Shown here one piece after another: positions 1 through 64,000 of a stretch of DNA of 64,000 nucleotides. This stretch comes from an uncultured Cohaesibacter sp. (GTDB taxonomy: Bacteria; Pseudomonadota; Alphaproteobacteria; Rhizobiales; Cohaesibacteraceae), in NCBI RefSeq assembly GCF_963676485.1, contig NZ_OY781114.1, forward strand, positions 2,012,501-2,076,500, given 5' to 3'. The position numbers were made by a program, and so were the translations under genes. Position 1 is the stretch's first letter. Every line of letters begins with the position of its first letter. The notes beneath the pieces were generated by a model. That model was given only the letters and a program-made list of their open reading frames with translations, had not been told where the DNA came from and did not search any database.

Positions 1-1915
<1,915 letters not shown>

Positions 1916-2041
1916 ACTCTCATTTGTCTATATTCATTCAAGACGTTCTTTGCCAAAGGCAAAAACGTCAACTAGCGTTAGGTGTATTGTTCGTAGAACA
2001 ATCACCGACAGCTCAAACCAGCTTCTCTGTTTGTTATTCGC

Positions 2042-2161
2042 CGGCCCGGTGGTTATGGCGAGGACACCAAACCCGATCCCATCCCGAACTCGGCCGTTAA
2101 TATCCTCTGCGCCAATGGTACTCCGTCTTAAGACGTGGGAGAGTAGGTCGCTGCCGGGCCT
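2042..2161 (+). rRNA. rrf: 5S ribosomal RNA
   Basis: The segment of about 120 bases has complementary ends (CGGCCCGG near 2042 with CCGGGCC near 2155-2160) and the conserved core CCCGATCCCATCCCGAACTC. It lies about 125 bases after the 23S gene and 25 bases before an intrinsic terminator, so it is the last gene of the rRNA operon. No tRNA gene follows it here, although many alphaproteobacterial rRNA operons carry a tRNA-fMet after 5S. The ends may be off by a few bases. Confidence 0.95.
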
Positions 2162-2183
2162 GCTAATAACAAACTTACTACTT

Positions 2184-2221
2184 AAAAACCCCTCGTGCCT
2201 TCTCGGCACGGGGGGTTTTTG
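2184..2221 (+). terminator. Intrinsic terminator of the rRNA operon
   Basis: A GC-rich stem (AAACCCCTCGTGCC against GGCACGGGGGGTTT, four-base loop TTCT) runs into a T tract, 23 bases after the 5S gene. Confidence 0.9.
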
Positions 2222-2400
2222 CGTGATATAGAAAATCTAAAAAGTCACAAAACGGAAGACGGTAATCACATAAATGTTACTTTTTCTGTTTATAGTGCGA
2301 CAAAATGCGTCAATTCAACTTTCGGATGCCACAATTGAGGTTTAATTGCGGCAAAAGGGACTGTGGCTCATATGCCAAAAAACAAGATGAGGAGGTTACA

Positions 2401-2868
2401 GTGCCTTGTAAAGACGCAATGATCGAAAAGGTAATCAGTCTGACCCCTGATATGAATGTCGAGGATGCTCTGCATATTCTCGAAAATGAAAGGATCAGGA
2501 CTGCTCCCGTACTATCTAAAGACAATACGCTTTTGGGCATGTTTGGTTTTATGTCCGTTATGAGGCAGGTCCTCCCGGTTTCCGTTACAATGCCAAATGG
2601 CCTTGAACATCTGGATTTCGCTCGTGGTGCCAAGCCTGACATCGCAAAGCGCATCAGTGAAACCAAATCCAAAACGGTCGAGGCCGCGATGGAACGGGAA
2701 CCGATTACCATTAGCCCGGACCTATCGGTTTGGGAAGGTATCCTTATGCTGACCAAACACGGCAGCCCCTTGCCGGTCGTCGAGAGCGGGACACATAAGT
2801 TCCTCGGCATTTTGACGGAGCAATCCGCCATTACCGAACTGGAACATATCGTGTCCAGTTCTTCCTGA
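2401..2868 (+). CDS. CBS-domain pair protein
   Basis: This 155-residue protein is essentially two CBS motifs (about residues 5-60 and 85-150), a Bateman module that usually senses adenine nucleotides or regulates a partner. The first has the usual MIEKVISLTPDMNVEDALHI and APVLSKDNTLLGMF pattern; the second has MEREPITISPDLSVWEGI and PLPVV. The GTG at 2401 is taken as the start because GAGGAGG lies five bases upstream, whereas an in-frame ATG at 2305 has no such site and would add an unmatched, Cys/Arg-rich leader. The transporter gene 88 bases downstream on the same strand suggests that the CBS protein modulates that transporter; this is inference. No catalytic domain is visible. Confidence 0.8.
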   Translation: MPCKDAMIEKVISLTPDMNVEDALHILENERIRTAPVLSKDNTLLGMFGFMSVMRQVLPVSVTMPNGLEHLDFARGAKPDIAKRISETKSKTVEAAMEREPITISPDLSVWEGILMLTKHGSPLPVVESGTHKFLGILTEQSAITELEHIVSSSS

Positions 2869-2882
2869 TCGACAGCTTAGCA

Positions 2883-2932
2883 CATCCAACAATCTCGATT
2901 GGATGGGCGCAGGCAACTGTTTGCCTATCCAA
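2883..2932 (+). promoter_or_regulatory. Mutually exclusive hairpins between the CBS and transporter genes
   Basis: TTGGATG (2899-2905) can pair with CATCCAA upstream (2883-2889) or with ATCCAA downstream (2927-2932). The second fold also encloses an inner perfect stem, AGGCAA/TTGCCT with loop CTGT (2911-2926). No T tract follows, so this is not a plain terminator. The arrangement lies just before the transporter start at 2957 and could affect its translation or message stability. Confidence 0.4.
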
Positions 2933-2956
2933 CGGCAAAAAAGCGATAGTTGATCA

Positions 2957-4300
2957 ATGGAACATGCCAGTGAAATAGCCTCAAGTGTTATTTTTGGATG
3001 GCCGCCAATGGTTGTGGCGACCGTCATTTTGATTGCAGCTTACTTCTTCATTATCACCGAAAAGATAAACCGAGCAATTGTCTCCCTGTTGGGTGCTGGT
3101 CTGCTGGTTCTGCTTGGTGTGTTGAATTTTGAGCTGGTCATTCACGGAATTGACTTCAACACGATATTCCTTCTGACGGGTATGATGGTGATTGTTGCAA
3201 TTACCAGAGAATCCGGAGTTTTTCAGTTTGTGGCGATTTATACCGCCAAGCTGGTCAAGGCCAATCCAAGGGCTTTGCTGATTGCGCTTGCGGTGGTAAC
3301 CGCAGTCTTTTCGGCATTGCTCGATAACGTCACTACGGTGCTTCTCGTTGTCCCTGTGACACTGTTGTTGACAGACCAGCTCAAGCTGAAGGCCTATCCG
3401 TTTCTCTTCTCCCAGATTTTTGCTTCCAACATTGGCGGCACCGCGACTTTGATTGGTGACCCGCCAAACATTCTGATCGGTTCCGCTGTTGGTCTCAGCT
3501 TTATGGATTTCGTGGAATGGGTTAGCCCGATTGCGATCCTTATTCTTCTGATTTGTTTGCTGTTTTTCGACTTTATATGGGGCCGGAAAATGCATGCTGC
3601 TGAAGAAGACAAGCAGGCAATGATGCAATATGATGCGTTTGAAGCGATTGAAGACAAGGTCCTTTTGACCAAGTCGCTGATAACGCTTGCATTGGTGCTG
3701 TTCGGCTTCATTTATGGCCATGGGCAGGGCTGGGAGCCCGGCACCATTGCGCTTACTGGGGCGGCCTTTCTTCTTTTGCTGCAGACATTTGGTGGCAAGC
3801 CGGAAGAGCAGTCCCATGCAGTGCATAAGGCCTTCAATCAGGTTGAATGGGAGACGATTTTCTTCTTCCTTGGCCTGTTTGTTCTTGTCGCCGGTGTCGA
3901 GCATACCGGGCTCTTGAAGATCATTGCGGGTAAGCTTTTGGCCATCACCGGCACGAATGTCGAGTTCGCGGGGATGATCGTTCTGTTTGCTTCCGCAATC
4001 CTGTCGTCGATCGTCGACAATATCCCGTTTGTAGCCACCATGATCCCTCTGCTCAAAGCGATGCAAACTGATCTCGGCGGACCTCAGGCGATTGAACCAC
4101 TTTGGTGGTGCCTGTCTCTGGGGGCCTGTTTGGGCGGTAACGGTACATTGATCGGTGCCAGTGCAAACGTCATGGTTGCCAGCTTCTCGGAACGGGCCGG
4201 ACAGCGCATCTCGTTCATGCAGTTCATCAAGCTGTCTTTCCCGCTGATGATGCTCACGACGGTTATATCGGCGATCTACGCTTATATCGTCTATTTCTGA
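2957..4300 (+). CDS. SLC13/ArsB-NhaD family ion transporter
   Basis: This 447-residue integral membrane protein has about 11 hydrophobic segments. It carries the ion-transporter superfamily signatures LLDNVTTVLLVVPV near residue 120 and NIGGTATLIGDPPNILIG near 160, and in the second half SSIVDNIPFVATMIP and LGGNGTLIGASANVM. The two inverted halves, each with a P-loop-like NxxGTxxGxxxN motif, match ArsB/NhaD/P-protein transporters. The substrate cannot be read from sequence: a Na+/H+ exchange, citrate/dicarboxylate or arsenite role are all possible. No arsenic genes are linked, which argues against ArsB proper. The central loop (about residues 210-235) is charged. The upstream CBS gene probably belongs to the same transcript. 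Confidence 0.85.
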   Translation: MEHASEIASSVIFGWPPMVVATVILIAAYFFIITEKINRAIVSLLGAGLLVLLGVLNFELVIHGIDFNTIFLLTGMMVIVAITRESGVFQFVAIYTAKLVKANPRALLIALAVVTAVFSALLDNVTTVLLVVPVTLLLTDQLKLKAYPFLFSQIFASNIGGTATLIGDPPNILIGSAVGLSFMDFVEWVSPIAILILLICLLFFDFIWGRKMHAAEEDKQAMMQYDAFEAIEDKVLLTKSLITLALVLFGFIYGHGQGWEPGTIALTGAAFLLLLQTFGGKPEEQSHAVHKAFNQVEWETIFFFLGLFVLVAGVEHTGLLKIIAGKLLAITGTNVEFAGMIVLFASAILSSIVDNIPFVATMIPLLKAMQTDLGGPQAIEPLWWCLSLGACLGGNGTLIGASANVMVASFSERAGQRISFMQFIKLSFPLMMLTTVISAIYAYIVYF

Positions 4301-4333
4301 GTGAGCTGCTGAATTTTGACGTAATAAGACATT

Positions 4334-4366
4334 CCGTCGCCGGAGACATCTGGCGGCGGCTTTTTT
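4334..4366. terminator. Terminator between convergent transporter and LacI genes
   Basis: The stem CCGTCGCCGG / CTGGCGGCGG is followed on the + strand by TTTTTTA. It overlaps the stop codon of the leftward LacI gene and mainly serves the transporter transcript. Confidence 0.75.
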
Positions 4367-5360
4367 ATCGAACGGTGCTTCGTTCTATGAGCTCTACCGG
4401 AATGCTCCTGTGTGAGCTGGGGCCATTGGCTGGACCCATGACAGCCTCAAGTGTTGCGTTTGTCAGGGCAGACAGGGATTGTCGCACTGTCGTCAATTCA
4501 TGGGAAGACCAGCCCGATATGGGGGCATCATCAAAACCGATGATGGATAGATCCCGAGGCACTGATAATCCCAATTCGTGTTTGGCGGTGTTGAGGGCGC
4601 CCAATGCCAACTCATCGCTCACCGCGAAGATGCCGTCTATGCCGGGGTGGGCAAGAAGGGTTCGGGCTGCCTCTACGCCTGTCTCATAACAATGAGGTCC
4701 CTTGCGCCATCGGGTGACAGCGACACCGTTGATATCCATCTCTGCGATAAAGGCCTCTGCACGGGCGCGTTTGGCATGGGTGCGTGAGGCTGATAGCAGG
4801 ACCGCCACATTTCGGCATCCAGCTTGTAGCAGGCGACGGGCTGCCAAACGGCCCCCCGTTGCCGAATCCGCGTCAATCAGGTCAACATGGGCCACCGCCG
4901 CAGGCATGGTGCGATTGATCAGAACCAGTCGCGTTCCATTAGCCATACAAATGCGAACGACTTCGTCCGGCGCCGCGCCAGAGAGAAGCACAACAGTGCG
5001 GACCCGATATTCCAGTAGGCGCTCAACGGATTTGGTGATATCGCCATCCACTTGCGCGAGATTGACCAGAATGCATTGCAGGTCATGTTTGCTCAATGCA
5101 GCGCTCAAGGCGTCAATTTGGGCGGAAATATAGGGACTGGAGAGATGCTTGCCCACGACGCCAACCAGGTTGGAGCGGCTCATATGTAATGTGCGCGCCA
5201 GAAGATTGACCTTGTAGCCCAGCTCTTCAGAGGCCGCCATCACCTTGCGCCGTGTTTTCTCCGATACGCTCGCACCTGTGGTGAAAGTCCGCGACACCGC
5301 GGACCGCGAGACGCCTGCCCTTTTGGCGACATCGGAAGCTGACACGAATTTATGGTTCAT
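4365..5360 (-). CDS. LacI-family transcriptional regulator
   Basis: The 331-residue length is standard for LacI/GalR. The N-terminal helix-turn-helix and hinge are clear (VSASDVAKRAGVSRSAVSRT, then VSEKTRRKVMAASEELGY and LARTL). The periplasmic-binding-protein-like core follows from about residue 62, with typical SDELALGALNTAKHELGLSVP and LSIIGFDDAPIS segments near 240-285. It is the last gene of a tight leftward operon, six bases after the phosphatase gene, so it is probably co-transcribed with the importer it is likely to control. Its effector is presumably the imported compound or a breakdown product (inference). A dyad upstream of the first gene (10904-10930) is a possible operator. Confidence 0.92.
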   Translation of the reverse strand: MNHKFVSASDVAKRAGVSRSAVSRTFTTGASVSEKTRRKVMAASEELGYKVNLLARTLHMSRSNLVGVVGKHLSSPYISAQIDALSAALSKHDLQCILVNLAQVDGDITKSVERLLEYRVRTVVLLSGAAPDEVVRICMANGTRLVLINRTMPAAVAHVDLIDADSATGGRLAARRLLQAGCRNVAVLLSASRTHAKRARAEAFIAEMDINGVAVTRWRKGPHCYETGVEAARTLLAHPGIDGIFAVSDELALGALNTAKHELGLSVPRDLSIIGFDDAPISGWSSHELTTVRQSLSALTNATLEAVMGPANGPSSHRSIPVELIERSTVR

Positions 5361-5366
5361 GGATCT

Positions 5367-5969
5367 TTACCTGATCAAACCCGGTATAAGCCCTGCGGAG
5401 ATGACTTCTTCGGCCAGGGCCATCATGCCGGGGAGGGGATAGCTTTGTGGAAGCGTCCGAATGATCCGGATATGGTCTAGAGCGTCCTTGAAAGAAGTGA
5501 ATTGCTCAGGGCAATATACAGCCATCCACAGTGCCAGAACCGTCACGGAGCGCGAGCGGCCGCCGCGACAATGAATGAGAATGTTGCCGCAATGATGCTG
5601 AGGATAGTGGGGCTTGCCCTCGATATAGCCATGCATCAGGCCCTGAAGTGTCATCACAGCTGCTGCCAGCAAATGGGGGCTATTGCCCGGCCCATCAATC
5701 ATGCCGATCTGATAGCGGCGCACCTTTGTGCCGTCAGAGAGGGCCAAATCCTGCGGGAAGATATTGATTGAGACATTCAGGCTCTCGGTGATATTGGCGT
5801 TCAGCAAGGCATCGGCATCTTCTGCTGCGGGCAGATTGCCAAGATAGAGCGTCTTGCGGTGTGGGCCGAAATTTTCGACGATCGGGATCAGCAGGCATTG
5901 GGCGTCTTCCATGGTTTCGGATGCATCAACATCGACCGGTAAACCATGGCGGGGTGTCTTGCTCTTCAA
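5367..5969 (-). CDS. Dual-specificity/tyrosine-type protein phosphatase
   Basis: This 200-residue protein has the Cys-based phosphatase loop HCRGGRSRS with Cys134 and Arg140 in CX5R spacing, and an Asp near residue 92 (IDGPGN) that could be the general acid. There is no signal peptide, so it is cytoplasmic. The TTG at 5969 is used as start because GGAG lies about ten bases upstream and the preceding gene ends at 5974; an ATG at residue 20 is the alternative. It lies between the MBL-fold hydrolase and LacI genes. In this operon context it may dephosphorylate an imported phospho-compound or derivative rather than a protein, but that is inference. The fold assignment is firm and the substrate unknown. 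Confidence 0.8.
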   Translation of the reverse strand: MKSKTPRHGLPVDVDASETMEDAQCLLIPIVENFGPHRKTLYLGNLPAAEDADALLNANITESLNVSINIFPQDLALSDGTKVRRYQIGMIDGPGNSPHLLAAAVMTLQGLMHGYIEGKPHYPQHHCGNILIHCRGGRSRSVTVLALWMAVYCPEQFTSFKDALDHIRIIRTLPQSYPLPGMMALAEEVISAGLIPGLIR

Positions 5970-5973
5970 AATA

Positions 5974-6999
5974 TCAAATCTCCATTTCCCGCTCGAGCGC
6001 GAGGCGGGCCCCGAGGCCGGACATCAGCTTGGGGGCGGTTGTCACATCAAGAAAGGCTGGTATGACACGATCTGCCCTGCACTGGTCAGCCCAGATGAGA
6101 ATATCTTTCAGGCGTGGGTGGACATTCCATGGCAGCCATTGCGCCCGTTTGCTGGCGATCAGCGGATAGGCCGGGCTGCCTTTGGGCACATGGCTGGAAA
6201 AAAGAAAGCGAAAGCCTTCTCGCTGCAAGAGGGCCGCTGATAGACCTTCCTCGCCGTTCGAGCCGGTTGTGACGATAACATCGTCGGGTCTTGCTGTCTG
6301 CACATCCACCACCGGCACGGCTTGCCCCATGGCGGTTTGATATTCCCTTGCGATGATGGCTTCGGCCTTTACGTCATAGCCCGCTTGCCTGAAGGTATGA
6401 ACCATATCAGCACCGCGTCCGGCTGGTGGACAACAGACAACAGCCCCGCCCTTTGCTTGGGCGATCATTTGCTGCTTCTGGTCTGAAAGCAGACTGTCAC
6501 GATCACCATAAGAGGCATCAATCAGCAGGGTCGCGGCTGGTGGCATCGGATCCATTGGCATGCTGCTCGATTCGGCAGACACGTCGCCGGAATAGATGAA
6601 GCCACCCAGATCGGTTGGCATGTGAAACCAGACCCCGCCCGGTGCATGACCACTCCGCCCGACCGTGATGGGAATGCCCAGAAGATCGAACTGGCCCTGC
6701 TGAGGAATTTCGCATCGGTCAGCCGGGGCTATGCTCGCCGGACTATCGTCAAAGCAGCGCCTGGTCGCAAAGACCGGAGGCATGCCAACGTCTTCAAGGC
6801 GCATGAGAGAGCCGATATGATCTTCATGGGCATGGCTGAGACACAGGGCATCGACCTTGCCGATGCTTGCGATGTCCGGATGCTCGCCCGGTTCGAGGCC
6901 ATCGCCGAAATCGAACAGGATGCGCCGACCTCCGATTTCGACAAGAAACAGGGCTGCGCTTTTCCGGTTGAGGCCGCTGATAGCGGTTAGTCGCGCCAT
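5974..6999 (-). CDS. Metallo-beta-lactamase-fold hydrolase
   Basis: The 341-residue protein has the metal-binding motif HAHEDH (His56, His58, Asp60, His61), preceded by the typical strand RRILFDFGDGLEPG, and later YSGDVSAESS, which supplies a bridging Asp. It has no signal peptide. The start at 6999 is chosen because GGGAG stands eight bases before it and the longer frame begins inside the permease. It overlaps the end of the permease gene by 13 bases, which indicates translational coupling. Family members hydrolyse phosphodiesters, cyclic phosphates, thioesters or RNA. Placement beside a phosphatase suggests consecutive hydrolysis of an imported phosphodiester (inference). Confidence 0.85.
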   Translation of the reverse strand: MARLTAISGLNRKSAALFLVEIGGRRILFDFGDGLEPGEHPDIASIGKVDALCLSHAHEDHIGSLMRLEDVGMPPVFATRRCFDDSPASIAPADRCEIPQQGQFDLLGIPITVGRSGHAPGGVWFHMPTDLGGFIYSGDVSAESSSMPMDPMPPAATLLIDASYGDRDSLLSDQKQQMIAQAKGGAVVCCPPAGRGADMVHTFRQAGYDVKAEAIIAREYQTAMGQAVPVVDVQTARPDDVIVTTGSNGEEGLSAALLQREGFRFLFSSHVPKGSPAYPLIASKRAQWLPWNVHPRLKDILIWADQCRADRVIPAFLDVTTAPKLMSGLGARLALEREMEI

Positions 7000-8762
7000 G
7001 GCAGCACTCCCTTGGGTAGATATTTGCCAAAGCATAGCGAGATCAGCATGAGCGACAGGATGAGCAGCACCATCAGGCAGCCCACAGCTGCGGCGAGAGT
7101 GGAGGAGCCGGCCTCTTCAAGGAAGATGATCATCGGTCCGATGGTCTGCGCGCGCGAGGAGACCAGCAGCACAGAGGTCTGGATCTCGTTGATGGCTGTC
7201 ATGAAGACAAGGATTGCCGCCGCCGCCGCTGACGGCGCGAGCACCGGCAGGACGATATCGCGAAGGCGGGAGAGGATGCCTGCGCCAGCAATCTGTGCGG
7301 CTTCGTTAAGTAATCGGTCCACCTGCGCAAAGCCGCCAAGAATGGGCCGCAACGCAAGAGCAAGATAGTTGGACAGATAGGCGGCGAAGATGACCCAGAT
7401 GGTTCCATAGATGCTGACATGAATGAACGGCAATGGCCGCAGGAAAAACAGGATCATGGCCACTCCGATGATGATCCCGGGCAGTGCGTAGGCCAATTCG
7501 GAAGCCAAATGCAGGAGCCGAGAGAGAAGACCTGTACGCCAGACGAGGAAGTAGCCAAGGGCGATGGAAACCGGAATGAGGATGAAGACCGTTAGGCCGG
7601 TCAGCATGAAGCTGGTGGCGAAGGCCTCTCGGATTCCTTCATGTCGGAAAAGCGCATTGTTGAAATTCTCGAAGGTCAGGGTGTCCAGCGTGAGCGGTTG
7701 GCCATAGCCGCGTACCAAAGCCGAACCGACCAGCGAGGAAAGCGGCAATATCAGTATGGCTGCCAGATAACTCCATGCCAATGCGGTGATGGGCCAATGC
7801 CAGCGGCCAAGAGAGAGGCGCAAAGTGATGCTGGCGCCATCTACGCGCTGGTCGCCCTTTCGGCCCAGCCATCCGGTGATGGTCATGCCAATGATCGTGA
7901 GCACGGCAAGCAGAAGGGCTAGAAGAGCCATGTCATTAAGGGCGGAAGGACCATAACTGTTCAGGCGTCGGTAGATCATGGTGATGAGGGTCGGCACGCG
8001 GGCCGGAATGCCCAGCATTGCCTGAATGCCGAAATTGCCGATGGAGGAGACAAAGGCCAACGCGGCGCCGGCGAAGATGCCACTACGCACAAGAGGCAGG
8101 ATGATCTCCAGAACAATCGATAAAGGCTTCGCTCCTGCGCTCTGGGCCGCTTCGAGCAGAGTGGCAGGCACGCGCCTGAGGCTTGCGCGCACGGAAAGAA
8201 AAACCAGTGGTGCGTTGTAGAGCCCAAGCAGAAAGATGATGCCACCAGACGAATAAAGCGGATGGCGCATGCCCGGCTCAAGGGTCAGACCAAGAGGCGC
8301 AAGCAACGGGCTGGCAGGCGAAAAAGACTGCACCCATGCAAGGGCTGTCACTTGCGGCGGGATCATCAACGGCAGGACAAAGCCGAACACCCAGGCGGTG
8401 CGGGCCTTCATGTCGGTCATGCCAACCAGCAGGGCGGCGAGGGTGCCAATGACAGAGGCCAGAAGCGTCGAGCTGAGGGAAATCCAGATGGTGTTTCCGG
8501 TTGCCTGCAACACGCGACGGCCACCCAGAATATGGCTTATTCTCTCCAGATCCAGAGATCCGTCGGTAAAGAAGGCGGCATAAACAAGTCGTCCCAACGG
8601 CGCGATGGAGAGCAGGCCGACAAACAGGGCAAGACAGATGATCAGACGCATCTCGCCACTGAGCTTGAGACGCGAAAGGCGGAACGCCCGCTCGGGGCGT
8701 TCCTGTTCTATTGTGCGATCTGACACGCGCTTACATTCCGAAGATGTCAGCGAATTTGGCAC
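6987..8762 (-). CDS. Double-length ABC importer permease (Fe/thiamine/phosphonate-type)
   Basis: The 591-residue protein has about twelve membrane segments in two homologous halves, each with an EAA-type loop: LLEAAQSAGAKPLSIVLEIILP near 200 and LLNEAAQIAGAGILSRLRDIVLP near 490. Two fused permease units are typical of FbpB/ThiP/AfuB-like importers for iron, thiamine, spermidine-like or 2-aminoethylphosphonate-type substrates. The GTG at 8762 overlaps the binding-protein gene by 32 bases and has GAGGAAG just upstream; a second GTG at 8726, just past the binding-protein stop, is the alternative start. It forms one importer with its two upstream neighbours. Confidence 0.9.
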   Translation of the reverse strand: MPNSLTSSECKRVSDRTIEQERPERAFRLSRLKLSGEMRLIICLALFVGLLSIAPLGRLVYAAFFTDGSLDLERISHILGGRRVLQATGNTIWISLSSTLLASVIGTLAALLVGMTDMKARTAWVFGFVLPLMIPPQVTALAWVQSFSPASPLLAPLGLTLEPGMRHPLYSSGGIIFLLGLYNAPLVFLSVRASLRRVPATLLEAAQSAGAKPLSIVLEIILPLVRSGIFAGAALAFVSSIGNFGIQAMLGIPARVPTLITMIYRRLNSYGPSALNDMALLALLLAVLTIIGMTITGWLGRKGDQRVDGASITLRLSLGRWHWPITALAWSYLAAILILPLSSLVGSALVRGYGQPLTLDTLTFENFNNALFRHEGIREAFATSFMLTGLTVFILIPVSIALGYFLVWRTGLLSRLLHLASELAYALPGIIIGVAMILFFLRPLPFIHVSIYGTIWVIFAAYLSNYLALALRPILGGFAQVDRLLNEAAQIAGAGILSRLRDIVLPVLAPSAAAAAILVFMTAINEIQTSVLLVSSRAQTIGPMIIFLEEAGSSTLAAAVGCLMVLLILSLMLISLCFGKYLPKGVLPWRD

Positions 8763-9699
8763 GAACTTCCTCGTTCGCCTTCACAGCAGCATCAACATCA
8801 TAACCGAGCAGTTTCATGGAAGAGAGAGCAGGGAAGCCTTCCGGGCTCGGAACACCGGAGAGCAGAGGCAGGTTGCCCTGTTTGGAAACCAGTTCCTGAC
8901 CTTCCTTGGAAAGCAGGAAGTCGACAAATTTCTTGGCTTCGGCCACATGCTTGGTGCTTTTCAGGATGGCTACCGGTTCACCAATGAAGGACACGCCGTC
9001 TTCTGGAGCGATATAGTCAACCGGAGAGCCTTTTGCCTTCGCGCGCAGGGCGTTTGCATCAACAATGATGGCATATTTGGCCATGCCGGATGCGACAGCC
9101 TTGGTTGCCGGACCGTTGCCGCCTTCCGGCGCTATGTCCAGATCGGCAAGCCCTTCATAGAAGCTCCAGCCAATCGTGTCCTGATTGATCAGGGCATGCA
9201 GATGGTTAAGGGCCGCGCCGGAATAGAGCGGGCTTGGCACAGCGATCTGGCCGCGGTTTTCCTCGGTCAACAGGTCGGCCCATTTTTTGACAGGCTTGGC
9301 GCTGTTGGTGTTGTAGGCGATGCCGGTGGTGATGGCCTTGGTGCCGAAATAGGTCATGTCCTTGTCATAGGCGGCCTTGTCATAAGCGGCAACAGGAGCA
9401 TCCGGATAGGCCAGCAACTGATCCTGGGCTTTCAGCAGACCAAGGTTGATCGGGTCGGCAACCAGCAGAATATCAGCCTGTACCTGACCGGCTTCGATCT
9501 CGGCGCGCATGACATTCATCAGAGCGGATGTGCCGTTGCGGGTCCAGTTGACCTTGATATCAGGATTGGCCTTCTCAAAGGCATCAACGGTTTGCTGAGC
9601 CTGCTCGGGAGGCTGGCTGGTATAGAGCGTAATGGTGGTTTCAGCGTGTGCTGCGGTTGCTGCCACAAGAGCCAGTGCAGCCAGAGTAAGGGTACGCAT
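8731..9699 (-). CDS. ABC importer periplasmic substrate-binding protein
   Basis: The 322-residue protein starts with a clear signal peptide (MRTLTLAALALVAATAAHA, cleavage near residue 19). The mature part begins ETTITLYTSQPPEQAQQTVDAFEKANP, typical of the family 1 / iron-type solute-binding fold. Later features are ADILLVADPINLGLLK and a C-terminal AEAKKFVDFLLSKEGQELVS. An AAGGA site lies eight bases upstream of the ATG. The family covers ferric iron, polyamine, thiamine and aminoethylphosphonate binders. The Tyr pair typical of ferric-binding proteins is not evident, and the two hydrolase genes downstream point instead to an organophosphorus ligand (inference). Confidence 0.9.
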   Translation of the reverse strand: MRTLTLAALALVAATAAHAETTITLYTSQPPEQAQQTVDAFEKANPDIKVNWTRNGTSALMNVMRAEIEAGQVQADILLVADPINLGLLKAQDQLLAYPDAPVAAYDKAAYDKDMTYFGTKAITTGIAYNTNSAKPVKKWADLLTEENRGQIAVPSPLYSGAALNHLHALINQDTIGWSFYEGLADLDIAPEGGNGPATKAVASGMAKYAIIVDANALRAKAKGSPVDYIAPEDGVSFIGEPVAILKSTKHVAEAKKFVDFLLSKEGQELVSKQGNLPLLSGVPSPEGFPALSSMKLLGYDVDAAVKANEEVRAKFADIFGM

Positions 9700-9743
9700 A
9701 AGGGTTATCCTTGAATGATTAGGTGAGTTTCAGAGAGGGGAGG

Positions 9744-10823
9744 TTAAGCAAATTGCGGGTCGGGTAAGACCCAGCCATCGTTAAGGGCGATGGAGACATG
9801 TTGTCCCTGCTCGATGGAGAAGGGAGGGGCAACATTGAGGGTCAGCGAAACATCGGGAGCCGGAACAGGGGCAACTTCGGCCCGCAAATGATCGCCGCGA
9901 TAGGTCAATCGCTTGACGGTGGCCTGAATGCCTTCTTCCTTGGCTTTCGTAAGGGACAGATCGGACGGATGGAAGGCAATGCGGGCCTGGGAACGCGGGC
10001 TGGCCGATCGCGCACAGCGCAGCCGGATCGGTTTGCCAAACAGGTTGGCATGGGCCATGCCGTCATTGATGGGGGTGAGATCGGACACGTCCATCAGCTT
10101 GCCTTCGCCAATGAATCCGGCAACCATTTCGTTGTTCGGCTCAAGGTAAAGCTTACTTGGCGTGGCAAACTGGGCGATGCGCCCCTTATCCATGACAGCG
10201 ATGCGATCGGCTAGAGCCAGGGCTTCGGACTGGTCATGTGTGATGTAGAACATGGTCGCACCAGAGCGCTGATGGAAGCGCGAAAATTCTTCCTCTAGTG
10301 TGGCACGCAGATGCACATCGAGGTTGGCAAGCGGCTCATCCAGCAGCACCACACCGGCCTGCATGGCAAGGCAACGGGCCAAAGCAACGCGTTGGCGTTG
10401 ACCGCCGGAGAGGTCAGCCGGTCGACGGGTGGCCAATCTGTCCAGCCCGACGAGTGCGAGCACATCCCTTGTTCGTTTGCTGCGTTCTGGTCGAGATATG
10501 CCCTTGACCTTGAGGCTGTAGGATACATTCTGCTCAACATTCATATGGGGCCAGAGGGCATAATTCTGGAATACGACACCGATGCCCCGCTCTTCAGGCG
10601 AGAGATGGAAATCTTTGCCTGAAAGGCGGCACCCGTCCACGTAGATTTCACCCTTGTCCAGCTTTTCAAATCCGGCCAGCGTGCGCAGCAGAGTTGTCTT
10701 GCCGCAGCCTGAGGGACCGAGCACTGCGACAAATTCCCCCGATTGGATGGAAAGGGATATGTCGTGCAGGACTTCGGTCTTGCCGAAAGATTTGTGAATA
10801 CCGGAGATTTCAATAGCGCCCAT
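9744..10823 (-). CDS. ABC importer ATP-binding protein
   Basis: This 359-residue ATPase has Walker A GPSGCGKTT, the ABC signature LSGGQRQRVALARCLA, Walker B VVLLDEPLANLD and the switch His in YITHDQSEAL. The C-terminal extension from about residue 245 resembles a TOBE-like regulatory domain, as in FbpC/PotA. The start at 10823 (MGAIEISGIHKSF) is preferred over an in-frame ATG at 10874, which would add an unlike leader; AGGA lies nine bases upstream. It is the first gene of the six-gene leftward operon and energises the double permease. Confidence 0.9.
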   Translation of the reverse strand: MGAIEISGIHKSFGKTEVLHDISLSIQSGEFVAVLGPSGCGKTTLLRTLAGFEKLDKGEIYVDGCRLSGKDFHLSPEERGIGVVFQNYALWPHMNVEQNVSYSLKVKGISRPERSKRTRDVLALVGLDRLATRRPADLSGGQRQRVALARCLAMQAGVVLLDEPLANLDVHLRATLEEEFSRFHQRSGATMFYITHDQSEALALADRIAVMDKGRIAQFATPSKLYLEPNNEMVAGFIGEGKLMDVSDLTPINDGMAHANLFGKPIRLRCARSASPRSQARIAFHPSDLSLTKAKEEGIQATVKRLTYRGDHLRAEVAPVPAPDVSLTLNVAPPFSIEQGQHVSIALNDGWVLPDPQFA

Positions 10824-11181
10824 TGAGAAAGGTCCTATCTGGTTTGCACAGCTGTGCAATGGATTTGGCGGCACTATGGTTGGGCTTTGCGAAACTTTCT
10901 TTTCGATTTCATGTCACTTTTGTGAAATCGTGGAGCCTTTGTTTTAACCTGCTGATTTGAAAGTGTTTTGAAATTTTCCTTCGTCCAAAATGGCGCATGC
11001 AGGAGACCCAACCGAGGATAGCCTTCTCGGCAGATCACGGAGTGAGTGCGGGTGGGAGGTTTTTGCGTGGTATAAATCGGCGTTGGAGCAAAGGGGAAAG
11101 CATCTGGGTTAATCGGGCCATCTGCGTTATCATGGCCTGGTTCCATTCTGAACCGATCACCCGATACTGAAGGAAATCACT
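10824..11181. other. Divergent intergenic region upstream of the importer operon
   Basis: About 360 bases without a supportable gene. It must hold the promoter of the leftward importer operon and that of the rightward membrane-protein gene. The only clear structure is the dyad at 10904-10930, listed separately. No terminator or RNA gene was seen. Confidence 0.6.
10904..10930. promoter_or_regulatory. Dyad, possible operator of the importer operon
   Basis: CGATTTCA (10904-10911) and TGAAATCG (10923-10930) are perfect 8-base inverted arms with an 11-base spacer, about 80 bases upstream of the ATPase start. It could bind the operon's LacI protein. The centre also loosely resembles a Pho box, so PhoB is an alternative. 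Confidence 0.35.
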
Positions 11182-11691
11182 TTGGCAGATCCCCATATCA
11201 AATCCGAAATGGACTGGCTCGACTATGTTTCCGTCATTCTTTATCGGCTGGGGTTTGTTTTGGCGGCGCCGTCGATCGCGCTGCTGCCTTGGCAAACTCC
11301 CTATCCGGCGCAAGAGCTGAGCTTTGTTGCTGCTGCGATGTGCGCCAGCAGCCTGCATATCTATATGAAGTCCTATCGATTGACGCTTCAGGGGGCGACA
11401 TGGGTTGGCCTGCTCTGCGCAATGCTGGGCTTTCCGCTGATTGGCCTTGGGGGCTGCTTCATTACGCTGGGCGGGCTCTGCTTCAAGGAATATTTCTGCT
11501 TCAAGGTGCCCGGCTTGCCTGCACAGCCCTTGCTGCTGGCCGCATTGTGGTTTGCGCTGGCATTGGATGCGGGGCCTATCGCACAGATATTGGCCGGGAT
11601 TTCGGCTCTCCTGTTTCTTATCGTCAGCATTGCCAAGTGGCGTATGCCGCTGCATTTTGATATTGGTGACAAGAGCAAGTATGAGGTTTGA
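11182..11691 (+). CDS. Multi-pass membrane protein of unknown function
   Basis: The 169-residue protein has five or six hydrophobic segments and a charged N-terminus (MADPHIKSEMDWLDYV). It resembles the small DUF2301-type integral membrane proteins, but this was not confirmed. The TTG at 11182 is chosen because AAGGA stands seven bases upstream; an internal ATG at 11209 is the alternative. It has no obvious operon partner: the importer operon runs the other way and the next gene is 138 bases on. Function is not assigned. Confidence 0.65.
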   Translation: MADPHIKSEMDWLDYVSVILYRLGFVLAAPSIALLPWQTPYPAQELSFVAAAMCASSLHIYMKSYRLTLQGATWVGLLCAMLGFPLIGLGGCFITLGGLCFKEYFCFKVPGLPAQPLLLAALWFALALDAGPIAQILAGISALLFLIVSIAKWRMPLHFDIGDKSKYEV

Positions 11692-11829
11692 TATTTTAAA
11701 CCCTACGGAAATTTAATTTTCCACGCTTGTTCATAGACAAATTTTCGCCATATCCGCGGCACTTGGTAGAAGGGCGTGAGGATGGCATTGATATGCCATG
11801 GTCCGGGGATCTAAACCGGGGACATAGGG

Positions 11830-12231
11830 ATGAGCGAGACGTTTGGAAGAAGGATGAGGGCCGATCGTCTGGACAACCAGAAAGCTTTCTGGTTGCGCGG
11901 GCTGTTTGGCTTCTTTCTGGCCTTCCTGCTTCTATTCTCTTCATCTTTCCAGTCTGATGCCGCCAGCCTTGGCAAGCTGCAATGGCTGGGCGCGAAACAG
12001 GTCAGCAGCTTTCAGGATCAGCTTTATGCGCGTCCTGTTGCCGATGTGGAGGTGCGCGAAGACCTCCAGGAAGGCGCGGGACAGTGGGTTCCCGTCGACA
12101 AAACCAGCCTCAAGCATCCTGATCCCGTCTTCCATAAATTGGCGCGTATCTGGCTGGAGCTGTCTGTTGATGGCAGGCCATTCAATATCAAACGGCTAGG
12201 CCGTGGTCCTCCTATTCTTGTAAACGCCTGA
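11830..12231 (+). CDS. Small exported or membrane-anchored hypothetical protein
   Basis: The 133-residue protein has a basic N-terminus, one strong hydrophobic segment (about residues 22-40, GLFGFFLAFLLLFSSSF) and a short hydrophilic remainder from QSDAASLGKLQW. This fits a signal peptide or anchor with a roughly 90-residue periplasmic part. No known domain is recognised. It lies 150 bases before the NEW3-domain/ABC gene set on the same strand and may be an accessory of that system. The ATG at 11830 gives the best start, though the ribosome site (GGGG about seven bases before) is only moderate. Confidence 0.55.
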   Translation: MSETFGRRMRADRLDNQKAFWLRGLFGFFLAFLLLFSSSFQSDAASLGKLQWLGAKQVSSFQDQLYARPVADVEVREDLQEGAGQWVPVDKTSLKHPDPVFHKLARIWLELSVDGRPFNIKRLGRGPPILVNA

Positions 12232-12381
12232 TAATTCATCCGTTTTTGCGTGTTGCCTTGCCATATGCGAGGATCTCTTGAGGGAGGGCCTCAAGGGATG
12301 CATGCGCTGAAGGCAGGGGCTAGTACCCGGCGCAACGGACTTTCATTGATAATTTTAAAGACGTTTACAAGGAAGATTTCC

Positions 12382-13590
12382 ATGAAATCTCTGGCAAAAA
12401 GCGCAAGTTTTGCGCTGTTCGGGGCCGCTATGGCCATGACTCCGCTTCTCTCTTCCGATGCATTGGCCGAAGCGTTCACCCAACCGGCGAATGGCCCGGC
12501 CATTCATGGCTTCTGGCTTACGGCAGATCACCCGGATGTGGCTGTTTCGGCGGGTAAGAAGGTTTCCATTCCGCTGTCCTTGCTCAATGCGCTGGATAGA
12601 CCTGTGCGCACCGAGTTGGCAGTTAAGGGCCTGCCGGATGGCTGGACCTATTCCATTAAGGCTGGCGGAACAGATATCAGCTCGGCCATGCCTTTACCCA
12701 ATGAGATCGACAATCTCACGCTCAAGGTGGATCCGGCCAAGGATGCGCAGAAGAAAACCTATAAATTCGAGGTGGATGCGACCGCCAATGGCGATCAGTT
12801 CAAACTGCCTTTGAGCGTTGCCATTGCCGACATTCCGCTCGGGGATACAACACTTGTGCCCGAGTTGCCCGCGCTGCATGGCACGGTCAATACCAGTTTC
12901 CAATATAAGATGAAGCTGACCAACGGTTCCAATCACGACACCCTGTTCAACTTGTCCGCCGATGTGCCAGCCGGCTTTATGGCAACCTTCAAGAAAGGCT
13001 ATGGCAACGAGGAAATCACGGGCATTCCGGTGAAAGCGGGTGCGACCGAGTCAGTCAATATGACCATCAAACTCAATCATGGTGTAGCCGAAGGCGACTA
13101 TCCGATCGAGGTGGCCGCTGTTGCCGGTCCTGATGACCCGGCCGCCAAGGCCAAGGTCAGCCTCAAGGTAAGTGGCTCACCCAAATTGCTCTTGAGCGGC
13201 CCGAACGACCGGTTGAGCGGACAGGCAACCGCTGGCAAGGAAACGACCTTCCCGTTTGTCTTGGTCAATAACGGAACCGCAGCTGCCAACAAGGTCAAAT
13301 TGAGCGCAACCTCACCCAGCGGCTGGAAAGTGACTTTTGATCCCAAGGAAATGACCAAGCTGGATGAAGGCAAGACACAGAATGTGAATGTGAAGATCGA
13401 ACCATCCAGCAAGGCAATCGCTGGCGACTATATGGTTCATATTCGCGCCAATGCGGATGGTGTATCCAAAGAGGTCGATTATCGTGTCACCGTTGAAACC
13501 TCCACCATGTGGGGCATTATCGGTGTCGGTATCATCGCTATCGCCGTAATCGTTTTGCTTGGTGCTATCTTCCGGTATGGCCGCAGATGA
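12382..13590 (+). CDS. NEW3-domain membrane-anchored exported protein
   Basis: This 402-residue protein has a signal peptide (MKSLAKSASFALFGAAMAM... to about residue 30), three or four Ig-like beta domains of the alpha-galactosidase NEW3 type (SIPLSLLNALDRPVRTELAVKG, FQYKMKLTNGSNHDTLFNLSAD, FVLVNNGTAAANKVKLSAT), and a C-terminal membrane anchor (about residues 376-396) ending in FRYGRR. The start at 12382 is set by AAGGAAG nine bases upstream; the longer frame lacks a signal peptide. Its stop overlaps the start of the ABC ATPase (ATGA), so the three genes are translationally coupled. Such proteins are thought to display adhesive beta domains at the membrane; the ligand is unknown. Confidence 0.85.
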   Translation: MKSLAKSASFALFGAAMAMTPLLSSDALAEAFTQPANGPAIHGFWLTADHPDVAVSAGKKVSIPLSLLNALDRPVRTELAVKGLPDGWTYSIKAGGTDISSAMPLPNEIDNLTLKVDPAKDAQKKTYKFEVDATANGDQFKLPLSVAIADIPLGDTTLVPELPALHGTVNTSFQYKMKLTNGSNHDTLFNLSADVPAGFMATFKKGYGNEEITGIPVKAGATESVNMTIKLNHGVAEGDYPIEVAAVAGPDDPAAKAKVSLKVSGSPKLLLSGPNDRLSGQATAGKETTFPFVLVNNGTAAANKVKLSATSPSGWKVTFDPKEMTKLDEGKTQNVNVKIEPSSKAIAGDYMVHIRANADGVSKEVDYRVTVETSTMWGIIGVGIIAIAVIVLLGAIFRYGRR

Positions 13591-14534
13591 GTAGACCGGT
13601 TGTTGAAGCCGTAGGCCTTACAAAGCGCTACGGCGCATCCACTGTTGTTGACGGAGTCAATATTGCGGTGGATGAGGGCGAAATTGTCGGCTTGCTCGGC
13701 CCCAATGGGGCAGGCAAAACGACGACCATATTGATGCTGATCGGGCTGACAGAGCCCAGCGCCGGCTCTGTGCGGGTGCTGGATCTGGACCCTTTGCGCG
13801 ATCCGTTGGCAGTGAAGACACAGGTTGGTTATCTACCCGATTCTGTTGGCTTTTATGATGGCATGACAGGATTGGAGAATTTGCGCTACACAGCCAGGCT
13901 CGGTGGCATTGATGTCAGTGAGATGGATGATCGCATCATGACGGCATTACGCCAGGTGCATCTGGACCATGTCGCTCACAAACGGGTTGGCACCTATTCA
14001 CGTGGCATGCGTCAGCGGCTTGGTCTTGCCGAGCTGGCCATGCGCCAGATTCGGCTGGCGGTGCTGGATGAGCCCACATCCGGGCTTGATCCGCGCTCGA
14101 CCGATGAATTGCTCGATCTGATCCGGGCCTTTGCTGCGGACGGGATGACGCTGCTCATCTCCTCGCACATGCTCGATGTGGTGCAATCCATCTGCACCCG
14201 CGTGGCCCTGTTCAACAAGGGCAGAATCGGCTTCATGGGGTCGGTGGAGAAATTCACCAATGACGTCGCGGGTGGTTCCTTCCAGATTGATGTGGCTGCC
14301 CGGAAGATCGATTTGAGTGCCTGTGTCGATATCATTTCCGCAGTCGGGGCTGTCGATCATCGCGACAAGGAACACTGGATTGTGTCCGCGACGCATGATG
14401 TCAGGCCGGAACTGGCGCGGATGATCACCGAGCATGGCGGGGACCTTCTGTCGTTGCAAGCCCATCGGGCAAGCCTCAGCGAAGCCTATAACCGCTTCTT
14501 CCGCGACATCGAGCAAAAGGAGATGCAGCAATGA
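13587..14534 (+). CDS. ABC-2 type transporter ATPase (NosF-like)
   Basis: The 315-residue protein has Walker A GPNGAGKTT near residue 40, signature YSRGMRQRLGLAELAM, Walker B LAVLDEPTSGLDP and switch His in ISSHMLD. The C-terminal 90 residues are the usual variable extension of ABC-2 ATPases. It starts at the ATG that overlaps the preceding stop codon and overlaps the permease gene by four bases, so the order NEW3 protein – ATPase – permease is one unit. The layout resembles NosD-F-Y, but no nos, copper or nitrous oxide gene is nearby, so a copper role should not be assumed. Confidence 0.92.
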   Translation: MSRPVVEAVGLTKRYGASTVVDGVNIAVDEGEIVGLLGPNGAGKTTTILMLIGLTEPSAGSVRVLDLDPLRDPLAVKTQVGYLPDSVGFYDGMTGLENLRYTARLGGIDVSEMDDRIMTALRQVHLDHVAHKRVGTYSRGMRQRLGLAELAMRQIRLAVLDEPTSGLDPRSTDELLDLIRAFAADGMTLLISSHMLDVVQSICTRVALFNKGRIGFMGSVEKFTNDVAGGSFQIDVAARKIDLSACVDIISAVGAVDHRDKEHWIVSATHDVRPELARMITEHGGDLLSLQAHRASLSEAYNRFFRDIEQKEMQQ

Positions 14535-15484
14535 AGAGAAAAGGATCTCCTCTGAGGGGCGTTGCCTCGATTGCGCTGAAAGAGGCCGCCGATCACATGA
14601 CCAGTGCCCGCATGCATTTGATCATGATGCTGGTTTTGCTCACGGCTATTGGCGCTGTCTATGCGGCGATTGGTCAGATCAAGACAACTACGGCACAGGA
14701 CGCATTTTTGTTCCTCAAGCTGTTCACCGTGGCCAAGGCGCCGTTGCCGTCCTTCTCATCCTTCATGGGATTTCTGTTGCCGCTTCTGGCGATTGCCCTC
14801 GGGTTTGATGCGGTCAATGGCGAGTTCAGTCGCCGTACCATGAGCCGCATTCTGGCGCAGCCGATCTATCGTGATGCTGTGTTGTTCGGCAAGTTTCTGG
14901 GTGGCCTGATGGTTCTGGCCATTGCCCTTGTCACTTTGTGGCTGTTGATGGTCGGGCTCGGCATTCTGTTTCTCGGCCTGCCACCGTCCGGAGCAGATGT
15001 GGCGCGGGGGCTGGTCTATCTTGCTGCCACGCTATTCTATACCGGCGTTTGGCTGGCTCTGGCTTTGGCCTTTTCGACGCTCACCCGCTCACCTGCGACA
15101 TCGGCTCTGGCGGCCCTGTCTGTGTGGCTGATCTTCACGATCTTCTGGCAGATCATCACGCCGTTGCTGGCCAGCGCCATTTCGCCGATCAATCCCTATG
15201 ATCCGATGACGATCCTGGCCCAGTTCCACACCCAACAGGCTCTGGCGCGCATTTCGCCTGCCATCCTTTATGGGGAAGCGGCAACCATGTTGCTGGATCC
15301 GACCTCGCGGTCTGTGGGGCCGATCTTCATGTCGCAATTGCAGGGCGCGCTTATCGGTTCGCCTCTGCCGACCATGCAGAGCATCAAGATCATCTGGCCG
15401 CAGATTGCGGGCCTGATTGCTGGCATGCTCTTCATGTTCACGCTGGCCTATGTCAGCTTCCAGCGTCAGGAGGTGCGCTCGTAA
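14531..15484 (+). CDS. ABC-2 family membrane permease (NosY-like)
   Basis: The 317-residue protein has six membrane segments, a long extracytoplasmic loop between the first two, and the ABC-2 motif region FDAVNGEFSRRTMSRILAQPIYRDAVLFGKFLGG near residue 95. Its ATG overlaps the stop of the ATPase gene, and AAAGGAG is eight bases upstream. With its two coupled neighbours it probably forms a transporter or maturation complex acting on an envelope substrate. A terminator hairpin follows within 35 bases. Confidence 0.9.
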   Translation: MKRKGSPLRGVASIALKEAADHMTSARMHLIMMLVLLTAIGAVYAAIGQIKTTTAQDAFLFLKLFTVAKAPLPSFSSFMGFLLPLLAIALGFDAVNGEFSRRTMSRILAQPIYRDAVLFGKFLGGLMVLAIALVTLWLLMVGLGILFLGLPPSGADVARGLVYLAATLFYTGVWLALALAFSTLTRSPATSALAALSVWLIFTIFWQIITPLLASAISPINPYDPMTILAQFHTQQALARISPAILYGEAATMLLDPTSRSVGPIFMSQLQGALIGSPLPTMQSIKIIWPQIAGLIAGMLFMFTLAYVSFQRQEVRS

Positions 15485-15515
15485 AGAGGCGCTTTGGCAT
15501 CGCTATCGAGAAGAG

Positions 15516-15550
15516 TCTGCCGCCGGATTTTCTGGCGGCAGATTTGTCTT
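15516..15550 (+). terminator. Intrinsic terminator after the NEW3–ABC genes
   Basis: The perfect 9-base stem TCTGCCGCC / GGCGGCAGA with a nine-base loop is followed by TTTGTCTT. Confidence 0.65.
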
Positions 15551-15894
15551 GGCGCTATGGTGTTGATGAACAATTGGTCATGGGATGAGTATTTTTCGTT
15601 TATTGCAATGGGGCGTAAAAAGCGCTTAACTCACGATGACGTGTTCTGGTTGTGCGTTGGGTTTCAGGAACTTGTCGCGATTGCTTGCTACGGATATGTA
15701 TGTTTGCCGCGGCTTGGCTATTCGCGAAAATCGCCGACAATGCCAGGGAATTATCGTCGTCTTTTTCGTTTCGGTCTCATGTCTTCTGCCTAGATCTTGC
15801 CTGCTTTTTGGGTGCTGAGGGCGAAGGGTCATCTCCTCCCCATGGATGGGACCTCGAAACGACACTTCTGGTTAGAAATTTCAAGGATAGATAA
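15551..15894. other. Intergenic region before the alcohol dehydrogenase gene
   Basis: About 340 bases with no convincing gene. Short frames here have atypical composition and no ribosome sites. It probably contains the dehydrogenase promoter; no dyad or RNA was recognised. Confidence 0.5.
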
Positions 15895-16941
15895 ATGAAA
15901 TCATTCGGTTATGCGGCTCACTCTGTCGGAAGCCCGTTGGAGCCATTTTCTTTCGAACGGCGCGCACTCAGAGACAATGACGTCGCCATGGATATTCTTT
16001 ATTGCGGTGTGTGCCACTCGGATCTGCATTATGTGAAGGATGACTGGGCCAAAACCGTTTATCCTTGCGTGCCCGGTCATGAAATTATCGGGCGGGTGAC
16101 GGAAGTTGGCTCTGGCGTCTCCAAGCACAAGATTGGCGATATTGTTGCTGTTGGCTGCATGGTGGACAGCTGTCAGGAATGCGACCAGTGCAAGAAGGAT
16201 CACGAGCAATATTGCCGAGAAGGCTGGACCGGCACCTATAATGCGCCGGATCGCCAAACCGGCGATCTCACCCAAGGTGGTTATTCCAACAATCTTATTG
16301 CCCGTGAAGAATTTGTGCTGTCTGTGCCCGAGGGGCTCGACATCAGCAAAGCGGCGCCGCTGCTCTGCGCTGGCATCACCACCTATTCTCCCTTGCGTGA
16401 ATGGAATGTCGGACCGGGTTCACGTGTCGGTGTTGTCGGTATGGGCGGTCTTGGTCACATGGCCATCAAGCTGGCTCATGCAATGGGCGCGATCGTTACC
16501 GTTATTTCCCGCTCGCCAAACAAGCAAAAAGATGCCGAAGATCTCGGGGCGCATAATTTTCTCGTCTCCAAGGATGCAGAGCAGATGGCCTCCTATGCCA
16601 ATGGCTTTGATCTGATCATCGATACGGTTCCGGTCAAGCATGACATCAATCCATATCTGCCACTGCTCGATATTGATGGCACGCTTTGTCTTGTTGGTCA
16701 GATCGGCCCTCTGGAAGAGTTGACAACGCCTTTTATGATCCGTGGACGCCGCAGGGTTGCCGGTTCCATTATCGGTGGCATCAAGGAAACGCAGGAATGC
16801 CTTGATTTCTGCGCGCGTTTTGGCATTCATCCTGAAGTCGAGATGATCAATATTCAGGATATCAACACAGCTTATGAGCGCTTGGAACGTTCTGACGTTC
16901 ACTATCGTTTCGTTATCGATATGAAAAGTCTTCAAGCTTAG
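15895..16941 (+). CDS. Zinc-dependent NAD(P) alcohol dehydrogenase (cinnamyl-type)
   Basis: The 348-residue medium-chain dehydrogenase has the catalytic-zinc region YCGVCHSDLH (about residues 36-45) and GHE (61-63), a structural-zinc cluster at Cys93, Cys96, Cys99 and Cys107, and the nucleotide-binding motif GMGGLGHMAIKLAHAMGA near 182-200. It matches the YahK/AdhC-type subfamily that reduces aldehydes, usually with NADPH. AAGGA lies seven bases upstream of the ATG. It is a single-gene unit with an HTH regulator convergent downstream. The physiological aldehyde cannot be told from sequence. Confidence 0.93.
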   Translation: MKSFGYAAHSVGSPLEPFSFERRALRDNDVAMDILYCGVCHSDLHYVKDDWAKTVYPCVPGHEIIGRVTEVGSGVSKHKIGDIVAVGCMVDSCQECDQCKKDHEQYCREGWTGTYNAPDRQTGDLTQGGYSNNLIAREEFVLSVPEGLDISKAAPLLCAGITTYSPLREWNVGPGSRVGVVGMGGLGHMAIKLAHAMGAIVTVISRSPNKQKDAEDLGAHNFLVSKDAEQMASYANGFDLIIDTVPVKHDINPYLPLLDIDGTLCLVGQIGPLEELTTPFMIRGRRRVAGSIIGGIKETQECLDFCARFGIHPEVEMINIQDINTAYERLERSDVHYRFVIDMKSLQA

Positions 16942-16994
16942 GAAGCAAGAAACGGGGCGCGGGGCGTCTCGCTCTTTCATTGCTACAGAATTTT

Positions 16995-17026
16995 GGGCTC
17001 TGGACCGGATCGTCCAGGGCTCTTTT
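16995..17026 (+). terminator. Terminator between convergent genes
   Basis: The stem GGGCTCTGGAC / GTCCAGGGCTC (with two G-U pairs) is followed by TTTT. It reaches the stop codon of the convergent regulator gene. Confidence 0.55.
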
Positions 17027-17850
17027 CATGTCAGGCGCAGCATGGCCCGTTCCAGGTCTCCAGCAAGCAGAAACTTTCTCACGGTTGGTGACAATTGGCG
17101 CGAGCGTGGCGAAATGATACCGCACCGTTCCAGCATGGCGCGCTTATCCGGATTGGTCCCCAGATACCGCCAGATCATGCGTGTTGCATAGGGCATATTC
17201 TGGTTGCGCCAGGAGATGCCGGTGCACAGGCCCTTGAGATAGAGCTGTTGATGTTCCTGAAAGGGCAGGAGGATCGTCTGAGTGATGATCGGCTCGCCCA
17301 TCGTGGCTGCTTCGACGACAAAGATACGGTCACGCAAATAGGACGCCTTGCCGATATATTTGGTGAATTGCTTGATCTCCAATTCGACATTGCGGATGCG
17401 CTCGATTGACTTGGAGATGACCAGACCGTCACGCTCTTCCAGATGGCAGCAGGAACAGACGACGTTTCCGGGCCATGACAGGGAGACATGATAGGTTTGA
17501 TAATAGCCCAGATGATGCCTTAAAGCCCGAATGTCTCCGGGAAACCCTTCGTTGATGCGGTCTTTATCGATTGTGCCTCTCTGCGCCTTTTCAAATCGGC
17601 TGGCAAAGACCGAGGGCACGGTATGAAAGTCGGCCGAGTGAAGCGAGAAATAGCGGGCTATTCTGGTGAGATTATAGGCCGAAGGGCGGGATGTGCCGTT
17701 GATATAGCGATTGAATTGCTGCCGGTTGAGGCCGATATCGCGACAAATTTGCGAAATAGATTTTTTCTGACTGCAGGCGTAGCGAAGATTTTCGATAAAG
17801 TTACAGGTTTCCACGTATGAAACTGTCCAAGTCTGTTGTTTGTCATTCAC
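17026..17850 (-). CDS. HTH transcriptional regulator with unidentified C-terminal domain
   Basis: The 274-residue protein has an XRE-like helix-turn-helix near residues 30-65 (KSISQICRDIGLNRQQFNRYINGTSRPSAY as pattern ISQICRDIGLNRQQFNRYI) and a longer alpha/beta C-terminal part with no domain recognised. That part has two Cys residues (VCSCCHLEE) near 132-136. The start is a GTG. It is divergent from the peptide-type ABC importer operon that begins at 18083, and therefore its likely regulator (inference). The C-terminal part may bind a ligand related to the imported peptide. Confidence 0.75.
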   Translation of the reverse strand: MNDKQQTWTVSYVETCNFIENLRYACSQKKSISQICRDIGLNRQQFNRYINGTSRPSAYNLTRIARYFSLHSADFHTVPSVFASRFEKAQRGTIDKDRINEGFPGDIRALRHHLGYYQTYHVSLSWPGNVVCSCCHLEERDGLVISKSIERIRNVELEIKQFTKYIGKASYLRDRIFVVEAATMGEPIITQTILLPFQEHQQLYLKGLCTGISWRNQNMPYATRMIWRYLGTNPDKRAMLERCGIISPRSRQLSPTVRKFLLAGDLERAMLRLT

Positions 17851-18082
17851 CCGCGCTTAAAGTAGCATAAAAAAGCTTAAAAGAGCGAAGTTGTTTATCG
17901 TCTTGGGGGCTTTTAGGTTACTGGCTATCCGAATGTGCATATCTGGCTGGTCCAATATTCCGGGCCCTTCGTGCCATATGCACCCAAAAGACGCCTTCGC
18001 GTTCTATTGTCACCCCCTGCGCAGCCTTTGCGTGGATGCTGGTGTGATCAAGATTATGTTTCGTCGTTAGCAAAAAGAGTGA

Positions 18083-19675
18083 ATGATTATGACAAAAAGA
18101 CCTTCCATTGACCCAATCCTGCCAAATGGCCTGTCTCGCCGCCAGTTTCTCGGAGCGACAGCCGCTGCAGGCTTTGCCATGACGGCTTCGGGTCTGTTTG
18201 TTCCCAAATCAGCAATGGCTGCGGAAACGCCGAAAAAAGGGGGCAACCTCAAACTGGGTATCAAGGGTGGCGCGGCAACTGACGTGCTTGATCCTGCTGC
18301 CGCTGCGGGGACGGTTTCCTTCCTGTGCAACCATCTTTGGGGCGACAAGATCGTGGAATCCGACCCGGAGACCGGTGCTCCTTTGCCCGCGCTGGCTGAA
18401 TCCTGGGAATCTTCTCCCGATGCGTCGGTCTGGACCTTCAAGGTTCGCAAGGATGTTGCCTTCCATGATGGCTCGAAAATGACGATCGCCGACCTTGTTG
18501 CAACGCTGAAGCGGCACACCGACGAGAAGTCTAAATCGGGCGCGTTGGGCCTGCTGCGGTCGATCAAGTCTGTTGAAGACAAGGCCGGAGATCTGGTGAT
18601 AACGCTCACCGAAGGCAACGCCGACTTACCCTTGCTGCTGACCGACTATCATCTGATGGTACAGCCCAACGGCGGCTATGACGATCCGAATGCGGCGATT
18701 GGTACTGGCGCTTTCACGCTCAAGAGTTATGAGCCGGGCATCCGCGCAACCTTCGAGAAGAACAAGAATGACTGGCGCGATGATCGCGGCTATGTGGATA
18801 GCGTTGAAGTGATCGTAATGAATGACAACACTGCGCGTATCGCGGCGCTGTCTTCCCGTCAGGTGCATTTCATCAACTTTGTTGAGCCCAAGACCATCAA
18901 GCTCCTGGAGCGCGCGCCGCATGTGGATATTCTGCAGACGCATGCAAAGGGCTATTACAGCTTCCAGATGTTCTGTGATACCGCGCCATTTGATAACAAT
19001 GATCTGCGCCTTGCCATGAAATATGCCATTGACCGGCAGGAAATTCTGGATCGCATCGTCGGTGGCTATGGATCTCTGGGCAATGACTATCCGGTCAACA
19101 GCACCTATCAGTTGGCGCCAGATGATATCGAGCAGCGCATGTATGATCCTGAAAAGGCTGCTTTCCACTATAAGAAGTCCGGTCATGATGGTTCGGTGCT
19201 GCTGCGCACGTCCGATGCTGCTTTCCCGGGCGCCGTGGATGCCGCCGTGCTTTATCAGGAACATGCCAAGAAGGCTGGCATTGATATCGAAGTCAAACGT
19301 GAGCCGGCCGATGGCTACTGGTCCAATGTGTGGAACGTGAAACCCTTCAGCGCCACCTATTGGGGCGGCCGTCCGACGCAGGATCTGCGCTATGCCACCT
19401 CTTATCTGTCCAGCGCGGACTGGAACGATTCCCGCTTCAAGCGTGCTGACTTTGACAAGATGCTTCTGGAAGCCCGTGCCGAACTGGATAACGACAAGCG
19501 CAAGGCACTCTATCGCCAGATGGCTATTATGGTGCGCGACGAAGGTGGCAGCATCATTCCTGTCTTTAATGATTTCCTCAATGCATCAGCCAAATCCATG
19601 AAGGGCTTTGTGCATGATATCGGCAATGATCTTTCCAATGGTCAGATTGCCAGCCGTGTCTGGCTTGATGCCTGA
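18083..19675 (+). CDS. Peptide/opine-type ABC substrate-binding protein, Tat-exported
   Basis: The 530-residue family 5 solute-binding protein has a twin-arginine signal (LSRRQFLGATAAAGFAM, residues 17-34) with cleavage near 45 after AMAAE. The mature part begins KKGGNLKLGIKGG and holds family markers WESSPDASVWTFKVRKDVAFHDG and DLRLAMKYAIDRQEIL. Tat export is notable because most homologues use Sec. A second ATG six bases on is an equally possible start. It is the first gene of a rightward operon with permeases, a fused ATPase and a hydrolase. The ligand is probably a peptide or amide-bonded compound, judged from the hydrolase. Confidence 0.92.
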   Translation: MIMTKRPSIDPILPNGLSRRQFLGATAAAGFAMTASGLFVPKSAMAAETPKKGGNLKLGIKGGAATDVLDPAAAAGTVSFLCNHLWGDKIVESDPETGAPLPALAESWESSPDASVWTFKVRKDVAFHDGSKMTIADLVATLKRHTDEKSKSGALGLLRSIKSVEDKAGDLVITLTEGNADLPLLLTDYHLMVQPNGGYDDPNAAIGTGAFTLKSYEPGIRATFEKNKNDWRDDRGYVDSVEVIVMNDNTARIAALSSRQVHFINFVEPKTIKLLERAPHVDILQTHAKGYYSFQMFCDTAPFDNNDLRLAMKYAIDRQEILDRIVGGYGSLGNDYPVNSTYQLAPDDIEQRMYDPEKAAFHYKKSGHDGSVLLRTSDAAFPGAVDAAVLYQEHAKKAGIDIEVKREPADGYWSNVWNVKPFSATYWGGRPTQDLRYATSYLSSADWNDSRFKRADFDKMLLEARAELDNDKRKALYRQMAIMVRDEGGSIIPVFNDFLNASAKSMKGFVHDIGNDLSNGQIASRVWLDA

Positions 19676-19753
19676 TTCCGGTTTGCCGGTTTAAGACTTG
19701 GGGTCGTGGTGCGCCACGGCCCTGCTCGTGCTGAAAACAAAAGAAGGTCTCCT

Positions 19754-20755
19754 ATGACCCCTCAATCACTTTTCCGGCCATTTGTCGCCTTCTCGCGGCG
19801 GTTTCCTCTGGTCGCGAATATCCTGCGTCGTCTGTTGCTGTCCTTTGTCTTGCTATGGGCTGTGACGGTCATGATTTTTATTGGCGTCGAGGCGCTACCG
19901 GGTGATTTTGCCGTCACTTATCTGGGACAATCGGCAACCCCTGAGGCGGTTGCCAACATTCGCTCCGAACTCGGGCTCGATCAACCTCTTCTTACCCGCT
20001 ATGTCACCTGGTTGGGTGATGCGGTCAGCGGCGATTTCGGAAATTCCTGGGCCAGCGGAAAATCTGTCAGTGAGCAGATCGGCAAGCGCCTTGGCAACTC
20101 GCTGTTTCTTGCTTTTTTTGCTGCTATCGTGGCTGTGCCGCTGTCTGTTGGGCTTGGGCTGTTGGCGGTGCGCTATCGCAACCGAATTCCGGACAAGCTC
20201 ATCAATATTCTATCCCTTGCAGCGGTGTCTTTGCCTGAATTCTTTGTCGGCTATCTGCTGATCATGGTGTTTGTGGTGACCTTCCCCACGGCGATTTTCC
20301 CCTCGACCGTTTATGACGATATGGGCTTTCTCTCGCGACTTGAAGCCATCGCGCTGCCGGTTGCCACGCTGGTTCTGGTCGTCCTGGCGCATATGATGCG
20401 CATGACGCGGGCCGCGATCATTCAGGTCATGTCGTCGGCCTATATGGAAACGGCAGAGCTTAAGGGGCTTGATGGTCTCAGGATCATCATCAAGCATGCA
20501 GCCCCCAATGCGTTGGCGCCGATCATCAATGTGGTGGCGCTCAATCTGGCTTATCTGATCGTTGGTGTTGTCGTGGTTGAAGTGGTCTTCGTCTATCCCG
20601 GCATGGGGCAATATATGGTGGACGCGGTGACTGTGCGTGACCTGCCTGTGGTGCAGGCCTGTGGCCTGATCTTCGCGACGATCTATATCGCGCTCAATAT
20701 GACAGCCGATATTCTCGCCATTATCGCCAATCCACGTTTGAGGCACCCACGATGA
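19754..20755 (+). CDS. Peptide-type ABC permease, DppB-like
   Basis: The 333-residue protein has six membrane segments, with the typical DppB periplasmic region EALPGDFAVTYLGQSATPEAVANIRSELG (as a pattern near residues 40-68) and the EAA loop MSSAYMETAELKGLDGLRIIIKHAAPNAL near 230. ATG 19754 is chosen because AAGG stands about ten bases upstream. The gene overlaps the next permease by four bases. Together with the DppC-like protein it forms the transmembrane channel. Confidence 0.92.
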   Translation: MTPQSLFRPFVAFSRRFPLVANILRRLLLSFVLLWAVTVMIFIGVEALPGDFAVTYLGQSATPEAVANIRSELGLDQPLLTRYVTWLGDAVSGDFGNSWASGKSVSEQIGKRLGNSLFLAFFAAIVAVPLSVGLGLLAVRYRNRIPDKLINILSLAAVSLPEFFVGYLLIMVFVVTFPTAIFPSTVYDDMGFLSRLEAIALPVATLVLVVLAHMMRMTRAAIIQVMSSAYMETAELKGLDGLRIIIKHAAPNALAPIINVVALNLAYLIVGVVVVEVVFVYPGMGQYMVDAVTVRDLPVVQACGLIFATIYIALNMTADILAIIANPRLRHPR

Positions 20756-21579
20756 GATTGAAAGAAATACCTATTTCGGTGTGGATTGGCATGACGGGGA
20801 TTGTCGTTGCTCTCATCTGCGCCTTTTTTGCCCCCTGGATCGCTCCATATGGCGAAACGGAAGTTGTCGGCGACGTTTGGGCTCCGGCGTCGGATCACTT
20901 TTTCTTCGGGCTGGATAATCTTGGCCGGGATATTCTCTCGCGCATTATCTTCGGCGCGCGAACAACCCTGTTTGTGGCTTTCTGTGCCACGGCGCTTTCT
21001 TTTTCCCTTGGTATCGTGATGAGTTTTATTGCGGCGACCAACCGGGGATGGGTCGATCTTGGCCTGTCGCGCTTCAATGACCTGATGATGTCCATTCCAA
21101 CGCTGATTTTCGCGCTTGTTGTGCTGGCTACCCTGCCGCAGAATTTGCCGACGCTGATCATCGTCATGGCTGTTCTGGATAGCACCCGCGTGTTCCGTCT
21201 GGGCCGCGCCGTGGCTCTGGATGTTGCGGTCATGGATTTTGTCGAGGCGGCGCGCTTGCGTGGTGAGGGAACGGCCTGGGTGATCCTGAGGGAGATCCTG
21301 CCAAACACGCTGTCTCCCCTGTTGGCCGAGTTCGGTTTGCGCTTTGCCTTTGCCATTCTGTTTGTTTCCACCCTGTCTTTCCTTGGCCTTGGCATTCAGC
21401 CGCCAACAGCGGATTGGGGTGGTATGGTCAAGGATAACAAGGATGGGATCATTTTCGGCATTTCTGCCGCCTTGGTGCCCGGTGCGGCCATCGCCATTCT
21501 GACCATTTGCGTCAATCTGGTTGTTGATTGGCTGCTCAGACGCACTTCCAGCCTGAAAGGAGGGCGCGGCGATGCCTGA
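20752..21579 (+). CDS. Peptide-type ABC permease, DppC-like
   Basis: The 275-residue protein has six membrane segments, the N-terminal DppC signature FFAPWIAPYGETE, FFGLDNLGRDILSRIIFGARTTL near 45-70, and an EAA loop AVMDFVEAARLRGEGTAWVILREILPN near 160. Its start overlaps the stop of the preceding permease (ATGA), and its end overlaps the ATPase gene by eight bases. Confidence 0.92.
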   Translation: MRLKEIPISVWIGMTGIVVALICAFFAPWIAPYGETEVVGDVWAPASDHFFFGLDNLGRDILSRIIFGARTTLFVAFCATALSFSLGIVMSFIAATNRGWVDLGLSRFNDLMMSIPTLIFALVVLATLPQNLPTLIIVMAVLDSTRVFRLGRAVALDVAVMDFVEAARLRGEGTAWVILREILPNTLSPLLAEFGLRFAFAILFVSTLSFLGLGIQPPTADWGGMVKDNKDGIIFGISAALVPGAAIAILTICVNLVVDWLLRRTSSLKGGRGDA

Positions 21580-23203
21580 GCTTCTTGAAGTCAAAGACCT
21601 GAAAATCGAGGCAACCAGTTATCCTCCGGGAGAAGACCCGATCCGTATCACCATTGTCGAGGGGATCAATTTCACCCTTGAAAGAGGCAAGGTGCTGGGG
21701 TTGATCGGTGAATCCGGCGCAGGTAAGTCCACCATCGGCCTTTCGGCACTGGCCTACGGCCGGGGCGGGGTCGAGATCACCGGCGGGCAGGCTCTCTTGG
21801 ATGGAGACGATCTGCTGGCGATGAATCGCAAGGAAATCCGGGCGATCCGTGGTGCCAAGGTCTGCTATGTCTCCCAGTCGGCTGCGGCTTCCTTCAACCC
21901 TGCTCACCGGATCGGGGATCAGGTGATCGAAGCGAGCCTGCGGCACAAGCTGATGACCAAGGCGGAGGCGCGTGAAAGGGCGGCCTATCTGTTTGATATT
22001 CTCGGTCTGCCTGATCCGGAGAGTTTCGGCAAACGCTATCCCCATCAGGTTTCCGGTGGTCAGTTGCAAAGGGCCATGACAGCCATGGCGCTCTGTTCGC
22101 GGCCTGAACTCATCGTGTTTGATGAGCCAACCACGGCGCTTGACGTGACCACGCAGATTGATGTGCTGGCAGCGATCAAGCTTGCCATTGAGAAGACAGA
22201 AACCGCAGCGCTTTACATCACTCACGATCTGGCTGTGGTGGCGCAGGTGTCTGATGACATCATGGTCCTGCGCGATGGGGCCATGGTGGAATATGGCCCG
22301 ACCGAACAGATCATCAAGCAGCCACAGGAAGACTACACAAGGGCGCTGGTGAATGTGCGCAGCATCAAGCATCAGGAAGCGATTGATCAGGAGCAGAAAT
22401 ATTTCGAGATGAGCGGTATCCACGCGGCTTATACAAGCGGTCTCAAGGTGCTCAAAAATGTTTCGCTGCATGTGCCCAAGGGGCAGACCTTGGCAATCGT
22501 GGGGGAATCCGGCTCAGGGAAATCCACGCTCGCCCGGGTGGCGACTGGCCTGTTGCCGCCTATGGCAGGTGAGGTGCATATCGAAGGCGAACAACTGCCC
22601 AAGGCTCTCAAGCAACGCTCTCGGGATCAATTGCGCCGCTTGCAATTGATTTATCAGATGGCTGATACGGCCATGAATCCGCGCCAGACTGTGGGGCAGA
22701 TCATCGGGCGTCCGCTTACCTTCTATGAAGGCCTCCGAGGGGAGGCCCGCAACAAGCGCGTCAATGAACTGCTGGACCAGATCGAAATGGGCGATGGCTA
22801 TATCGATCGCTATCCGGCAGAGCTATCCGGCGGGCAGAAGCAGCGCGTGGCCATTGCCCGGGCGCTGGCCGCAAGCCCGGAAATCATCATTTGCGATGAA
22901 CCGACCTCGGCTCTTGACCCTTTGGTTGCCGACGGGATTTTGCGTCTGTTGCTTGATCTGCAGAAAGAGCGGCAGCTCTCCTACATCTTCATTACCCATG
23001 ATATCGCCATCGTTCGCGCAATCGCCGATAGCGTCGCGGTTTTGTATCAAGGTGAATTGGTTCGTTTCGGGCCCAAATCGGAGGTTCTGACGCCTCCATT
23101 TGACGATTATACCGATCTGTTGCTCAAGTCGGTTCCGGAAATGCATCTGGGCTGGCTGGAAGAGGTTTTGGCTACGCGCAAGATCGAATCCGCCGGGAAC
23201 TGA
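21572..23203 (+). CDS. Fused dual ATPase of the peptide-type ABC importer (DppD–DppF)
   Basis: The 543-residue protein has two complete ATPase units: Walker A GESGAGKST near residue 48 and GESGSGKST near 312, signatures VSGGQLQRAMTAMAL and LSGGQKQRVAIARAL, Walker B LIVFDEPTTALD and IIICDEPTSALD, and two switch His residues in YITHDLA and FITHDIA. The oligopeptide transport C-terminal segment is short after the first unit. One polypeptide thus replaces separate DppD and DppF. AAGGAGG lies eight bases upstream. Confidence 0.95.
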   Translation: MPELLEVKDLKIEATSYPPGEDPIRITIVEGINFTLERGKVLGLIGESGAGKSTIGLSALAYGRGGVEITGGQALLDGDDLLAMNRKEIRAIRGAKVCYVSQSAAASFNPAHRIGDQVIEASLRHKLMTKAEARERAAYLFDILGLPDPESFGKRYPHQVSGGQLQRAMTAMALCSRPELIVFDEPTTALDVTTQIDVLAAIKLAIEKTETAALYITHDLAVVAQVSDDIMVLRDGAMVEYGPTEQIIKQPQEDYTRALVNVRSIKHQEAIDQEQKYFEMSGIHAAYTSGLKVLKNVSLHVPKGQTLAIVGESGSGKSTLARVATGLLPPMAGEVHIEGEQLPKALKQRSRDQLRRLQLIYQMADTAMNPRQTVGQIIGRPLTFYEGLRGEARNKRVNELLDQIEMGDGYIDRYPAELSGGQKQRVAIARALAASPEIIICDEPTSALDPLVADGILRLLLDLQKERQLSYIFITHDIAIVRAIADSVAVLYQGELVRFGPKSEVLTPPFDDYTDLLLKSVPEMHLGWLEEVLATRKIESAGN

Positions 23204-23262
23204 TCATTTCAAATCAGCATTGCCTCAGGGCTCAATATATATATGGAATAGAAAGCATTATT

Positions 23263-25260
23263 ATGGAAAAACGAAGCTTTTCCGTCTCTGAAGACGTTTG
23301 GATCACGCTGAAGGATGGCACATGTCTTGCCACGCGCATCTGGATGCCGGAAGGGGCAGAGAAGGATCCCGTGCCTGCGGTTCTGGAATTCCTGCCCTAT
23401 CGCAAGCGGGATGGAACCGCGCCGCGTGACGAAAGCACCTACCCGGTCTTTGCCGAAGCGGGCATTGCAGGAGTGCGTGTGGATATTCGTGGGTCGGGCG
23501 AATCCGAGGGCGTGATCGACGGGGAATATACTCCGCGCGAATTGTCCGACGCCTGCGAGGTCATTGAATGGATCGCCAGCCAGCCATGGTCCAACGGCAA
23601 GGTGGGCATGATGGGCATTTCCTGGGGTGGGTTCAACTGCTTGCAGACCGCAGCCCTCAAGCCCGAGGCATTGAAGGCCGTAATCTCCATCGCTTCGACG
23701 GTGGACCGCTATAATGATGACATTCACTACAAGAATGGGTGTCATCTATATGCCAACCTGTCTTGGGCTTCGACCATGCTGACCTACCAGTCACGGACGC
23801 CGGACAAGGCGCTGGTTGGCGATAAGTGGAAAGAGATGTGGCTGGAGCGTCTGGAAGGAGAACCCTTCTTTCTTGAGGAATGGATCGAACATCAGCGTCG
23901 CGATGCCTATTGGGAGCATGGGTCCATTTGCGAGGATTTCGAAGGCTTCGACACGCCCGCGCTGGTGATTGCAGGTTGGGCTGATGGCTATCGCAACACA
24001 CCGCTCAAGGCGGTTGAGGGCGTGGGGGAAAAGGCCAAGGCTCTGATTGGTCCGTGGATTCACAAATATCCGCATTTTGCATGGCCCAAGCCGCGCGCTG
24101 ACTTTCATGGTGAAGCGATCGCATGGTGGAATCGCTGGTTGCGAGATGAACAGAACGGATCCGAATCGATTCCGCAGGCCCGAGCCTATATTCTGGATGG
24201 CCCGCGCCCGAAAGCATGGCGCGAAGAAGATCCTGGCTTCTGGGTGGCCAAGGATACTTGGTCCAAGCCTGAGGCTGCTATCTTCTCGGTTGCGGGCGAC
24301 AAGAGCCTGATGGCAGGAGAGGACGGGGCTGGCGTTGGCGCAGTCTATCTGCGGTCACCACTCGACAGCGGTGTCAATTCGGGTGAATGGTTCACGCTGA
24401 AACCGGATGCCGAAATGGCGGGCGATCAGCGAGCTGATGATGTTGGGGCTTTGGTGTTTGAAACCGCACCCTTGGAAGAGGGGACCATTTATCTGGGTAT
24501 GCCGGAACTATCGCTTGATCTTTCTTGCTCGGCCGAGTGGGAGAATTTGGTGGCGCGCCTTGTGGATGTGCATCCAGATGGGACCGCAACACGCGTTTGC
24601 TTCGGCGTGCTCAATCTTGCCCATCGTGATGGCAATGGAGAGCCCAAGGCCATGCCAAAGGACGAAAACGTGTCCGTAACGATGCGTCTGGACGCCTGCG
24701 GCTATCACTTCAAGCCGGGTCATCGCATGCGCTTGTCTCTGGCAACGGCCAGCTGGCCCCTTATTTTGCCGTCGCCGGACGCGCCAGGAGTTACGATCGA
24801 CACCGCATCGATCCGTCTTGCCATGCCGCTGCTGGGCTCCCATGAGCGTATCGATATGCCGCAGCCGGACAATCCCGATCCGTTGCCTAAATATGAGATT
24901 CTGGAAGCTGGCAGCACGCGGCGTTTCGTTGAGCGGGATCTGATGACGGGCATGACCCACTATCACATTCAGGAAGACACCGGCTTTGAGGAGCATCCTG
25001 ACACCAAGCTGCGCAATCAGGAGACACGCACCGAATGCTGGTCTGTTAATGCGGATGATCCGCAATCCATGAAAGGTGTCTGCGAAGGGACTACACGCTA
25101 TGAGCGGGAAGATGGCTGGAATGTGCGCACGCATACGCGCACAGAATTGACCTGCACCAAAACCGACTGGATCCTTTCCGCATCGGTCAAGGCTTATGAA
25201 GGGGACGAGGAGATTTTCTCCAAGACCTTCAGCAAAACGGTCAAGCGCGACTTCATGTAA
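23263..25260 (+). CDS. CocE/NonD-family alpha/beta hydrolase
   Basis: The 665-residue protein has the X-Pro dipeptidyl-peptidase (S15) core with nucleophile Ser120 in GISWGG, preceded by DIRGSGESEG. Candidates for the Asp and His are in IAGWADGYRNTP and IGPWIHKYPHF. The C-terminal jelly-roll domain from about residue 380 is typical of CocE. There is no signal peptide, so it acts in the cytoplasm. It is the last gene of the importer operon, 60 bases after the ATPase, which suggests hydrolysis of the imported ester- or amide-bonded compound. The label could mean peptidase, acylase or esterase; sequence alone does not decide. Confidence 0.9.
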   Translation: MEKRSFSVSEDVWITLKDGTCLATRIWMPEGAEKDPVPAVLEFLPYRKRDGTAPRDESTYPVFAEAGIAGVRVDIRGSGESEGVIDGEYTPRELSDACEVIEWIASQPWSNGKVGMMGISWGGFNCLQTAALKPEALKAVISIASTVDRYNDDIHYKNGCHLYANLSWASTMLTYQSRTPDKALVGDKWKEMWLERLEGEPFFLEEWIEHQRRDAYWEHGSICEDFEGFDTPALVIAGWADGYRNTPLKAVEGVGEKAKALIGPWIHKYPHFAWPKPRADFHGEAIAWWNRWLRDEQNGSESIPQARAYILDGPRPKAWREEDPGFWVAKDTWSKPEAAIFSVAGDKSLMAGEDGAGVGAVYLRSPLDSGVNSGEWFTLKPDAEMAGDQRADDVGALVFETAPLEEGTIYLGMPELSLDLSCSAEWENLVARLVDVHPDGTATRVCFGVLNLAHRDGNGEPKAMPKDENVSVTMRLDACGYHFKPGHRMRLSLATASWPLILPSPDAPGVTIDTASIRLAMPLLGSHERIDMPQPDNPDPLPKYEILEAGSTRRFVERDLMTGMTHYHIQEDTGFEEHPDTKLRNQETRTECWSVNADDPQSMKGVCEGTTRYEREDGWNVRTHTRTELTCTKTDWILSASVKAYEGDEEIFSKTFSKTVKRDFM

Positions 25261-25299
25261 TGGTCCTGTGCCAGCCCTGATGACACTGGATGACAAAAG

Positions 25300-25327
25300 A
25301 AAACCCCGCCAATAGGCGGGGTTTTTG
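25300..25327. terminator. Terminator between the importer operon and the convergent reductase
   Basis: AAAACCCCGCC, loop AATA, GGCGGGGTTTTT: a near-perfect stem with T runs on both strands, so it is bidirectional. Confidence 0.9.
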
Positions 25328-25380
25328 TAACTGATCTGGGGCCAAGGGCATCAAAGGCCCATGGACCTATGGAATAGGGA

Positions 25381-26364
25381 TCAATAAGCGCCGCGTATAT
25401 GCTGGGCGACCTTTTCCTTGTAGAAGGAGACGAGATCGTCATGCAGCTTCTGCGGCAAAGGGGCGAGATCGGAAATGACGGCATTGCGTCCGATCTGATC
25501 CGGGCGGCTGGCGCCGGGAATGATGGCGGAGACAGCATCATGGTCCAGAATCCAGCGCTGGGCCATATCCGCCATGCTCATGCCTACGGGCACCATGCCT
25601 TTTAGCTCTTCCACCAGCTCCAGCCCTTTTTCATAAGGCAGGCCAGCGAATGTTTCGCCCACATTGAAGCATTGGCCATCACGGTTGAAATTGCGGTGGT
25701 CATTTTCGGCGAATTTTGTCTCCGTGGAGAATTTGCCAGACAATATGCCACTGGCCAGCGGTAGGCGCACAATGATGCCTACGCCTTTGGCCTTGGCCTG
25801 CGGCAAAAGTTCCTCGGTCAGTTTTTGGCGGAAAATATTGTAGATCACCTGTAGACTCAGCAGGCCTTCCTGCTCAATGCACATCAGGCCCTCTTCAACC
25901 GTTTCCACACTGGCGCCGAAATGCTTGATGACGCCTTCAGATTGCAGCGTGCGCAGCCAATCGAAGATGGCGCCTTCCCGCATGACCTCGGTAGGAATAC
26001 AGTGAAGCTGGACCAGATCGAGGCAATCCATGCCAAGGCGTTTGCGTGATGCGTCAATGCCCGCACGCAGAGACTGCTCGCTATAGCCATCCGGATAGAC
26101 ATCACCGCGCCCGAATTTCGTGGCCACGCGGATGTCTGGCCGGTCTTTGCTTGCAAGAAATTTGCCGATCAGGCTTTCGCTCTTGCCGTCGCCATAGACA
26201 TTGGCGGTGTCAAAAAAGGTTACGCCCTTATCCAGAGCGGTTTCCAGAATGGAAAGGCCAGTCTCTTCTGCCAAAGCGGCGCCCCAGTCAGCACCGAGCT
26301 GCCAGCAGCCAAGGCCCACTTCGCTGACGGTAAACCCGTCTTTGCCCAATTTGCGGCTATGCAT
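25381..26364 (-). CDS. Aldo/keto reductase
   Basis: The 327-residue TIM-barrel oxidoreductase has the family pattern GLGCWQLGADWG, then FFDTANVYGDGKSE containing the catalytic Asp and Tyr, with Lys in VATKFGRGD and His in LVQLHC. The start at 26364 is fixed by GGAGG five bases upstream; an in-frame ATG at 26433 lacks support. NADPH-dependent aldehyde or sugar reduction is expected; the substrate is unknown. It stands alone, divergent from the TerB-like gene. Confidence 0.93.
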   Translation of the reverse strand: MHSRKLGKDGFTVSEVGLGCWQLGADWGAALAEETGLSILETALDKGVTFFDTANVYGDGKSESLIGKFLASKDRPDIRVATKFGRGDVYPDGYSEQSLRAGIDASRKRLGMDCLDLVQLHCIPTEVMREGAIFDWLRTLQSEGVIKHFGASVETVEEGLMCIEQEGLLSLQVIYNIFRQKLTEELLPQAKAKGVGIIVRLPLASGILSGKFSTETKFAENDHRNFNRDGQCFNVGETFAGLPYEKGLELVEELKGMVPVGMSMADMAQRWILDHDAVSAIIPGASRPDQIGRNAVISDLAPLPQKLHDDLVSFYKEKVAQHIRGAY

Positions 26365-26619
26365 AGTATCCTCCCCACTATGTGATCGTTTAAATGCCGG
26401 TCTTTTTGGATACCGGCTAGCAATCAATGGCACATTTGCAATAATTCACGTGCGATTCTTGCGATCTTCGCGCAGGATATGCTCTTTGTTCCAAAAGGGA
26501 AAGCGTCCGGCACTGTCGAAAATATGGATCATTCTTTGAACCATGATAAATCGACCATATAATTGACTGAAATATTTGTGTGATTATATGTAGTGTAAAC
26601 TCAAGAACTGGAATTGAAT

Positions 26620-27090
26620 ATGTTTGATAGCTTAATGCAGGTGTTTCGCGATCTCGCCGGTGCTTCGGAAGATACCAATGTCTTTTCCGACAGTGATCTG
26701 CGCGTGGCAACTGCCGCACTGCTGGTGCATCTGATGTCGATTGACGGCGTGGTCGATGACAACGAAACAGAAGAAATCCGCAAGGTGCTGAAAAAGCACT
26801 ATACCCTCACCGATGCGGAAACGGCCGAACTCATCGATTTTGCAAGCAAATGCGATGAGGAGTCGGTCGATCTGTACAAATTTACCTCCGTGCTCAAACG
26901 GGAGCTGGATGAAGACGGGCGCATCAAGATCATCGAAATGATGTGGCAGCTTGTCTTTGCCGACGGGCAGATTCACGAATTCGAAGACAATCTGGTCTGG
27001 CGTGTTTCCGAGCTGTTGGGTGTTTCCCGCCGGGATCGCATCCGGATGCGGCAGCATGTACAGGCCCAGATTGAAAAAGAAGCCGAATGA
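26620..27090 (+). CDS. TerB-like tellurite-resistance-domain protein
   Basis: The 156-residue helical acidic protein matches the TerB/DjlA-N fold: VATAALLVHLMSIDGVVDDNETEEI near residues 30-55 and a second acidic repeat MWQLVFADGQIHEFEDNLVWRVSELLGVSRRD near 108-138. The paired DG..D..E segments are possible metal sites. No other ter genes are nearby, so tellurite resistance should not be assumed. Its stop overlaps the start of the glutamine amidotransferase gene (ATGA), so the two are translationally coupled. The start is ATG 26620, with an overlapping TTG at 26614 as alternative. Confidence 0.85.
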   Translation: MFDSLMQVFRDLAGASEDTNVFSDSDLRVATAALLVHLMSIDGVVDDNETEEIRKVLKKHYTLTDAETAELIDFASKCDEESVDLYKFTSVLKRELDEDGRIKIIEMMWQLVFADGQIHEFEDNLVWRVSELLGVSRRDRIRMRQHVQAQIEKEAE

Positions 27091-27794
27091 GCGCCGATCT
27101 GCATAAAATATTGATCATTCTTCATCAGGAAACTTCCACGCCCGGTCGGGTCGGGTATCTTCTGGAAGAGCGGGGATTTGCTTTGGACATCCGGCGTCCG
27201 CGTTTTGGAGATCCTTTGCCCGACAGCATGAGCGATCATGCCGGTGCGGTGATCTTCGGTGGCCCGATGAGTGCCAATGACGAAGAGGATTATGTCAAAC
27301 AGGAGATTGACTGGATTTCCGTGCCTCTGCGCGACGAAGCGCCGTTTCTGGGCATCTGTCTGGGCGCGCAGATGATGTGCCGACAGTTGGGCGGGCAGGT
27401 GGAGCTGCACCCATGTGGGCTTGTAGAGCGCGGCTATTACGAGATTGCACCAACCGACGAAGGCGAAGCGCTGTTCGACTGGCCGCAAAAGGTCTACCAG
27501 TGGCACAAGGAAGGCTTCTCGCTTCCCTCAGGGTCCGAACGGCTGGCCAGCAGCTCCTATTTCAGCAATCAGGCCATGCGCTATGGCAAAAACGCCTATG
27601 CCATTCAGTTTCATCCGGAAGTCACTTTGCAGATGATGCATCAGTGGACGACCGTTGCTGCCGATCACCTCACTGCGGAAGGTGCCCGCAAGCGTGGGGA
27701 TCATTTCAGGGAACGGAGCGCCTATGATCCTTATGTCGAGCGCTGGCTGAACCGTTTTCTTGATTTGTGGATTGGTGCTGGTCCTGCCCGTTGA
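27087..27794 (+). CDS. Class I glutamine amidotransferase-like protein
   Basis: The 235-residue protein has the class I GATase fold with nucleophile Cys in FLGICLGAQMM (about residue 91) and the His-Glu pair in QFHPEV (about 172-174). It resembles stand-alone GMP-synthase-like amidotransferases and gamma-glutamyl hydrolases of the YfeJ/PuuD kind. Translational coupling to the TerB-like gene suggests that they act together, but no partner synthetase is adjacent. Glutaminase or gamma-glutamyl hydrolase activity is likely; the exact substrate is unknown. Confidence 0.9.
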   Translation: MSADLHKILIILHQETSTPGRVGYLLEERGFALDIRRPRFGDPLPDSMSDHAGAVIFGGPMSANDEEDYVKQEIDWISVPLRDEAPFLGICLGAQMMCRQLGGQVELHPCGLVERGYYEIAPTDEGEALFDWPQKVYQWHKEGFSLPSGSERLASSSYFSNQAMRYGKNAYAIQFHPEVTLQMMHQWTTVAADHLTAEGARKRGDHFRERSAYDPYVERWLNRFLDLWIGAGPAR

Positions 27795-27810
27795 TCGGGT
27801 TGCCATGTCA

Positions 27811-27842
27811 TGCAATTTGCATGAGAGGCTTTGCAAATTGCA
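27811..27842. promoter_or_regulatory. Paired dyads, possible activator sites of the sigma-54 promoter
   Basis: TGCAATTTGCA (27811-27821) and TGCAAATTGCA (27832-27842) are inverted copies of each other and each is itself a TGCAA-N-TTGCA dyad. Their centres are 21 bases apart, two helix turns, and lie about 150 bases upstream of the predicted start of the small RNA. This is the usual place for a sigma-54 activator. No T tract follows, so a terminator is unlikely. Confidence 0.5.
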
Positions 27843-27949
27843 GGTTGGATTCTTACCAAAGCCTTGATCCAATTATAGATTGATCTAGATGCTGTGGTGT
27901 TGATCGGAGCTTGTCTACTAGATGTGTTATTGTGGTTTTTTCTCACACT

Positions 27950-27964
27950 TGGCACGCCGCTTGC
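27950..27964 (+). promoter_or_regulatory. Sigma-54 promoter, full consensus
   Basis: TGGCACGCCGCTTGC matches TGGCAC-N5-TTGC exactly, with GG and GC at the -24/-12 spacing. The predicted start is near 27976. It lies between genes and is followed 45 bases later by an intrinsic terminator. Confidence 0.7.
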
Positions 27965-27975
27965 TCTTTAAAAGG

Positions 27976-28063
27976 CAAGCTGGCATTTGGTGTTTGCGTA
28001 GCCAGTACCTCATCTCATCAAGCCCCGATGCAAATGTTTTTGCGTATGTATCGGGGCTTTTTG
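27976..28063 (+). ncRNA. Candidate sigma-54-dependent small RNA (about 88 nt)
   Basis: The interval runs from the start predicted by the sigma-54 promoter to the end of an intrinsic terminator (AAGCCCCGAT / ATCGGGGCTT then TTTTT, 28020-28062). The 5' part can form a hairpin with stem CTGGC / GCCAG. A pyrimidine-rich linker, ACCTCATCTCATC, lies between the hairpins and could pair with Shine-Dalgarno sequences. No open reading frame with a ribosome site fits. The architecture of activator sites, promoter and terminated short transcript resembles known sigma-54-controlled sRNAs such as CrcZ or NrsZ, but there is no sequence homology claim. Function is unknown. Confidence 0.6.
28019..28063 (+). 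terminator. Intrinsic terminator of the candidate small RNA
   Basis: A 10-base stem with outer arms AAGCCCCGAT and ATCGGGGCTT and an inner GCAAA/TTTGC hairpin is followed by TTTTT. Confidence 0.8.
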
Positions 28064-28282
28064 TATTTTCAGGTTCTGCTTTTTCCAAAACTTAACACAG
28101 TTTTGGCATAAGGAAATTGGAGGGAAATCAGACCTTTTGTCTGCATTCAGCCCTTGCACGGTGCCATGTAGATCGCTACATGTCTCAACAGATATCCGGG
28201 GCGTTCAGCGCCTTTGCGGGTGCGTCAATATTTTGGAAAGCCGTATGGACCTAGGTCTCTTTTTCCGAAAACGAGGATGACT

Positions 28283-28561
28283 ATGACAGCTTTACTTCTT
28301 TTGATTGATCAGGTTCTGGCGATCTATACCTATATTGTGATCGCGTCTGCGGTGTTCTCATGGCTCTTCGCCTTCAATATCGTCAATCCGCGCAATCAGA
28401 TTGTCTCCTCGATTTACGAGATTTGCTGGCGGCTGACGGAACCCCTGCTTGGCCGTATCCGGTCCATCATTCCTGCAATGGGTGGCTTGGATCTGTCGCC
28501 GGTCATTCTGCTGCTAGGGATCTTCTTTGTGCGGAACCTGCTCAGAACCGGCCTCTATTGA
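28283..28561 (+). CDS. YggT family integral membrane protein
   Basis: The 92-residue protein has two hydrophobic regions (about residues 3-28 and 68-88) separated by the characteristic YEICWRLTEPLLGRIRSIIPAMGGLDLSPVI segment (residues about 44-72). The ATG at 28283 is preferred over one at 28277 because GAGG stands about seven bases upstream. YggT proteins are widespread two- or four-helix membrane proteins with suggested roles in osmotic shock or division; the function here is unproven. Confidence 0.92.
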   Translation: MTALLLLIDQVLAIYTYIVIASAVFSWLFAFNIVNPRNQIVSSIYEICWRLTEPLLGRIRSIIPAMGGLDLSPVILLLGIFFVRNLLRTGLY

Positions 28562-28610
28562 TAGGCAAGGATAGGCTTGCGGCCTGTCTGTTCCAATTCC
28601 AGCCATAAGA

Positions 28611-28645
28611 AAAGCGCGGAACCGGATGGTTGCCGCGCTTTGTTG
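28611..28645. terminator. Terminator between yggT and ppa
   Basis: The perfect 9-base stem AAAGCGCGG / CCGCGCTTT lies between the two convergent genes and has T-rich flanks on both strands. Confidence 0.75.
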
Positions 28646-28665
28646 CTTCTGATCGACGGGACGAC

Positions 28666-29190
28666 TTATTTCTTCACGTTGTCGATGGAAATCTGGATCA
28701 TTTCCTTGGCCTTTTCCGGGCCAGCCCAATCTTCGATCTTTACCCATTTGCCTGGTTCGAGATCTTTATAGTGTTCGAAGAAATGCTTGATCTGCTCAAT
28801 GAGGTTTTTCGGCAGGTCTTCATAGGTCTTGATGTGATCATAGTGGCTGGTCAGCTTGCTGTGAGGCACAGCGACGACTTTCTCGTCCTTGCCGCCATCG
28901 TCTTCCATGATCAGAACGCCGATTGGACGTGCGCGCATGACAACGCCCGGGCTGAGCTGAGCATCTCCAACGACCAATACGTCGATCGGGTCGCCATCAT
29001 CAGCCAATGTGTTCGGAATGAAGCCATAATCGCAAGGATAGGCCATTGGGGTGAACAGGAAACGGTCAACGAAGACTGCGCCGGATGCTTTATCTACTTC
29101 ATATTTAACCGAAGAGCCTTTTGGCACTTCGATGACAACGAAGATGTCTTCCGGGGCGTCTTTGCCAGCAGGGATTTCGCTAATATTCAT
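28666..29190 (-). CDS. ppa: Inorganic pyrophosphatase
   Basis: The 174-residue length and motifs match the soluble family I enzyme: [18 protein letters not shown], the [22 protein letters not shown] active-site stretch with metal-binding Asp residues (about 58-79), and a distal [13 protein letters not shown] region. It hydrolyses pyrophosphate in the cytoplasm to drive biosynthesis. GGAG lies eight bases upstream of the ATG. It is a single-gene unit. Confidence 0.96.
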
Positions 29191-29493
29191 AGGTGCAACT
29201 CCAATTGAGATCTCGATGTTACTGCCGGTTTAGGAGGTCTCAGCGATGATGGCAAGACAAACATTCGGTTTAGCTCGCAGAATGGCCCAATTTGCCCAAC
29301 CTTGGGGATGCTGGTATCCGGCGCTGGCAATGACGGAGGTGTGGGCTGGTCTGTTCATCCTTTGGAAACCATAGTTTATAGATTTGCTAGAGTGGGGGCC
29401 ATTTCCCGTTTGCATGAAAAGGGATGTTCAGATTTTGCTGCCAGATTGAAGGCATCAGATGTGACTGAGCCGATGATGTGAGGGAGGCAAATT

Positions 29494-29583
29494 ATGGTGT
29501 TATTCGATCCGATGAAATTCATGGCGTTTGTCGCTGGCTTCTCACTCGTGAGCAGCATCGTGCTTTTTGGCTGGCTGATTTAG
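29494..29583 (+). CDS. 29-residue single-pass membrane microprotein
   Basis: ATG 29494 to TAG 29583 encodes 29 residues. It begins MVLFDPMKF and continues as one hydrophobic helix (about residues 9-29) ending GWLI. A strong ribosome site, GGGAGG, is six bases upstream. Size, hydrophobic span and ribosome site are like those of known small membrane proteins such as CydX or KdpF, but no family was recognised. It stands alone between the leftward ppa and amt genes. A tandem 15-base repeat starts at its stop codon. It could be a chance frame; the ribosome site is the main argument. Confidence 0.45.
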   Translation: MVLFDPMKFMAFVAGFSLVSSIVLFGWLI

Positions 29584-29639
29584 GCAGGGCGTTTTTAGGC
29601 CAGATGCTTTTAGGCCAGACGCTTTTAGGGCGGGCGCTG
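29583..29639. repeat. Tandem 15-base repeat, about 3.8 copies
   Basis: Units GGCAGGGCGTTTTTA, GGCCAGATGCTTTTA, GGCCAGACGCTTTTA and a partial GGGCGGGCGCTG follow head to tail. They start at the stop codon of the small membrane-protein frame and lie in otherwise featureless DNA. Confidence 0.75.
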
Positions 29640-29832
29640 CGATCAAATGATCCTGCCGAATGTCTGGATGCCTCGCCTGTGGTGCAGACATGGCCTACTT
29701 GGTTTGCTTGCCTGATCCTTCTTTATTCTCTTTGAAAGTCTGTGTCTTTGTACCCCCCGCGCATCGTGCTTGCTGGTGCGCTATTGGAGCGTGTTCGCGC
29801 TGTGCTCGATGGGTAAAGCTATGTTGCAGATA

Positions 29833-29864
29833 AAAAGAAACCCGCCGGTGTTCCGACGGGTTTC
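29833..29864 (-). terminator. Terminator of the glnK–amt operon
   Basis: GAAACCCGCCGG / CCGACGGGTTTC pairs fully only when read on the - strand (one G-U pair) and is followed there by TTTCTTTTTA, 80 bases after the amt stop. Confidence 0.8.
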
Positions 29865-29944
29865 TCCCTCTGGGCCTGTGCAAGTAGGCCATAGGCGATT
29901 TAGGCGAAGAAGGTGATCAGGAGGACTTCGCCTAGCCCATTTTC

Positions 29945-31294
29945 TTATACGCGCTGGCTACCGATGCCGAATTCCGGATAAGCTTCGACGCCAATTTCAG
30001 CTTTGTCGAGACCCATATATTCTTCTTCTTCGGTAACGCGGATGCCCATGGTTGCCTTCAGGATACCCCATACGATGAAGGAGCAAACCAGAGTGAAGGC
30101 ACCGTAGGAGATAACGCCGATGAACTGGGTTGCGTAGGAGGTGCCGTCGTTGGTGAATGGAACAACCATGGTGCCCCAGATGCCGCAGACAAGGTGAACA
30201 GGGATCGCACCAACCACGTCGTCGATTTTCAGCTTGTCGAGAAGCGGAACAACGATGATGACGAGGACTGCGCCAATTGCGCCTATGATGATGGATTGAC
30301 CGATGGTCGGGGTCAGAGGCTCAGCGGTAATGGAGACCAGACCAGCCAGCGCACCGTTGAGGACCATGGTCACGTCGACCTTCTTGTAGAGAATCTGCAA
30401 GAGGATCATGGCTGCAACAACACCGCCGGCTGCTGCCATGTTGGTGTTGGCAAAGATGCGGGAAACGTCGGAAACGTCGCCGATGGTGCCCATAGCAAGC
30501 TGGGAAGCGCCGTTAAAGCCGAACCAGCCGAGCCACAGGATGAAGGTACCCAGGGTTGCCAGTGGAATGTTGGAAGCAGGCATCGGGTTTACAGAGCCGT
30601 CTGCGCCATATTTGCCTTTACGTGCACCAAGCAGAAGCACGCCAGCCAGAGCTGCCCAGCCGCCTACAGAGTGAACGAGGGTGGAACCGGCGAAATCGGA
30701 GAAGCCCATTTCGGAGAGCCAGCCACCGCCCCACTGCCAGGAACCGGCGATCGGGTAGATGAATGCGGTCAGCACAACGGTAAAGATCATGAACGGCCAC
30801 AGTTTGATGCGTTCAGCCAGGGTGCCGGAAACAACAGATGCTGCCGTTGCCACAAACACCATCTGGAAGAACCAGTCGGAAGCCGTGGAATAGCCGGTAT
30901 CAAGCGCGTTGCCGCCTACCGGATCAAGAGCGTAGAAGAAGGTGAAGGACCCGATGTAGCCACCATCAACACCGGTATACATCAGATTATAGCCGATCAG
31001 GTAGTACATGATGCCTGCGACGGCATAAAGGGACACGTTTTTCATGCTCTGCATGGAGACGTTCTTGGAGCGAACCAGACCAGCTTCAAGCATTGCAAAG
31101 CCAGCAGCCATCCACATCACAAGGAAACCGCCGATCAAGAAGAGCAGGGTGTTGAGAATATATTGCGTATGGGAAGCAGCTTCGCCGGTTACTGCGGGAG
31201 CTGCTGCCGCTGCTTCTGCAGCTTCCTGGGCGAGGGCCGGGCCAGCCATAAGGCTTGCTGCGCCAACAAGAAGGGCAAGGGTTACTTTTGACAT
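29945..31294 (-). CDS. amt: Ammonium transporter
   Basis: The 449-residue protein has a signal-like N-terminus (MSKVTLALLVGAASLMAGPALAQ) and then eleven membrane segments of the Amt/MEP family. Markers are FAMLEAGLVRSKN near residue 65, and DFAGSTLVHSVGGWAALAG near 190 with one pore His. It moves ammonium across the inner membrane. The start at 31294 is set by AAGGA seven bases upstream; longer frames run into the intergenic DNA after glnK. The gene follows glnK by 43 bases in the same transcript. PII binding to Amt is the established regulation, so the pair is expected to act together. Confidence 0.96.
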   Translation of the reverse strand: MSKVTLALLVGAASLMAGPALAQEAAEAAAAAPAVTGEAASHTQYILNTLLFLIGGFLVMWMAAGFAMLEAGLVRSKNVSMQSMKNVSLYAVAGIMYYLIGYNLMYTGVDGGYIGSFTFFYALDPVGGNALDTGYSTASDWFFQMVFVATAASVVSGTLAERIKLWPFMIFTVVLTAFIYPIAGSWQWGGGWLSEMGFSDFAGSTLVHSVGGWAALAGVLLLGARKGKYGADGSVNPMPASNIPLATLGTFILWLGWFGFNGASQLAMGTIGDVSDVSRIFANTNMAAAGGVVAAMILLQILYKKVDVTMVLNGALAGLVSITAEPLTPTIGQSIIIGAIGAVLVIIVVPLLDKLKIDDVVGAIPVHLVCGIWGTMVVPFTNDGTSYATQFIGVISYGAFTLVCSFIVWGILKATMGIRVTEEEEYMGLDKAEIGVEAYPEFGIGSQRV

Positions 31295-31337
31295 TTGATT
31301 GTCCTTGTTTTTCACTTCTACTTGATTGGGGTTTGGC

Positions 31338-31694
<357 letters not shown>

Positions 31695-31784
31695 TTATGG
31701 GTTTTGTCCCTCTATCGGGTTTGAATGTCATGCCCCAAATTGCTATCAGCCGGGGCAAAACCTCTTGTTTTGTGCCTTCTCTCT

Positions 31785-31800
31785 TACAAAAGCCGTGCCA
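31785..31800 (-). promoter_or_regulatory. Sigma-54 promoter of glnK–amt
   Basis: On the - strand the sequence TGGCACGGCTTTTGTA matches TGGCAC-N5-TTGC with one mismatch (T for the final C) and correct GG/GC spacing. The predicted start, near 31774, gives a leader of about 100 bases. Confidence 0.75.
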
Positions 31801-31897
31801 GTTTTGTAACTTTTTGTTAAGTTATTGAAATGCTGTCCAAAATTCGATTTTGATGCTAAAATCGATCTTTGCTTCATATTTGTGCATACAATGACTT

Positions 31898-31914
31898 TGC
31901 ATTAAATATATGCA
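31898..31914. promoter_or_regulatory. NtrC-like site 1 upstream of glnK
   Basis: TGCATTAAATATATGCA has the TGCA-N9-TGCA layout of NtrC sites and lies about 130 bases upstream of the predicted glnK start. Confidence 0.5.
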
Positions 31915-32002
31915 AATTTCAAAATATGCCTATTTTTCGATCATACATTGTGGCTGTTTTGTGATGAGTGAAAAGCAAATGAGTCATTTCAAGCTTTTAA
32001 AC

Positions 32003-32019
32003 TGCACATTGATTGTGCG
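32003..32019. promoter_or_regulatory. NtrC-like site 2 upstream of glnK
   Basis: TGCACATTGATTGTGCG is a 17-base near-dyad (TGCAC-N7-GTGCG), close to the NtrC consensus, about 235 bases upstream of the predicted glnK start. Confidence 0.5.
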
Positions 32020-32061
32020 TATGTTCTAAATAATCCGCATTTGTCAGGCTTATGCGTTCCT

Positions 32062-32925
32062 TTACCGGTCAATTTCCCGGATCAGGCCTTCCTGAGCGGC
32101 TGACGCAACCAATGTGCCATCTCGCCGGTAAAGACTGCCGCGGTTGAAACCGCGGCCACCACCTGCCCATGGGCTGTCCTGACAATAGAGCAGCCATTCG
32201 TCAGCGCGAAAATCGCCGTGGAACCACATGGCGTGATCCAGGCTCGCTGCGCTGATGGTTTTGCTGAAAACGGAAAGGCCATGCGCAAAAAGCGATGTGT
32301 CCAGCAGGGTCATGTCCGAGGCATAAGCCAGAGCGCATTTGTGTATCGCCGGATCATCGGGCAATGGCGACGTTGTGCGCACCCAGATGAGTTGCTGCGG
32401 CTCCAGCTTCTTGCGCGTTACATAATGCTCCATGTTGATCGGGCGCAGCTCGATCGGGCGCTCGCGGCGGAAATAGGCCTTTATATTGTCTGGCGCCTTG
32501 GCAACATAGCTTTCATAGACCTCTTCTTCACTGGGAAGATCTTCCGGTCCGGGAATCTCGGGCAGTTCGATCTGGTGTGACAGACCTTCCTCCTTTTTAT
32601 GAAAGGAAGCGGCCATATTGAAAATAGCCTTGCCATGCTGGATGCCCAAAACACGGCGGGTGGAAAAAGAGCGCCCGTTGCGCAGGCGGTCCACCTCATA
32701 AATGATCGGGGTCTTGGGGTCACCCGGGCGCATGAAATAGCAATGCAGGGAATGGGCGCTGCGTTCGGGATCTACCGTCCGGGAAGCCGCCACCAGAGCT
32801 TGCCCAATCACCTGACCGCCAAAAACCCGTTGCCAACCATCCTGCGGGCTCATGCCTCTGAACAGATCTGTTTCCAGCGTTTCAAGGTCCAGAATGGAGA
32901 GGAGGGTATCAATTGCTGTCGTCAT
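32062..32925 (-). CDS. tesB: Acyl-CoA thioesterase II
   Basis: The 287-residue double-hotdog protein has TesB markers: GWQRVFGGQVIGQALVAA near residue 27, FYFMRPGD-type LHCYFMRPGDPKTPI, and a second domain with SLDHAMWFHGDFRADEWLLY (catalytic Asp region) and the closing GSLYRRDGTLVASAAQEGLIR with the catalytic Gln. It hydrolyses medium and long acyl-CoA. It is a single gene, divergent from the UbiH-type monooxygenase. Confidence 0.95.
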   Translation of the reverse strand: MTTAIDTLLSILDLETLETDLFRGMSPQDGWQRVFGGQVIGQALVAASRTVDPERSAHSLHCYFMRPGDPKTPIIYEVDRLRNGRSFSTRRVLGIQHGKAIFNMAASFHKKEEGLSHQIELPEIPGPEDLPSEEEVYESYVAKAPDNIKAYFRRERPIELRPINMEHYVTRKKLEPQQLIWVRTTSPLPDDPAIHKCALAYASDMTLLDTSLFAHGLSVFSKTISAASLDHAMWFHGDFRADEWLLYCQDSPWAGGGRGFNRGSLYRRDGTLVASAAQEGLIREIDR

Positions 32926-33148
32926 GAAAAATGTCCCGGGACTTGTGGATAGAAATAGGATGCTGTCAAACAGACGTGAGGCAATGGCCTATCCTAGCGC
33001 TTATAGCAGGAGATGGCGCGGCGAGAAATTCGCTTTCTCTAGTCAGTTTGTCGAGATCTTCTGATTTCTTGTCACTATATAATAGAAGCGGAATGCGGGC
33101 GGCGTTATGGTGCCGCCACATTGATTGTCGGCAGAAGGGACAAAAGGC

Positions 33149-34426
33149 ATGAATGCACCAAGGCATGCAAAAGCAGAACCGGTTGGGGCCAATGACAATG
33201 CGTCTTGCCTGAAAGAGCGCTATGATCTGGTGATTGCCGGGGGCGGATATGTGGGGCTGTCGCTGGCGCTGGCTGTGCGGCAGGCCAGTGGCTTGTCTGT
33301 CCTTGTTGTCGAGCCTCAGGCTATGGAGCGCATGCGCAAGGACGAGCGGGCCTCTGCGGTCGCCTCTGCTGCGACGAGGATGCTGCAAAGTCTGGGTGTC
33401 TGGGATGCAATCGCCCCGGAAGCCGAGCCCATTCGGAAAATGGTGGTCACCGATAGCAAGCTCAAGGATATTGTGCGTCCGGTGCTGCTGACCTTCGAAG
33501 GCGACGCTGGGGATGGTGCGCCCTTTGCCTATATGGTGCCGAACGGAGTGATGGTTGGCGCACTTGGCGATGCAGCAAGGGCTGCCGGAGTTGATCTGCT
33601 TGAAGGGCATAGCGTCAAGGATTTTGTGGTTGAAGGTTCGGGGGTGTCTCTCTTTTTGCAATCGGGGGAAACCGTTGGCGCCAAGCTGCTTGTGGCAGCC
33701 GATGGTGTGCGCTCTCGTTTGCGCGATCTGGCGGGGATCAATGTCAATCGCTTTGATTATGATCAGGTTGGGATCGTAACGACGGTCGAACATGAGCGCC
33801 CGCATGAAGGCTGCGCGGTGGAGCATTTTCTACCCGCCGGACCTTTTGCTATTTTGCCGCTCAAGGGCAACCGTTCATCACTTGTCTGGAATGAACGCAC
33901 CGACGACGCCAAACGTCTATTGGCCATGGATGACTTCACCTTCGGGCTTGAGCTGGAGCGCCGGTTTGGCAAACAGCTGGGCACGCTTGAGGAGAAGGGG
34001 CCACGCAAGGGCTTTCCGTTGGGCATGGTTTTAGCGCGCTCCTATGTGGCCTCGCGATTTGCGTTGGTGGGCGATGCGGCGCACGGCATTCATCCGATTG
34101 CCGGGCAGGGGCTCAATCTGGGCTTCAAGGATGTGGCTTCATTGGCCGAGGTGATCGTTGAAGCGGCTCGTCTGGGGCAGGATATCGGGGCGTTTGACGT
34201 TTTAGAGCGCTATGAAAGCTGGCGCCGGTTTGATGTGATGCAGATGGGTGTTACCTGCGATCTGCTCAACCGGCTCTTTTCCAACAAGAGCGATGTGTTG
34301 CGCCATGTCCGCGATCTTGGCCTTGGTATGGTGGATCGCCTGCCTGCTCTCAAGCGCATGTTCATCGAGGAAGCCGCTGGCAATCGAGGCGAAGTGCCCA
34401 AATTGTTGCGCGGGGAAATGCTTTGA
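33149..34426 (+). CDS. UbiH/UbiF-family FAD monooxygenase
   Basis: The 425-residue protein has the FAD Rossmann motif YDLVIAGGGYVGLSLALAV near residue 25, the DG motif LLVAADGVRSRLRDLAGI near 180, and GDAAHGIHPIAGQGLNLGFKDV near 305, all diagnostic for ubiquinone-biosynthesis hydroxylases. It probably hydroxylates the ring of a ubiquinone precursor. ATG 33149 is chosen over an upstream frame; AAAAGG precedes it. The 20-odd residues before the FAD motif are longer than usual. Which ring position it modifies cannot be said, as alphaproteobacteria vary in these enzymes. Confidence 0.88.
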   Translation: MNAPRHAKAEPVGANDNASCLKERYDLVIAGGGYVGLSLALAVRQASGLSVLVVEPQAMERMRKDERASAVASAATRMLQSLGVWDAIAPEAEPIRKMVVTDSKLKDIVRPVLLTFEGDAGDGAPFAYMVPNGVMVGALGDAARAAGVDLLEGHSVKDFVVEGSGVSLFLQSGETVGAKLLVAADGVRSRLRDLAGINVNRFDYDQVGIVTTVEHERPHEGCAVEHFLPAGPFAILPLKGNRSSLVWNERTDDAKRLLAMDDFTFGLELERRFGKQLGTLEEKGPRKGFPLGMVLARSYVASRFALVGDAAHGIHPIAGQGLNLGFKDVASLAEVIVEAARLGQDIGAFDVLERYESWRRFDVMQMGVTCDLLNRLFSNKSDVLRHVRDLGLGMVDRLPALKRMFIEEAAGNRGEVPKLLRGEML

Positions 34427-34469
34427 TCCCTACGGGACGTTAAATCCCGCAGGTTCCTCGCACTGCTGC

Positions 34470-34688
34470 TCAGTCTTCCAGCTGACGCGCTTCGCTGGGC
34501 AGCATGATGGGCACGCCGTCCCTGATCGGATAGGCGAGTTTGGCGGCGTGGCTGATCAGCTCTTGCGCCTCTGCGTCATAGGTTAGGGTGGTCTTGGTCA
34601 GGGGGCAGACAAGAATCTCGAGCAATTTGCGATCAACCGCGCGGGTCTTCTCGCCGTCTCCATGATTGTGAGTCTCTTTTTTGCTCAT
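34470..34688 (-). CDS. UPF0434/Trm112-like small protein
   Basis: The 72-residue protein has the YcaR/Trm112 core: [21 protein letters not shown], then [20 protein letters not shown]. Only one Cys of the usual zinc set remains (CPLT). The N-terminal 18 residues are charged ([14 protein letters not shown]) and atypical. It follows the Lon-domain gene by 41 bases in the same direction. Trm112 proteins activate methyltransferases; the bacterial role is not settled. Confidence 0.88.
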
Positions 34689-34729
34689 AGTGGGTCCAAT
34701 CCGTCCTGACCGGCCTAATGTAAGCCTGA

Positions 34730-35431
34730 TCACTGCAGGGTTTGAGGGGAATCGCTGCTTTCGCTGGCCAGATGCATTTCGGTCATGGCAATTAGCGTGT
34801 CGGCACGCAGCGCCAGACTTTCTGCTTCCAGAAGCGCCTGTTTTTCTGCCAATCCATAGGGGCTCATCATGGAAAGGGAGTTGACCAGCACTTCGTTGGA
34901 AGATTTTCCGATGCTGTCCCAGTCTGCTTCCATATCGTTGGCCTCGAGAAAAGCGCGGAAGGCTTCCAACAGGCCGTCTCTGTCCACCTGATCTTCACCA
35001 AGGCCTTCGGTCAGATCCTGCACATAGTCTTCGCAGTCGATTTCTGCGAGGCGGAAAGGCAGGTCTGTGAGCATTTCCTTGACCATCTTGAAGCGGCAAA
35101 TGCCCGACAAGGTGACCAGCACGCGCCCGTCGCCGGTTTCGCCATAGGCAGAGATCCGTCCCAGACAACCGACTTGCTGAAGCTTGGGGGCATACAGCTT
35201 TTCGGGCGCCTCGCTTTTTGCCGGATCACCTTCCGGTTCCAGTGGTTGGATGATGCCGATGATCCGATCCTTATGCATGGCATAGTCAATCATCATCAGA
35301 TAGCGTTCTTCGAAGATATTCAGAGGCATCTGGGTGCGCGGCAGCAACAGGGCTTCCTCCAAAGGAAACACTGGAATGATAGCGGGAATGTCTCTCGGGC
35401 TGTCATAATATGCATTGCCTGCCTGAGCCAT
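34730..35431 (-). CDS. Lon N-terminal substrate-binding-domain protein
   Basis: The 233-residue protein consists of the Lon N-terminal (LON/PUA-like) domain, without ATPase or protease parts: [34 protein letters not shown] near residues 18-50 and [27 protein letters not shown] near 88-115. AAGGAG five bases upstream fixes the start. It lies between cnoX and the Trm112-like gene, an arrangement common in alphaproteobacteria. A role in protein quality control is plausible. Confidence 0.92.
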
Positions 35432-35562
35432 TTGATCTCCTTGTTTCCGCTCGCTTTGAAGCCAGCGGTCTATTGTGTCTTCATTGGCATGCCTTGCATG
35501 CGAATGGTCTATTTGAATAGCGGGGCCGCTACATGCCAAGCGATGCGGCGGCCTCCTGTCTG

Positions 35563-36561
35563 TTATGAGAAGAGGATGGAAGACAACTGTCGGCGGCCAT
35601 AAACGCTGGCAGGGTCCATCACGCCCCAGCTCTCAAAGAATTGCAGAAGCTGCTTGCGGGCACCATCGTCATTCCATTCGCGATCACGCTTGATGACGGC
35701 GATCAGCTGGTCGACAGCTTCTTCACGCTTGTTTTTGCCATTGAGTGCTACGGCCAGATCAAACTGGGCCTGATTGTCTTCAGGGTTTGCTTCCAATTTG
35801 GCCTGCAGCTCTGCGAGGTCGCCAAGATCCGCGCTTTGTTCAGCAAGCTCAAGGCTTGCTTTGACAGCAGAAATATCCTGTTCCTCAAGGGCTTTTTCGG
35901 GCAGACTATCAAACAGGGAACGGGCCTTTTCAATGTCCTCGTTGGCAAGCAGGCATTTGATCATGCCGATAACGGCAGGAAAATGCTCCGGAACCTGCTG
36001 CATGATGGCGCCAAAGATCTGGGCTGCTTCAACCGGATTGCCCGCTTCGAGCAATTCGTTGGCATGATTGCAGGCTTCTTCCAGGGGATCTGCCTGCGGT
36101 TCGGTGCCGTTTTTCTCGATAAAAGCCTTGATCTGGCTTGGTGGCTGCACGCCCATGAAGCCATCCACCGGACGGCCATCCTTGAAGGCAACCACTGCAG
36201 GAACGGACTGGATGCCCATTTGCTGCGGAATGGCTGGATGGTCATCGATATTGAGCTTGACCAGCTTGACCCTGCCTTTGGCTTCCGTCACGGCCTTTTC
36301 CAGATCCGGACCGAGCTGCTTGCAGGGGCCACACCATGGTGCCCAGAAGTCGACGAGGATGGTCGTGCTTTTGGAGGCTTCGATCACATCCTGCATGAAT
36401 TCCTGCGTCGAAGTGTCCTTGATCAGCGGGCCGGTATCTTGCGCCGGTTTCGGAGCAGGGGCCGGCTGCGGGGCTGCGCCGAACGCTTGTGCATCCGAGC
36501 TCTGGGATGTGGTGTAGCTGGCGGACATGCCGCCTCCGTAACCATATGTGGTGTTGCTCAT
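35563..36561 (-). CDS. cnoX: Thioredoxin/TPR co-chaperone CnoX (YbbN)
   Basis: The 332-residue protein has a low-complexity Ala/Pro N-terminus (residues 1-45), a thioredoxin domain with an intact CGPC active site (WAPWCGPCKQL, Cys77 and Cys80), and C-terminal tetratricopeptide-like repeats from about residue 165. CnoX proteins hold unfolded or chlorinated proteins for GroEL. The E. coli member lacks the redox CxxC, whereas the intact pair here predicts disulfide reductase activity as well. AAGGA lies eight bases upstream. It is the first gene of the cnoX – Lon-like – Trm112-like group. Confidence 0.93.
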   Translation of the reverse strand: MSNTTYGYGGGMSASYTTSQSSDAQAFGAAPQPAPAPKPAQDTGPLIKDTSTQEFMQDVIEASKSTTILVDFWAPWCGPCKQLGPDLEKAVTEAKGRVKLVKLNIDDHPAIPQQMGIQSVPAVVAFKDGRPVDGFMGVQPPSQIKAFIEKNGTEPQADPLEEACNHANELLEAGNPVEAAQIFGAIMQQVPEHFPAVIGMIKCLLANEDIEKARSLFDSLPEKALEEQDISAVKASLELAEQSADLGDLAELQAKLEANPEDNQAQFDLAVALNGKNKREEAVDQLIAVIKRDREWNDDGARKQLLQFFESWGVMDPASVYGRRQLSSILFS

Positions 36562-36640
36562 GTGGACGGTCCTTTTCGTGAGGGACTGTGCCTGCCTTTG
36601 GATCTCGGACAGTGTCTAAGTCTGTTTGTCAAAGCCAATA

Positions 36641-36655
36641 TGTAACCCGGTTACA
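36641..36655. promoter_or_regulatory. Perfect dyad upstream of cnoX
   Basis: TGTAACCCGGTTACA has 7-base arms around a central C, 80 bases upstream of the cnoX start. It is a candidate operator for an unidentified regulator. Confidence 0.4.
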
Positions 36656-36780
36656 AGCTTTGTGATTTGTCGCCTCCAATATGGGATAGCGGCACATTTT
36701 GTTCAATGCCCAATTGGCGTGAAAGGCCATTAACATGCTCGCCTTTGCGGCTAATGCAAGAGATCCTCGGCCCGTCTTGC

Positions 36781-37299
36781 CTAGGCGTCTTCCTTCTCCA
36801 GCGCCAATATGGTCGGGATATGGCCTGTTCCTTCCAGAAAACGCAGCAAATCCTGTCGGGAGATGGCTGTGGTGGCTGTATTTTCCAGCGGATGAAAATT
36901 CGCCAGATCCTGTTTCATCAGATTGGCGTCCAGCACCAGATTGATGGCGTGATCATCCTTGTCGTTGATCAGGGCAAACGGGGTGACCGAGCCGGGGCGT
37001 ACCCCCAGATGCTGCCACAACAGCTCCGCATTGCCAAAACTGACGCGACCGCAGTCATATTTTCTGTGAAAGCTCTTGAGGTCCACCTCGGTATCATTAA
37101 GGCAGACGACCAGCATCATCTTGCCCTTCTTGTCCTTGAGGAAAAGGTTTTTTGTGTGACCGCCGGGCAGGTCTTCCTTGATCTTGTGGCTTTCGCTTAC
37201 GGTAAAAACCGCTTCATGCTCATGAGTAGTGGTTTTTATATTCAGCGCAGCCAGAAAATCGAAAAGATCCTGTCGGCTGCATTTTTCTGATGAGGTCAT
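36781..37299 (-). CDS. YbaK/ProX-type aminoacyl-tRNA deacylase
   Basis: The 172-residue single-domain protein matches the prolyl-tRNA editing family: EAVFTVSESHKIKEDLPGGHTKNLFLKDKKG near residues 30-60 with the conserved Lys, then GVRPGSVTPFALINDKD near 98-114 (GxxPG motif). It hydrolyses mischarged tRNA, commonly Ala-tRNA(Pro), in trans. It stands alone. Confidence 0.92.
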   Translation of the reverse strand: MTSSEKCSRQDLFDFLAALNIKTTTHEHEAVFTVSESHKIKEDLPGGHTKNLFLKDKKGKMMLVVCLNDTEVDLKSFHRKYDCGRVSFGNAELLWQHLGVRPGSVTPFALINDKDDHAINLVLDANLMKQDLANFHPLENTATTAISRQDLLRFLEGTGHIPTILALEKEDA

Positions 37300-37660
37300 T
37301 GCATTATGCTCTGGAAAGATTGGTTTGGTCTGGAAATGGATGCGGAAGGCATGATTCGATTGAATCGTTTGGCGCGCTCGGGCGCAATAACTATTTGTAC
37401 ACTCAGCTTTATACCCTCTAGCTCATAGAGCGAAGGGGGCGGACCTGCAAGGGATGAGCTGTTGTCAGTGAGGCGAGACAGCGTGCAAGTTTTTCACTGT
37501 TTGTGAAAAACTTGCACAGTCAGTGGGAAAAAATCATTTTTTGTAATTTCCCTGTTGCAATTGCTCCTCAGGTCGTACATATAAGCACCCACAGACGGCA
37601 CGGAGCGCCGCGGCGGAGCAACGAATTGTTGCTAAGAGCTTGATAAAGCTTACAAGTTTC
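37300..37660. other. Intergenic region upstream of tRNA-Gly
   Basis: About 360 bases without a gene. It holds the long perfect palindrome at 37483-37517 and presumably the tRNA promoter. Nothing else was recognised. Confidence 0.6.
37483..37517. repeat. Perfect 15-base inverted repeat
   Basis: GTGCAAGTTTTTCAC (37483-37497) and GTGAAAAACTTGCAC (37503-37517) are exact inverted copies with a five-base TGTTT loop. No T tract follows on either side, so it is not an ordinary terminator. It lies about 145 bases upstream of tRNA-Gly. Confidence 0.85.
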
Positions 37661-37735
37661 GCGGGCGTAGCTCAGGGGTAGAGCACAACCTTGCCAAGGT
37701 TGGGGTCGTGGGTTCGAATCCCATCGCCCGCTCCA
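37661..37735 (+). tRNA. tRNA-Gly (GCC anticodon)
   Basis: The 75-base cloverleaf has acceptor arms GCGGGCG / CGCCCGC, D arm GCTC/GAGC, anticodon loop TTGCCAA giving GCC, and T loop TTCGAAT between GTGGG and CCCAT. The 3' CCA is encoded. An intrinsic terminator follows. Confidence 0.97.
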
Positions 37736-37741
37736 TTTCGT

Positions 37742-37777
37742 AAAAAGGGTTCAGGATATTTCCTGAGCCCTTTTTGT
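37742..37777 (+). terminator. Terminator of tRNA-Gly
   Basis: The stem AAAGGGTTCAGGA / TCCTGAGCCCTTT with a short loop ends in a T run, seven bases after the tRNA. Confidence 0.85.
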
Positions 37778-37949
37778 TTGCCTATTTTCCAATATTTTGA
37801 ATGCGATTATTCTGGCCGCCGAGCGGATTCTCTTTGCAGCTACCCGATATGGCGCAGCTTTTGCTCAAAGGCTGATCTTGTATCTCACCTGAACCGTCTC
37901 TGGACCGCTCCAGTGATTGCAGGTCTGAGCTGGAAAGCCGAACTCAGGG

Positions 37950-39011
37950 CTAGTAGGTTCTGTCTGCCGGCAGGGGATCTGCGGACTGGGTCTGACTTTG
38001 CTCCTGGCTCTGTTCCTGACTTTGCTCCTGAATATGCATCTGGATGGGGCGCTGTGATTGCTCTTCCAGCGTATCCATGTCGATCGTGACGATTTCCGGC
38101 TCAAGCTGGTTGGAGAGTGATTCTCCGATTTCCTCGCCCTGTTCGTCAATCGGCATGACATCGACCCAGACATTCACGAAATGATTGCCGCCGCCAAGGA
38201 TGACCCCGGAAATCGGGCTGACATCACCAAAATCACGACCCACGGTGAGGGTGACATGCTCGTCAGCGATGGTCTTGTTGTTGGTCGGGTCAAAGTCGAT
38301 CCAGCCTGCCTCCGGGCACCAGACCGAAACCCATGCATGGGAGGCATCCGCACCCACTAGGCGCGGCTGTCCCTTGGGGGGGTAGGTGCGCAGATAGCCT
38401 GAAACATAGCGTGCCGGTAGGCCAAGCGCTCTCAGGCACGTCAGCTGCAAATGTGCAAAATCCTGACAGACTCCGCTCTTCATCTCGAAGACCTGAGATA
38501 CCGGTGTGAAAATGTCGGTGACGGTGCTGTTATAGTCAAAATCGGTAAAGATGCGGCTGGTCAGATCCATGACGCCTTCCATCAGCGGGCGCCCGGGGGG
38601 GAAGGATTGGGCGCCATAGGCAGCGATGTCTGATGTAGGGTTGGTGAATGGCGAGTAGCAGGAGAATTCAGCCCGATCCACATGGGCGGCATCGAGCATG
38701 AGGTCGCGCACGCTCTCCCATGAGGCGACTGACTTTGCCAGCAGTGGCGCATGGTCACGGGTTATGGTGACGACAGTCTGCGCAGTCATCGTCAAGATGT
38801 TATGGTCTTCTTCCAGCGTCAGATGAATGGTGGGGTTGCCGAAATAGTCCTTGAAGTCGCGGCGATGGGCAGGGCGCGGCGTAATGGCTATGTCATGCTG
38901 CTCGATGATCTGTCCGTCGACGACACTGGGGGACAAATGCACCAGATGGTTGGATTGGGCAACCGGTGCTGAATAGCGATATTCTGTTTTGTGCGTTATC
39001 TTATAGCGCAT
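37950..39011 (-). CDS. Transglutaminase-fold protein with Gln/Ser-rich tail
   Basis: The 353-residue protein has an N-terminal bacterial transglutaminase-like domain (MRYKITHKTEYRYSAPVAQS) and a papain-like core with Cys182 (SGVCQDFAH), His225 (ASHAWVSV) and Asp241 (IDFDPTNN), so the triad is intact. There is no signal peptide. The last 37 residues (317-353) are a Gln/Ser/Glu repeat (EQSQ units), unlike the rest. It is the last gene of the ATP-grasp/alpha-E cluster, 26 bases after the fused protein. Members (COG1305) in this context are predicted peptidases or amide-forming enzymes acting on the product of the ATP-grasp ligases. Confidence 0.9.
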   Translation of the reverse strand: MRYKITHKTEYRYSAPVAQSNHLVHLSPSVVDGQIIEQHDIAITPRPAHRRDFKDYFGNPTIHLTLEEDHNILTMTAQTVVTITRDHAPLLAKSVASWESVRDLMLDAAHVDRAEFSCYSPFTNPTSDIAAYGAQSFPPGRPLMEGVMDLTSRIFTDFDYNSTVTDIFTPVSQVFEMKSGVCQDFAHLQLTCLRALGLPARYVSGYLRTYPPKGQPRLVGADASHAWVSVWCPEAGWIDFDPTNNKTIADEHVTLTVGRDFGDVSPISGVILGGGNHFVNVWVDVMPIDEQGEEIGESLSNQLEPEIVTIDMDTLEEQSQRPIQMHIQEQSQEQSQEQSQTQSADPLPADRTY

Positions 39012-39036
39012 TGTTTTTTCGTGCCTTCCTGTCCGG

Positions 39037-41655
39037 TCAGATCCGTTGAGCTTGCTCTTCGGTATGGGTGAAATACCGGCGTGTCAGAAGCTCAGTCAGT
39101 TGCGGCAAGTTTGCAATCTGATTGTTCAACAATTGCTCAAGGCGGCATTCTTCCGAAATGATCTGCTCGATATCCTTGCCTTGCTCGAATTGCGGGATCT
39201 GGGCCAGCTTTTGCCCTTCGGATAGCTGAATGTCTGTCAGAAGCTCAAGAATGAGCCGGTTTTCCTCGCTACGCAGACCGCTTTCGGGCTCCTTGGGCAA
39301 ATGATTGATATGTTCATGCAGGGCAGCGATCTGGAAGGCTATGGAGCGCGGGTTGGTTTCGTCCAGCAGCAAAAGATCAATCACCGCCGGCAAGGTCGGC
39401 GTAATGCGATAGCGCGAGCGGTAGGTGATGAAACTGTCGGCTACTTCCAGAATGAACATCATGCGCCGCGGGGCGTCGCTGGCCATGCCGGGAGCAAAGA
39501 TGAGTCTGTTGAGCAAGCCGGATAAATTCTCCGCCCGCTCGATGCGGCGGCCGATATCCAGGAAACGCCAGCCGTAATTGCGGGTCATATTCTCCATGAC
39601 CATGCCGGAGAAGGCGGCAAGCACCATCAGACCCTTGTCGAGCAAGTCGATGACCTGGCCGGTATGCGTGAAGCCGGGTTCCTTGAACCAGCGGTGGTCG
39701 GTGAAAAATTCATTCAGAATGCGCCAGGCGTCAGAAGACATGCGGTCGCGTGTCAGGCCTGTCAGCCGATGCATATGGGACAGGCTTTCCTGAAAGCCAT
39801 AGGCGCGATTTTTGCAATAGAGAACCGTTCGCACGAGACGCTCGATTTCATTCATGCCGCCAAAGCCGGCGTCAAAAACCTGTGCTTTCGGGGCGCGCAG
39901 GATGAGCGTGTTGAGTGCCGAGATAACGGTGCGTTGATCTTCTTCAGGACCACTGTCTTCATCCAGACGTGACAGGGCCTGACGGCAAAGGCGAAACTGC
40001 CATTCGATTCGCTCCACATTGCGGCCAAGCCAGAAAAGATTATCCGCAATGCGGCTCTGCAGGGAGCGGCCAGCGCGTGAATAGGAGCCTTGTCGGGCAA
40101 TGCTGGCCCAAATGCTCTCGAAGGGTTCGGGCTGGGCCTCGGACACGACCCATACGTCACGGGTGAGGCCTTCGGGGGAGTAGAGGCCTATGGCATGCTG
40201 CTCACCGACTGCCATGGACAGGCCGCCGGGCAGGATGTCGTATCCCTGCTCCTTGCGGGAGCCATAAAAGCGGATGGCAAAGGGGCGCGGCTCAAGCTTT
40301 TCACCAGTCCAGCTGGGTGTTGTGGCATAGTCGGTCTTCTTTTCCGCAACCATGCTGTTGCCGAACAAATGGATCTTGTCGATCAGATTTGCTTTGTCTG
40401 CCTGGGAAAGCTTTGCAGGATCGGCCGCCGGACGGGCTTCGCCGGGGCGCCCAGACCCTTCATGGGCATCGGAAATCAGCACATCATCGAGATTTTCAAG
40501 CACATGGGTGCGGCTTGCGGGGTCGCCCAACCACCAGCGATCCGCTTCGCGTAGCATCAGCTCTTCGCCAAGCAGGAACTGGCAGATATCCGGTAGATAA
40601 GGGGCGAGGGCCCGGTTCTCCACGATGGAGGAGCCCAACTGGTTTGCCATGATGATGCCTTTGTCCCGGATGGCTTGTACCATGGAGGTGGTGCCATCCA
40701 TGCCATTGGGATTCAATTCCAGCGGATCGGCATTGAGGCCTTCGATAGAACGGACAATCAGGTCGATGGGCTTGAGGCCTGCCAGAGTTTTAAGGCAGAT
40801 CCGGTTATTCTGATAAACAAGGTCGCCGCCTTCTACCAGCAGATAGCCCAGATAACGGGCGAGATAGGCATGGGAGAAATAGTCCGGATGCTCCGGTCCG
40901 GGCGACAGGATCGCGATATAGGGGTCTTCAAGCTCGGTTCGTTTGACCAGCGTTGACTGCAACTGCTGGAAATAGGAGGCAAGGCGCACCGCTTTGCTCG
41001 AGCGGAAGAGGTTGCCCTCGCAATGGGTGAGGGCAATCCGATTGGCAAGGGCAAAGCCAAGCCCTGCCGGTGTCTCGGTGTGGTTGTCCAGCACGCGCCA
41101 GTTGCCATCGGGAGCCTTGGCGAGATCCGCTGCAAAAAACTGCACCCCATTATAGGCGCTCTGATTGCCGCGCATCGGGCGTAGATAGGAGGGATCGCTC
41201 ATGACCAGCGCTGTCGGGATGTAGCCCTCATGCAAGAGGCGCCGGTGGCCATAAAGATCATTGTGCATGGCGTTGAAAAGACGCGCTCTTTGGGCCAGCG
41301 CGACTTTCAGCCATTGCCATTCTTCCGGGGCGATAATGAGGGGTGCAAGATCAATGGACCATGGCTGCGTGGCGTCATTCGGATCAGCAAAGAGATCGTA
41401 GGCAATGCCGGTTTCGCGAACGACTTCATTCAACTCGTCCCAATTGGCACTCCGGTCTGCGGGAGACCAATGGGAGAAAGCATTGAACCATTGCTGCCAG
41501 TGCGGCATGATCGATCCGGAGGGATCCATCATTTCGTCATGGATGCCGGGGAGAGTCTGATAAAGGACTGGTGCACCTGCGGGGGGCTGAATGCCGTCTT
41601 CTCCGGTGTTGCCAGACAATCTGGTTTTTGGGCTTGAAGTCTTTTCCAACTTCAT
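39037..41655 (-). CDS. Circularly permuted ATP-grasp protein fused to alpha-E domain
   Basis: The 872-residue fusion has a circularly permuted type 2 ATP-grasp half (about residues 30-515; VMSDPSYLRPMRG, NWRVLDNHTETPAGLGFALANR and VRSIEGLNADPLELNP) and an alpha-E half (about 533-872; SRIADNLFWLGRNVERIEWQFRL, then FLDIGRRIERAENLSGLLNRL). Both halves also occur as separate genes further upstream in this cluster. The ATP-grasp part should form an amide bond via an acyl-phosphate; the helical alpha-E part has no known activity. GGAG is just upstream of the ATG. The carboxylate and amine substrates are unknown. Confidence 0.9.
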   Translation of the reverse strand: MKLEKTSSPKTRLSGNTGEDGIQPPAGAPVLYQTLPGIHDEMMDPSGSIMPHWQQWFNAFSHWSPADRSANWDELNEVVRETGIAYDLFADPNDATQPWSIDLAPLIIAPEEWQWLKVALAQRARLFNAMHNDLYGHRRLLHEGYIPTALVMSDPSYLRPMRGNQSAYNGVQFFAADLAKAPDGNWRVLDNHTETPAGLGFALANRIALTHCEGNLFRSSKAVRLASYFQQLQSTLVKRTELEDPYIAILSPGPEHPDYFSHAYLARYLGYLLVEGGDLVYQNNRICLKTLAGLKPIDLIVRSIEGLNADPLELNPNGMDGTTSMVQAIRDKGIIMANQLGSSIVENRALAPYLPDICQFLLGEELMLREADRWWLGDPASRTHVLENLDDVLISDAHEGSGRPGEARPAADPAKLSQADKANLIDKIHLFGNSMVAEKKTDYATTPSWTGEKLEPRPFAIRFYGSRKEQGYDILPGGLSMAVGEQHAIGLYSPEGLTRDVWVVSEAQPEPFESIWASIARQGSYSRAGRSLQSRIADNLFWLGRNVERIEWQFRLCRQALSRLDEDSGPEEDQRTVISALNTLILRAPKAQVFDAGFGGMNEIERLVRTVLYCKNRAYGFQESLSHMHRLTGLTRDRMSSDAWRILNEFFTDHRWFKEPGFTHTGQVIDLLDKGLMVLAAFSGMVMENMTRNYGWRFLDIGRRIERAENLSGLLNRLIFAPGMASDAPRRMMFILEVADSFITYRSRYRITPTLPAVIDLLLLDETNPRSIAFQIAALHEHINHLPKEPESGLRSEENRLILELLTDIQLSEGQKLAQIPQFEQGKDIEQIISEECRLEQLLNNQIANLPQLTELLTRRYFTHTEEQAQRI

Positions 41656-41925
41656 TTTCTCCGTGACATGTGCCTCAAAGGGCCGTTTGTTATTCTTATT
41701 GACCGGAATGTCTTTCCATATCCATACGGTGTTTTTCTGGAAATGGAGCTACGCTTTTACCATCTGTTCCGTAAAAATACAAAGTTACAGATTCGATTGT
41801 CAGGTGCGTTATATTTGGCCATAGCTTCATGACAGGCACAACACGCCTTTATACCATGACGAAAAGGGCCGGAGATGCTTGCTCCTGCCCTCTTGTTTTT
41901 TTGTGGTTTCTTGCGCAGATATCCT
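41656..41925. other. Spacer inside the ATP-grasp cluster
   Basis: Some 270 bases separate the DUF2126 gene from the fused gene. A weak hairpin with GGGC/GCCC arms at about 41864-41892 has T-rich flanks on both strands and could be a terminator. If it works, the downstream two genes need their own promoter here. Confidence 0.4.
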
Positions 41926-44900
41926 CTAGCGGATGGATGCGAGGCGCAGGTCCAGCGTATAGGGGAATTCTGCGCTTTCTTCCAGTTTGATCGGTTGGGC
42001 ATAACCGGGTGTGTGGCCCATCATTTCGAAGCGGGAGAGGCGACGGCTTTCCGCTTCATAGGCGTTGACCGGGAAGGTGTCATAGCCGCGTCCGCCCGGA
42101 TGGGCAACATGATAGCGATAGCCTCCCAGAGAGCGCCGGTTCCAGCTGTCCATGAGGTCGAAGGTCAGCGGAGTATGCACGCCAATCATCGGATGCAGGC
42201 AGGATGGTGGCTGCCAGGCGCGATAGCGGATGCCGGCGACGGCTTCGTCCTGCCTGCCTGTAGGCTGGAGCGGAATCGCGACCTTGTTGACCGCAAGAAT
42301 GTGGCGATCCGGGTTGATGCCCCTCACCTTGACCTGAACCCGCTCGAGGGAGCTGTCTACATAACGGGCAGTGCCGCCGATGGCTCCTTCCTCACCCAAA
42401 ACATTCCATGGTTCCAGTGCTTGCCGCAACTCGATTTGCACGCCCTCATAATTGACTTCGCCATAGCGGGGGAAGCGGAACTCGAAATGGGGCGCAAACC
42501 AGCCCTCATCCAGCTCAAGTCCGTGCAGGGAGAGATCTTTCAGGATGTCCCTGAAGTCTTCGCGCACATAGTGAGGCAGCATGAAGCGATCATGCAACTG
42601 TGTTCCCCAGCGGATCAGCTTGTTGCGATAAGGCTTTTCCCAAAGGCGCACGATGATGGCACGCAGCAACAGTTGCTGGGCCAGAGACATGCGATCATGA
42701 GGCGGCATTTCGAACGAGCGGAATTCGATAAGCCCGAGGCGCCCTGTCGGGCCATCGGGGGAGAAGAGCTTGTCTATGCAGATTTCCGCCCGATGCGTGT
42801 TGCCGGTCACATCGATGAGCAAGTTGCGGAACAGGCGGTCCACCTGCCAGTTGGGAATGAAGCCGTCTCCCGGGAAGGGCACCTGTTTGAGAGCGATTTC
42901 CAGTTCGTAAAGATTGTCATGGCGCCCTTCATCCACACGGGGCGCCTGCGAGGTCGGGCCGATAAAGGTGCCCGAGAAGAGGTAGGACAGGCTGGGGTGG
43001 TTCTGCCAATAGGTCACAAGACTGGCCACCAGATCGGGGCGCCTCAGGAATGGGCTGTCCGATGGGGTGATGCCTCCCAGCACAATATGGTTGCCGCCAC
43101 CGGTGCCCGTATGGCGCCCGTCGAGCATGAATTTCTCCGTGCCGAGGCGCGCCAGACGTGCCTCTTCATAGAGAATCTGGGTGATCTTGCTGGCTTCCTT
43201 CCAGTTGGCTGCCGGCTGGATATTGACCTCGATGACCCCCGGGTCCGGCGTCACCTTGATGGCGTTGATGCGTGGGTCGAAGGGTGGTTCATAGCCTTCG
43301 ATATGCACCGGCTGGCCGATCTCTCTGGCCGCGTTTTCAATGGCCGCGACCATGGCGGCATAGTCTTCAGCATTGTGGAGTGGCGGCATGAAGATGCAGA
43401 GATGCCCGTCGCGCGGTTCAACCGACAGTGCGGTGCGCACATGGCCAGAGACTTCATTCATGGGTATGAAGGTCGGGTGGTTTGTCTCGTGCCATTGGGG
43501 CTCGGGGGCATCAAGCAGTTTGGCCGGATCGGTCTTTGTCAGCTTTTCACGCGGGGTGAAGGGTTGTCGCCGATCCCGCAACAGAGCCTCTCGCGCAGGC
43601 AGCGCCGCGTGCGCCGCATGGGGGTCCATGGGGATCACATGCGGAAACTGGGTTTCCGGAATATGGGTAAGAGAGCCGAGCGGCAGACGGAAGCCGACCG
43701 GGCTATCACCGGGAATGAGGAACAATTTGTCGCGGCGGAATTTCCAAACCTCGGACATCCATGACCGGCCATAGGCTTCGCTGTTCCAAGCCTGAACCGG
43801 CAGAACAAAGCCTGCGGGAGTGGAAAGGCCCTGCTCGAATATCTTGATGATGCGGGCCCGCTCGGCCGGATCTTCGATCTTGTTGTCGGAAGGGTCGATA
43901 TCGACCGGAAGTTTCTGTTCAACCAGAGAGAAATGCGCCGGATCTTCATAGGCTGGCAACACGCATTCGGGGGCTATCTTAAGCTTTTCGACGAGCTTGT
44001 AGATGAAACGCTCGGCGATTTTTGCATCGGCTGGCTCCTGCGGGGTTTCCTGATCGATCAGGGCGGGGTCTTCCCACAAGGGTTCTTCATCGGCGCGCCA
44101 ATAGAGCGCAAAGGCCCAGCGGGGAAGCTGTTCGCCGGGATACCATTTGCCCTGTCCGAAATGCAGAAGGCCTCCCGGCGCGAAGCGGTCACGCAGGCGA
44201 CGGATGAGATTTTCTGCATAATAGCGCTTGGTCGGGCCAACAGCGGCGGTATTCCATTCATCGCCTTCATAATCATCAATGGATACGAAGGTCGGCTCGC
44301 CGCCCATGGTCAGGCGGACATCGCCTTCGTCAAGGCGCCGATCCACCATGTCGCCCATCTTGTTGATGGCTTTCCATTGTTCGTCGCTATAGGGCTTGGT
44401 AACGCGCGGGCGCTCGAAAATGCGTTGCACGTCCATTTCAAATTCGAATTCCACTTCCGCCTTGTCGTGCGCGCCGGTAATGGGGGCGGCGGAAATGGGA
44501 TGCGGGGTGGCAGCCAGCGGGATGTGACTTTCGCCGGTCAGAAGTCCGGATGTCGGGTCCAGGCCAATCCAGCCTGCACCGGGAATATAGACCTCGGTCC
44601 ATGCGTGCAGGTCGGTGAAATCATGATCGGTGCCTTCCGGCCCTTCCAGCGGTTTGACGTCGGGCTTGAGCTGAATGAGATAGCCGGAGGTGAAGCGGGC
44701 TGCGAGCCCCAAATGGCGCATGACATGGACCAGCAGCCACGAGCTGTCGCGGCAGGAGCCAGAGCCTTTGGTCAGAGTCTCCTCGGGAGACTGCACGCCG
44801 GGCTCCATACGGATCAGATAGTCGATCTTGCTTTCGACCAGCTGGTTGATCTGGACCAGCAAATCGATGGTCTTGATTTCCTTGCCCTTATGGATCGGCT

Positions 44901-45303
44901 CGATCTCACTGAGCAAAGCAGCAAGAAGCGGTGTCTTTTCACCCAGTTCCAGATAGGGGGTAAGATCCTTCTTTTCTCCTTCGGCATAGGGGAAGGGATA
45001 ATGCTCGGCGCTTTCTTCGATGAAAAAGTCAAACGGGTTGATCACCGACATGTCCGTTACAAGGTCTACGGTCACGGAAAAGGCATTGATCTTCTCGGGG
45101 AAGATAATTCGCGCCATATAGTTGCCGAACGGATCCTGCTGCCAATTGATCCAATGGTCCGCCGGTTCGATGGTTAGCGAATAGGACAGGATCTGGTTGC
45201 GCGTGTGTGGAGCGGGGCGCAGACGGATGATTTGCGGGCCCATGCCTGTCGGGCGATCATAAATATATTTTGTCTTATGTGTCAGAGCTGCATGAATGGA
45301 CAT
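41926..45303 (-). CDS. Large transglutaminase-fold protein with DUF2126
   Basis: The 1125-residue protein has an N-terminal transglutaminase-like domain and a papain-like core with Cys184 (GSGSCRDSSWL), His233 (DLHAWTEVYIPGAGW) and Asp249 (GLDPTSG). A large DUF2126 (COG4196) region follows from about residue 300 to the end, with conserved blocks such as VRLTMGGEPTFVSIDD, HTGTGGGNHIVLGG and FLRRPDLVASLVTYWQNHPSLSY. GGEPT and TGGGNH resemble metal- or nucleotide-binding motifs, but no activity is established. It has no signal peptide. It lies 113 bases after the free alpha-E gene. Confidence 0.9.
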   Translation of the reverse strand: MSIHAALTHKTKYIYDRPTGMGPQIIRLRPAPHTRNQILSYSLTIEPADHWINWQQDPFGNYMARIIFPEKINAFSVTVDLVTDMSVINPFDFFIEESAEHYPFPYAEGEKKDLTPYLELGEKTPLLAALLSEIEPIHKGKEIKTIDLLVQINQLVESKIDYLIRMEPGVQSPEETLTKGSGSCRDSSWLLVHVMRHLGLAARFTSGYLIQLKPDVKPLEGPEGTDHDFTDLHAWTEVYIPGAGWIGLDPTSGLLTGESHIPLAATPHPISAAPITGAHDKAEVEFEFEMDVQRIFERPRVTKPYSDEQWKAINKMGDMVDRRLDEGDVRLTMGGEPTFVSIDDYEGDEWNTAAVGPTKRYYAENLIRRLRDRFAPGGLLHFGQGKWYPGEQLPRWAFALYWRADEEPLWEDPALIDQETPQEPADAKIAERFIYKLVEKLKIAPECVLPAYEDPAHFSLVEQKLPVDIDPSDNKIEDPAERARIIKIFEQGLSTPAGFVLPVQAWNSEAYGRSWMSEVWKFRRDKLFLIPGDSPVGFRLPLGSLTHIPETQFPHVIPMDPHAAHAALPAREALLRDRRQPFTPREKLTKTDPAKLLDAPEPQWHETNHPTFIPMNEVSGHVRTALSVEPRDGHLCIFMPPLHNAEDYAAMVAAIENAAREIGQPVHIEGYEPPFDPRINAIKVTPDPGVIEVNIQPAANWKEASKITQILYEEARLARLGTEKFMLDGRHTGTGGGNHIVLGGITPSDSPFLRRPDLVASLVTYWQNHPSLSYLFSGTFIGPTSQAPRVDEGRHDNLYELEIALKQVPFPGDGFIPNWQVDRLFRNLLIDVTGNTHRAEICIDKLFSPDGPTGRLGLIEFRSFEMPPHDRMSLAQQLLLRAIIVRLWEKPYRNKLIRWGTQLHDRFMLPHYVREDFRDILKDLSLHGLELDEGWFAPHFEFRFPRYGEVNYEGVQIELRQALEPWNVLGEEGAIGGTARYVDSSLERVQVKVRGINPDRHILAVNKVAIPLQPTGRQDEAVAGIRYRAWQPPSCLHPMIGVHTPLTFDLMDSWNRRSLGGYRYHVAHPGGRGYDTFPVNAYEAESRRLSRFEMMGHTPGYAQPIKLEESAEFPYTLDLRLASIR

Positions 45304-45416
45304 TGAAAATGTGCCTTTGTTTCAAGCCTCTGATCCCCTGCGGACAAGTGCCCATGGACGGATCAGGATAAGATCACGAATGAATAGGGTTCAAGTGTAT
45401 CGGTTCGGGTCTGGCA

Positions 45417-46442
45417 TCAGGCCATTGTCTGAGACTGGGTTTGGGACTGAGACTGGCTTTCGCATTCCTCTGCTTCTTTTGACCAATCTGCATGCCCGAA
45501 GAAGGATATGCCCAGCTGGTTGGTAATCTCCATCAGTCGATTCTGGACCTTGTCGTTGAAGCCATGAAACCGCAGGTGCAAGTGTGGATCCTTTGCCGCT
45601 GCTTCCAGTTCGTAAAACAGCATTTCGACTTCTTCATAGCATTGGGCGGCGCGGCGCAGCTGATAGCCCATATAAAGATCGTTGAGCATATCCTGTATTT
45701 CGCCGATGCAATGGGTCAGCGACTTGGGGAAGCTCTGGTTGAACATCAAAAAATTGGCGACTTTTCTGGGGTCTAGCTTTCCCGGTTTTGCGCGCTGGAA
45801 GGCATGGTAGGCCTCGAAGGAGTGCAGCAGCAATTTCCAGAATTCCATGTCGGCCACGGTCTCTGTCTGGTCAAGACCGTTATAGCTGGCAACCTGAGCG
45901 ACCTTGACGTCGAGCAAGCGGCTGGTCTGGTCTGCGCGCTCGATCCAGAGGCCAAGCTGATAGAACCGCCATCCGGCATCGCGATAGTAGGTGCCCTCGG
46001 TGACTCCCATGATCGCATCACAGGTGCGGGCGATGGATTCGCAGGTGCGCGACAGGCGTGAGGCATCCAGATCCCGATCGCTCAGACTCTTCATCTGATT
46101 GTAGGAGACGTTGATATAGGACCACATGGAAACGGAGATCAGCGGACGCAACAGGCGGGCATTTTCTCGCGCAGCCCAAAGGCAGGAGAGGATCGAGCCG
46201 GGATTGTCGCGATCCGTGATATAGAATTTGGCCACCTTCTGGGCGGTGATCTGGCCGTTTTGCTCGATAAAGCGGTCCTTTTCGGCATAGAGGGAAAGAA
46301 TGGATGCCCAGTTTTCCTGACTGGAGTGATCCTGCCAGAAGCCAGCCTGCACATTGAGAATACGCGCCAGACTGGCAGAGCGTTCGATATAGCGGGCAAA
46401 CCAGAACAGGGCTTCGGCATAACGACTGAGTAGCAGGCTCAT
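45417..46442 (-). CDS. Stand-alone alpha-E domain protein with Gln/Ser-rich tail
   Basis: The 341-residue all-helical protein matches alpha-E (COG2307): LLSRYAEALFWFARYIERSASLARIL at the N-terminus, with later DAGWRFYQLGLWIERADQTSRLLDV near 155-180. The C-terminus ends in a Ser/Gln repeat (SQSQSQTQSQTMA) similar in composition to that of the transglutaminase-fold protein at the other end of the cluster. GGAGG six bases upstream fixes the start, and the ATGA overlap with the preceding ATP-grasp stop shows translational coupling. No catalytic residues are recognised. Confidence 0.92.
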   Translation of the reverse strand: MSLLLSRYAEALFWFARYIERSASLARILNVQAGFWQDHSSQENWASILSLYAEKDRFIEQNGQITAQKVAKFYITDRDNPGSILSCLWAARENARLLRPLISVSMWSYINVSYNQMKSLSDRDLDASRLSRTCESIARTCDAIMGVTEGTYYRDAGWRFYQLGLWIERADQTSRLLDVKVAQVASYNGLDQTETVADMEFWKLLLHSFEAYHAFQRAKPGKLDPRKVANFLMFNQSFPKSLTHCIGEIQDMLNDLYMGYQLRRAAQCYEEVEMLFYELEAAAKDPHLHLRFHGFNDKVQNRLMEITNQLGISFFGHADWSKEAEECESQSQSQTQSQTMA

Positions 46443-47908
46443 GAGATGCCTCCGTCAGTTGGATTGGATGGGGTTTCGGCGAGAACCCATGTATCTTTTG
46501 TGCCGCCACCTTGCGAGGAATTGACGATGAGGGAGCCTTCCTTGAGGGCTACACGGGTGAGCCCTCCGGGCAGAACCCAGGTGCCTTTTCCTGTTATGGC
46601 GAAGGGGCGCAAATCCACATGACGTGCGACCAGATCCGTTTCACCCAGGGTCGGGCAGACGGACAGGGAAATCATGGGCTGGGCGATGAAGTTGCTCGGC
46701 TTGGCCAACAGGGCCTCGCGTGCCTTGTCCAGTTCTTCCTTGCTGGCCATGGGACCAATGGTGATGCCATAGCCGCCGGATTCGCCAACCGGCTTGATTA
46801 CCAGTTCATCCAGATGATCAAGGGTATATTGCAATGCGTCCTGCTCGCGGCAGATGCGGGTCTTCACGTTGGCAAGAATGGGGTCTTCATCAAGATAATA
46901 TTTGATGATGCGTGGCATATAGGCATAGACCGCCTTGTCGTCGGCAACGCCCGTACCCAATGCGTTGGCAATGGTCACATTGCCTTTCAGCATGGCACTG
47001 ACAAGGCCTTTGACGCCAAGCATGGAATCGGGCCTGAAGGCATCAGGATCAAGGAATTCATCATCGATGCGGCGATAAATGACATCCACCCGGCGTGGGC
47101 CGCCGATGGTTTTCATATAGACCTTGTCGTCATCGCAGAAGAGGTCGTTGCCTTCCACCACGGGAACGCCCATTTCGCGGGCAAGGAAAATATGCTCGAA
47201 ATAGGCCGAGTTGAACATGCCCGGCGACATTACCACCACCTGCGGATCGTCTTTGTCTAGGCATCCTTCCGGTGCGGTTTCGCTCAGCTTTGCAAATAGA
47301 TTGGTGCCGTAATCGGATACCTTGCGCAACTTGAGATCGGCCAGCAGATCAGGGAAGGAGCGCTCCATCAGATGCCTGTTTTCCACCACATAGGAGACGC
47401 CTGAAGGGGAGCGCACATTGTCTTCGAGCACAAGGAAATCGCCATTGTCGTCGCGGATGATGTCCGTGCCTGAAATATGGGTATAGACATTGTTGGCAGG
47501 CGTGAATCCGACCATCACATCGCGATAATTGGCGTTGCCCAACACCAGATCAGCGGGCACTATGCCGTCATTGAGAATATGGCGTTCGTTATAAATATCG
47601 TGCAGGAAGGCATTGATGGCTGCGACGCGTTGAATGACGCCCCGATCAATGGTGTCCCATTCGCTGGCAGTCAGCACCCGGGGGATGATATCGAAAGGCA
47701 GTACGCGATCGATAACGTCCTTGTCGCTGTAGACCGTGAATGTGACGCCGAGATTGAAAAGCTCAAGATCTGCGTCCTTGGCGCGTGCCTTCAAATTTTC
47801 AAAGTCTGCTTCATCGAACCTGTGCCAGATGTCCTTCAATTGTGGACTGCGATCCGACATATCACTCGACATTTCGCAAAAAAATGCGCAGGGATCGTAA
47901 TTACTCAC
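46439..47908 (-). CDS. Circularly permuted type 2 ATP-grasp protein
   Basis: The 489-residue stand-alone member (COG2308) has VLGNANYRDVMVGFTPANN, FLVLEDNVRSPSGVSYVVENR (metal/nucleotide region), VDVIYRRIDDEFLDPDAFRPDS, and VIKPVGESGGYGITIGPMAS with the Gly-rich ATP loop near 375. GTG 47908 is preferred over GTG 47917 because AAAAAGG lies about eight bases before it. It is the first gene of the cluster and couples to the alpha-E gene by a four-base overlap. It probably activates a carboxylate for amide bond formation; substrates are unknown. Confidence 0.92.
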   Translation of the reverse strand: MSNYDPCAFFCEMSSDMSDRSPQLKDIWHRFDEADFENLKARAKDADLELFNLGVTFTVYSDKDVIDRVLPFDIIPRVLTASEWDTIDRGVIQRVAAINAFLHDIYNERHILNDGIVPADLVLGNANYRDVMVGFTPANNVYTHISGTDIIRDDNGDFLVLEDNVRSPSGVSYVVENRHLMERSFPDLLADLKLRKVSDYGTNLFAKLSETAPEGCLDKDDPQVVVMSPGMFNSAYFEHIFLAREMGVPVVEGNDLFCDDDKVYMKTIGGPRRVDVIYRRIDDEFLDPDAFRPDSMLGVKGLVSAMLKGNVTIANALGTGVADDKAVYAYMPRIIKYYLDEDPILANVKTRICREQDALQYTLDHLDELVIKPVGESGGYGITIGPMASKEELDKAREALLAKPSNFIAQPMISLSVCPTLGETDLVARHVDLRPFAITGKGTWVLPGGLTRVALKEGSLIVNSSQGGGTKDTWVLAETPSNPTDGGIS

Positions 47909-48136
47909 GCGATGCACCTTTTTGTTGGCGCTTCAATTGCCCGCGTCGTCTGCTTCCCGCAATGTGCTGTTTGTGTGTTTTATAGCCTGGATAAGCTGTT
48001 CCCCAGTTTGTTCTTGAGCGGAAAATAGTTCTTTGAGCCTGAAACGTACAAATTAACTGTTACGAGTTATTCAAAAGCAATTTTTGGACCAAGCGTCATA
48101 AATTGGGCAAGGTTCTGTCTTTTTGGCATGTTATGC

Positions 48137-48170
48137 CGTTTCAAAGTGATGTTCCAACCACTTTGAAACG
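48137..48170. repeat. Perfect 12-base inverted repeat
   Basis: CGTTTCAAAGTG (48137-48148) and CACTTTGAAACG (48159-48170) are exact inverted arms with a ten-base spacer. A smaller GGCAT/ATGCC hairpin abuts it (48125-48137). No T tract follows. Confidence 0.8.
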
Positions 48171-48190
48171 TTTCCAGCTTAAATTTTACC

Positions 48191-48221
48191 CAAAGTTGTG
48201 TTGCTCTGTGGAGCAACTTTG
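48191..48221. repeat. Two competing inverted repeats
   Basis: CAAAGTTG (48191-48198) pairs with CAACTTTG (48214-48221), and GTTGCTC (48200-48206) pairs with GAGCAAC (48211-48217). The two right arms overlap, so the folds exclude each other. Confidence 0.65.
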
Positions 48222-48312
48222 CCTTATTTTTGAGCATTGTTCTAAAAATGCGTGAATTTTGAACAATTGCAAGATGTAAGGTCAATCAGGCTCATACAAC
48301 TTTGGCAGGGCT

Positions 48313-49779
48313 TTACGGCTTGATCGGGAAGCTCTCTGTGCCATCCTGCGTGGTATGGGAAATGGTCGCTTCCATTTGGGCAAAATCGACAGAAAGCTTG
48401 GCCCACTGGCCTTCGGCTTTCCAGCTCATCTCAAGACAGGTACGGGAAGGCTGCAAGATCGAGAAAGCGCCATTGAAGGCTGGATGGTCATTCCGGAAGC
48501 GAATAAGCTTGGCAAGAGCGGAGACCATGGGGGTGTTGAGTGCCTTGGTCACTTCGCCATCTTTGTAATAGTGGCGATTGATATCGCGTCCGACGTCGGT
48601 TTTGGCCAGCAGTTCCATGTCATTTTCGCCGCCCAACAGGCCGACATAATAAATCTGCGGGATGCCCGGTGCGAAGAACTGCACGGCACGCGCGATCAGA
48701 TAGTCGGTTTCTCTCCGGCCGATCGCGTCAAAATAGGTGGTGTTGACCTGATAGAGATCCAGGTTGGACGCCTTGGCGCCTGTTGCCTTGCGGGAGGTGC
48801 CGTTCGAGCGCTCATGCATGGTTTCTACCAGATTGTGGATCGCATCTGGTTCCAGCAGGCCCGGACGGCCATCGGAATGGGCACCTACATCGATGACGCC
48901 GATGCCGTCATGGGTATCAAGCACGGTCAGCGCATTGCGCGGGCTGACCTCAAGCCAGCGGGTGAGCGGTGTGGCGTCGCCTGTAAAGAGGGCGTGCATG
49001 ATGAGCGGTGGCAGGGCGAAATCATACACACAGTCGACCTTTTTCGAGATCTCGATCTGATCCTGATAGTAGCTATGGATTTCAACCAGAACTTCCATGC
49101 CGCGTGCCTTGGCCTTCTGTGTCAGCTCAGCGAGGAAGTCGTAGGTTTCCGGAATCATGAAGCAGCTTGTGCCCGGCTTCTTGATTGCATAGCCGGCGGC
49201 GTCCAGACGAATGCAGCTTATGCCCGCCTCGGCAAAGCGCGTCAGGATGCTGTCCAGATAGGCATCCCCCTTCTCGCTGCGCACATTGATATCGATCTGC
49301 TTGGGCGTGAAGGTTGTCCAGATCAGGCGGTTGGTTCCGTCCTTCAGGGTCATCTGGTTAAATGGCAAGCCGGGGCGTGGACGATAGATGGATGTCAGGT
49401 CCTTCTCGGTGGCGCCATCGGGAAAAACAGATGAATATGTCAGGAACATGTCCGCATAGTCGGAGGCTTCTCCATGCGCAAGAAAATCCTGAAAGGCGTC
49501 GCCATCAGCCGAGACATGGTTGACGATCAGGTCTGCCATCATGTCCACCGATTTGCTCAGGTTGCGGACATCGTCCCATGTACCAAGGCGCGGGTCGACA
49601 TTGGTGTGATCCTTGGGGTCAAAGCCCGCGTCCGCGCCATCGTACGGATCGAAAAAGGGCAGCGCGTGGACCGTGCCGAACAGGCCCTTGAGGGGGCCAT
49701 CGATCATGGTCTTGAGATCAGCAAATGTGCCATCGGTGAGCCGGTCTACATAGGTGATAAGCTGGACTTTGTTTTTCAT
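48313..49779 (-). CDS. Sucrose phosphorylase (GH13)
   Basis: The 488-residue GH13 protein carries the triad Asp193 (RLDAAGY), Glu233 (LVEIHSYY) and Asp291 (DTHDGIGVID), essentially the positions of the Bifidobacterium sucrose phosphorylase (192/232/290). Arg135 in YRPRPGLPF and the NLDLYQVN / YYVGLLGGENDMELL segments also match. It converts sucrose and phosphate to glucose-1-phosphate and fructose in the cytoplasm. Glucosylglycerol or glucosylglycerate phosphorylase are related alternatives, less likely on these motifs. GGAGAG lies six bases upstream. No sugar transporter, kinase or regulator is linked. Confidence 0.9.
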   Translation of the reverse strand: MKNKVQLITYVDRLTDGTFADLKTMIDGPLKGLFGTVHALPFFDPYDGADAGFDPKDHTNVDPRLGTWDDVRNLSKSVDMMADLIVNHVSADGDAFQDFLAHGEASDYADMFLTYSSVFPDGATEKDLTSIYRPRPGLPFNQMTLKDGTNRLIWTTFTPKQIDINVRSEKGDAYLDSILTRFAEAGISCIRLDAAGYAIKKPGTSCFMIPETYDFLAELTQKAKARGMEVLVEIHSYYQDQIEISKKVDCVYDFALPPLIMHALFTGDATPLTRWLEVSPRNALTVLDTHDGIGVIDVGAHSDGRPGLLEPDAIHNLVETMHERSNGTSRKATGAKASNLDLYQVNTTYFDAIGRRETDYLIARAVQFFAPGIPQIYYVGLLGGENDMELLAKTDVGRDINRHYYKDGEVTKALNTPMVSALAKLIRFRNDHPAFNGAFSILQPSRTCLEMSWKAEGQWAKLSVDFAQMEATISHTTQDGTESFPIKP

Positions 49780-49846
49780 GGCTGGCTCTCCGTTATGGTT
49801 CGCACGCAGGGAATTGACTTTCTAGCGTCATTTGTCAAAGCGGTTT

Positions 49847-49898
49847 GAAAAGGTGGGCGCAATCCGTGGCTGCGCATGTCATCTTTCGCGCACCTTTT
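49847..49898 (-). terminator. Possible terminator after the response regulator gene
   Basis: AAAAGGTG..GGCGC pairs imperfectly with GCGC..ACCTTTT across about 30 bases; on the - strand the right arm ends in CCTTTTC. Weak support. Confidence 0.3.
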
Positions 49899-50049
49899 AC
49901 AGCATTTTGACAGTTGCTGGAAGCTGTTATTCAGCAGCAAGTTGATATCGTTTCAGGTTTCAAGGTCATGCATCTTGGACAGAAGGCCGAACAATATTCT
50001 GCCGTCAAAGAGCCGGGTCCAGCAGCTGATTGGGGCCGGAAAAATGCTT

Positions 50050-50865
50050 TTAGCCTTTGTTCTGTGTGGCTTCGAGAATGATCTTGAAGATGGCGACCGG
50101 CGGATAGGGATAGTCGATGGTCTTGCCGATGCCCAGATCCAGCAGCGCTTCCTTGAGGTTCCGTTCGACATTATCCTTGCAGAGCAGCACCATCTTGCCG
50201 CGGCCATGGGTGGCGCGGGTGTTGATGAGATCGTTCAGATAGAAATGCACGATCTTGCTATAGAGCAGAAAGACCAGATCATTCGTCTCGACCGCATCCT
50301 TGCGTGCGTATAAATGCTCTTCATGCACAAATTCCACCAGACATCCCAGATCCTGCAGCGCCTGCTCGATTGGCAGAACAAATTTGTGGGATTTTGCCAC
50401 CAGAGCAATGGAAAGCGGTTCGGAGGAGCGGTTCTCGCGCAAGGCATTGTAAATGCGCTTGAGTTTGGCTTCGTTGGTTTCCTTGATGCGATAGACCTGT
50501 TCGAGGCGCGCCTTGATGGTGGCCAGCAGCAGATCATAGTCAATGGGTTTGGTGAGATAATCATCCACGCCCATTTTCTTGCCCACCAGAATGTCTTCTC
50601 GCGTCGATTTGGCCGTCAGGAAGATGAAGGGCACTTCATTATGCTGAGGCAAGCGCTCACGGATGAGTTTCAGGGTGGTCGGTCCGTCAATGAGCGGCAT
50701 CATGATGTCACACAGGATGAGATCAACGGTTTCCACTTTCAGGATCTCAATGGCTTCCTTGCCGTTGGAGGCTTTCAGGGTCTTGTAGCCAGCATCCTGC
50801 AGTTCCTCGACGATATCTTCCAGCAACAGGGCTTCGTCTTCAATGCAAAGAATTTTTTCCGGCAT
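50050..50865 (-). CDS. Response regulator with degenerate second receiver-like domain
   Basis: The 271-residue protein starts with a complete receiver (acidic pair Glu9/Asp10, phospho-acceptor Asp53 in LILCDIMMPLIDGP, Thr in FLTAKS, Lys in YLTKPID). The C-terminal half (about 145-271) has no DNA-binding motif and no enzyme motif. Its pattern, SIALVAKSHKFVLPIEQALQDLGCLVEFV and later VFLLYSKIVHFYLND, looks like a second, degenerate receiver without the Asp. Output may therefore be by protein contact. It follows the histidine kinase by 26 bases and is its evident partner. Confidence 0.88.
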   Translation of the reverse strand: MPEKILCIEDEALLLEDIVEELQDAGYKTLKASNGKEAIEILKVETVDLILCDIMMPLIDGPTTLKLIRERLPQHNEVPFIFLTAKSTREDILVGKKMGVDDYLTKPIDYDLLLATIKARLEQVYRIKETNEAKLKRIYNALRENRSSEPLSIALVAKSHKFVLPIEQALQDLGCLVEFVHEEHLYARKDAVETNDLVFLLYSKIVHFYLNDLINTRATHGRGKMVLLCKDNVERNLKEALLDLGIGKTIDYPYPPVAIFKIILEATQNKG

Positions 50866-50890
50866 GGATCTTTCTCCGATATGTCCTCAA

Positions 50891-52507
50891 TCAGGATGCC
50901 AGTTCGTCAGGATTGTTCAGGGAAGCCTCGGGGAGACTTGCTCCGGGCTCTTGCTTTGCCTCGTCGTCATCCGCAATGGATGCCGGCAGGAAGATTGTAA
51001 AGCAGGAGCCTTCTCCAAGTTTGCTTTTTACTTCAATTCTGCCGCCTTGTTCCTTCAGTGCCATTTGAGTGAAATTGAGGCCGATCCCTGTTCCCGCAAT
51101 GCCGCTGGAGTTGGAGGCCCGGTAGTATTTGTTGAAGATCTTGGGTATTTCATCTTCGGGAATGCCGATGCCCTCGTCGCAAATATCAATCGTGATATGC
51201 CTGTCTCCGCGTCGTCCGATGACATTGATTGGAGTACCCGGGTCAGAATATTTGATGGCATTGGATAGGATGTTGCTTACGCACTGATCCAGCAGGTTCT
51301 GGTCAAAGCTTGCATATTCGGGCAGCTCTTGCAAATCCCACATGATATTGGCGGTTTCTCCCATTTCCAGATGGTTCGCGCACAGGCGCTCCACTGTGCT
51401 GCGGAAATTCTGCTTCTTGGCAGCCATTTTGAGCCCCGAGATTTCCTCGCTGGAGAAATCCATGAAACGGTTGATCAGATACTGCATCCTTTGTACGGAA
51501 TCGCGGATGTTGTTGATGCGTGTTAGCAGCCGCTCGGTGGGCATGTTGCTAGCCTTACGCTCAATGCGCTGGGCGTTGCTGTCGATGATGGCGAGTGGCG
51601 TCTTGAATTCATGGGAGGCCATGGAGACGAATTCGCGCTGCGTCTCCGAAAGGGAGATTTCCTTTTGGAGGAGTTTGACAAGCTTGTTGGTGTGCTGCTG
51701 CAGTTTGCTGGTCTGGTCCTTATAGGTGGAAATATCCGAGAAGATGGCGATCTTGCCTCCATTGACAGTCGCCGATTGCTCGATCCGGTACCAGTGATCA
51801 TCATGCAGTTTGACTTCGTTGCGATGGCGCCCTTTGAGCAAGTCATCCTCGTTTGTCTCGTCTGGCTCAGGTAGGTCGAACCCTTCGATCTTCTTGATGT
51901 GGGACTGCTGGATCAGATGTCGTCTGAGACTTGGGTAAAGATCCTGCATCCGGGTGTTGGCCAGAACCAGCCGGTCGTCTTCGTCAAACAGGATGATGCC
52001 GTCATCTATGGCATTGATCGCGTTGACCAGCAGATCCCGATTATAGCGGACCTCGCGCAGGCTGTTCTCCAGCTTGAGCTCCAGTTCATACTGGATGGAT
52101 TCCAGCTTTGCCTCATAGGCGCGCTGCTCGGTTACATCGCTGAAAATCGATACGAAGATGCCGTCGGTGGCTAATTTGCCCTGCAGGCAAATGACGCGGC
52201 CATCCTGTGTTTCATGATCGATATCGTGAACGGTTTCTTTGCGCAGCAGCTCGATGCGGCGGTTGATGATTTCATCAATATCGCCGGAACCATAATCGCC
52301 CCGTTCCGCCATGTAACGAATAAGGTTGTAAACGGAATTGTCTTGTTGCAAGAGGCTGATAGGAATATCCAGCATCCTGCAAGCTGCCCGATTCATAAAA
52401 ACCACATTGAGATCTTCGTCTGTAACCGAAATTCCCTGTTCTACGGATTCCATCAAGAATGAAATCAGATTATTCTCGATGTTCTTGTTTTTTATGAAGT
52501 AAGGCAT
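50891..52507 (-). CDS. PAS-domain sensor histidine kinase
   Basis: The 538-residue soluble kinase has two PAS domains (about residues 12-128 and 160-260), a coiled linker between them, HisKA with His299 (SMASHEFKTPLAI), and HATPase with N box NILSNAIKYS, G1 DEGIGIP, F box FNKYYRAS and G2 GTGIGLNF. There are no membrane segments, so the signal is cytoplasmic (redox, gas or small ligand via PAS). GGAGG five bases upstream fixes the start. It is transcribed ahead of the response regulator in one operon. Confidence 0.95.
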   Translation of the reverse strand: MPYFIKNKNIENNLISFLMESVEQGISVTDEDLNVVFMNRAACRMLDIPISLLQQDNSVYNLIRYMAERGDYGSGDIDEIINRRIELLRKETVHDIDHETQDGRVICLQGKLATDGIFVSIFSDVTEQRAYEAKLESIQYELELKLENSLREVRYNRDLLVNAINAIDDGIILFDEDDRLVLANTRMQDLYPSLRRHLIQQSHIKKIEGFDLPEPDETNEDDLLKGRHRNEVKLHDDHWYRIEQSATVNGGKIAIFSDISTYKDQTSKLQQHTNKLVKLLQKEISLSETQREFVSMASHEFKTPLAIIDSNAQRIERKASNMPTERLLTRINNIRDSVQRMQYLINRFMDFSSEEISGLKMAAKKQNFRSTVERLCANHLEMGETANIMWDLQELPEYASFDQNLLDQCVSNILSNAIKYSDPGTPINVIGRRGDRHITIDICDEGIGIPEDEIPKIFNKYYRASNSSGIAGTGIGLNFTQMALKEQGGRIEVKSKLGEGSCFTIFLPASIADDDEAKQEPGASLPEASLNNPDELAS

Positions 52508-52865
52508 GTGTCCTCCCTCTGGTTTTTTATAAAATTTATAATATAATTGTTAATGAAATTAGAATTCTTGAACTCTTATCCTCTGATGTTTGAGTTTAAG
52601 TTTATTAAATATCTTGTTTACTATAATATTGTATAAGTATATTTGTTTTCATTTCGTATTCGTGAGGTGTTTTGGACGATAGTCTTGGTTATTCGGTCTT
52701 TTGTTCGGAGCCGAGAGCCATCCGCAGGTGGGCCCGCTCATCCGGGCTGTTTACAGAAATGGCATCCGGTCTTTGCAGCCCTGCAAAGGGGGTTGCGACT
52801 GCGCCTTTTGGCGAATAGGTTGTCTGCAAACAGTTCGGTCAGATCAATCTACCGCGAGATACTTC
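52508..52865. other. AT-rich divergent region upstream of the kinase and phosphatase genes
   Basis: About 360 bases. The first 130 (52508-52640) are strikingly AT-rich against the surrounding coding DNA and presumably hold the kinase promoter. CTTTGCAG / CTGCAAAG (52771-52788) is a perfect 8-base dyad with a two-base centre near the phosphatase gene. No gene was recognised. Confidence 0.6.
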
Positions 52866-53351
52866 ATGATTCCTGCGCATCCCACCTCGGTTCTTTTCGT
52901 CTGTCTTGGCAACATTTGCCGTTCACCTCTTGCAGAAGGGGTTTTCAGGCAGAAGATTGAAGAGGCAGGTCTTGGTGATCGCTTTCTGCTCGATAGTGCC
53001 GGGGTGGGGGCCTGGCATGTGGGGCATCAGCCCGATGGCCGTACGATCAAAGTGGCCAGACTGCATGGTACAGATATCTCGGACCTGCGTGCCCGACAGA
53101 TTGCTGTCGAAGACTTTTATGCATTTGATCTCATTCTGGCGATGGATCGGGATAATCTGCGCGATATCCGGGCGATGCAGCCGCGGGATGGCACTGCAGA
53201 GGTTGCGTTATATCTGGAATATTGCGGGCTGGGGCAGATGAAGCGGTCTTACGAGGTGCCTGATCCCTATTATGGGGGCGCGGATGCCTTTGAGGATGTT
53301 TATCATATGATCGATCAGGCCAGCGACATTTTATTACAAAAGTTTCGTTGA
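52866..53351 (+). CDS. Low-molecular-weight protein tyrosine phosphatase
   Basis: The 161-residue protein has the P-loop VCLGNICRSP (Cys13, Arg19; CX5R) near the N-terminus and the DPYYGG segment (about 135-140) with the general-acid Asp, both diagnostic. The start at 52866 puts the P-loop at the usual position; a longer frame would add 55 unmatched residues. In the cytoplasm it would dephosphorylate Tyr or low-molecular phospho-compounds. No tyrosine kinase or capsule genes are linked. Confidence 0.93.
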   Translation: MIPAHPTSVLFVCLGNICRSPLAEGVFRQKIEEAGLGDRFLLDSAGVGAWHVGHQPDGRTIKVARLHGTDISDLRARQIAVEDFYAFDLILAMDRDNLRDIRAMQPRDGTAEVALYLEYCGLGQMKRSYEVPDPYYGGADAFEDVYHMIDQASDILLQKFR

Positions 53352-53439
53352 AAACCCTCGCCCATTTGACCGGTCTGGCTGCAAATGTTTCTTCTTTGTG
53401 TTTCCTTATTTTCGAATATTGATAATTAAGGAGAAGATC

Positions 53440-54153
53440 ATGGCCTGCCATTCCAGACTTGTTCTTGCCACCGCGTTGCTGGTTGGCATGTCTTCGGCCG
53501 CTTTGGCCGATTTCGATTCCGATGTTGCGAAGGCCTATGCGCCTTATCGTGTCGCTCTTTTCAAAAGCAATCAGAAGGATGTTGAAGCTACAAAGAAGGC
53601 TTTGTCGCAATTCCAGTCTGTCTGGAATGGGACGATCCTCAAAAGCTATCCAACCGCTCCGGCGCGCTATGCAGGTGAAGCCCATTGGTCAGAAAGCCTT
53701 CAGTCTATAAGCAAGATTGCTGCCAAGGCTGTTGATGCGACTGCCAAAGGCCAAGCCCTTGAAGCCCATGAAATTCTCGAAGCAATTCGGGCTGAACTGG
53801 ATGATCTGCGTGATCGCAACGGGGTGCGCGTGTTCAGCAGCTTCGTCAATGCCTATCATGCCGCCATGGAGCCAGCGCTAGGGGTGAAGGTCAGTGCGCA
53901 AAGCTGGTCGGATGAAATGCGGGCGCAGCTTTTGCAGCAGGCTGGCGTGCTTGGCTATCTGGCCGATGATCTGGTGGAGCATGCTCCGGTGGATCTGATG
54001 GCCAATGTCCAATTCAAAAAGCTGCTCCAAGGGCTGACAGGGTCCGTGCGCGCCTTCATGGAGGCGCTGGAAAGCAATGATCCAGCCAAGGTCGCATCAG
54101 CGCAAAAGGCGCTCAAGCCTGCCTATGCCAAGCTTTTCCTCAAGTTCGGCTAA
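53440..54153 (+). CDS. Exported helical protein of unknown function
   Basis: The 237-residue protein has a clear signal peptide (MACHSRLVLATALLVGMSSAALA, cleavage near residue 23). The mature part is almost all amphipathic helix, with Ala/Lys-rich stretches (VAKAYAPYRVALFKSNQKDVEATKKALSQF). It resembles periplasmic four-helix-bundle proteins such as the EfeO/imelysin or cytochrome c-prime folds, but there is no CxxCH haem motif and no clear metal motif. AAGGAG six bases upstream fixes the start. It follows the phosphatase gene by 88 bases and may share its transcript. Confidence 0.75.
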   Translation: MACHSRLVLATALLVGMSSAALADFDSDVAKAYAPYRVALFKSNQKDVEATKKALSQFQSVWNGTILKSYPTAPARYAGEAHWSESLQSISKIAAKAVDATAKGQALEAHEILEAIRAELDDLRDRNGVRVFSSFVNAYHAAMEPALGVKVSAQSWSDEMRAQLLQQAGVLGYLADDLVEHAPVDLMANVQFKKLLQGLTGSVRAFMEALESNDPAKVASAQKALKPAYAKLFLKFG

Positions 54154-54225
54154 AAAGAAGGCGTTGTTCTGCATGCGCCGGGCAAACCGGGCCTTAGTGA
54201 GCCCCTTTTGCCTTGGCGAATGCCA

Positions 54226-54765
54226 CTATAACAGATCGAAGCTTTCTTCGATGACATAGGGGCCTCCGCCTGTGCTGTCGCGGGAAGAATAGAGTATGAA
54301 GCGTGGTACTCTGAACTGGTCGGTTCGAAAGCCTCCGCGCAATGTAAGATAGTTGGCGACATCAATCGGCTCGGCTGATTTCTTCAGGCGGGCCAATGTC
54401 ACATGCGGTGTGTATTCATGCTTGTCGGATTTAAGGCCAAGCTTGCGCATGCGTCGCTCCAGCTCATGATGCAGAAGCAGAAGATCTTCATTATTCTGCA
54501 CGGCAGCAAAGACCGAATGGGGCTTCTTGGCTCCAAAAGATCCAAAGCCCCGCAATGAGAGGTCAAATTCGGGGCACTGGATCTGGGACATCTGGAGCAC
54601 AATTTCATTGGCCAGAGTGTAATCGACATCACCCATGAAGCGCAGTGTGATGTGGTAGTTGGCTTCGTCCACCCAGCGCGCACCATAAAGGCCGCCCTTT
54701 TGCAGGGACAATAAAGTCGTGATGTCGGGGGGGATTTCCAGACCGGCAAATAAGCGTGGCATCAT
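54226..54765 (-). CDS. thpR: RNA 2',3'-cyclic phosphodiesterase
   Basis: The 179-residue 2H phosphoesterase has both catalytic tetrapeptides: HITL (in NYHITLRFMGDV, residue about 42) and HVTL (in YTPHVTLARLKK, about 121). The N-terminus MPRLFAGLEIPPDI is typical. It opens 2',3'-cyclic RNA ends and can ligate tRNA halves in vitro. GGGAG five bases upstream supports the start; a second ATG follows at once. Confidence 0.94.
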   Translation of the reverse strand: MMPRLFAGLEIPPDITTLLSLQKGGLYGARWVDEANYHITLRFMGDVDYTLANEIVLQMSQIQCPEFDLSLRGFGSFGAKKPHSVFAAVQNNEDLLLLHHELERRMRKLGLKSDKHEYTPHVTLARLKKSAEPIDVANYLTLRGGFRTDQFRVPRFILYSSRDSTGGGPYVIEESFDLL

Positions 54766-54968
54766 TTCGCTCCCGTATTGGATGTGGGGGCAGGATCGTT
54801 TGATCCGTGTTTACAGTCGAAATGATCTCGGCCAAAGCAATTGATCGGTCGATGTCGAATCACCTCGGGGCTGTTGCCTCTACAGGATAACTGAAAAAAT
54901 GTGACGATGCTTTAAAAGCTTGGTTCGTTGCCGTTTTGTCTGGCTTGCATGCGCTTTGAAAACAGGAA

Positions 54969-55004
54969 CGCCCCGGCCAGTTCTGGCTGACCGGGGCGAT
55001 TTTT
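54969..55004. terminator. Terminator after the aldo/keto reductase gene
   Basis: CGCCCCGG / CCGGGGCG with an inner GCCAG/CTGGC hairpin has T-rich sequence on both sides. It lies downstream of the leftward reductase gene. Confidence 0.75.
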
Positions 55005-55054
55005 ATGTCTTGGTATTTTTGACATTCTGCCTGTTGAAATCTACCGTTCCGGGA

Positions 55055-56110
55055 TCATGGGCAAGGGTTGGAATGGAGCAGATGCACCTTGTTGATGGCT
55101 TCTTCCATCTCATCGGTCAATTTGAAATCGTGGCACGCGATGTCGGTTTTCAGCTGCTCGAGCTTGGAAGCACCAAGGATCACGGACGTGGTGAAGGACC
55201 GGGTGTGCACAAAGGCCAGAGCCATCTGGGCGACATCCACACCAAACTCTTCGGCAACCTTGAGATAGCCGCGAATGGCAGGTTCCGCTCCAAGGGTCTG
55301 GTAGCGACCACCGAAATTCTTGAACAGGGTCATGCGAGCGCCTTCAGGCTGCTTGCCGTCAAGATATTTGCCCGTAATGGTGCCCTGTCCCAGAGAGGAA
55401 TAGGCCAACAGACCGACCTGCTCGCGCATGGCGATTTCAGCCAGGTTGACCTCAAAGGTGCGGTTTAGCAGGCTATAGGCATTCTGGATGGAAACGACGC
55501 GCGGGCCTGTGCCTTTTTCCGCTTCGCTGAGATAGTTCATGGTGCCCCAGCCGGTTTCGTTGGACAGGCCCACATGACGCACCTTGCCAGCCTTGACCAG
55601 CTCATCCATGGCATCCAGCGTTTCAGCAATCGGGGTTTCGTCTTCCGCTTTTTCCGGATGGGAATAGATGACTGGGTTGGCGCCGAACTGGGAGACCTTA
55701 CGATCCGGCCAGTGGATCTGGTACAGATCGATATAGTCGGTCTTGAGACGTTTGAGGCTTTTGTCAACGGCTTCGAAGATCTGTGCGCGGGTGAGGCGTG
55801 GTTCGACTTCGCCATCACGGAACCATGTGCTCATGGAACGGCCAACGACCTTTGTGGCAAGGATGATGTCTGAGCGATTTCCGCGATCCTGCATCCAGTC
55901 GCCGATGATCTCTTCAGTGCGCCCTTGCGTGGCTGCACGGCTCGGAACGGGATAAAGCTCTGCAACATCGAAGAAGTTTATGCCTTGATCAATGGCATAA
56001 TCCATCTGTTCGTAGCCTTCGGCTTTTGTGTTCTGTTCGCCCCAGGTCATGGTGCCAAGGCAAAGGCTGCTCACTTCGAGGTCTGTGCGACCCAGTTTTC
56101 TCATTTCCAT
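55055..56110 (-). CDS. Aldo/keto reductase (Tas-like)
   Basis: The 351-residue protein matches the Tas subgroup: MRKLGRTDLEVSSLCLGTMTWGEQNT, then FFDVAELYPVPS with catalytic Asp/Tyr, Lys in ILATKVVG and His in IDLYQIHWPDR. The long insertion after the Tyr motif (residues about 55-75) is characteristic of Tas. The substrate is unknown; E. coli Tas was found by suppression of tyrosine auxotrophy. It is a single-gene unit. Confidence 0.93.
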   Translation of the reverse strand: MEMRKLGRTDLEVSSLCLGTMTWGEQNTKAEGYEQMDYAIDQGINFFDVAELYPVPSRAATQGRTEEIIGDWMQDRGNRSDIILATKVVGRSMSTWFRDGEVEPRLTRAQIFEAVDKSLKRLKTDYIDLYQIHWPDRKVSQFGANPVIYSHPEKAEDETPIAETLDAMDELVKAGKVRHVGLSNETGWGTMNYLSEAEKGTGPRVVSIQNAYSLLNRTFEVNLAEIAMREQVGLLAYSSLGQGTITGKYLDGKQPEGARMTLFKNFGGRYQTLGAEPAIRGYLKVAEEFGVDVAQMALAFVHTRSFTTSVILGASKLEQLKTDIACHDFKLTDEMEEAINKVHLLHSNPCP

Positions 56111-56191
56111 ATCGGGATCCGTTTATTCATTGCCAGCAAAGGGGGGAAGGATCTGGCTGTGTTTTAATGGATACATGCCAGATGCATGCTG

Positions 56192-56920
56192 TCAGTTGGG
56201 TTGGTTCAATAAATCAATCACGAAGGGTGCGACATTTTTGACAATCACTTTTATGCCCTTCTGGTTCGGGTGCATACCGTCCTGCAGATTCAGGGCAGGC
56301 TGTGCCGCCACGTCTTCCAGAAAGAAGGGGTATAGCGGTATTTGGTATTGATTGGCAAGTGCAGGGTAAATGGCGTCGAAGGCCTGCGTATAGTCCGAGC
56401 CCATATTAGGCGGCGCTCGCATGCCCATCAAGGCCACCTTGATGCCCTTTTGCTGGAACTTCTCTATCATGGTCGCCAGATTGACCTTGGCTTTGTCTGT
56501 CGAGAGCCCTTGCAAGGCATCGTTTGCGCCCAGCTCCAATAGGACCAGATCGACATTCTCCGGTGTCGACCAGTCAAGGCGAGACAGGCCCGAAGCGGTG
56601 GTGTCGCCTGAAACCGCGGCATTGATTATCTCAACATTGAGCCCCTTGCCTTTCAGATGCTGCTGCAATTGCGCAGGGAAATCTTCGCCAGCTGGCAGTT
56701 GGTAGCCAGCAGAAAGGGAATCGCCATAGGCGAGAATTCTGATGGGGTCGGCGGCTTTTGCGGAGGTCATGGTCAAGAGGCCAAGAAGCAGTAAAAGGAG
56801 AAAGGAAAGAAAGAAACGTGCAGGATGAATGGTTATTGGAGCCGTTGCGGTCCGGGCACTCGGGGCTGACTGCCGATCCATTGCGTGGTTGTTCTGGCTA
56901 TATTTATGCTTCATTTTCAT
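56192..56920 (-). CDS. GDSL-type arylesterase/lysophospholipase (TesA-like)
   Basis: The 242-residue exported protein has a basic N-terminus and a hydrophobic segment (about residues 32-53). SGNH blocks follow: Ser in ILAYGDSLSAGYQLP (block I), Gly in SGDTTASG, Asn in LELGANDALQG, and Asp/His in LQDGMHPNQKG. Periplasmic thioesterase/lysophospholipase activity is expected. The N-terminus before the hydrophobic segment is longer than usual, so an internal ATG (residue 15) may be the real start. It is divergent from the YbbA/YbbP-type ABC genes, as tesA is in many proteobacteria. Confidence 0.92.
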   Translation of the reverse strand: MKMKHKYSQNNHAMDRQSAPSARTATAPITIHPARFFLSFLLLLLLGLLTMTSAKAADPIRILAYGDSLSAGYQLPAGEDFPAQLQQHLKGKGLNVEIINAAVSGDTTASGLSRLDWSTPENVDLVLLELGANDALQGLSTDKAKVNLATMIEKFQQKGIKVALMGMRAPPNMGSDYTQAFDAIYPALANQYQIPLYPFFLEDVAAQPALNLQDGMHPNQKGIKVIVKNVAPFVIDLLNQPN

Positions 56921-57084
56921 AAGACTTATCTTTGATGCGTATAGGCAATAGGCTCAAGAATGGATTTGTTGTCTTTGATTTCGAAATAACGACCCCATAT
57001 AGGATTGACCAGTTTATCCTTTGTCTTGTCTCAACATTCCGTAGGGAACGTGCAGAGTTACTTGCAATATAGGTTAGGATCATC

Positions 57085-57849
57085 GTGACTTCATCCCTTG
57101 CTCAAAAAGTTTCCAACACAATGGCCAAATCATCTGATGCAATGGCCACAAAAGACGCGATTATTTCGCTTCATGGTGTCTATTTGAGTCTCGGGGCAGG
57201 GAATTCTCGGGTCGATATTCTACGCGGAATTGATCTCGACATAGAAAGTGGACATTCGGTGGGACTTGTGGGGCCATCCGGCTCGGGCAAGTCGACCTTG
57301 CTGATGGTGATGGCTGGTCTGGAACAGGCTGATCAGGGCAAGGTTCTGGTCGAGGGGAGCGATCTGTCGCAAATGAATGAGGATAGGCTGGCGCAGTTTC
57401 GCGGCACCCGCATTGGCATCATCTTTCAGTCCTTTCACCTCGTGCCGACGATGACGGCGCTCGAGAATACCGCCATTCCTCTGGAGCTGGCGGGGCGTCG
57501 CGATGCGTTTGATGTGGCCAAGGCCGAGCTGGAAGCTGTGGGGCTGGGCCATCGCATACATCATTATCCGGCAGAGCTTTCCGGCGGTGAGCAGCAGCGC
57601 GTGGCCATTGCCCGAGCGCTTGCGCCGCGCCCTTCCATCCTGATTGCCGATGAGCCAACGGGGAACCTTGATGCTGATACGGGGCAGGAAATTTCCGACT
57701 TGATGTTCCGCCTGCATAAGGAGCGGGGCATGACATTGATGCTTGTGACCCATGATCCGCGTTTGGCCGATCGATGCGAACGTGTGGTGCGGCTCAAATC
57801 CGGCCAACTGGTGGAAACACCCCATGATGACGCCCATCCGGTCGAATAG
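57085..57849 (+). CDS. ABC transporter ATPase, YbbA-like
   Basis: The 254-residue LolD-type ATPase has Walker A GPSGSGKST, signature LSGGEQQRVAIARALA, Walker B ILIADEPTGNLD and switch His in VTHDP. The start is a GTG with AGGTTAGGA upstream; internal ATGs at residues 13 and 20 are possible. It lies nine bases before its permease. YbbA/YbbP are linked to tesA in many genomes and are suspected to export or extract a lipid-like compound. Confidence 0.92.
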   Translation: MTSSLAQKVSNTMAKSSDAMATKDAIISLHGVYLSLGAGNSRVDILRGIDLDIESGHSVGLVGPSGSGKSTLLMVMAGLEQADQGKVLVEGSDLSQMNEDRLAQFRGTRIGIIFQSFHLVPTMTALENTAIPLELAGRRDAFDVAKAELEAVGLGHRIHHYPAELSGGEQQRVAIARALAPRPSILIADEPTGNLDADTGQEISDLMFRLHKERGMTLMLVTHDPRLADRCERVVRLKSGQLVETPHDDAHPVE

Positions 57850-57858
57850 GAGGGCAGA

Positions 57859-60468
57859 ATGGATCAGATGTCTTCCATGAAGGATGGCGACAGTGCTGGT
57901 GCTTTCCCCGGAATGCCCGCTCCCCGCGGCATCTGGGCATCTTTGCGCCTTGCCTTCCGCTTTGCCTTGCGCGAAATGCGTGGTGGCTTGCGTGGGTTTT
58001 ACATTTTCTTGGCCTGTATTGCCCTTGGCGTTGCTGCGATTGGTGGGGTCGGGTCGGCCTCCAAGGCCCTGACCGGCGGCCTCAATGAGCAGGGGCGGCA
58101 GATTCTGGGCGGGGATATCTCTCTATCGGCCATTCATACGCCTGCAACAGAGGAACAAAGGGCTTATCTGAAACAATTCGGGCAATTGGGAGAGCTTGCC
58201 AGCCTCAGGGCTATGGCGCGCACGGCTGATGCGTCCGATCAGTTGCTGATTGATATCAAGGCGGTGGATGGCACTTACCCCATGGTTGGGGATCTGGTGA
58301 CGACCAATGGCACCTCTCTTGCGCCCGGTTCCCTGATTGTCGATCCGCTTCTGCTGGATCGGCTGGGCCTTTCCGTTGGCGACCCGCTGGTTATCGGCGT
58401 CAAGCAATTCACCATCGCAGACAGCATTGCCGATGAACCGGACGCGCTGGCCTCTGGCATTGCCTTCGGGCCGCGGGTGATCATGGGGCTTGATGATCTG
58501 CAAGCAACTGATTTGCTAAAGCCCGGCGTTATCGTCCGCTGGATCACGCGGTTGAAAATGGACGGCGATCCGTCTCTTGCCGATGTTGAGGCCGTCATTG
58601 AACAGGTGCGGCAGGCTTTTCCCGATGCGGGGTGGCGCATTCGCTCTCGGGCCGATGCAGCGCAGGGACTGAAGCGCAATATTGATCGCTTTGCAGCCTT
58701 TTTGGTGCTGGTCGGGCTTGCCTCGTTGATCACTGGCGGGGTCGGTATCGCCAATGCGGTGCGCGCCTTCATCGCGGGTCGACAGACGACCATTGCCAGC
58801 TATAAATGCCTTGGTGCGCCCAGCTGGCTGATTGTCGGCATCTATCTGATGCAGATTCTCTTTATTGCCTTTATCGGTATCGCAATCGGCGTCTTTTTCG
58901 CCGCTCTTGTGCCCTTCATCCTGCAAGCGGTGGTGCCGGATAATCTGCCTTTATCTTCGGCGCTGTTCCATCCGCTGCAATTGGGCAAGGCGGCTCTGTT
59001 CGGTCTGCTGGCTGCGCTGCTTTTTTCCATGCGCCCTTTGCTGCGCACCCGCTCTATTCCTGCAACGGCGCTGTTCCGCGATCAGATCGCGCCAGTCCGC
59101 TATAGGGCCAGCAAACGCGATTGGCTGATCATTCTGGCGCTCGGGGCCTTGCTGGTGGGGCTGGTGCTTGCAACAGCAGAGGTGTTCTATGTTGCTGCGG
59201 CCTTCCTTGTGGGGATGGTCATTGTCTTTTTGCTGCTGCGGTTTGTGGCCTTCGTCATCATGAAGGTGGCTGCGCGACTGCCTCGCTTTCGGCATGTGGT
59301 GCCGCGGCTTGCCATCGCAAACCTGCACAGGCCCGGCGCGTTGACGCCCTCGGTGGCGCTTTCGCTTGGGCTCGGGCTCAGCCTGCTGGTGACGCTGGTG
59401 CTGATCGATCTTAATCTGCAACAGCAATTGACGGGCAACCTGCAGCAGAAGGCACCGAACTTCTTCTTCATGAATATTCAGAATTCCGAGGTCGACCAGT
59501 TTGAATCCGAGCTGGAAACCATGGCGCCGGATGGTATTCACCAGCGCGTGCCGATGTTGCGCGGCCGTCTTGTGTCTCTGAAAGGCATCGCTGCGCGTGA
59601 TTTCGACGCGCCGGAAGGGGCGCAATGGGTGTTGCGCGGGGATCGAGGCATCACCTATTCGGCCAGCCTGCCGGAGAATTCCACTCTGGTGGAGGGAAAA
59701 TGGTGGCCTCAGGCCTATTCCGGAGAGCCTCTGGTCTCATTCGATGCCGAGCTTGCCGATGAAATGGGGCTGGGCATCGGGGATATTCTGGAGGTGAATG
59801 TGCTCGGGCGCACCATCTCGGCAAAAATCTACAATTTGCGGCAGGTTGAATGGCAATCACTGGCGATCAATTTCGTTATGGTCTTCTCACCCAATACCTT
59901 TGACGGAGCTCCACACGCCCATCTTGCTACCCTGACCCTTGATCCGGATGGCAAGGAAAGTGCCGAGGAAATCGGACGGCGGGAATCGGCCATCATGAAG
60001 GCTCTTGTTCAGGATTTCCCTGCCGTGACCACCATTCGGGTGGGCGATGCTCTTGATACGGTCAATGATCTGGTGCGCCAACTGGCATGGGGGATGCGGG
60101 CCGCTTCGTCACTTGCGATTATCGCGTCCATCTTGGTGCTCGCCGGGGCTTTGGCCGCCGGGCAGCGTGAACGTATCTATGATGCAGTCATTCTCAAGAC
60201 ATTGGGGGCGACGCGCGGCCAGGTGTTGCGGGCCTATTCGCTGGAATATTGTCTTCTGGGCGTGATCACGGCTGTCTTTGCCCTCATCATTGGCCATGTG
60301 GCAGCCTATCTGGTGCTCACTGAAATGATGGAAATGACCTTCTCCTGGCAGCCTTTGGTTTCGGCCATCGTGGTGGTGCTTGCCATGCTTCTGACAATTT
60401 TGCTTGGTCTGATTGGCACATGGTCAAGTCTTAATCGGAAACCGGCGCAAATCTTGCGCAATGGTTAA
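57859..60468 (+). CDS. ABC transporter permease, YbbP-like (FtsX/MacB family)
   Basis: The 869-residue protein has an N-terminal anchor helix, a periplasmic MacB-like core, ten membrane segments in total, and two FtsX domains (about 280-400 and 745-860), as in YbbP. GGAGG seven bases upstream fixes the start. With the ATPase it would form a mechanotransmission-type system that acts on envelope lipids or their esters, in line with the adjacent esterase. The role is inferred from gene linkage. Confidence 0.92.
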   Translation: MDQMSSMKDGDSAGAFPGMPAPRGIWASLRLAFRFALREMRGGLRGFYIFLACIALGVAAIGGVGSASKALTGGLNEQGRQILGGDISLSAIHTPATEEQRAYLKQFGQLGELASLRAMARTADASDQLLIDIKAVDGTYPMVGDLVTTNGTSLAPGSLIVDPLLLDRLGLSVGDPLVIGVKQFTIADSIADEPDALASGIAFGPRVIMGLDDLQATDLLKPGVIVRWITRLKMDGDPSLADVEAVIEQVRQAFPDAGWRIRSRADAAQGLKRNIDRFAAFLVLVGLASLITGGVGIANAVRAFIAGRQTTIASYKCLGAPSWLIVGIYLMQILFIAFIGIAIGVFFAALVPFILQAVVPDNLPLSSALFHPLQLGKAALFGLLAALLFSMRPLLRTRSIPATALFRDQIAPVRYRASKRDWLIILALGALLVGLVLATAEVFYVAAAFLVGMVIVFLLLRFVAFVIMKVAARLPRFRHVVPRLAIANLHRPGALTPSVALSLGLGLSLLVTLVLIDLNLQQQLTGNLQQKAPNFFFMNIQNSEVDQFESELETMAPDGIHQRVPMLRGRLVSLKGIAARDFDAPEGAQWVLRGDRGITYSASLPENSTLVEGKWWPQAYSGEPLVSFDAELADEMGLGIGDILEVNVLGRTISAKIYNLRQVEWQSLAINFVMVFSPNTFDGAPHAHLATLTLDPDGKESAEEIGRRESAIMKALVQDFPAVTTIRVGDALDTVNDLVRQLAWGMRAASSLAIIASILVLAGALAAGQRERIYDAVILKTLGATRGQVLRAYSLEYCLLGVITAVFALIIGHVAAYLVLTEMMEMTFSWQPLVSAIVVVLAMLLTILLGLIGTWSSLNRKPAQILRNG

Positions 60469-60752
60469 CTAAAATTAAGATTTGAAATAAGGCTCGGGTG
60501 AGTCTTTCCAAGCTTTTACAAGGATCGGGTAAGAATTTTGCATCAAACTTGGCGAGCGGTGATGACATTTGCGTGAATTCGACGATAGAATCCCATTTGT
60601 TGCCCAAAAAGGGCTTGAGCTGATGCCTGAACCCACCCATATATGGACTACACGTCGGTTTTGAAAATTGGTCCGACGACCACCAATGACATGAACACTT
60701 CGGATTGGTCAGTCGAACCGTTCGAGCTTTTTGAGTTTTGTGAGGAGAAACC

Positions 60753-61532
60753 ATGGTGAATGACTTCCGTCAAAGCGCGCAGCATATGAGTGGCCGTGCC
60801 GCCGAAATGGCGCGCATCGATCAGGGCCTGCGCAGCTATATGCTGAAGGTCTATAACTATATGGCCATTGCGCTGGCAGTGACCGGCGTTTTTGCCTATG
60901 GCCTTTTTACCGTCGCCTTTACGCAGGATCCATCCCAGGCCGTAGCCCAGGTGCGTGGTAGCCTTTATGTGACCCAGCTTGGTTACACCCTGTTTGGCAG
61001 TCCGCTGAAATGGGTTGTGATGTTCGCGCCTCTGGCGATGGTGATGTTCCTGAGCTTCCGTATCCAGAAGATGAGCGCCAGTGCTGCCCAGACGATGTTT
61101 TGGGTTTATGCAGCGCTGATGGGCGTCTCCCTTTCTTCGATCTTTGCGGTTTATACATCGACCTCCATCACGCAGGTCTTCTTCATCACCGCAGCTACTT
61201 TTGCCGGTCTTAGCCTCTATGGTTACACCACGCCGAAGAGCCTGTCGGGTTGGGGCAGCTTCCTGTTCATGGGCCTGATCGGTATCGTGATCGCTTCGAT
61301 CGTCAACATCTTCCTTGCTTCCAGTGCATTGTCCTTTGCCGTGTCTATCATCGGTGTTCTGGTCTTTGCCGGTCTGACTGCTTATGACACCCAGCAGATC
61401 AAGCAAATGTATTTCGAAGGTGACAGCTCCGAAGTTGCTGGCAAGAAAGCCATTATGGGCGCGCTGCGTCTGTATCTGGACTTCATCAACCTGTTCATCA
61501 TGCTTCTGCAGTTGCTTGGCAACCGCGACTAG
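60753..61532 (+). CDS. Bax inhibitor-1/YccA family membrane protein
   Basis: The 259-residue protein has seven membrane segments, with BI-1 features FRIQKMSASAAQTMFWVYAALMGVSLSSIF near 95-125 and the C-terminal FAGLTAYDTQQIKQMY and LYLDFINLFIMLLQLLGNRD. It has the family Asp pair that acts as the pH sensor/gate in the Bacillus homologue. GAGGAG five bases upstream supports the start. A terminator follows. Bacterial members are thought to be pH-sensitive calcium leak channels or FtsH modulators. Confidence 0.95.
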   Translation: MVNDFRQSAQHMSGRAAEMARIDQGLRSYMLKVYNYMAIALAVTGVFAYGLFTVAFTQDPSQAVAQVRGSLYVTQLGYTLFGSPLKWVVMFAPLAMVMFLSFRIQKMSASAAQTMFWVYAALMGVSLSSIFAVYTSTSITQVFFITAATFAGLSLYGYTTPKSLSGWGSFLFMGLIGIVIASIVNIFLASSALSFAVSIIGVLVFAGLTAYDTQQIKQMYFEGDSSEVAGKKAIMGALRLYLDFINLFIMLLQLLGNRD

Positions 61533-61557
61533 ACATAGAACAGCGTTATGCTGAATT

Positions 61558-61593
61558 AGAAAAAGCCGCTCCATTCGGGGCGGCTTTTTTCGT
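61558..61593 (+). terminator. Terminator of the BI-1 gene
   Basis: AAAAAGCCGC / GCGGCTTTTTT with a loop of about 12 bases, 26 bases after the stop codon. Confidence 0.85.
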
Positions 61594-61757
61594 TTGATGC
61601 AATAGATATGGTGTGTCTCGCCCCGCCTTTCAATTGGGGCCATTCCCGACAAAATCGGTCACATTGACGCTTGTTCTCCGTGCGGTCTAGGTAAGGTGTC
61701 GCTTCATTTTGAGCGCCATATTTGCAAGGCTTTTTGCGGAATAGGGGAGGATTTGCC

Positions 61758-62168
61758 GTGATAAAACTCATCGCAGGCGTCAATTTTATTGCCGCCATGG
61801 TTCATCTGCTTTTCTGGGGGCTGGTGGCCTTCCATTTTTTGGACGGGGTCTTTGGTGCGACACCAACGGCAGCGCTGGCGACGACGTTCGGGATCGGGGT
61901 GGCCGATCTGGTCTGGTCGGTGCCTTTGCTGCTGATCTGCTCGATAGGGCTAATGCGCCAGCATGCGTTCGGCTGGCTGAGTGCGCAGATGGCGAACGGG
62001 CTCTATTTCTATTCCATGACCTTCATTCTGGTCAGGGACGGGCTGACCGGGGATTTCAAGCCCGGCTCCTATCTCTTCATGCCCTTTACGCTGTTTGCCT
62101 TCTGGGTCGTGTGGGCGCTCTGGAGCCGGCGTCATCTTTTCTTCGAGCCTAGCTCTCCACGACCTTGA
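61758..62168 (+). CDS. Small four-helix membrane protein
   Basis: The 136-residue protein has four hydrophobic segments and ends in a charged tail (WSRRHLFFEPSSPRP). The GTG at 61758 is preferred because GGGGAGG stands eight bases upstream. No family is recognised with certainty. Its 3' end overlaps the convergent DUF2794 gene by 20 bases. Confidence 0.65.
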   Translation: MIKLIAGVNFIAAMVHLLFWGLVAFHFLDGVFGATPTAALATTFGIGVADLVWSVPLLLICSIGLMRQHAFGWLSAQMANGLYFYSMTFILVRDGLTGDFKPGSYLFMPFTLFAFWVVWALWSRRHLFFEPSSPRP

Positions 62169-62544
62169 GCAGTTTCTGATTGAGCAGCTTGAGGATGGAA
62201 TCCAGCTCGTGACCACGTTTGAGAATCTGGCCTTGCTGCGAGATGAGGCTGTAGGCGCCTTGACGCCGGGCCAGCTTGGGGTTTTTCTCGATGCGGTAGA
62301 TAGGCATTTCGCTTGATCGTCGGAAGATGGAAAAGACCGCCCGGTCTTTCAGTGTGTCAATGGCATAATCGCGCCACTCGCCTGCTGCCACCATGCGTCC
62401 GTAAACATTGAGAATATTCATCAGCTCCATGCGATGGAAACAAACCTGCTGGGGTGGCTTTGGTTGTTGGTTCGAATGGCCAGTCGTGGTCGCCGGACGT
62501 AGACTTGCCAGTGAGGTCACACTTTCATCTGAATTATCGAGCAA
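62149..62544 (-). CDS. DUF2794 family protein
   Basis: The 131-residue protein matches alphaproteobacterial DUF2794: VCFHRMELMNILNVYGRMVAAGEWRDYAIDTL, then FRRSSEMPIYRIEKNPKLARRQGAYSLIS. The family is conserved in alphaproteobacteria, with no known function. A TTG at 62544 is taken as start because AAAGGAGG lies five bases upstream; an ATG nine codons earlier would place this site inside the coding sequence. The N-terminal 30 residues are poorly ordered. Confidence 0.9.
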   Translation of the reverse strand: MLDNSDESVTSLASLRPATTTGHSNQQPKPPQQVCFHRMELMNILNVYGRMVAAGEWRDYAIDTLKDRAVFSIFRRSSEMPIYRIEKNPKLARRQGAYSLISQQGQILKRGHELDSILKLLNQKLLKVVES

Positions 62545-62904
62545 GCGATCCTCCTTTATGTTCGCGATCATGCAAGGACATGATCCCTATGTGGCGCCGA
62601 TCTTCGAAAACTCAAGGGATATGATTGCTGTAAATTGCCCACTTGGCAAGGGCCGAGAGCTGGGGCCGCAAGGGGCGTGTCTCAAAGCGTGGGCAGGGCT
62701 GTCAATTATTGTGCTTTAAGGCAAGATATGGGCCGAGGTCCATTCGGTTTCTTTCGCCGCGCCTTGCTTCTCTAGGCGGCTTTTGATGCAGACGTGTCTT
62801 GATGGGCTTAAGGCGCAGTATCTGATTGAACGATAATGGAAAATCACATAATTGCCTTATTTCGGCCCTTGGAAAGTCGCAGCGGCAGACCAATATAAGA
62901 TCTG

Positions 62905-63128
62905 TTGCATCGTGGTACGGTTCATTGATTGGGTGCGAGGCTCTGCCCCCTCTGACTTGTGCCCAAGGAACCTGATTGTTCGGCGGGTCCGTTTGAGCCG
63001 CGACAGCAATGACTCGGCGGCCTGCTCGACAAGCATTCGATATAGGCAATTTGTCTTTCGGATTCCCGATAGCGGTCAACATCCCAACAGCTCCTTAACG
63101 GGATGCCCTAGCGCATCCCGTTTTTTTT
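62905..63128 (+). ncRNA. Candidate structured RNA upstream of htpG
   Basis: The roughly 220-base interval starts after a promoter-like pair (TTGGAA at 62869, AATATA/TATAAG at 62892-62899) and ends in a strong terminator. Its 5' part folds as GGTTC – GGGTGCGAG – loop GCTCTGCCCCCTCTGA – CTTGTGCCC – GAACC (62919-62972). A second long hairpin pairs GTTCGGCGGGTC with GGCCTGCTCGAC. A C-rich apical loop could touch Shine-Dalgarno sequences. No protein-coding frame with a ribosome site is present. It does not match the tmRNA, RNase P or SRP RNA signatures known to me. A 6S-like RNA is possible but was not confirmed. Confidence 0.4.
63097..63128 (+). terminator. Strong intrinsic terminator without an upstream protein gene
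   Basis: AACGGGATGC / GCATCCCGTT (10 bases, six-base loop) is followed by eight T residues. The nearest rightward protein gene ended more than 900 bases earlier, so it probably ends a separate transcript. Confidence 0.85.
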
Positions 63129-63349
63129 GGGCTTTGCTTTGCTCTTCTCATCTTGAAACTCACCGGTAGCATTGCTAGATCCTGTGCTGAAAACCGTCTT
63201 TCTTGCAGTTTTCCCGGATATCCTTTTGCTCTTCTCGTGCTTGCGAGGCGGGGAGGCGGATGATCCTTGCAAGAAGGCACTCTCTCTGGTTGCCGGATTT
63301 GGGCCAAAGCGGCTGCTTCCGGCGATGCTGATAAGGAAGGACATCTGTC

Positions 63350-64000
63350 ATGACTGATGAAGCGCAAACTGCTGCAGCTGGCGCTGAAACCCATTCATTT
63401 GAAGCCGAGGTTTCTCGACTGCTTCACCTGATGGTGCATGCTGTTTATTCCAACAAGGACATTTTCCTGCGTGAGCTGATTTCCAACGCGGCGGATGCCT
63501 GCGAGAAATTGCGCCACGAAGCGCTGACCAATTCCGATCTGACACGCAATGATCCCACTTTCAAGATCACGCTGTCTTCTGATGGCAAGGCCGGAACTCT
63601 GAAAGTCGTCGATAACGGCGTTGGCATGAGCAAGGAAGAGTTGATCGACAATCTTGGTACGATCGCCCGCTCCGGCACCCGCGCTTTTCTCGATCAGCTT
63701 GCCAGCAGCTCGAACGGCGAAGATGGCTCAGCGCTGATCGGTCAGTTCGGTATCGGCTTCTATTCTGCTTTCATGGTGGCGGATAATGTGGAAGTGGTTT
63801 CCCGCCGCGCCGGGTCTGATGAAGCATGGCGCTGGTCGTCCGATGGCATGGGGTCTTATGAAATTGCTCCGGCAAGCGATGAAGATGCGCCTGTCCGGGG
63901 TACCAAGATCACGCTCTATCTGAAAGAAGACGAAAAGAGCTTTGCCGATCCGGTGACCATTCGCCGTGTCGTGCGCGAATATTCCTCCCATGTGCCTGTG
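63350..64000 (+). CDS. htpG: Chaperone HtpG (Hsp90), N-terminal part, cut by the window end
   Basis: The 217 codons present encode the Hsp90 N-terminal ATPase domain: SFEAEVSRLLHLMVHAVYSNKDIFLRELISNAADACEKLR (with catalytic Glu and the ATP-binding Asn), VVDNGVGMSKEELIDNLGTIARSGTRAFLD, and IGQFGIGFYSAFMVAD. ATG 63350 is the start, with AAGGAAGG about nine bases upstream. The frame is open to the last base of the window; the middle and C-terminal domains lie beyond. It is an ATP-driven cytoplasmic chaperone. Confidence 0.97.
   Translation, partial: MTDEAQTAAAGAETHSFEAEVSRLLHLMVHAVYSNKDIFLRELISNAADACEKLRHEALTNSDLTRNDPTFKITLSSDGKAGTLKVVDNGVGMSKEELIDNLGTIARSGTRAFLDQLASSSNGEDGSALIGQFGIGFYSAFMVADNVEVVSRRAGSDEAWRWSSDGMGSYEIAPASDEDAPVRGTKITLYLKEDEKSFADPVTIRRVVREYSSHVPV

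Follow-up and report, generated by a model that had tools for sequence, protein, structure and literature searches.

A sigma-54 promoter and a predicted small RNA

The window, by which we mean the whole 64,000-nucleotide stretch of Cohaesibacter DNA that was analysed, carries a consensus sigma-54 promoter between the genes for a class-I glutamine amidotransferase and a YggT-family membrane protein, followed by a predicted non-coding RNA. The features of the region are as follows.

27087–27794, + strand: class-I glutamine amidotransferase (NCBIfam PRK06490), upstream neighbour
27810–27822, no strand: putative upstream activating dyad 1, ATGCAATTTGCAT, LuxO-site-like, approximately 160 bp 5' of the predicted start
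27831–27843: putative upstream activating dyad 2, TTGCAAATTGCAG, with 9/10 fixed positions of TTGCAW3TGCAA
27950–27964, + strand: sigma-54 (-24/-12) promoter, TGGCACGCCGCTTGC, by direct sequence match
27976–28063, + strand: predicted small RNA of approximately 88 nt, non-coding, from fold, conservation and covariation
27979–28006, + strand: 5' hairpin, stem 27979–27984/28001–28006, loop with GGUGUUUGCGUA
28020–28063 (approximate), + strand: 3' hairpin and U run, intrinsic terminator
28153–28182, + strand: conserved CTTGCA...GCTACAT element, probable sigma-70 promoter of yggT, from alignment
28283–28561, + strand: YggT-family membrane protein, downstream neighbour

The original prediction had placed a sigma-54 promoter here, with a transcription start at approximately 27976, and both proposals are borne out by comparison with relatives. 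The strict sigma-54 pattern TGGCACGNNNNTTGCW has five matches in the 5.08 Mb genome, against one in the reversed control, and TGGCAYG-N4-TTGC is kept in 16/16 loci found by DNA similarity; three further loci were picked up by a pattern in which this sequence is required. If the C of the -12 GC is taken as position -12, the predicted +1 is 27976. In an alignment of relatives the -24/-12 elements are conserved, a variable gap of approximately 10 nt follows and conservation resumes at the predicted +1, a pattern across promoter and RNA that takes the observation beyond chance.

Structure of the RNA

The 91 nt from 27976 fold with a predicted energy of -36.2 kcal/mol (z = -5.1), which none of 200 shuffled sequences equalled. 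A 5' hairpin and a terminator ending at 28063 had been predicted, and each is recovered. The six pairs of the 5' stem are 98.2% paired across 65 sequences, in an alignment that was fitted to the model structure and therefore leans towards a paired stem; in slid controls of the same alignment pairing falls to 4–55%. Compensatory change is also seen, since 62 cells of the stem are changed on both sides, giving 15 further pair types, and 0/500 shuffles scored as high. On one of the five measures used, the number of stem pairs with change on both sides, the observed value of five was matched by 78/500 shuffles. The 3' hairpin and its U run occupy approximately 28020–28063; in five relatives (L019, L022 and L054–L056) no U run directly follows the 3' hairpin, as judged by eye. 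Relatives differ by one-base gaps within the loop, which argues against a coding frame in the RNA, as had been proposed. The CCTC-containing linker to which the original prediction drew attention did not generalise, being common to L006–L009 and absent from the other 15 sequences aligned.

It is the loops that are most constrained. The 5' loop, GU-n(1-4)-YGCGU, is nearly invariant, occurring in 77/79 and 27/30 distant sequences in two sets, and GACC sits at the apex of the 3' hairpin in 58/77 distant sequences; the window and the sequences closest to it have UUGCGU in this loop instead. Among most members from outside Cohaesibacter (L112, L113, L121 and others) the GACC of the terminator loop often appears as GCGACCCC. 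A kissing interaction between loop 1 (GGU) and loop 2 (ACC) was considered and is unsupported, the native and swapped combinations giving -7.44 and -7.37 kcal/mol, respectively. Five genes, namely glnK, ppa, the two neighbours and the activator described below, were examined for pairing of the RNA with their 5' regions, and in no case was the pairing unusual relative to shuffles.

At the gathering score no Rfam family matched the RNA of the window or the RNAs at 20 distant loci, and at E values up to 10 there were five matches, all to unrelated families. Rfam includes a Qrr model, and this gave no match at the gathering score. Taken together, the comparative sequence data strongly support a sigma-54-dependent small RNA gene at 27976–28063.

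Distribution of the RNA

A DNA search of 61 genomes (the genome itself, 17 of the same genus and 43 further ones) detected the locus in 15/18 Cohaesibacter genomes, and weakly in G056. A covariance search of related genomes, which the original prediction had suggested, indicates that the RNA is widespread in the order. Model R1, which comprises promoter and hairpin and was built from 19 sequences, finds the RNA in 18/18 Cohaesibacter genomes and, at E ≤ 1e-4, in 82 of 397 genomes of the order Hyphomicrobiales, spread over 16 families; 64 of the R1 loci lie outside Cohaesibacter, among them L120, which is known as a model match only. For searches of more than 40 genomes the filters were set more strictly, at the cost of weak matches. 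Model R2 was run on a class-level sample (385 genomes) and a phylum-level sample (398 genomes), each of which includes some members of the order, and gave no credible member outside it.

Several candidate matches were rejected. Two within the order (L157 in G308 and L253 in G382) are missing the loop. Two matches from the class set and five from the phylum set, together with L239 from within the order, carry the loop motif in 0/8 cases, and none has a dyad with two mismatches or fewer. L237 has an AGCGU loop variant, which also occurs in two accepted loci of the order (L259 and L269), and was rejected because it lies inside an open frame of 582 codons, while two pattern matches labelled ‘Brachymonas’ fall within a long frame whose translation resembles a sensor kinase. 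Five weak second matches in Cohaesibacter (L193–L197) are without the UGCGU loop and were not accepted as a second copy of the RNA. Tandem copies approximately 200 bp apart are present in three genomes of genus g129 (L119:1501–1763, L120:1801–2062 and L141:1808–2062).

The upstream dyads match the LuxO site

The LuxO binding site is given as TTGCAW3TGCAA in the available text of two papers (PMC10162802, PMC11443567), and both putative dyads resemble it. They lie approximately 145–165 bp upstream of the predicted start in the window and roughly 90–175 bp upstream in relatives. The distance between dyad 1 and dyad 2 is 21 bp in 15/15 Cohaesibacter loci, and in the alignment of this genus the two dyads, the promoter and the RNA are kept as one unit. 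Three more Cohaesibacter loci were inspected, of which L056 has the dyad pair, L055 has one dyad and L054 runs into the end of its contig; at the G056 locus the dyads are 12 bp apart.

Covariance models R1 and R2 contain no dyads, and dyads at loci found with these models are therefore an independent test. Each locus was scored by its best match to TTGCANNNTGCAA in the interval from -200 to -60; the rejected matches and the loci of family f32 (see below) were left out, and G312 was counted once. Among the 121 distinct, though related, loci that remained, a dyad with at most one mismatch is present in 84 and with at most two in 116; G198 has a best match with three mismatches. Broken down by locus set, with G312 in two sets, dyads with at most one mismatch occur in 12/16, 38/48, 14/30 and 21/27 loci. 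By comparison, shuffling of the 64 loci of the first two sets gave 1.7–2.3% at this level and 11–16% at two mismatches, and downstream controls gave 1/64 loci with at most one mismatch and 5/64, 2/32 and 1/30 (three sets) with at most two. A combined dyad-spacer-promoter pattern has a single match in the window's own genome, at the RNA, and falls at the RNA in 14/18 Cohaesibacter genomes, with six other matches in five genomes.

A LuxO-like activator is found with the RNA

A search of the genome for sigma-54 activators at E ≤ 0.001 gave ten matches, of which seven are true activators and three read as Clp ATPases. NtrC, FlbD and NtrX score above their NCBIfam cut-offs; the other four were named AtoC-like (L042), LuxO-like, DctD-like and PrpR-like by best match or by reading of the results. 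The LuxO-like protein is encoded elsewhere in the chromosome:

G000:C1:561657–563156 (= L050:9658–11160): LuxO-like activator

Its best NCBIfam match is LuxO, at 464 bits compared with 366 for the next family, and its best PDB match is LuxO 5ep0. The LuxO model scores 289–399 bits on five of the other activators and is not listed for the PrpR-like protein. Since the cut-off of the LuxO equivalog (NF041946) is 800 bits, the protein is, on these scores, a homologue of LuxO and not LuxO proper. Of 11 helix-turn-helix residues reported as critical in LuxO in the accessible part of PMC11407668, a hand alignment finds nine in the LuxO-like activator versus four to six in the other six. LuxO was also the best NCBIfam match of 8/8 distant homologues that were scanned.

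The receiver domain of the activator falls below the Pfam cut-off, and by alignment a threonine occupies the expected position of the phospho-acceptor aspartate in 18/18 Cohaesibacter activators (L050:9658–11160 and L060–L077), while the aspartate is kept in many other genomes of the order. No LuxU-like domain was found among nine neighbouring ORFs that were scanned. Given the threonine and the weak receiver, the Vibrio phosphorelay, in which LuxU feeds the receiver aspartate, cannot be assumed for the Cohaesibacter protein, and its input would have to be a different one.

All 18 Cohaesibacter genomes encode this activator (74–100% identity), as do 142 of the 397 genomes of the order at E ≤ 1e-85. 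The 82 genomes with an R1 match and these 142 share 74 (72 after the two rejections), and the co-occurrence calculated without Cohaesibacter has a Fisher p of 1e-23, with kinship ignored and the two later-rejected shared matches included. R2 was then applied to every activator genome that lacked an R1 match (68) and to 68 chosen at random from the 247 with neither. At E ≤ 1e-4 it found the RNA in 48/68 of the former versus 1/68 of the latter; the loop motif is present in 45 of the 48 loci and a variant in three (L217, L259 and L269). In total the RNA is present in 120/142 activator genomes, again ignoring kinship, and 22/142 are without it at the thresholds used.

Eight genomes have an R1 match and no activator. 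Five of them belong to family f32, as does the single R2 match among genomes with neither, and in two of the eight the assembly is incomplete (61% and 71%). The f32 loci (L129, L151, L153, L228, L250 and L252) thus have the RNA without a LuxO-like gene at the threshold used; a dyad with two mismatches or fewer is present in 0/6 of them, and the amidotransferase gene is kept in the four that were tested (L129, L151, L153 and L228). If LuxO-like proteins use the dyads, absence of the dyads is what would be expected in a family without the activator.

Comparison with known sigma-54-dependent RNAs

LuxO-Qrr is a textbook sigma-54/sRNA switch and has, to our knowledge, been described only in Vibrionaceae. 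In common with the Qrr1–5 genes, the RNA described here is preceded by a -24/-12 promoter and by TTGCAW3TGCAA dyads (often two), is accompanied by a LuxO-type activator, and is encoded by an sRNA gene of approximately 90–110 nt that is sometimes present in several copies (here in tandem in L119, L120 and L141). The two systems differ in that the RNA here matches no Rfam family, the activator lies below the LuxO cut-off and, in Cohaesibacter, lacks the receiver aspartate, no LuxU-like domain was found in the nine neighbouring ORFs scanned, the organisms belong to another bacterial class and the dyads are farther upstream. CrcZ/CrcY and GlmY are other RNAs with sigma-54 promoters, and their activators and sites differ from those found here; they are alike in being sigma-54-driven sRNAs, and unlike in that the RNA here has no Rfam match. 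The rhizobial trans-sRNA families AbcR/ar15, ar7 and ar14 are in Rfam and come from the same order and size class, yet none is matched at the gathering score.

The available text of the following sources bears on this comparison. LuxO dyads of Vibrio fluvialis have been reported at -89 to -120. Reciprocal best hits of LuxO outside Vibrio, including one in Bradyrhizobium, have been listed without an RNA (PMC524169). AbcR and the Vibrio Qrr RNAs are treated separately in PMC4211561, and a Caulobacter paper mentions Qrr for comparison only (PMC12559287). Work on S. meliloti sRNAs and transcription start sites places predicted sigma-54 promoters in front of sRNA candidates or start sites; it lists seven sigma-54 activators, none of which is named LuxO in the parts available (PMC2573895, PMC3616915). 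Among the papers listed, in the accessible portions of the open-licence literature, we found no description of the RNA, of the circuit or of a cognate RNA for LuxO homologues from outside Vibrio.

A proposed Qrr-like circuit and its alternatives

We consider it probable, at roughly three chances in four, that a LuxO homologue switches on a Qrr-like RNA that is not of the Qrr family. The promoter, the dyads, the covarying hairpin and the co-occurrence with the activator, each established at the level of sequence, all point this way. The LuxO-like enhancer-binding protein would bind the two upstream dyads and, bound to DNA, would loop onto RNA polymerase–sigma-54 and fire the -24/-12 promoter. 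The product would be an RNA of approximately 90–110 nt with two hairpins and conserved loops, GU-n-YGCGU in loop 1 and GACC in loop 2, or UGCGU or similar in most Cohaesibacter. By analogy with Qrr under LuxO, these loops would most likely pair with target mRNAs in trans.

A wider reading is put forward tentatively, at somewhat below even odds. Control by LuxO with an sRNA may not be a Vibrio invention; in a branch spread over one alphaproteobacterial order, the partner of a LuxO homologue may be a two-loop RNA unrelated to Qrr, the signal may, in Cohaesibacter at least, bypass receiver phosphorylation, and the RNA may represent a new family of riboregulators acting through two conserved loops. 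If true, this would be a parallel circuit with the same operator, a homologous activator and an unrelated RNA, and one could ask what LuxO proteins sensed and controlled beyond quorum sensing in Vibrio, and whether the RNA of an activator may be swapped while its site is kept. As many genera would gain an sRNA with a predicted regulator, a single deletion could test the circuit.

The original prediction had linked the RNA to nitrogen or carbon status. The sRNA gene itself withstood comparative analysis, while the status link was not upheld, given the LuxO-type dyads and the co-occurrence data. In its most direct form the link would run through NtrC, acting on this promoter as on that of the neighbouring glnK-amt operon. 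This operon does have its own -24/-12 promoter, as had been noted (31786–31800, - strand), and the genome encodes NtrC and NtrX. The promoter is nonetheless separate, and the dyad upstream of glnK, GCACAATCAATGTGC (GCAC...GTGC), is of a different type from the TTGCA-N3-TGCAA dyads of the RNA, which are also unlike the consensus NtrC site. The RNA furthermore tracks the LuxO-like gene and not NtrC or NtrX, and NtrC has 4/11 of the LuxO-critical residues in the hand alignment. Nitrogen control through NtrC is therefore very unlikely, and the proposed link between glnK-amt and the RNA is not supported. The promoter might be served by some other sigma-54 activator, for example the AtoC-like protein (L042), or by activators that differ from family to family; the LuxO resemblance of the site would then be a shared property of Fis-type helix-turn-helix domains. 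In V. fischeri the sites of a second activator, SypG, do overlap LuxO sites, according to the available text of PMC10162802, and since family f32 has the RNA with neither LuxO-like gene nor dyads, another activator can serve there. Overall such an activator seems unlikely, because co-occurrence and the match in critical residues single out the LuxO-like protein.

With control by the LuxO homologue as the preferred reading, it may still be asked what the RNA does. Its two loops, each often containing UGCG, could contact a protein instead of pairing with mRNAs; this would be compatible with LuxO control and would agree with nearly invariant loops on covarying stems. Such loops would equally suit a conserved mRNA target and no protein partner is known, so that we regard this as the less probable mode of action while giving it some weight. 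Alternatively the element might not be a free sRNA at all, acting in cis as the 3' end of the amidotransferase mRNA or the leader of the yggT mRNA. Both neighbours are indeed conserved in Cohaesibacter: the amidotransferase gene is upstream in 16/16 loci and yggT downstream in 15/16 (duplicate L003 not counted), and among six Cohaesibacter loci both are present at five and neither at L054, where the stretch ends on the upstream side. Distant loci show less synteny than those of Cohaesibacter: an amidotransferase gene lies within 2 kb upstream, in the same orientation, in 26/51 and yggT is present in 8/51, and each occurs six times in 32 further distant loci analysed with 1.5 kb flanks. Because protein information plays no part in the models, these neighbours are independent support for the distant loci. 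Many distant loci have the promoter-hairpin unit without these neighbours. The RNA also has its own promoter and terminator, and the conserved CTTGCA...GCTACAT element downstream of it is probably, from its alignment, a sigma-70 promoter of yggT, in which case the RNA would be a separate unit. A role in cis is hardly credible on this evidence.
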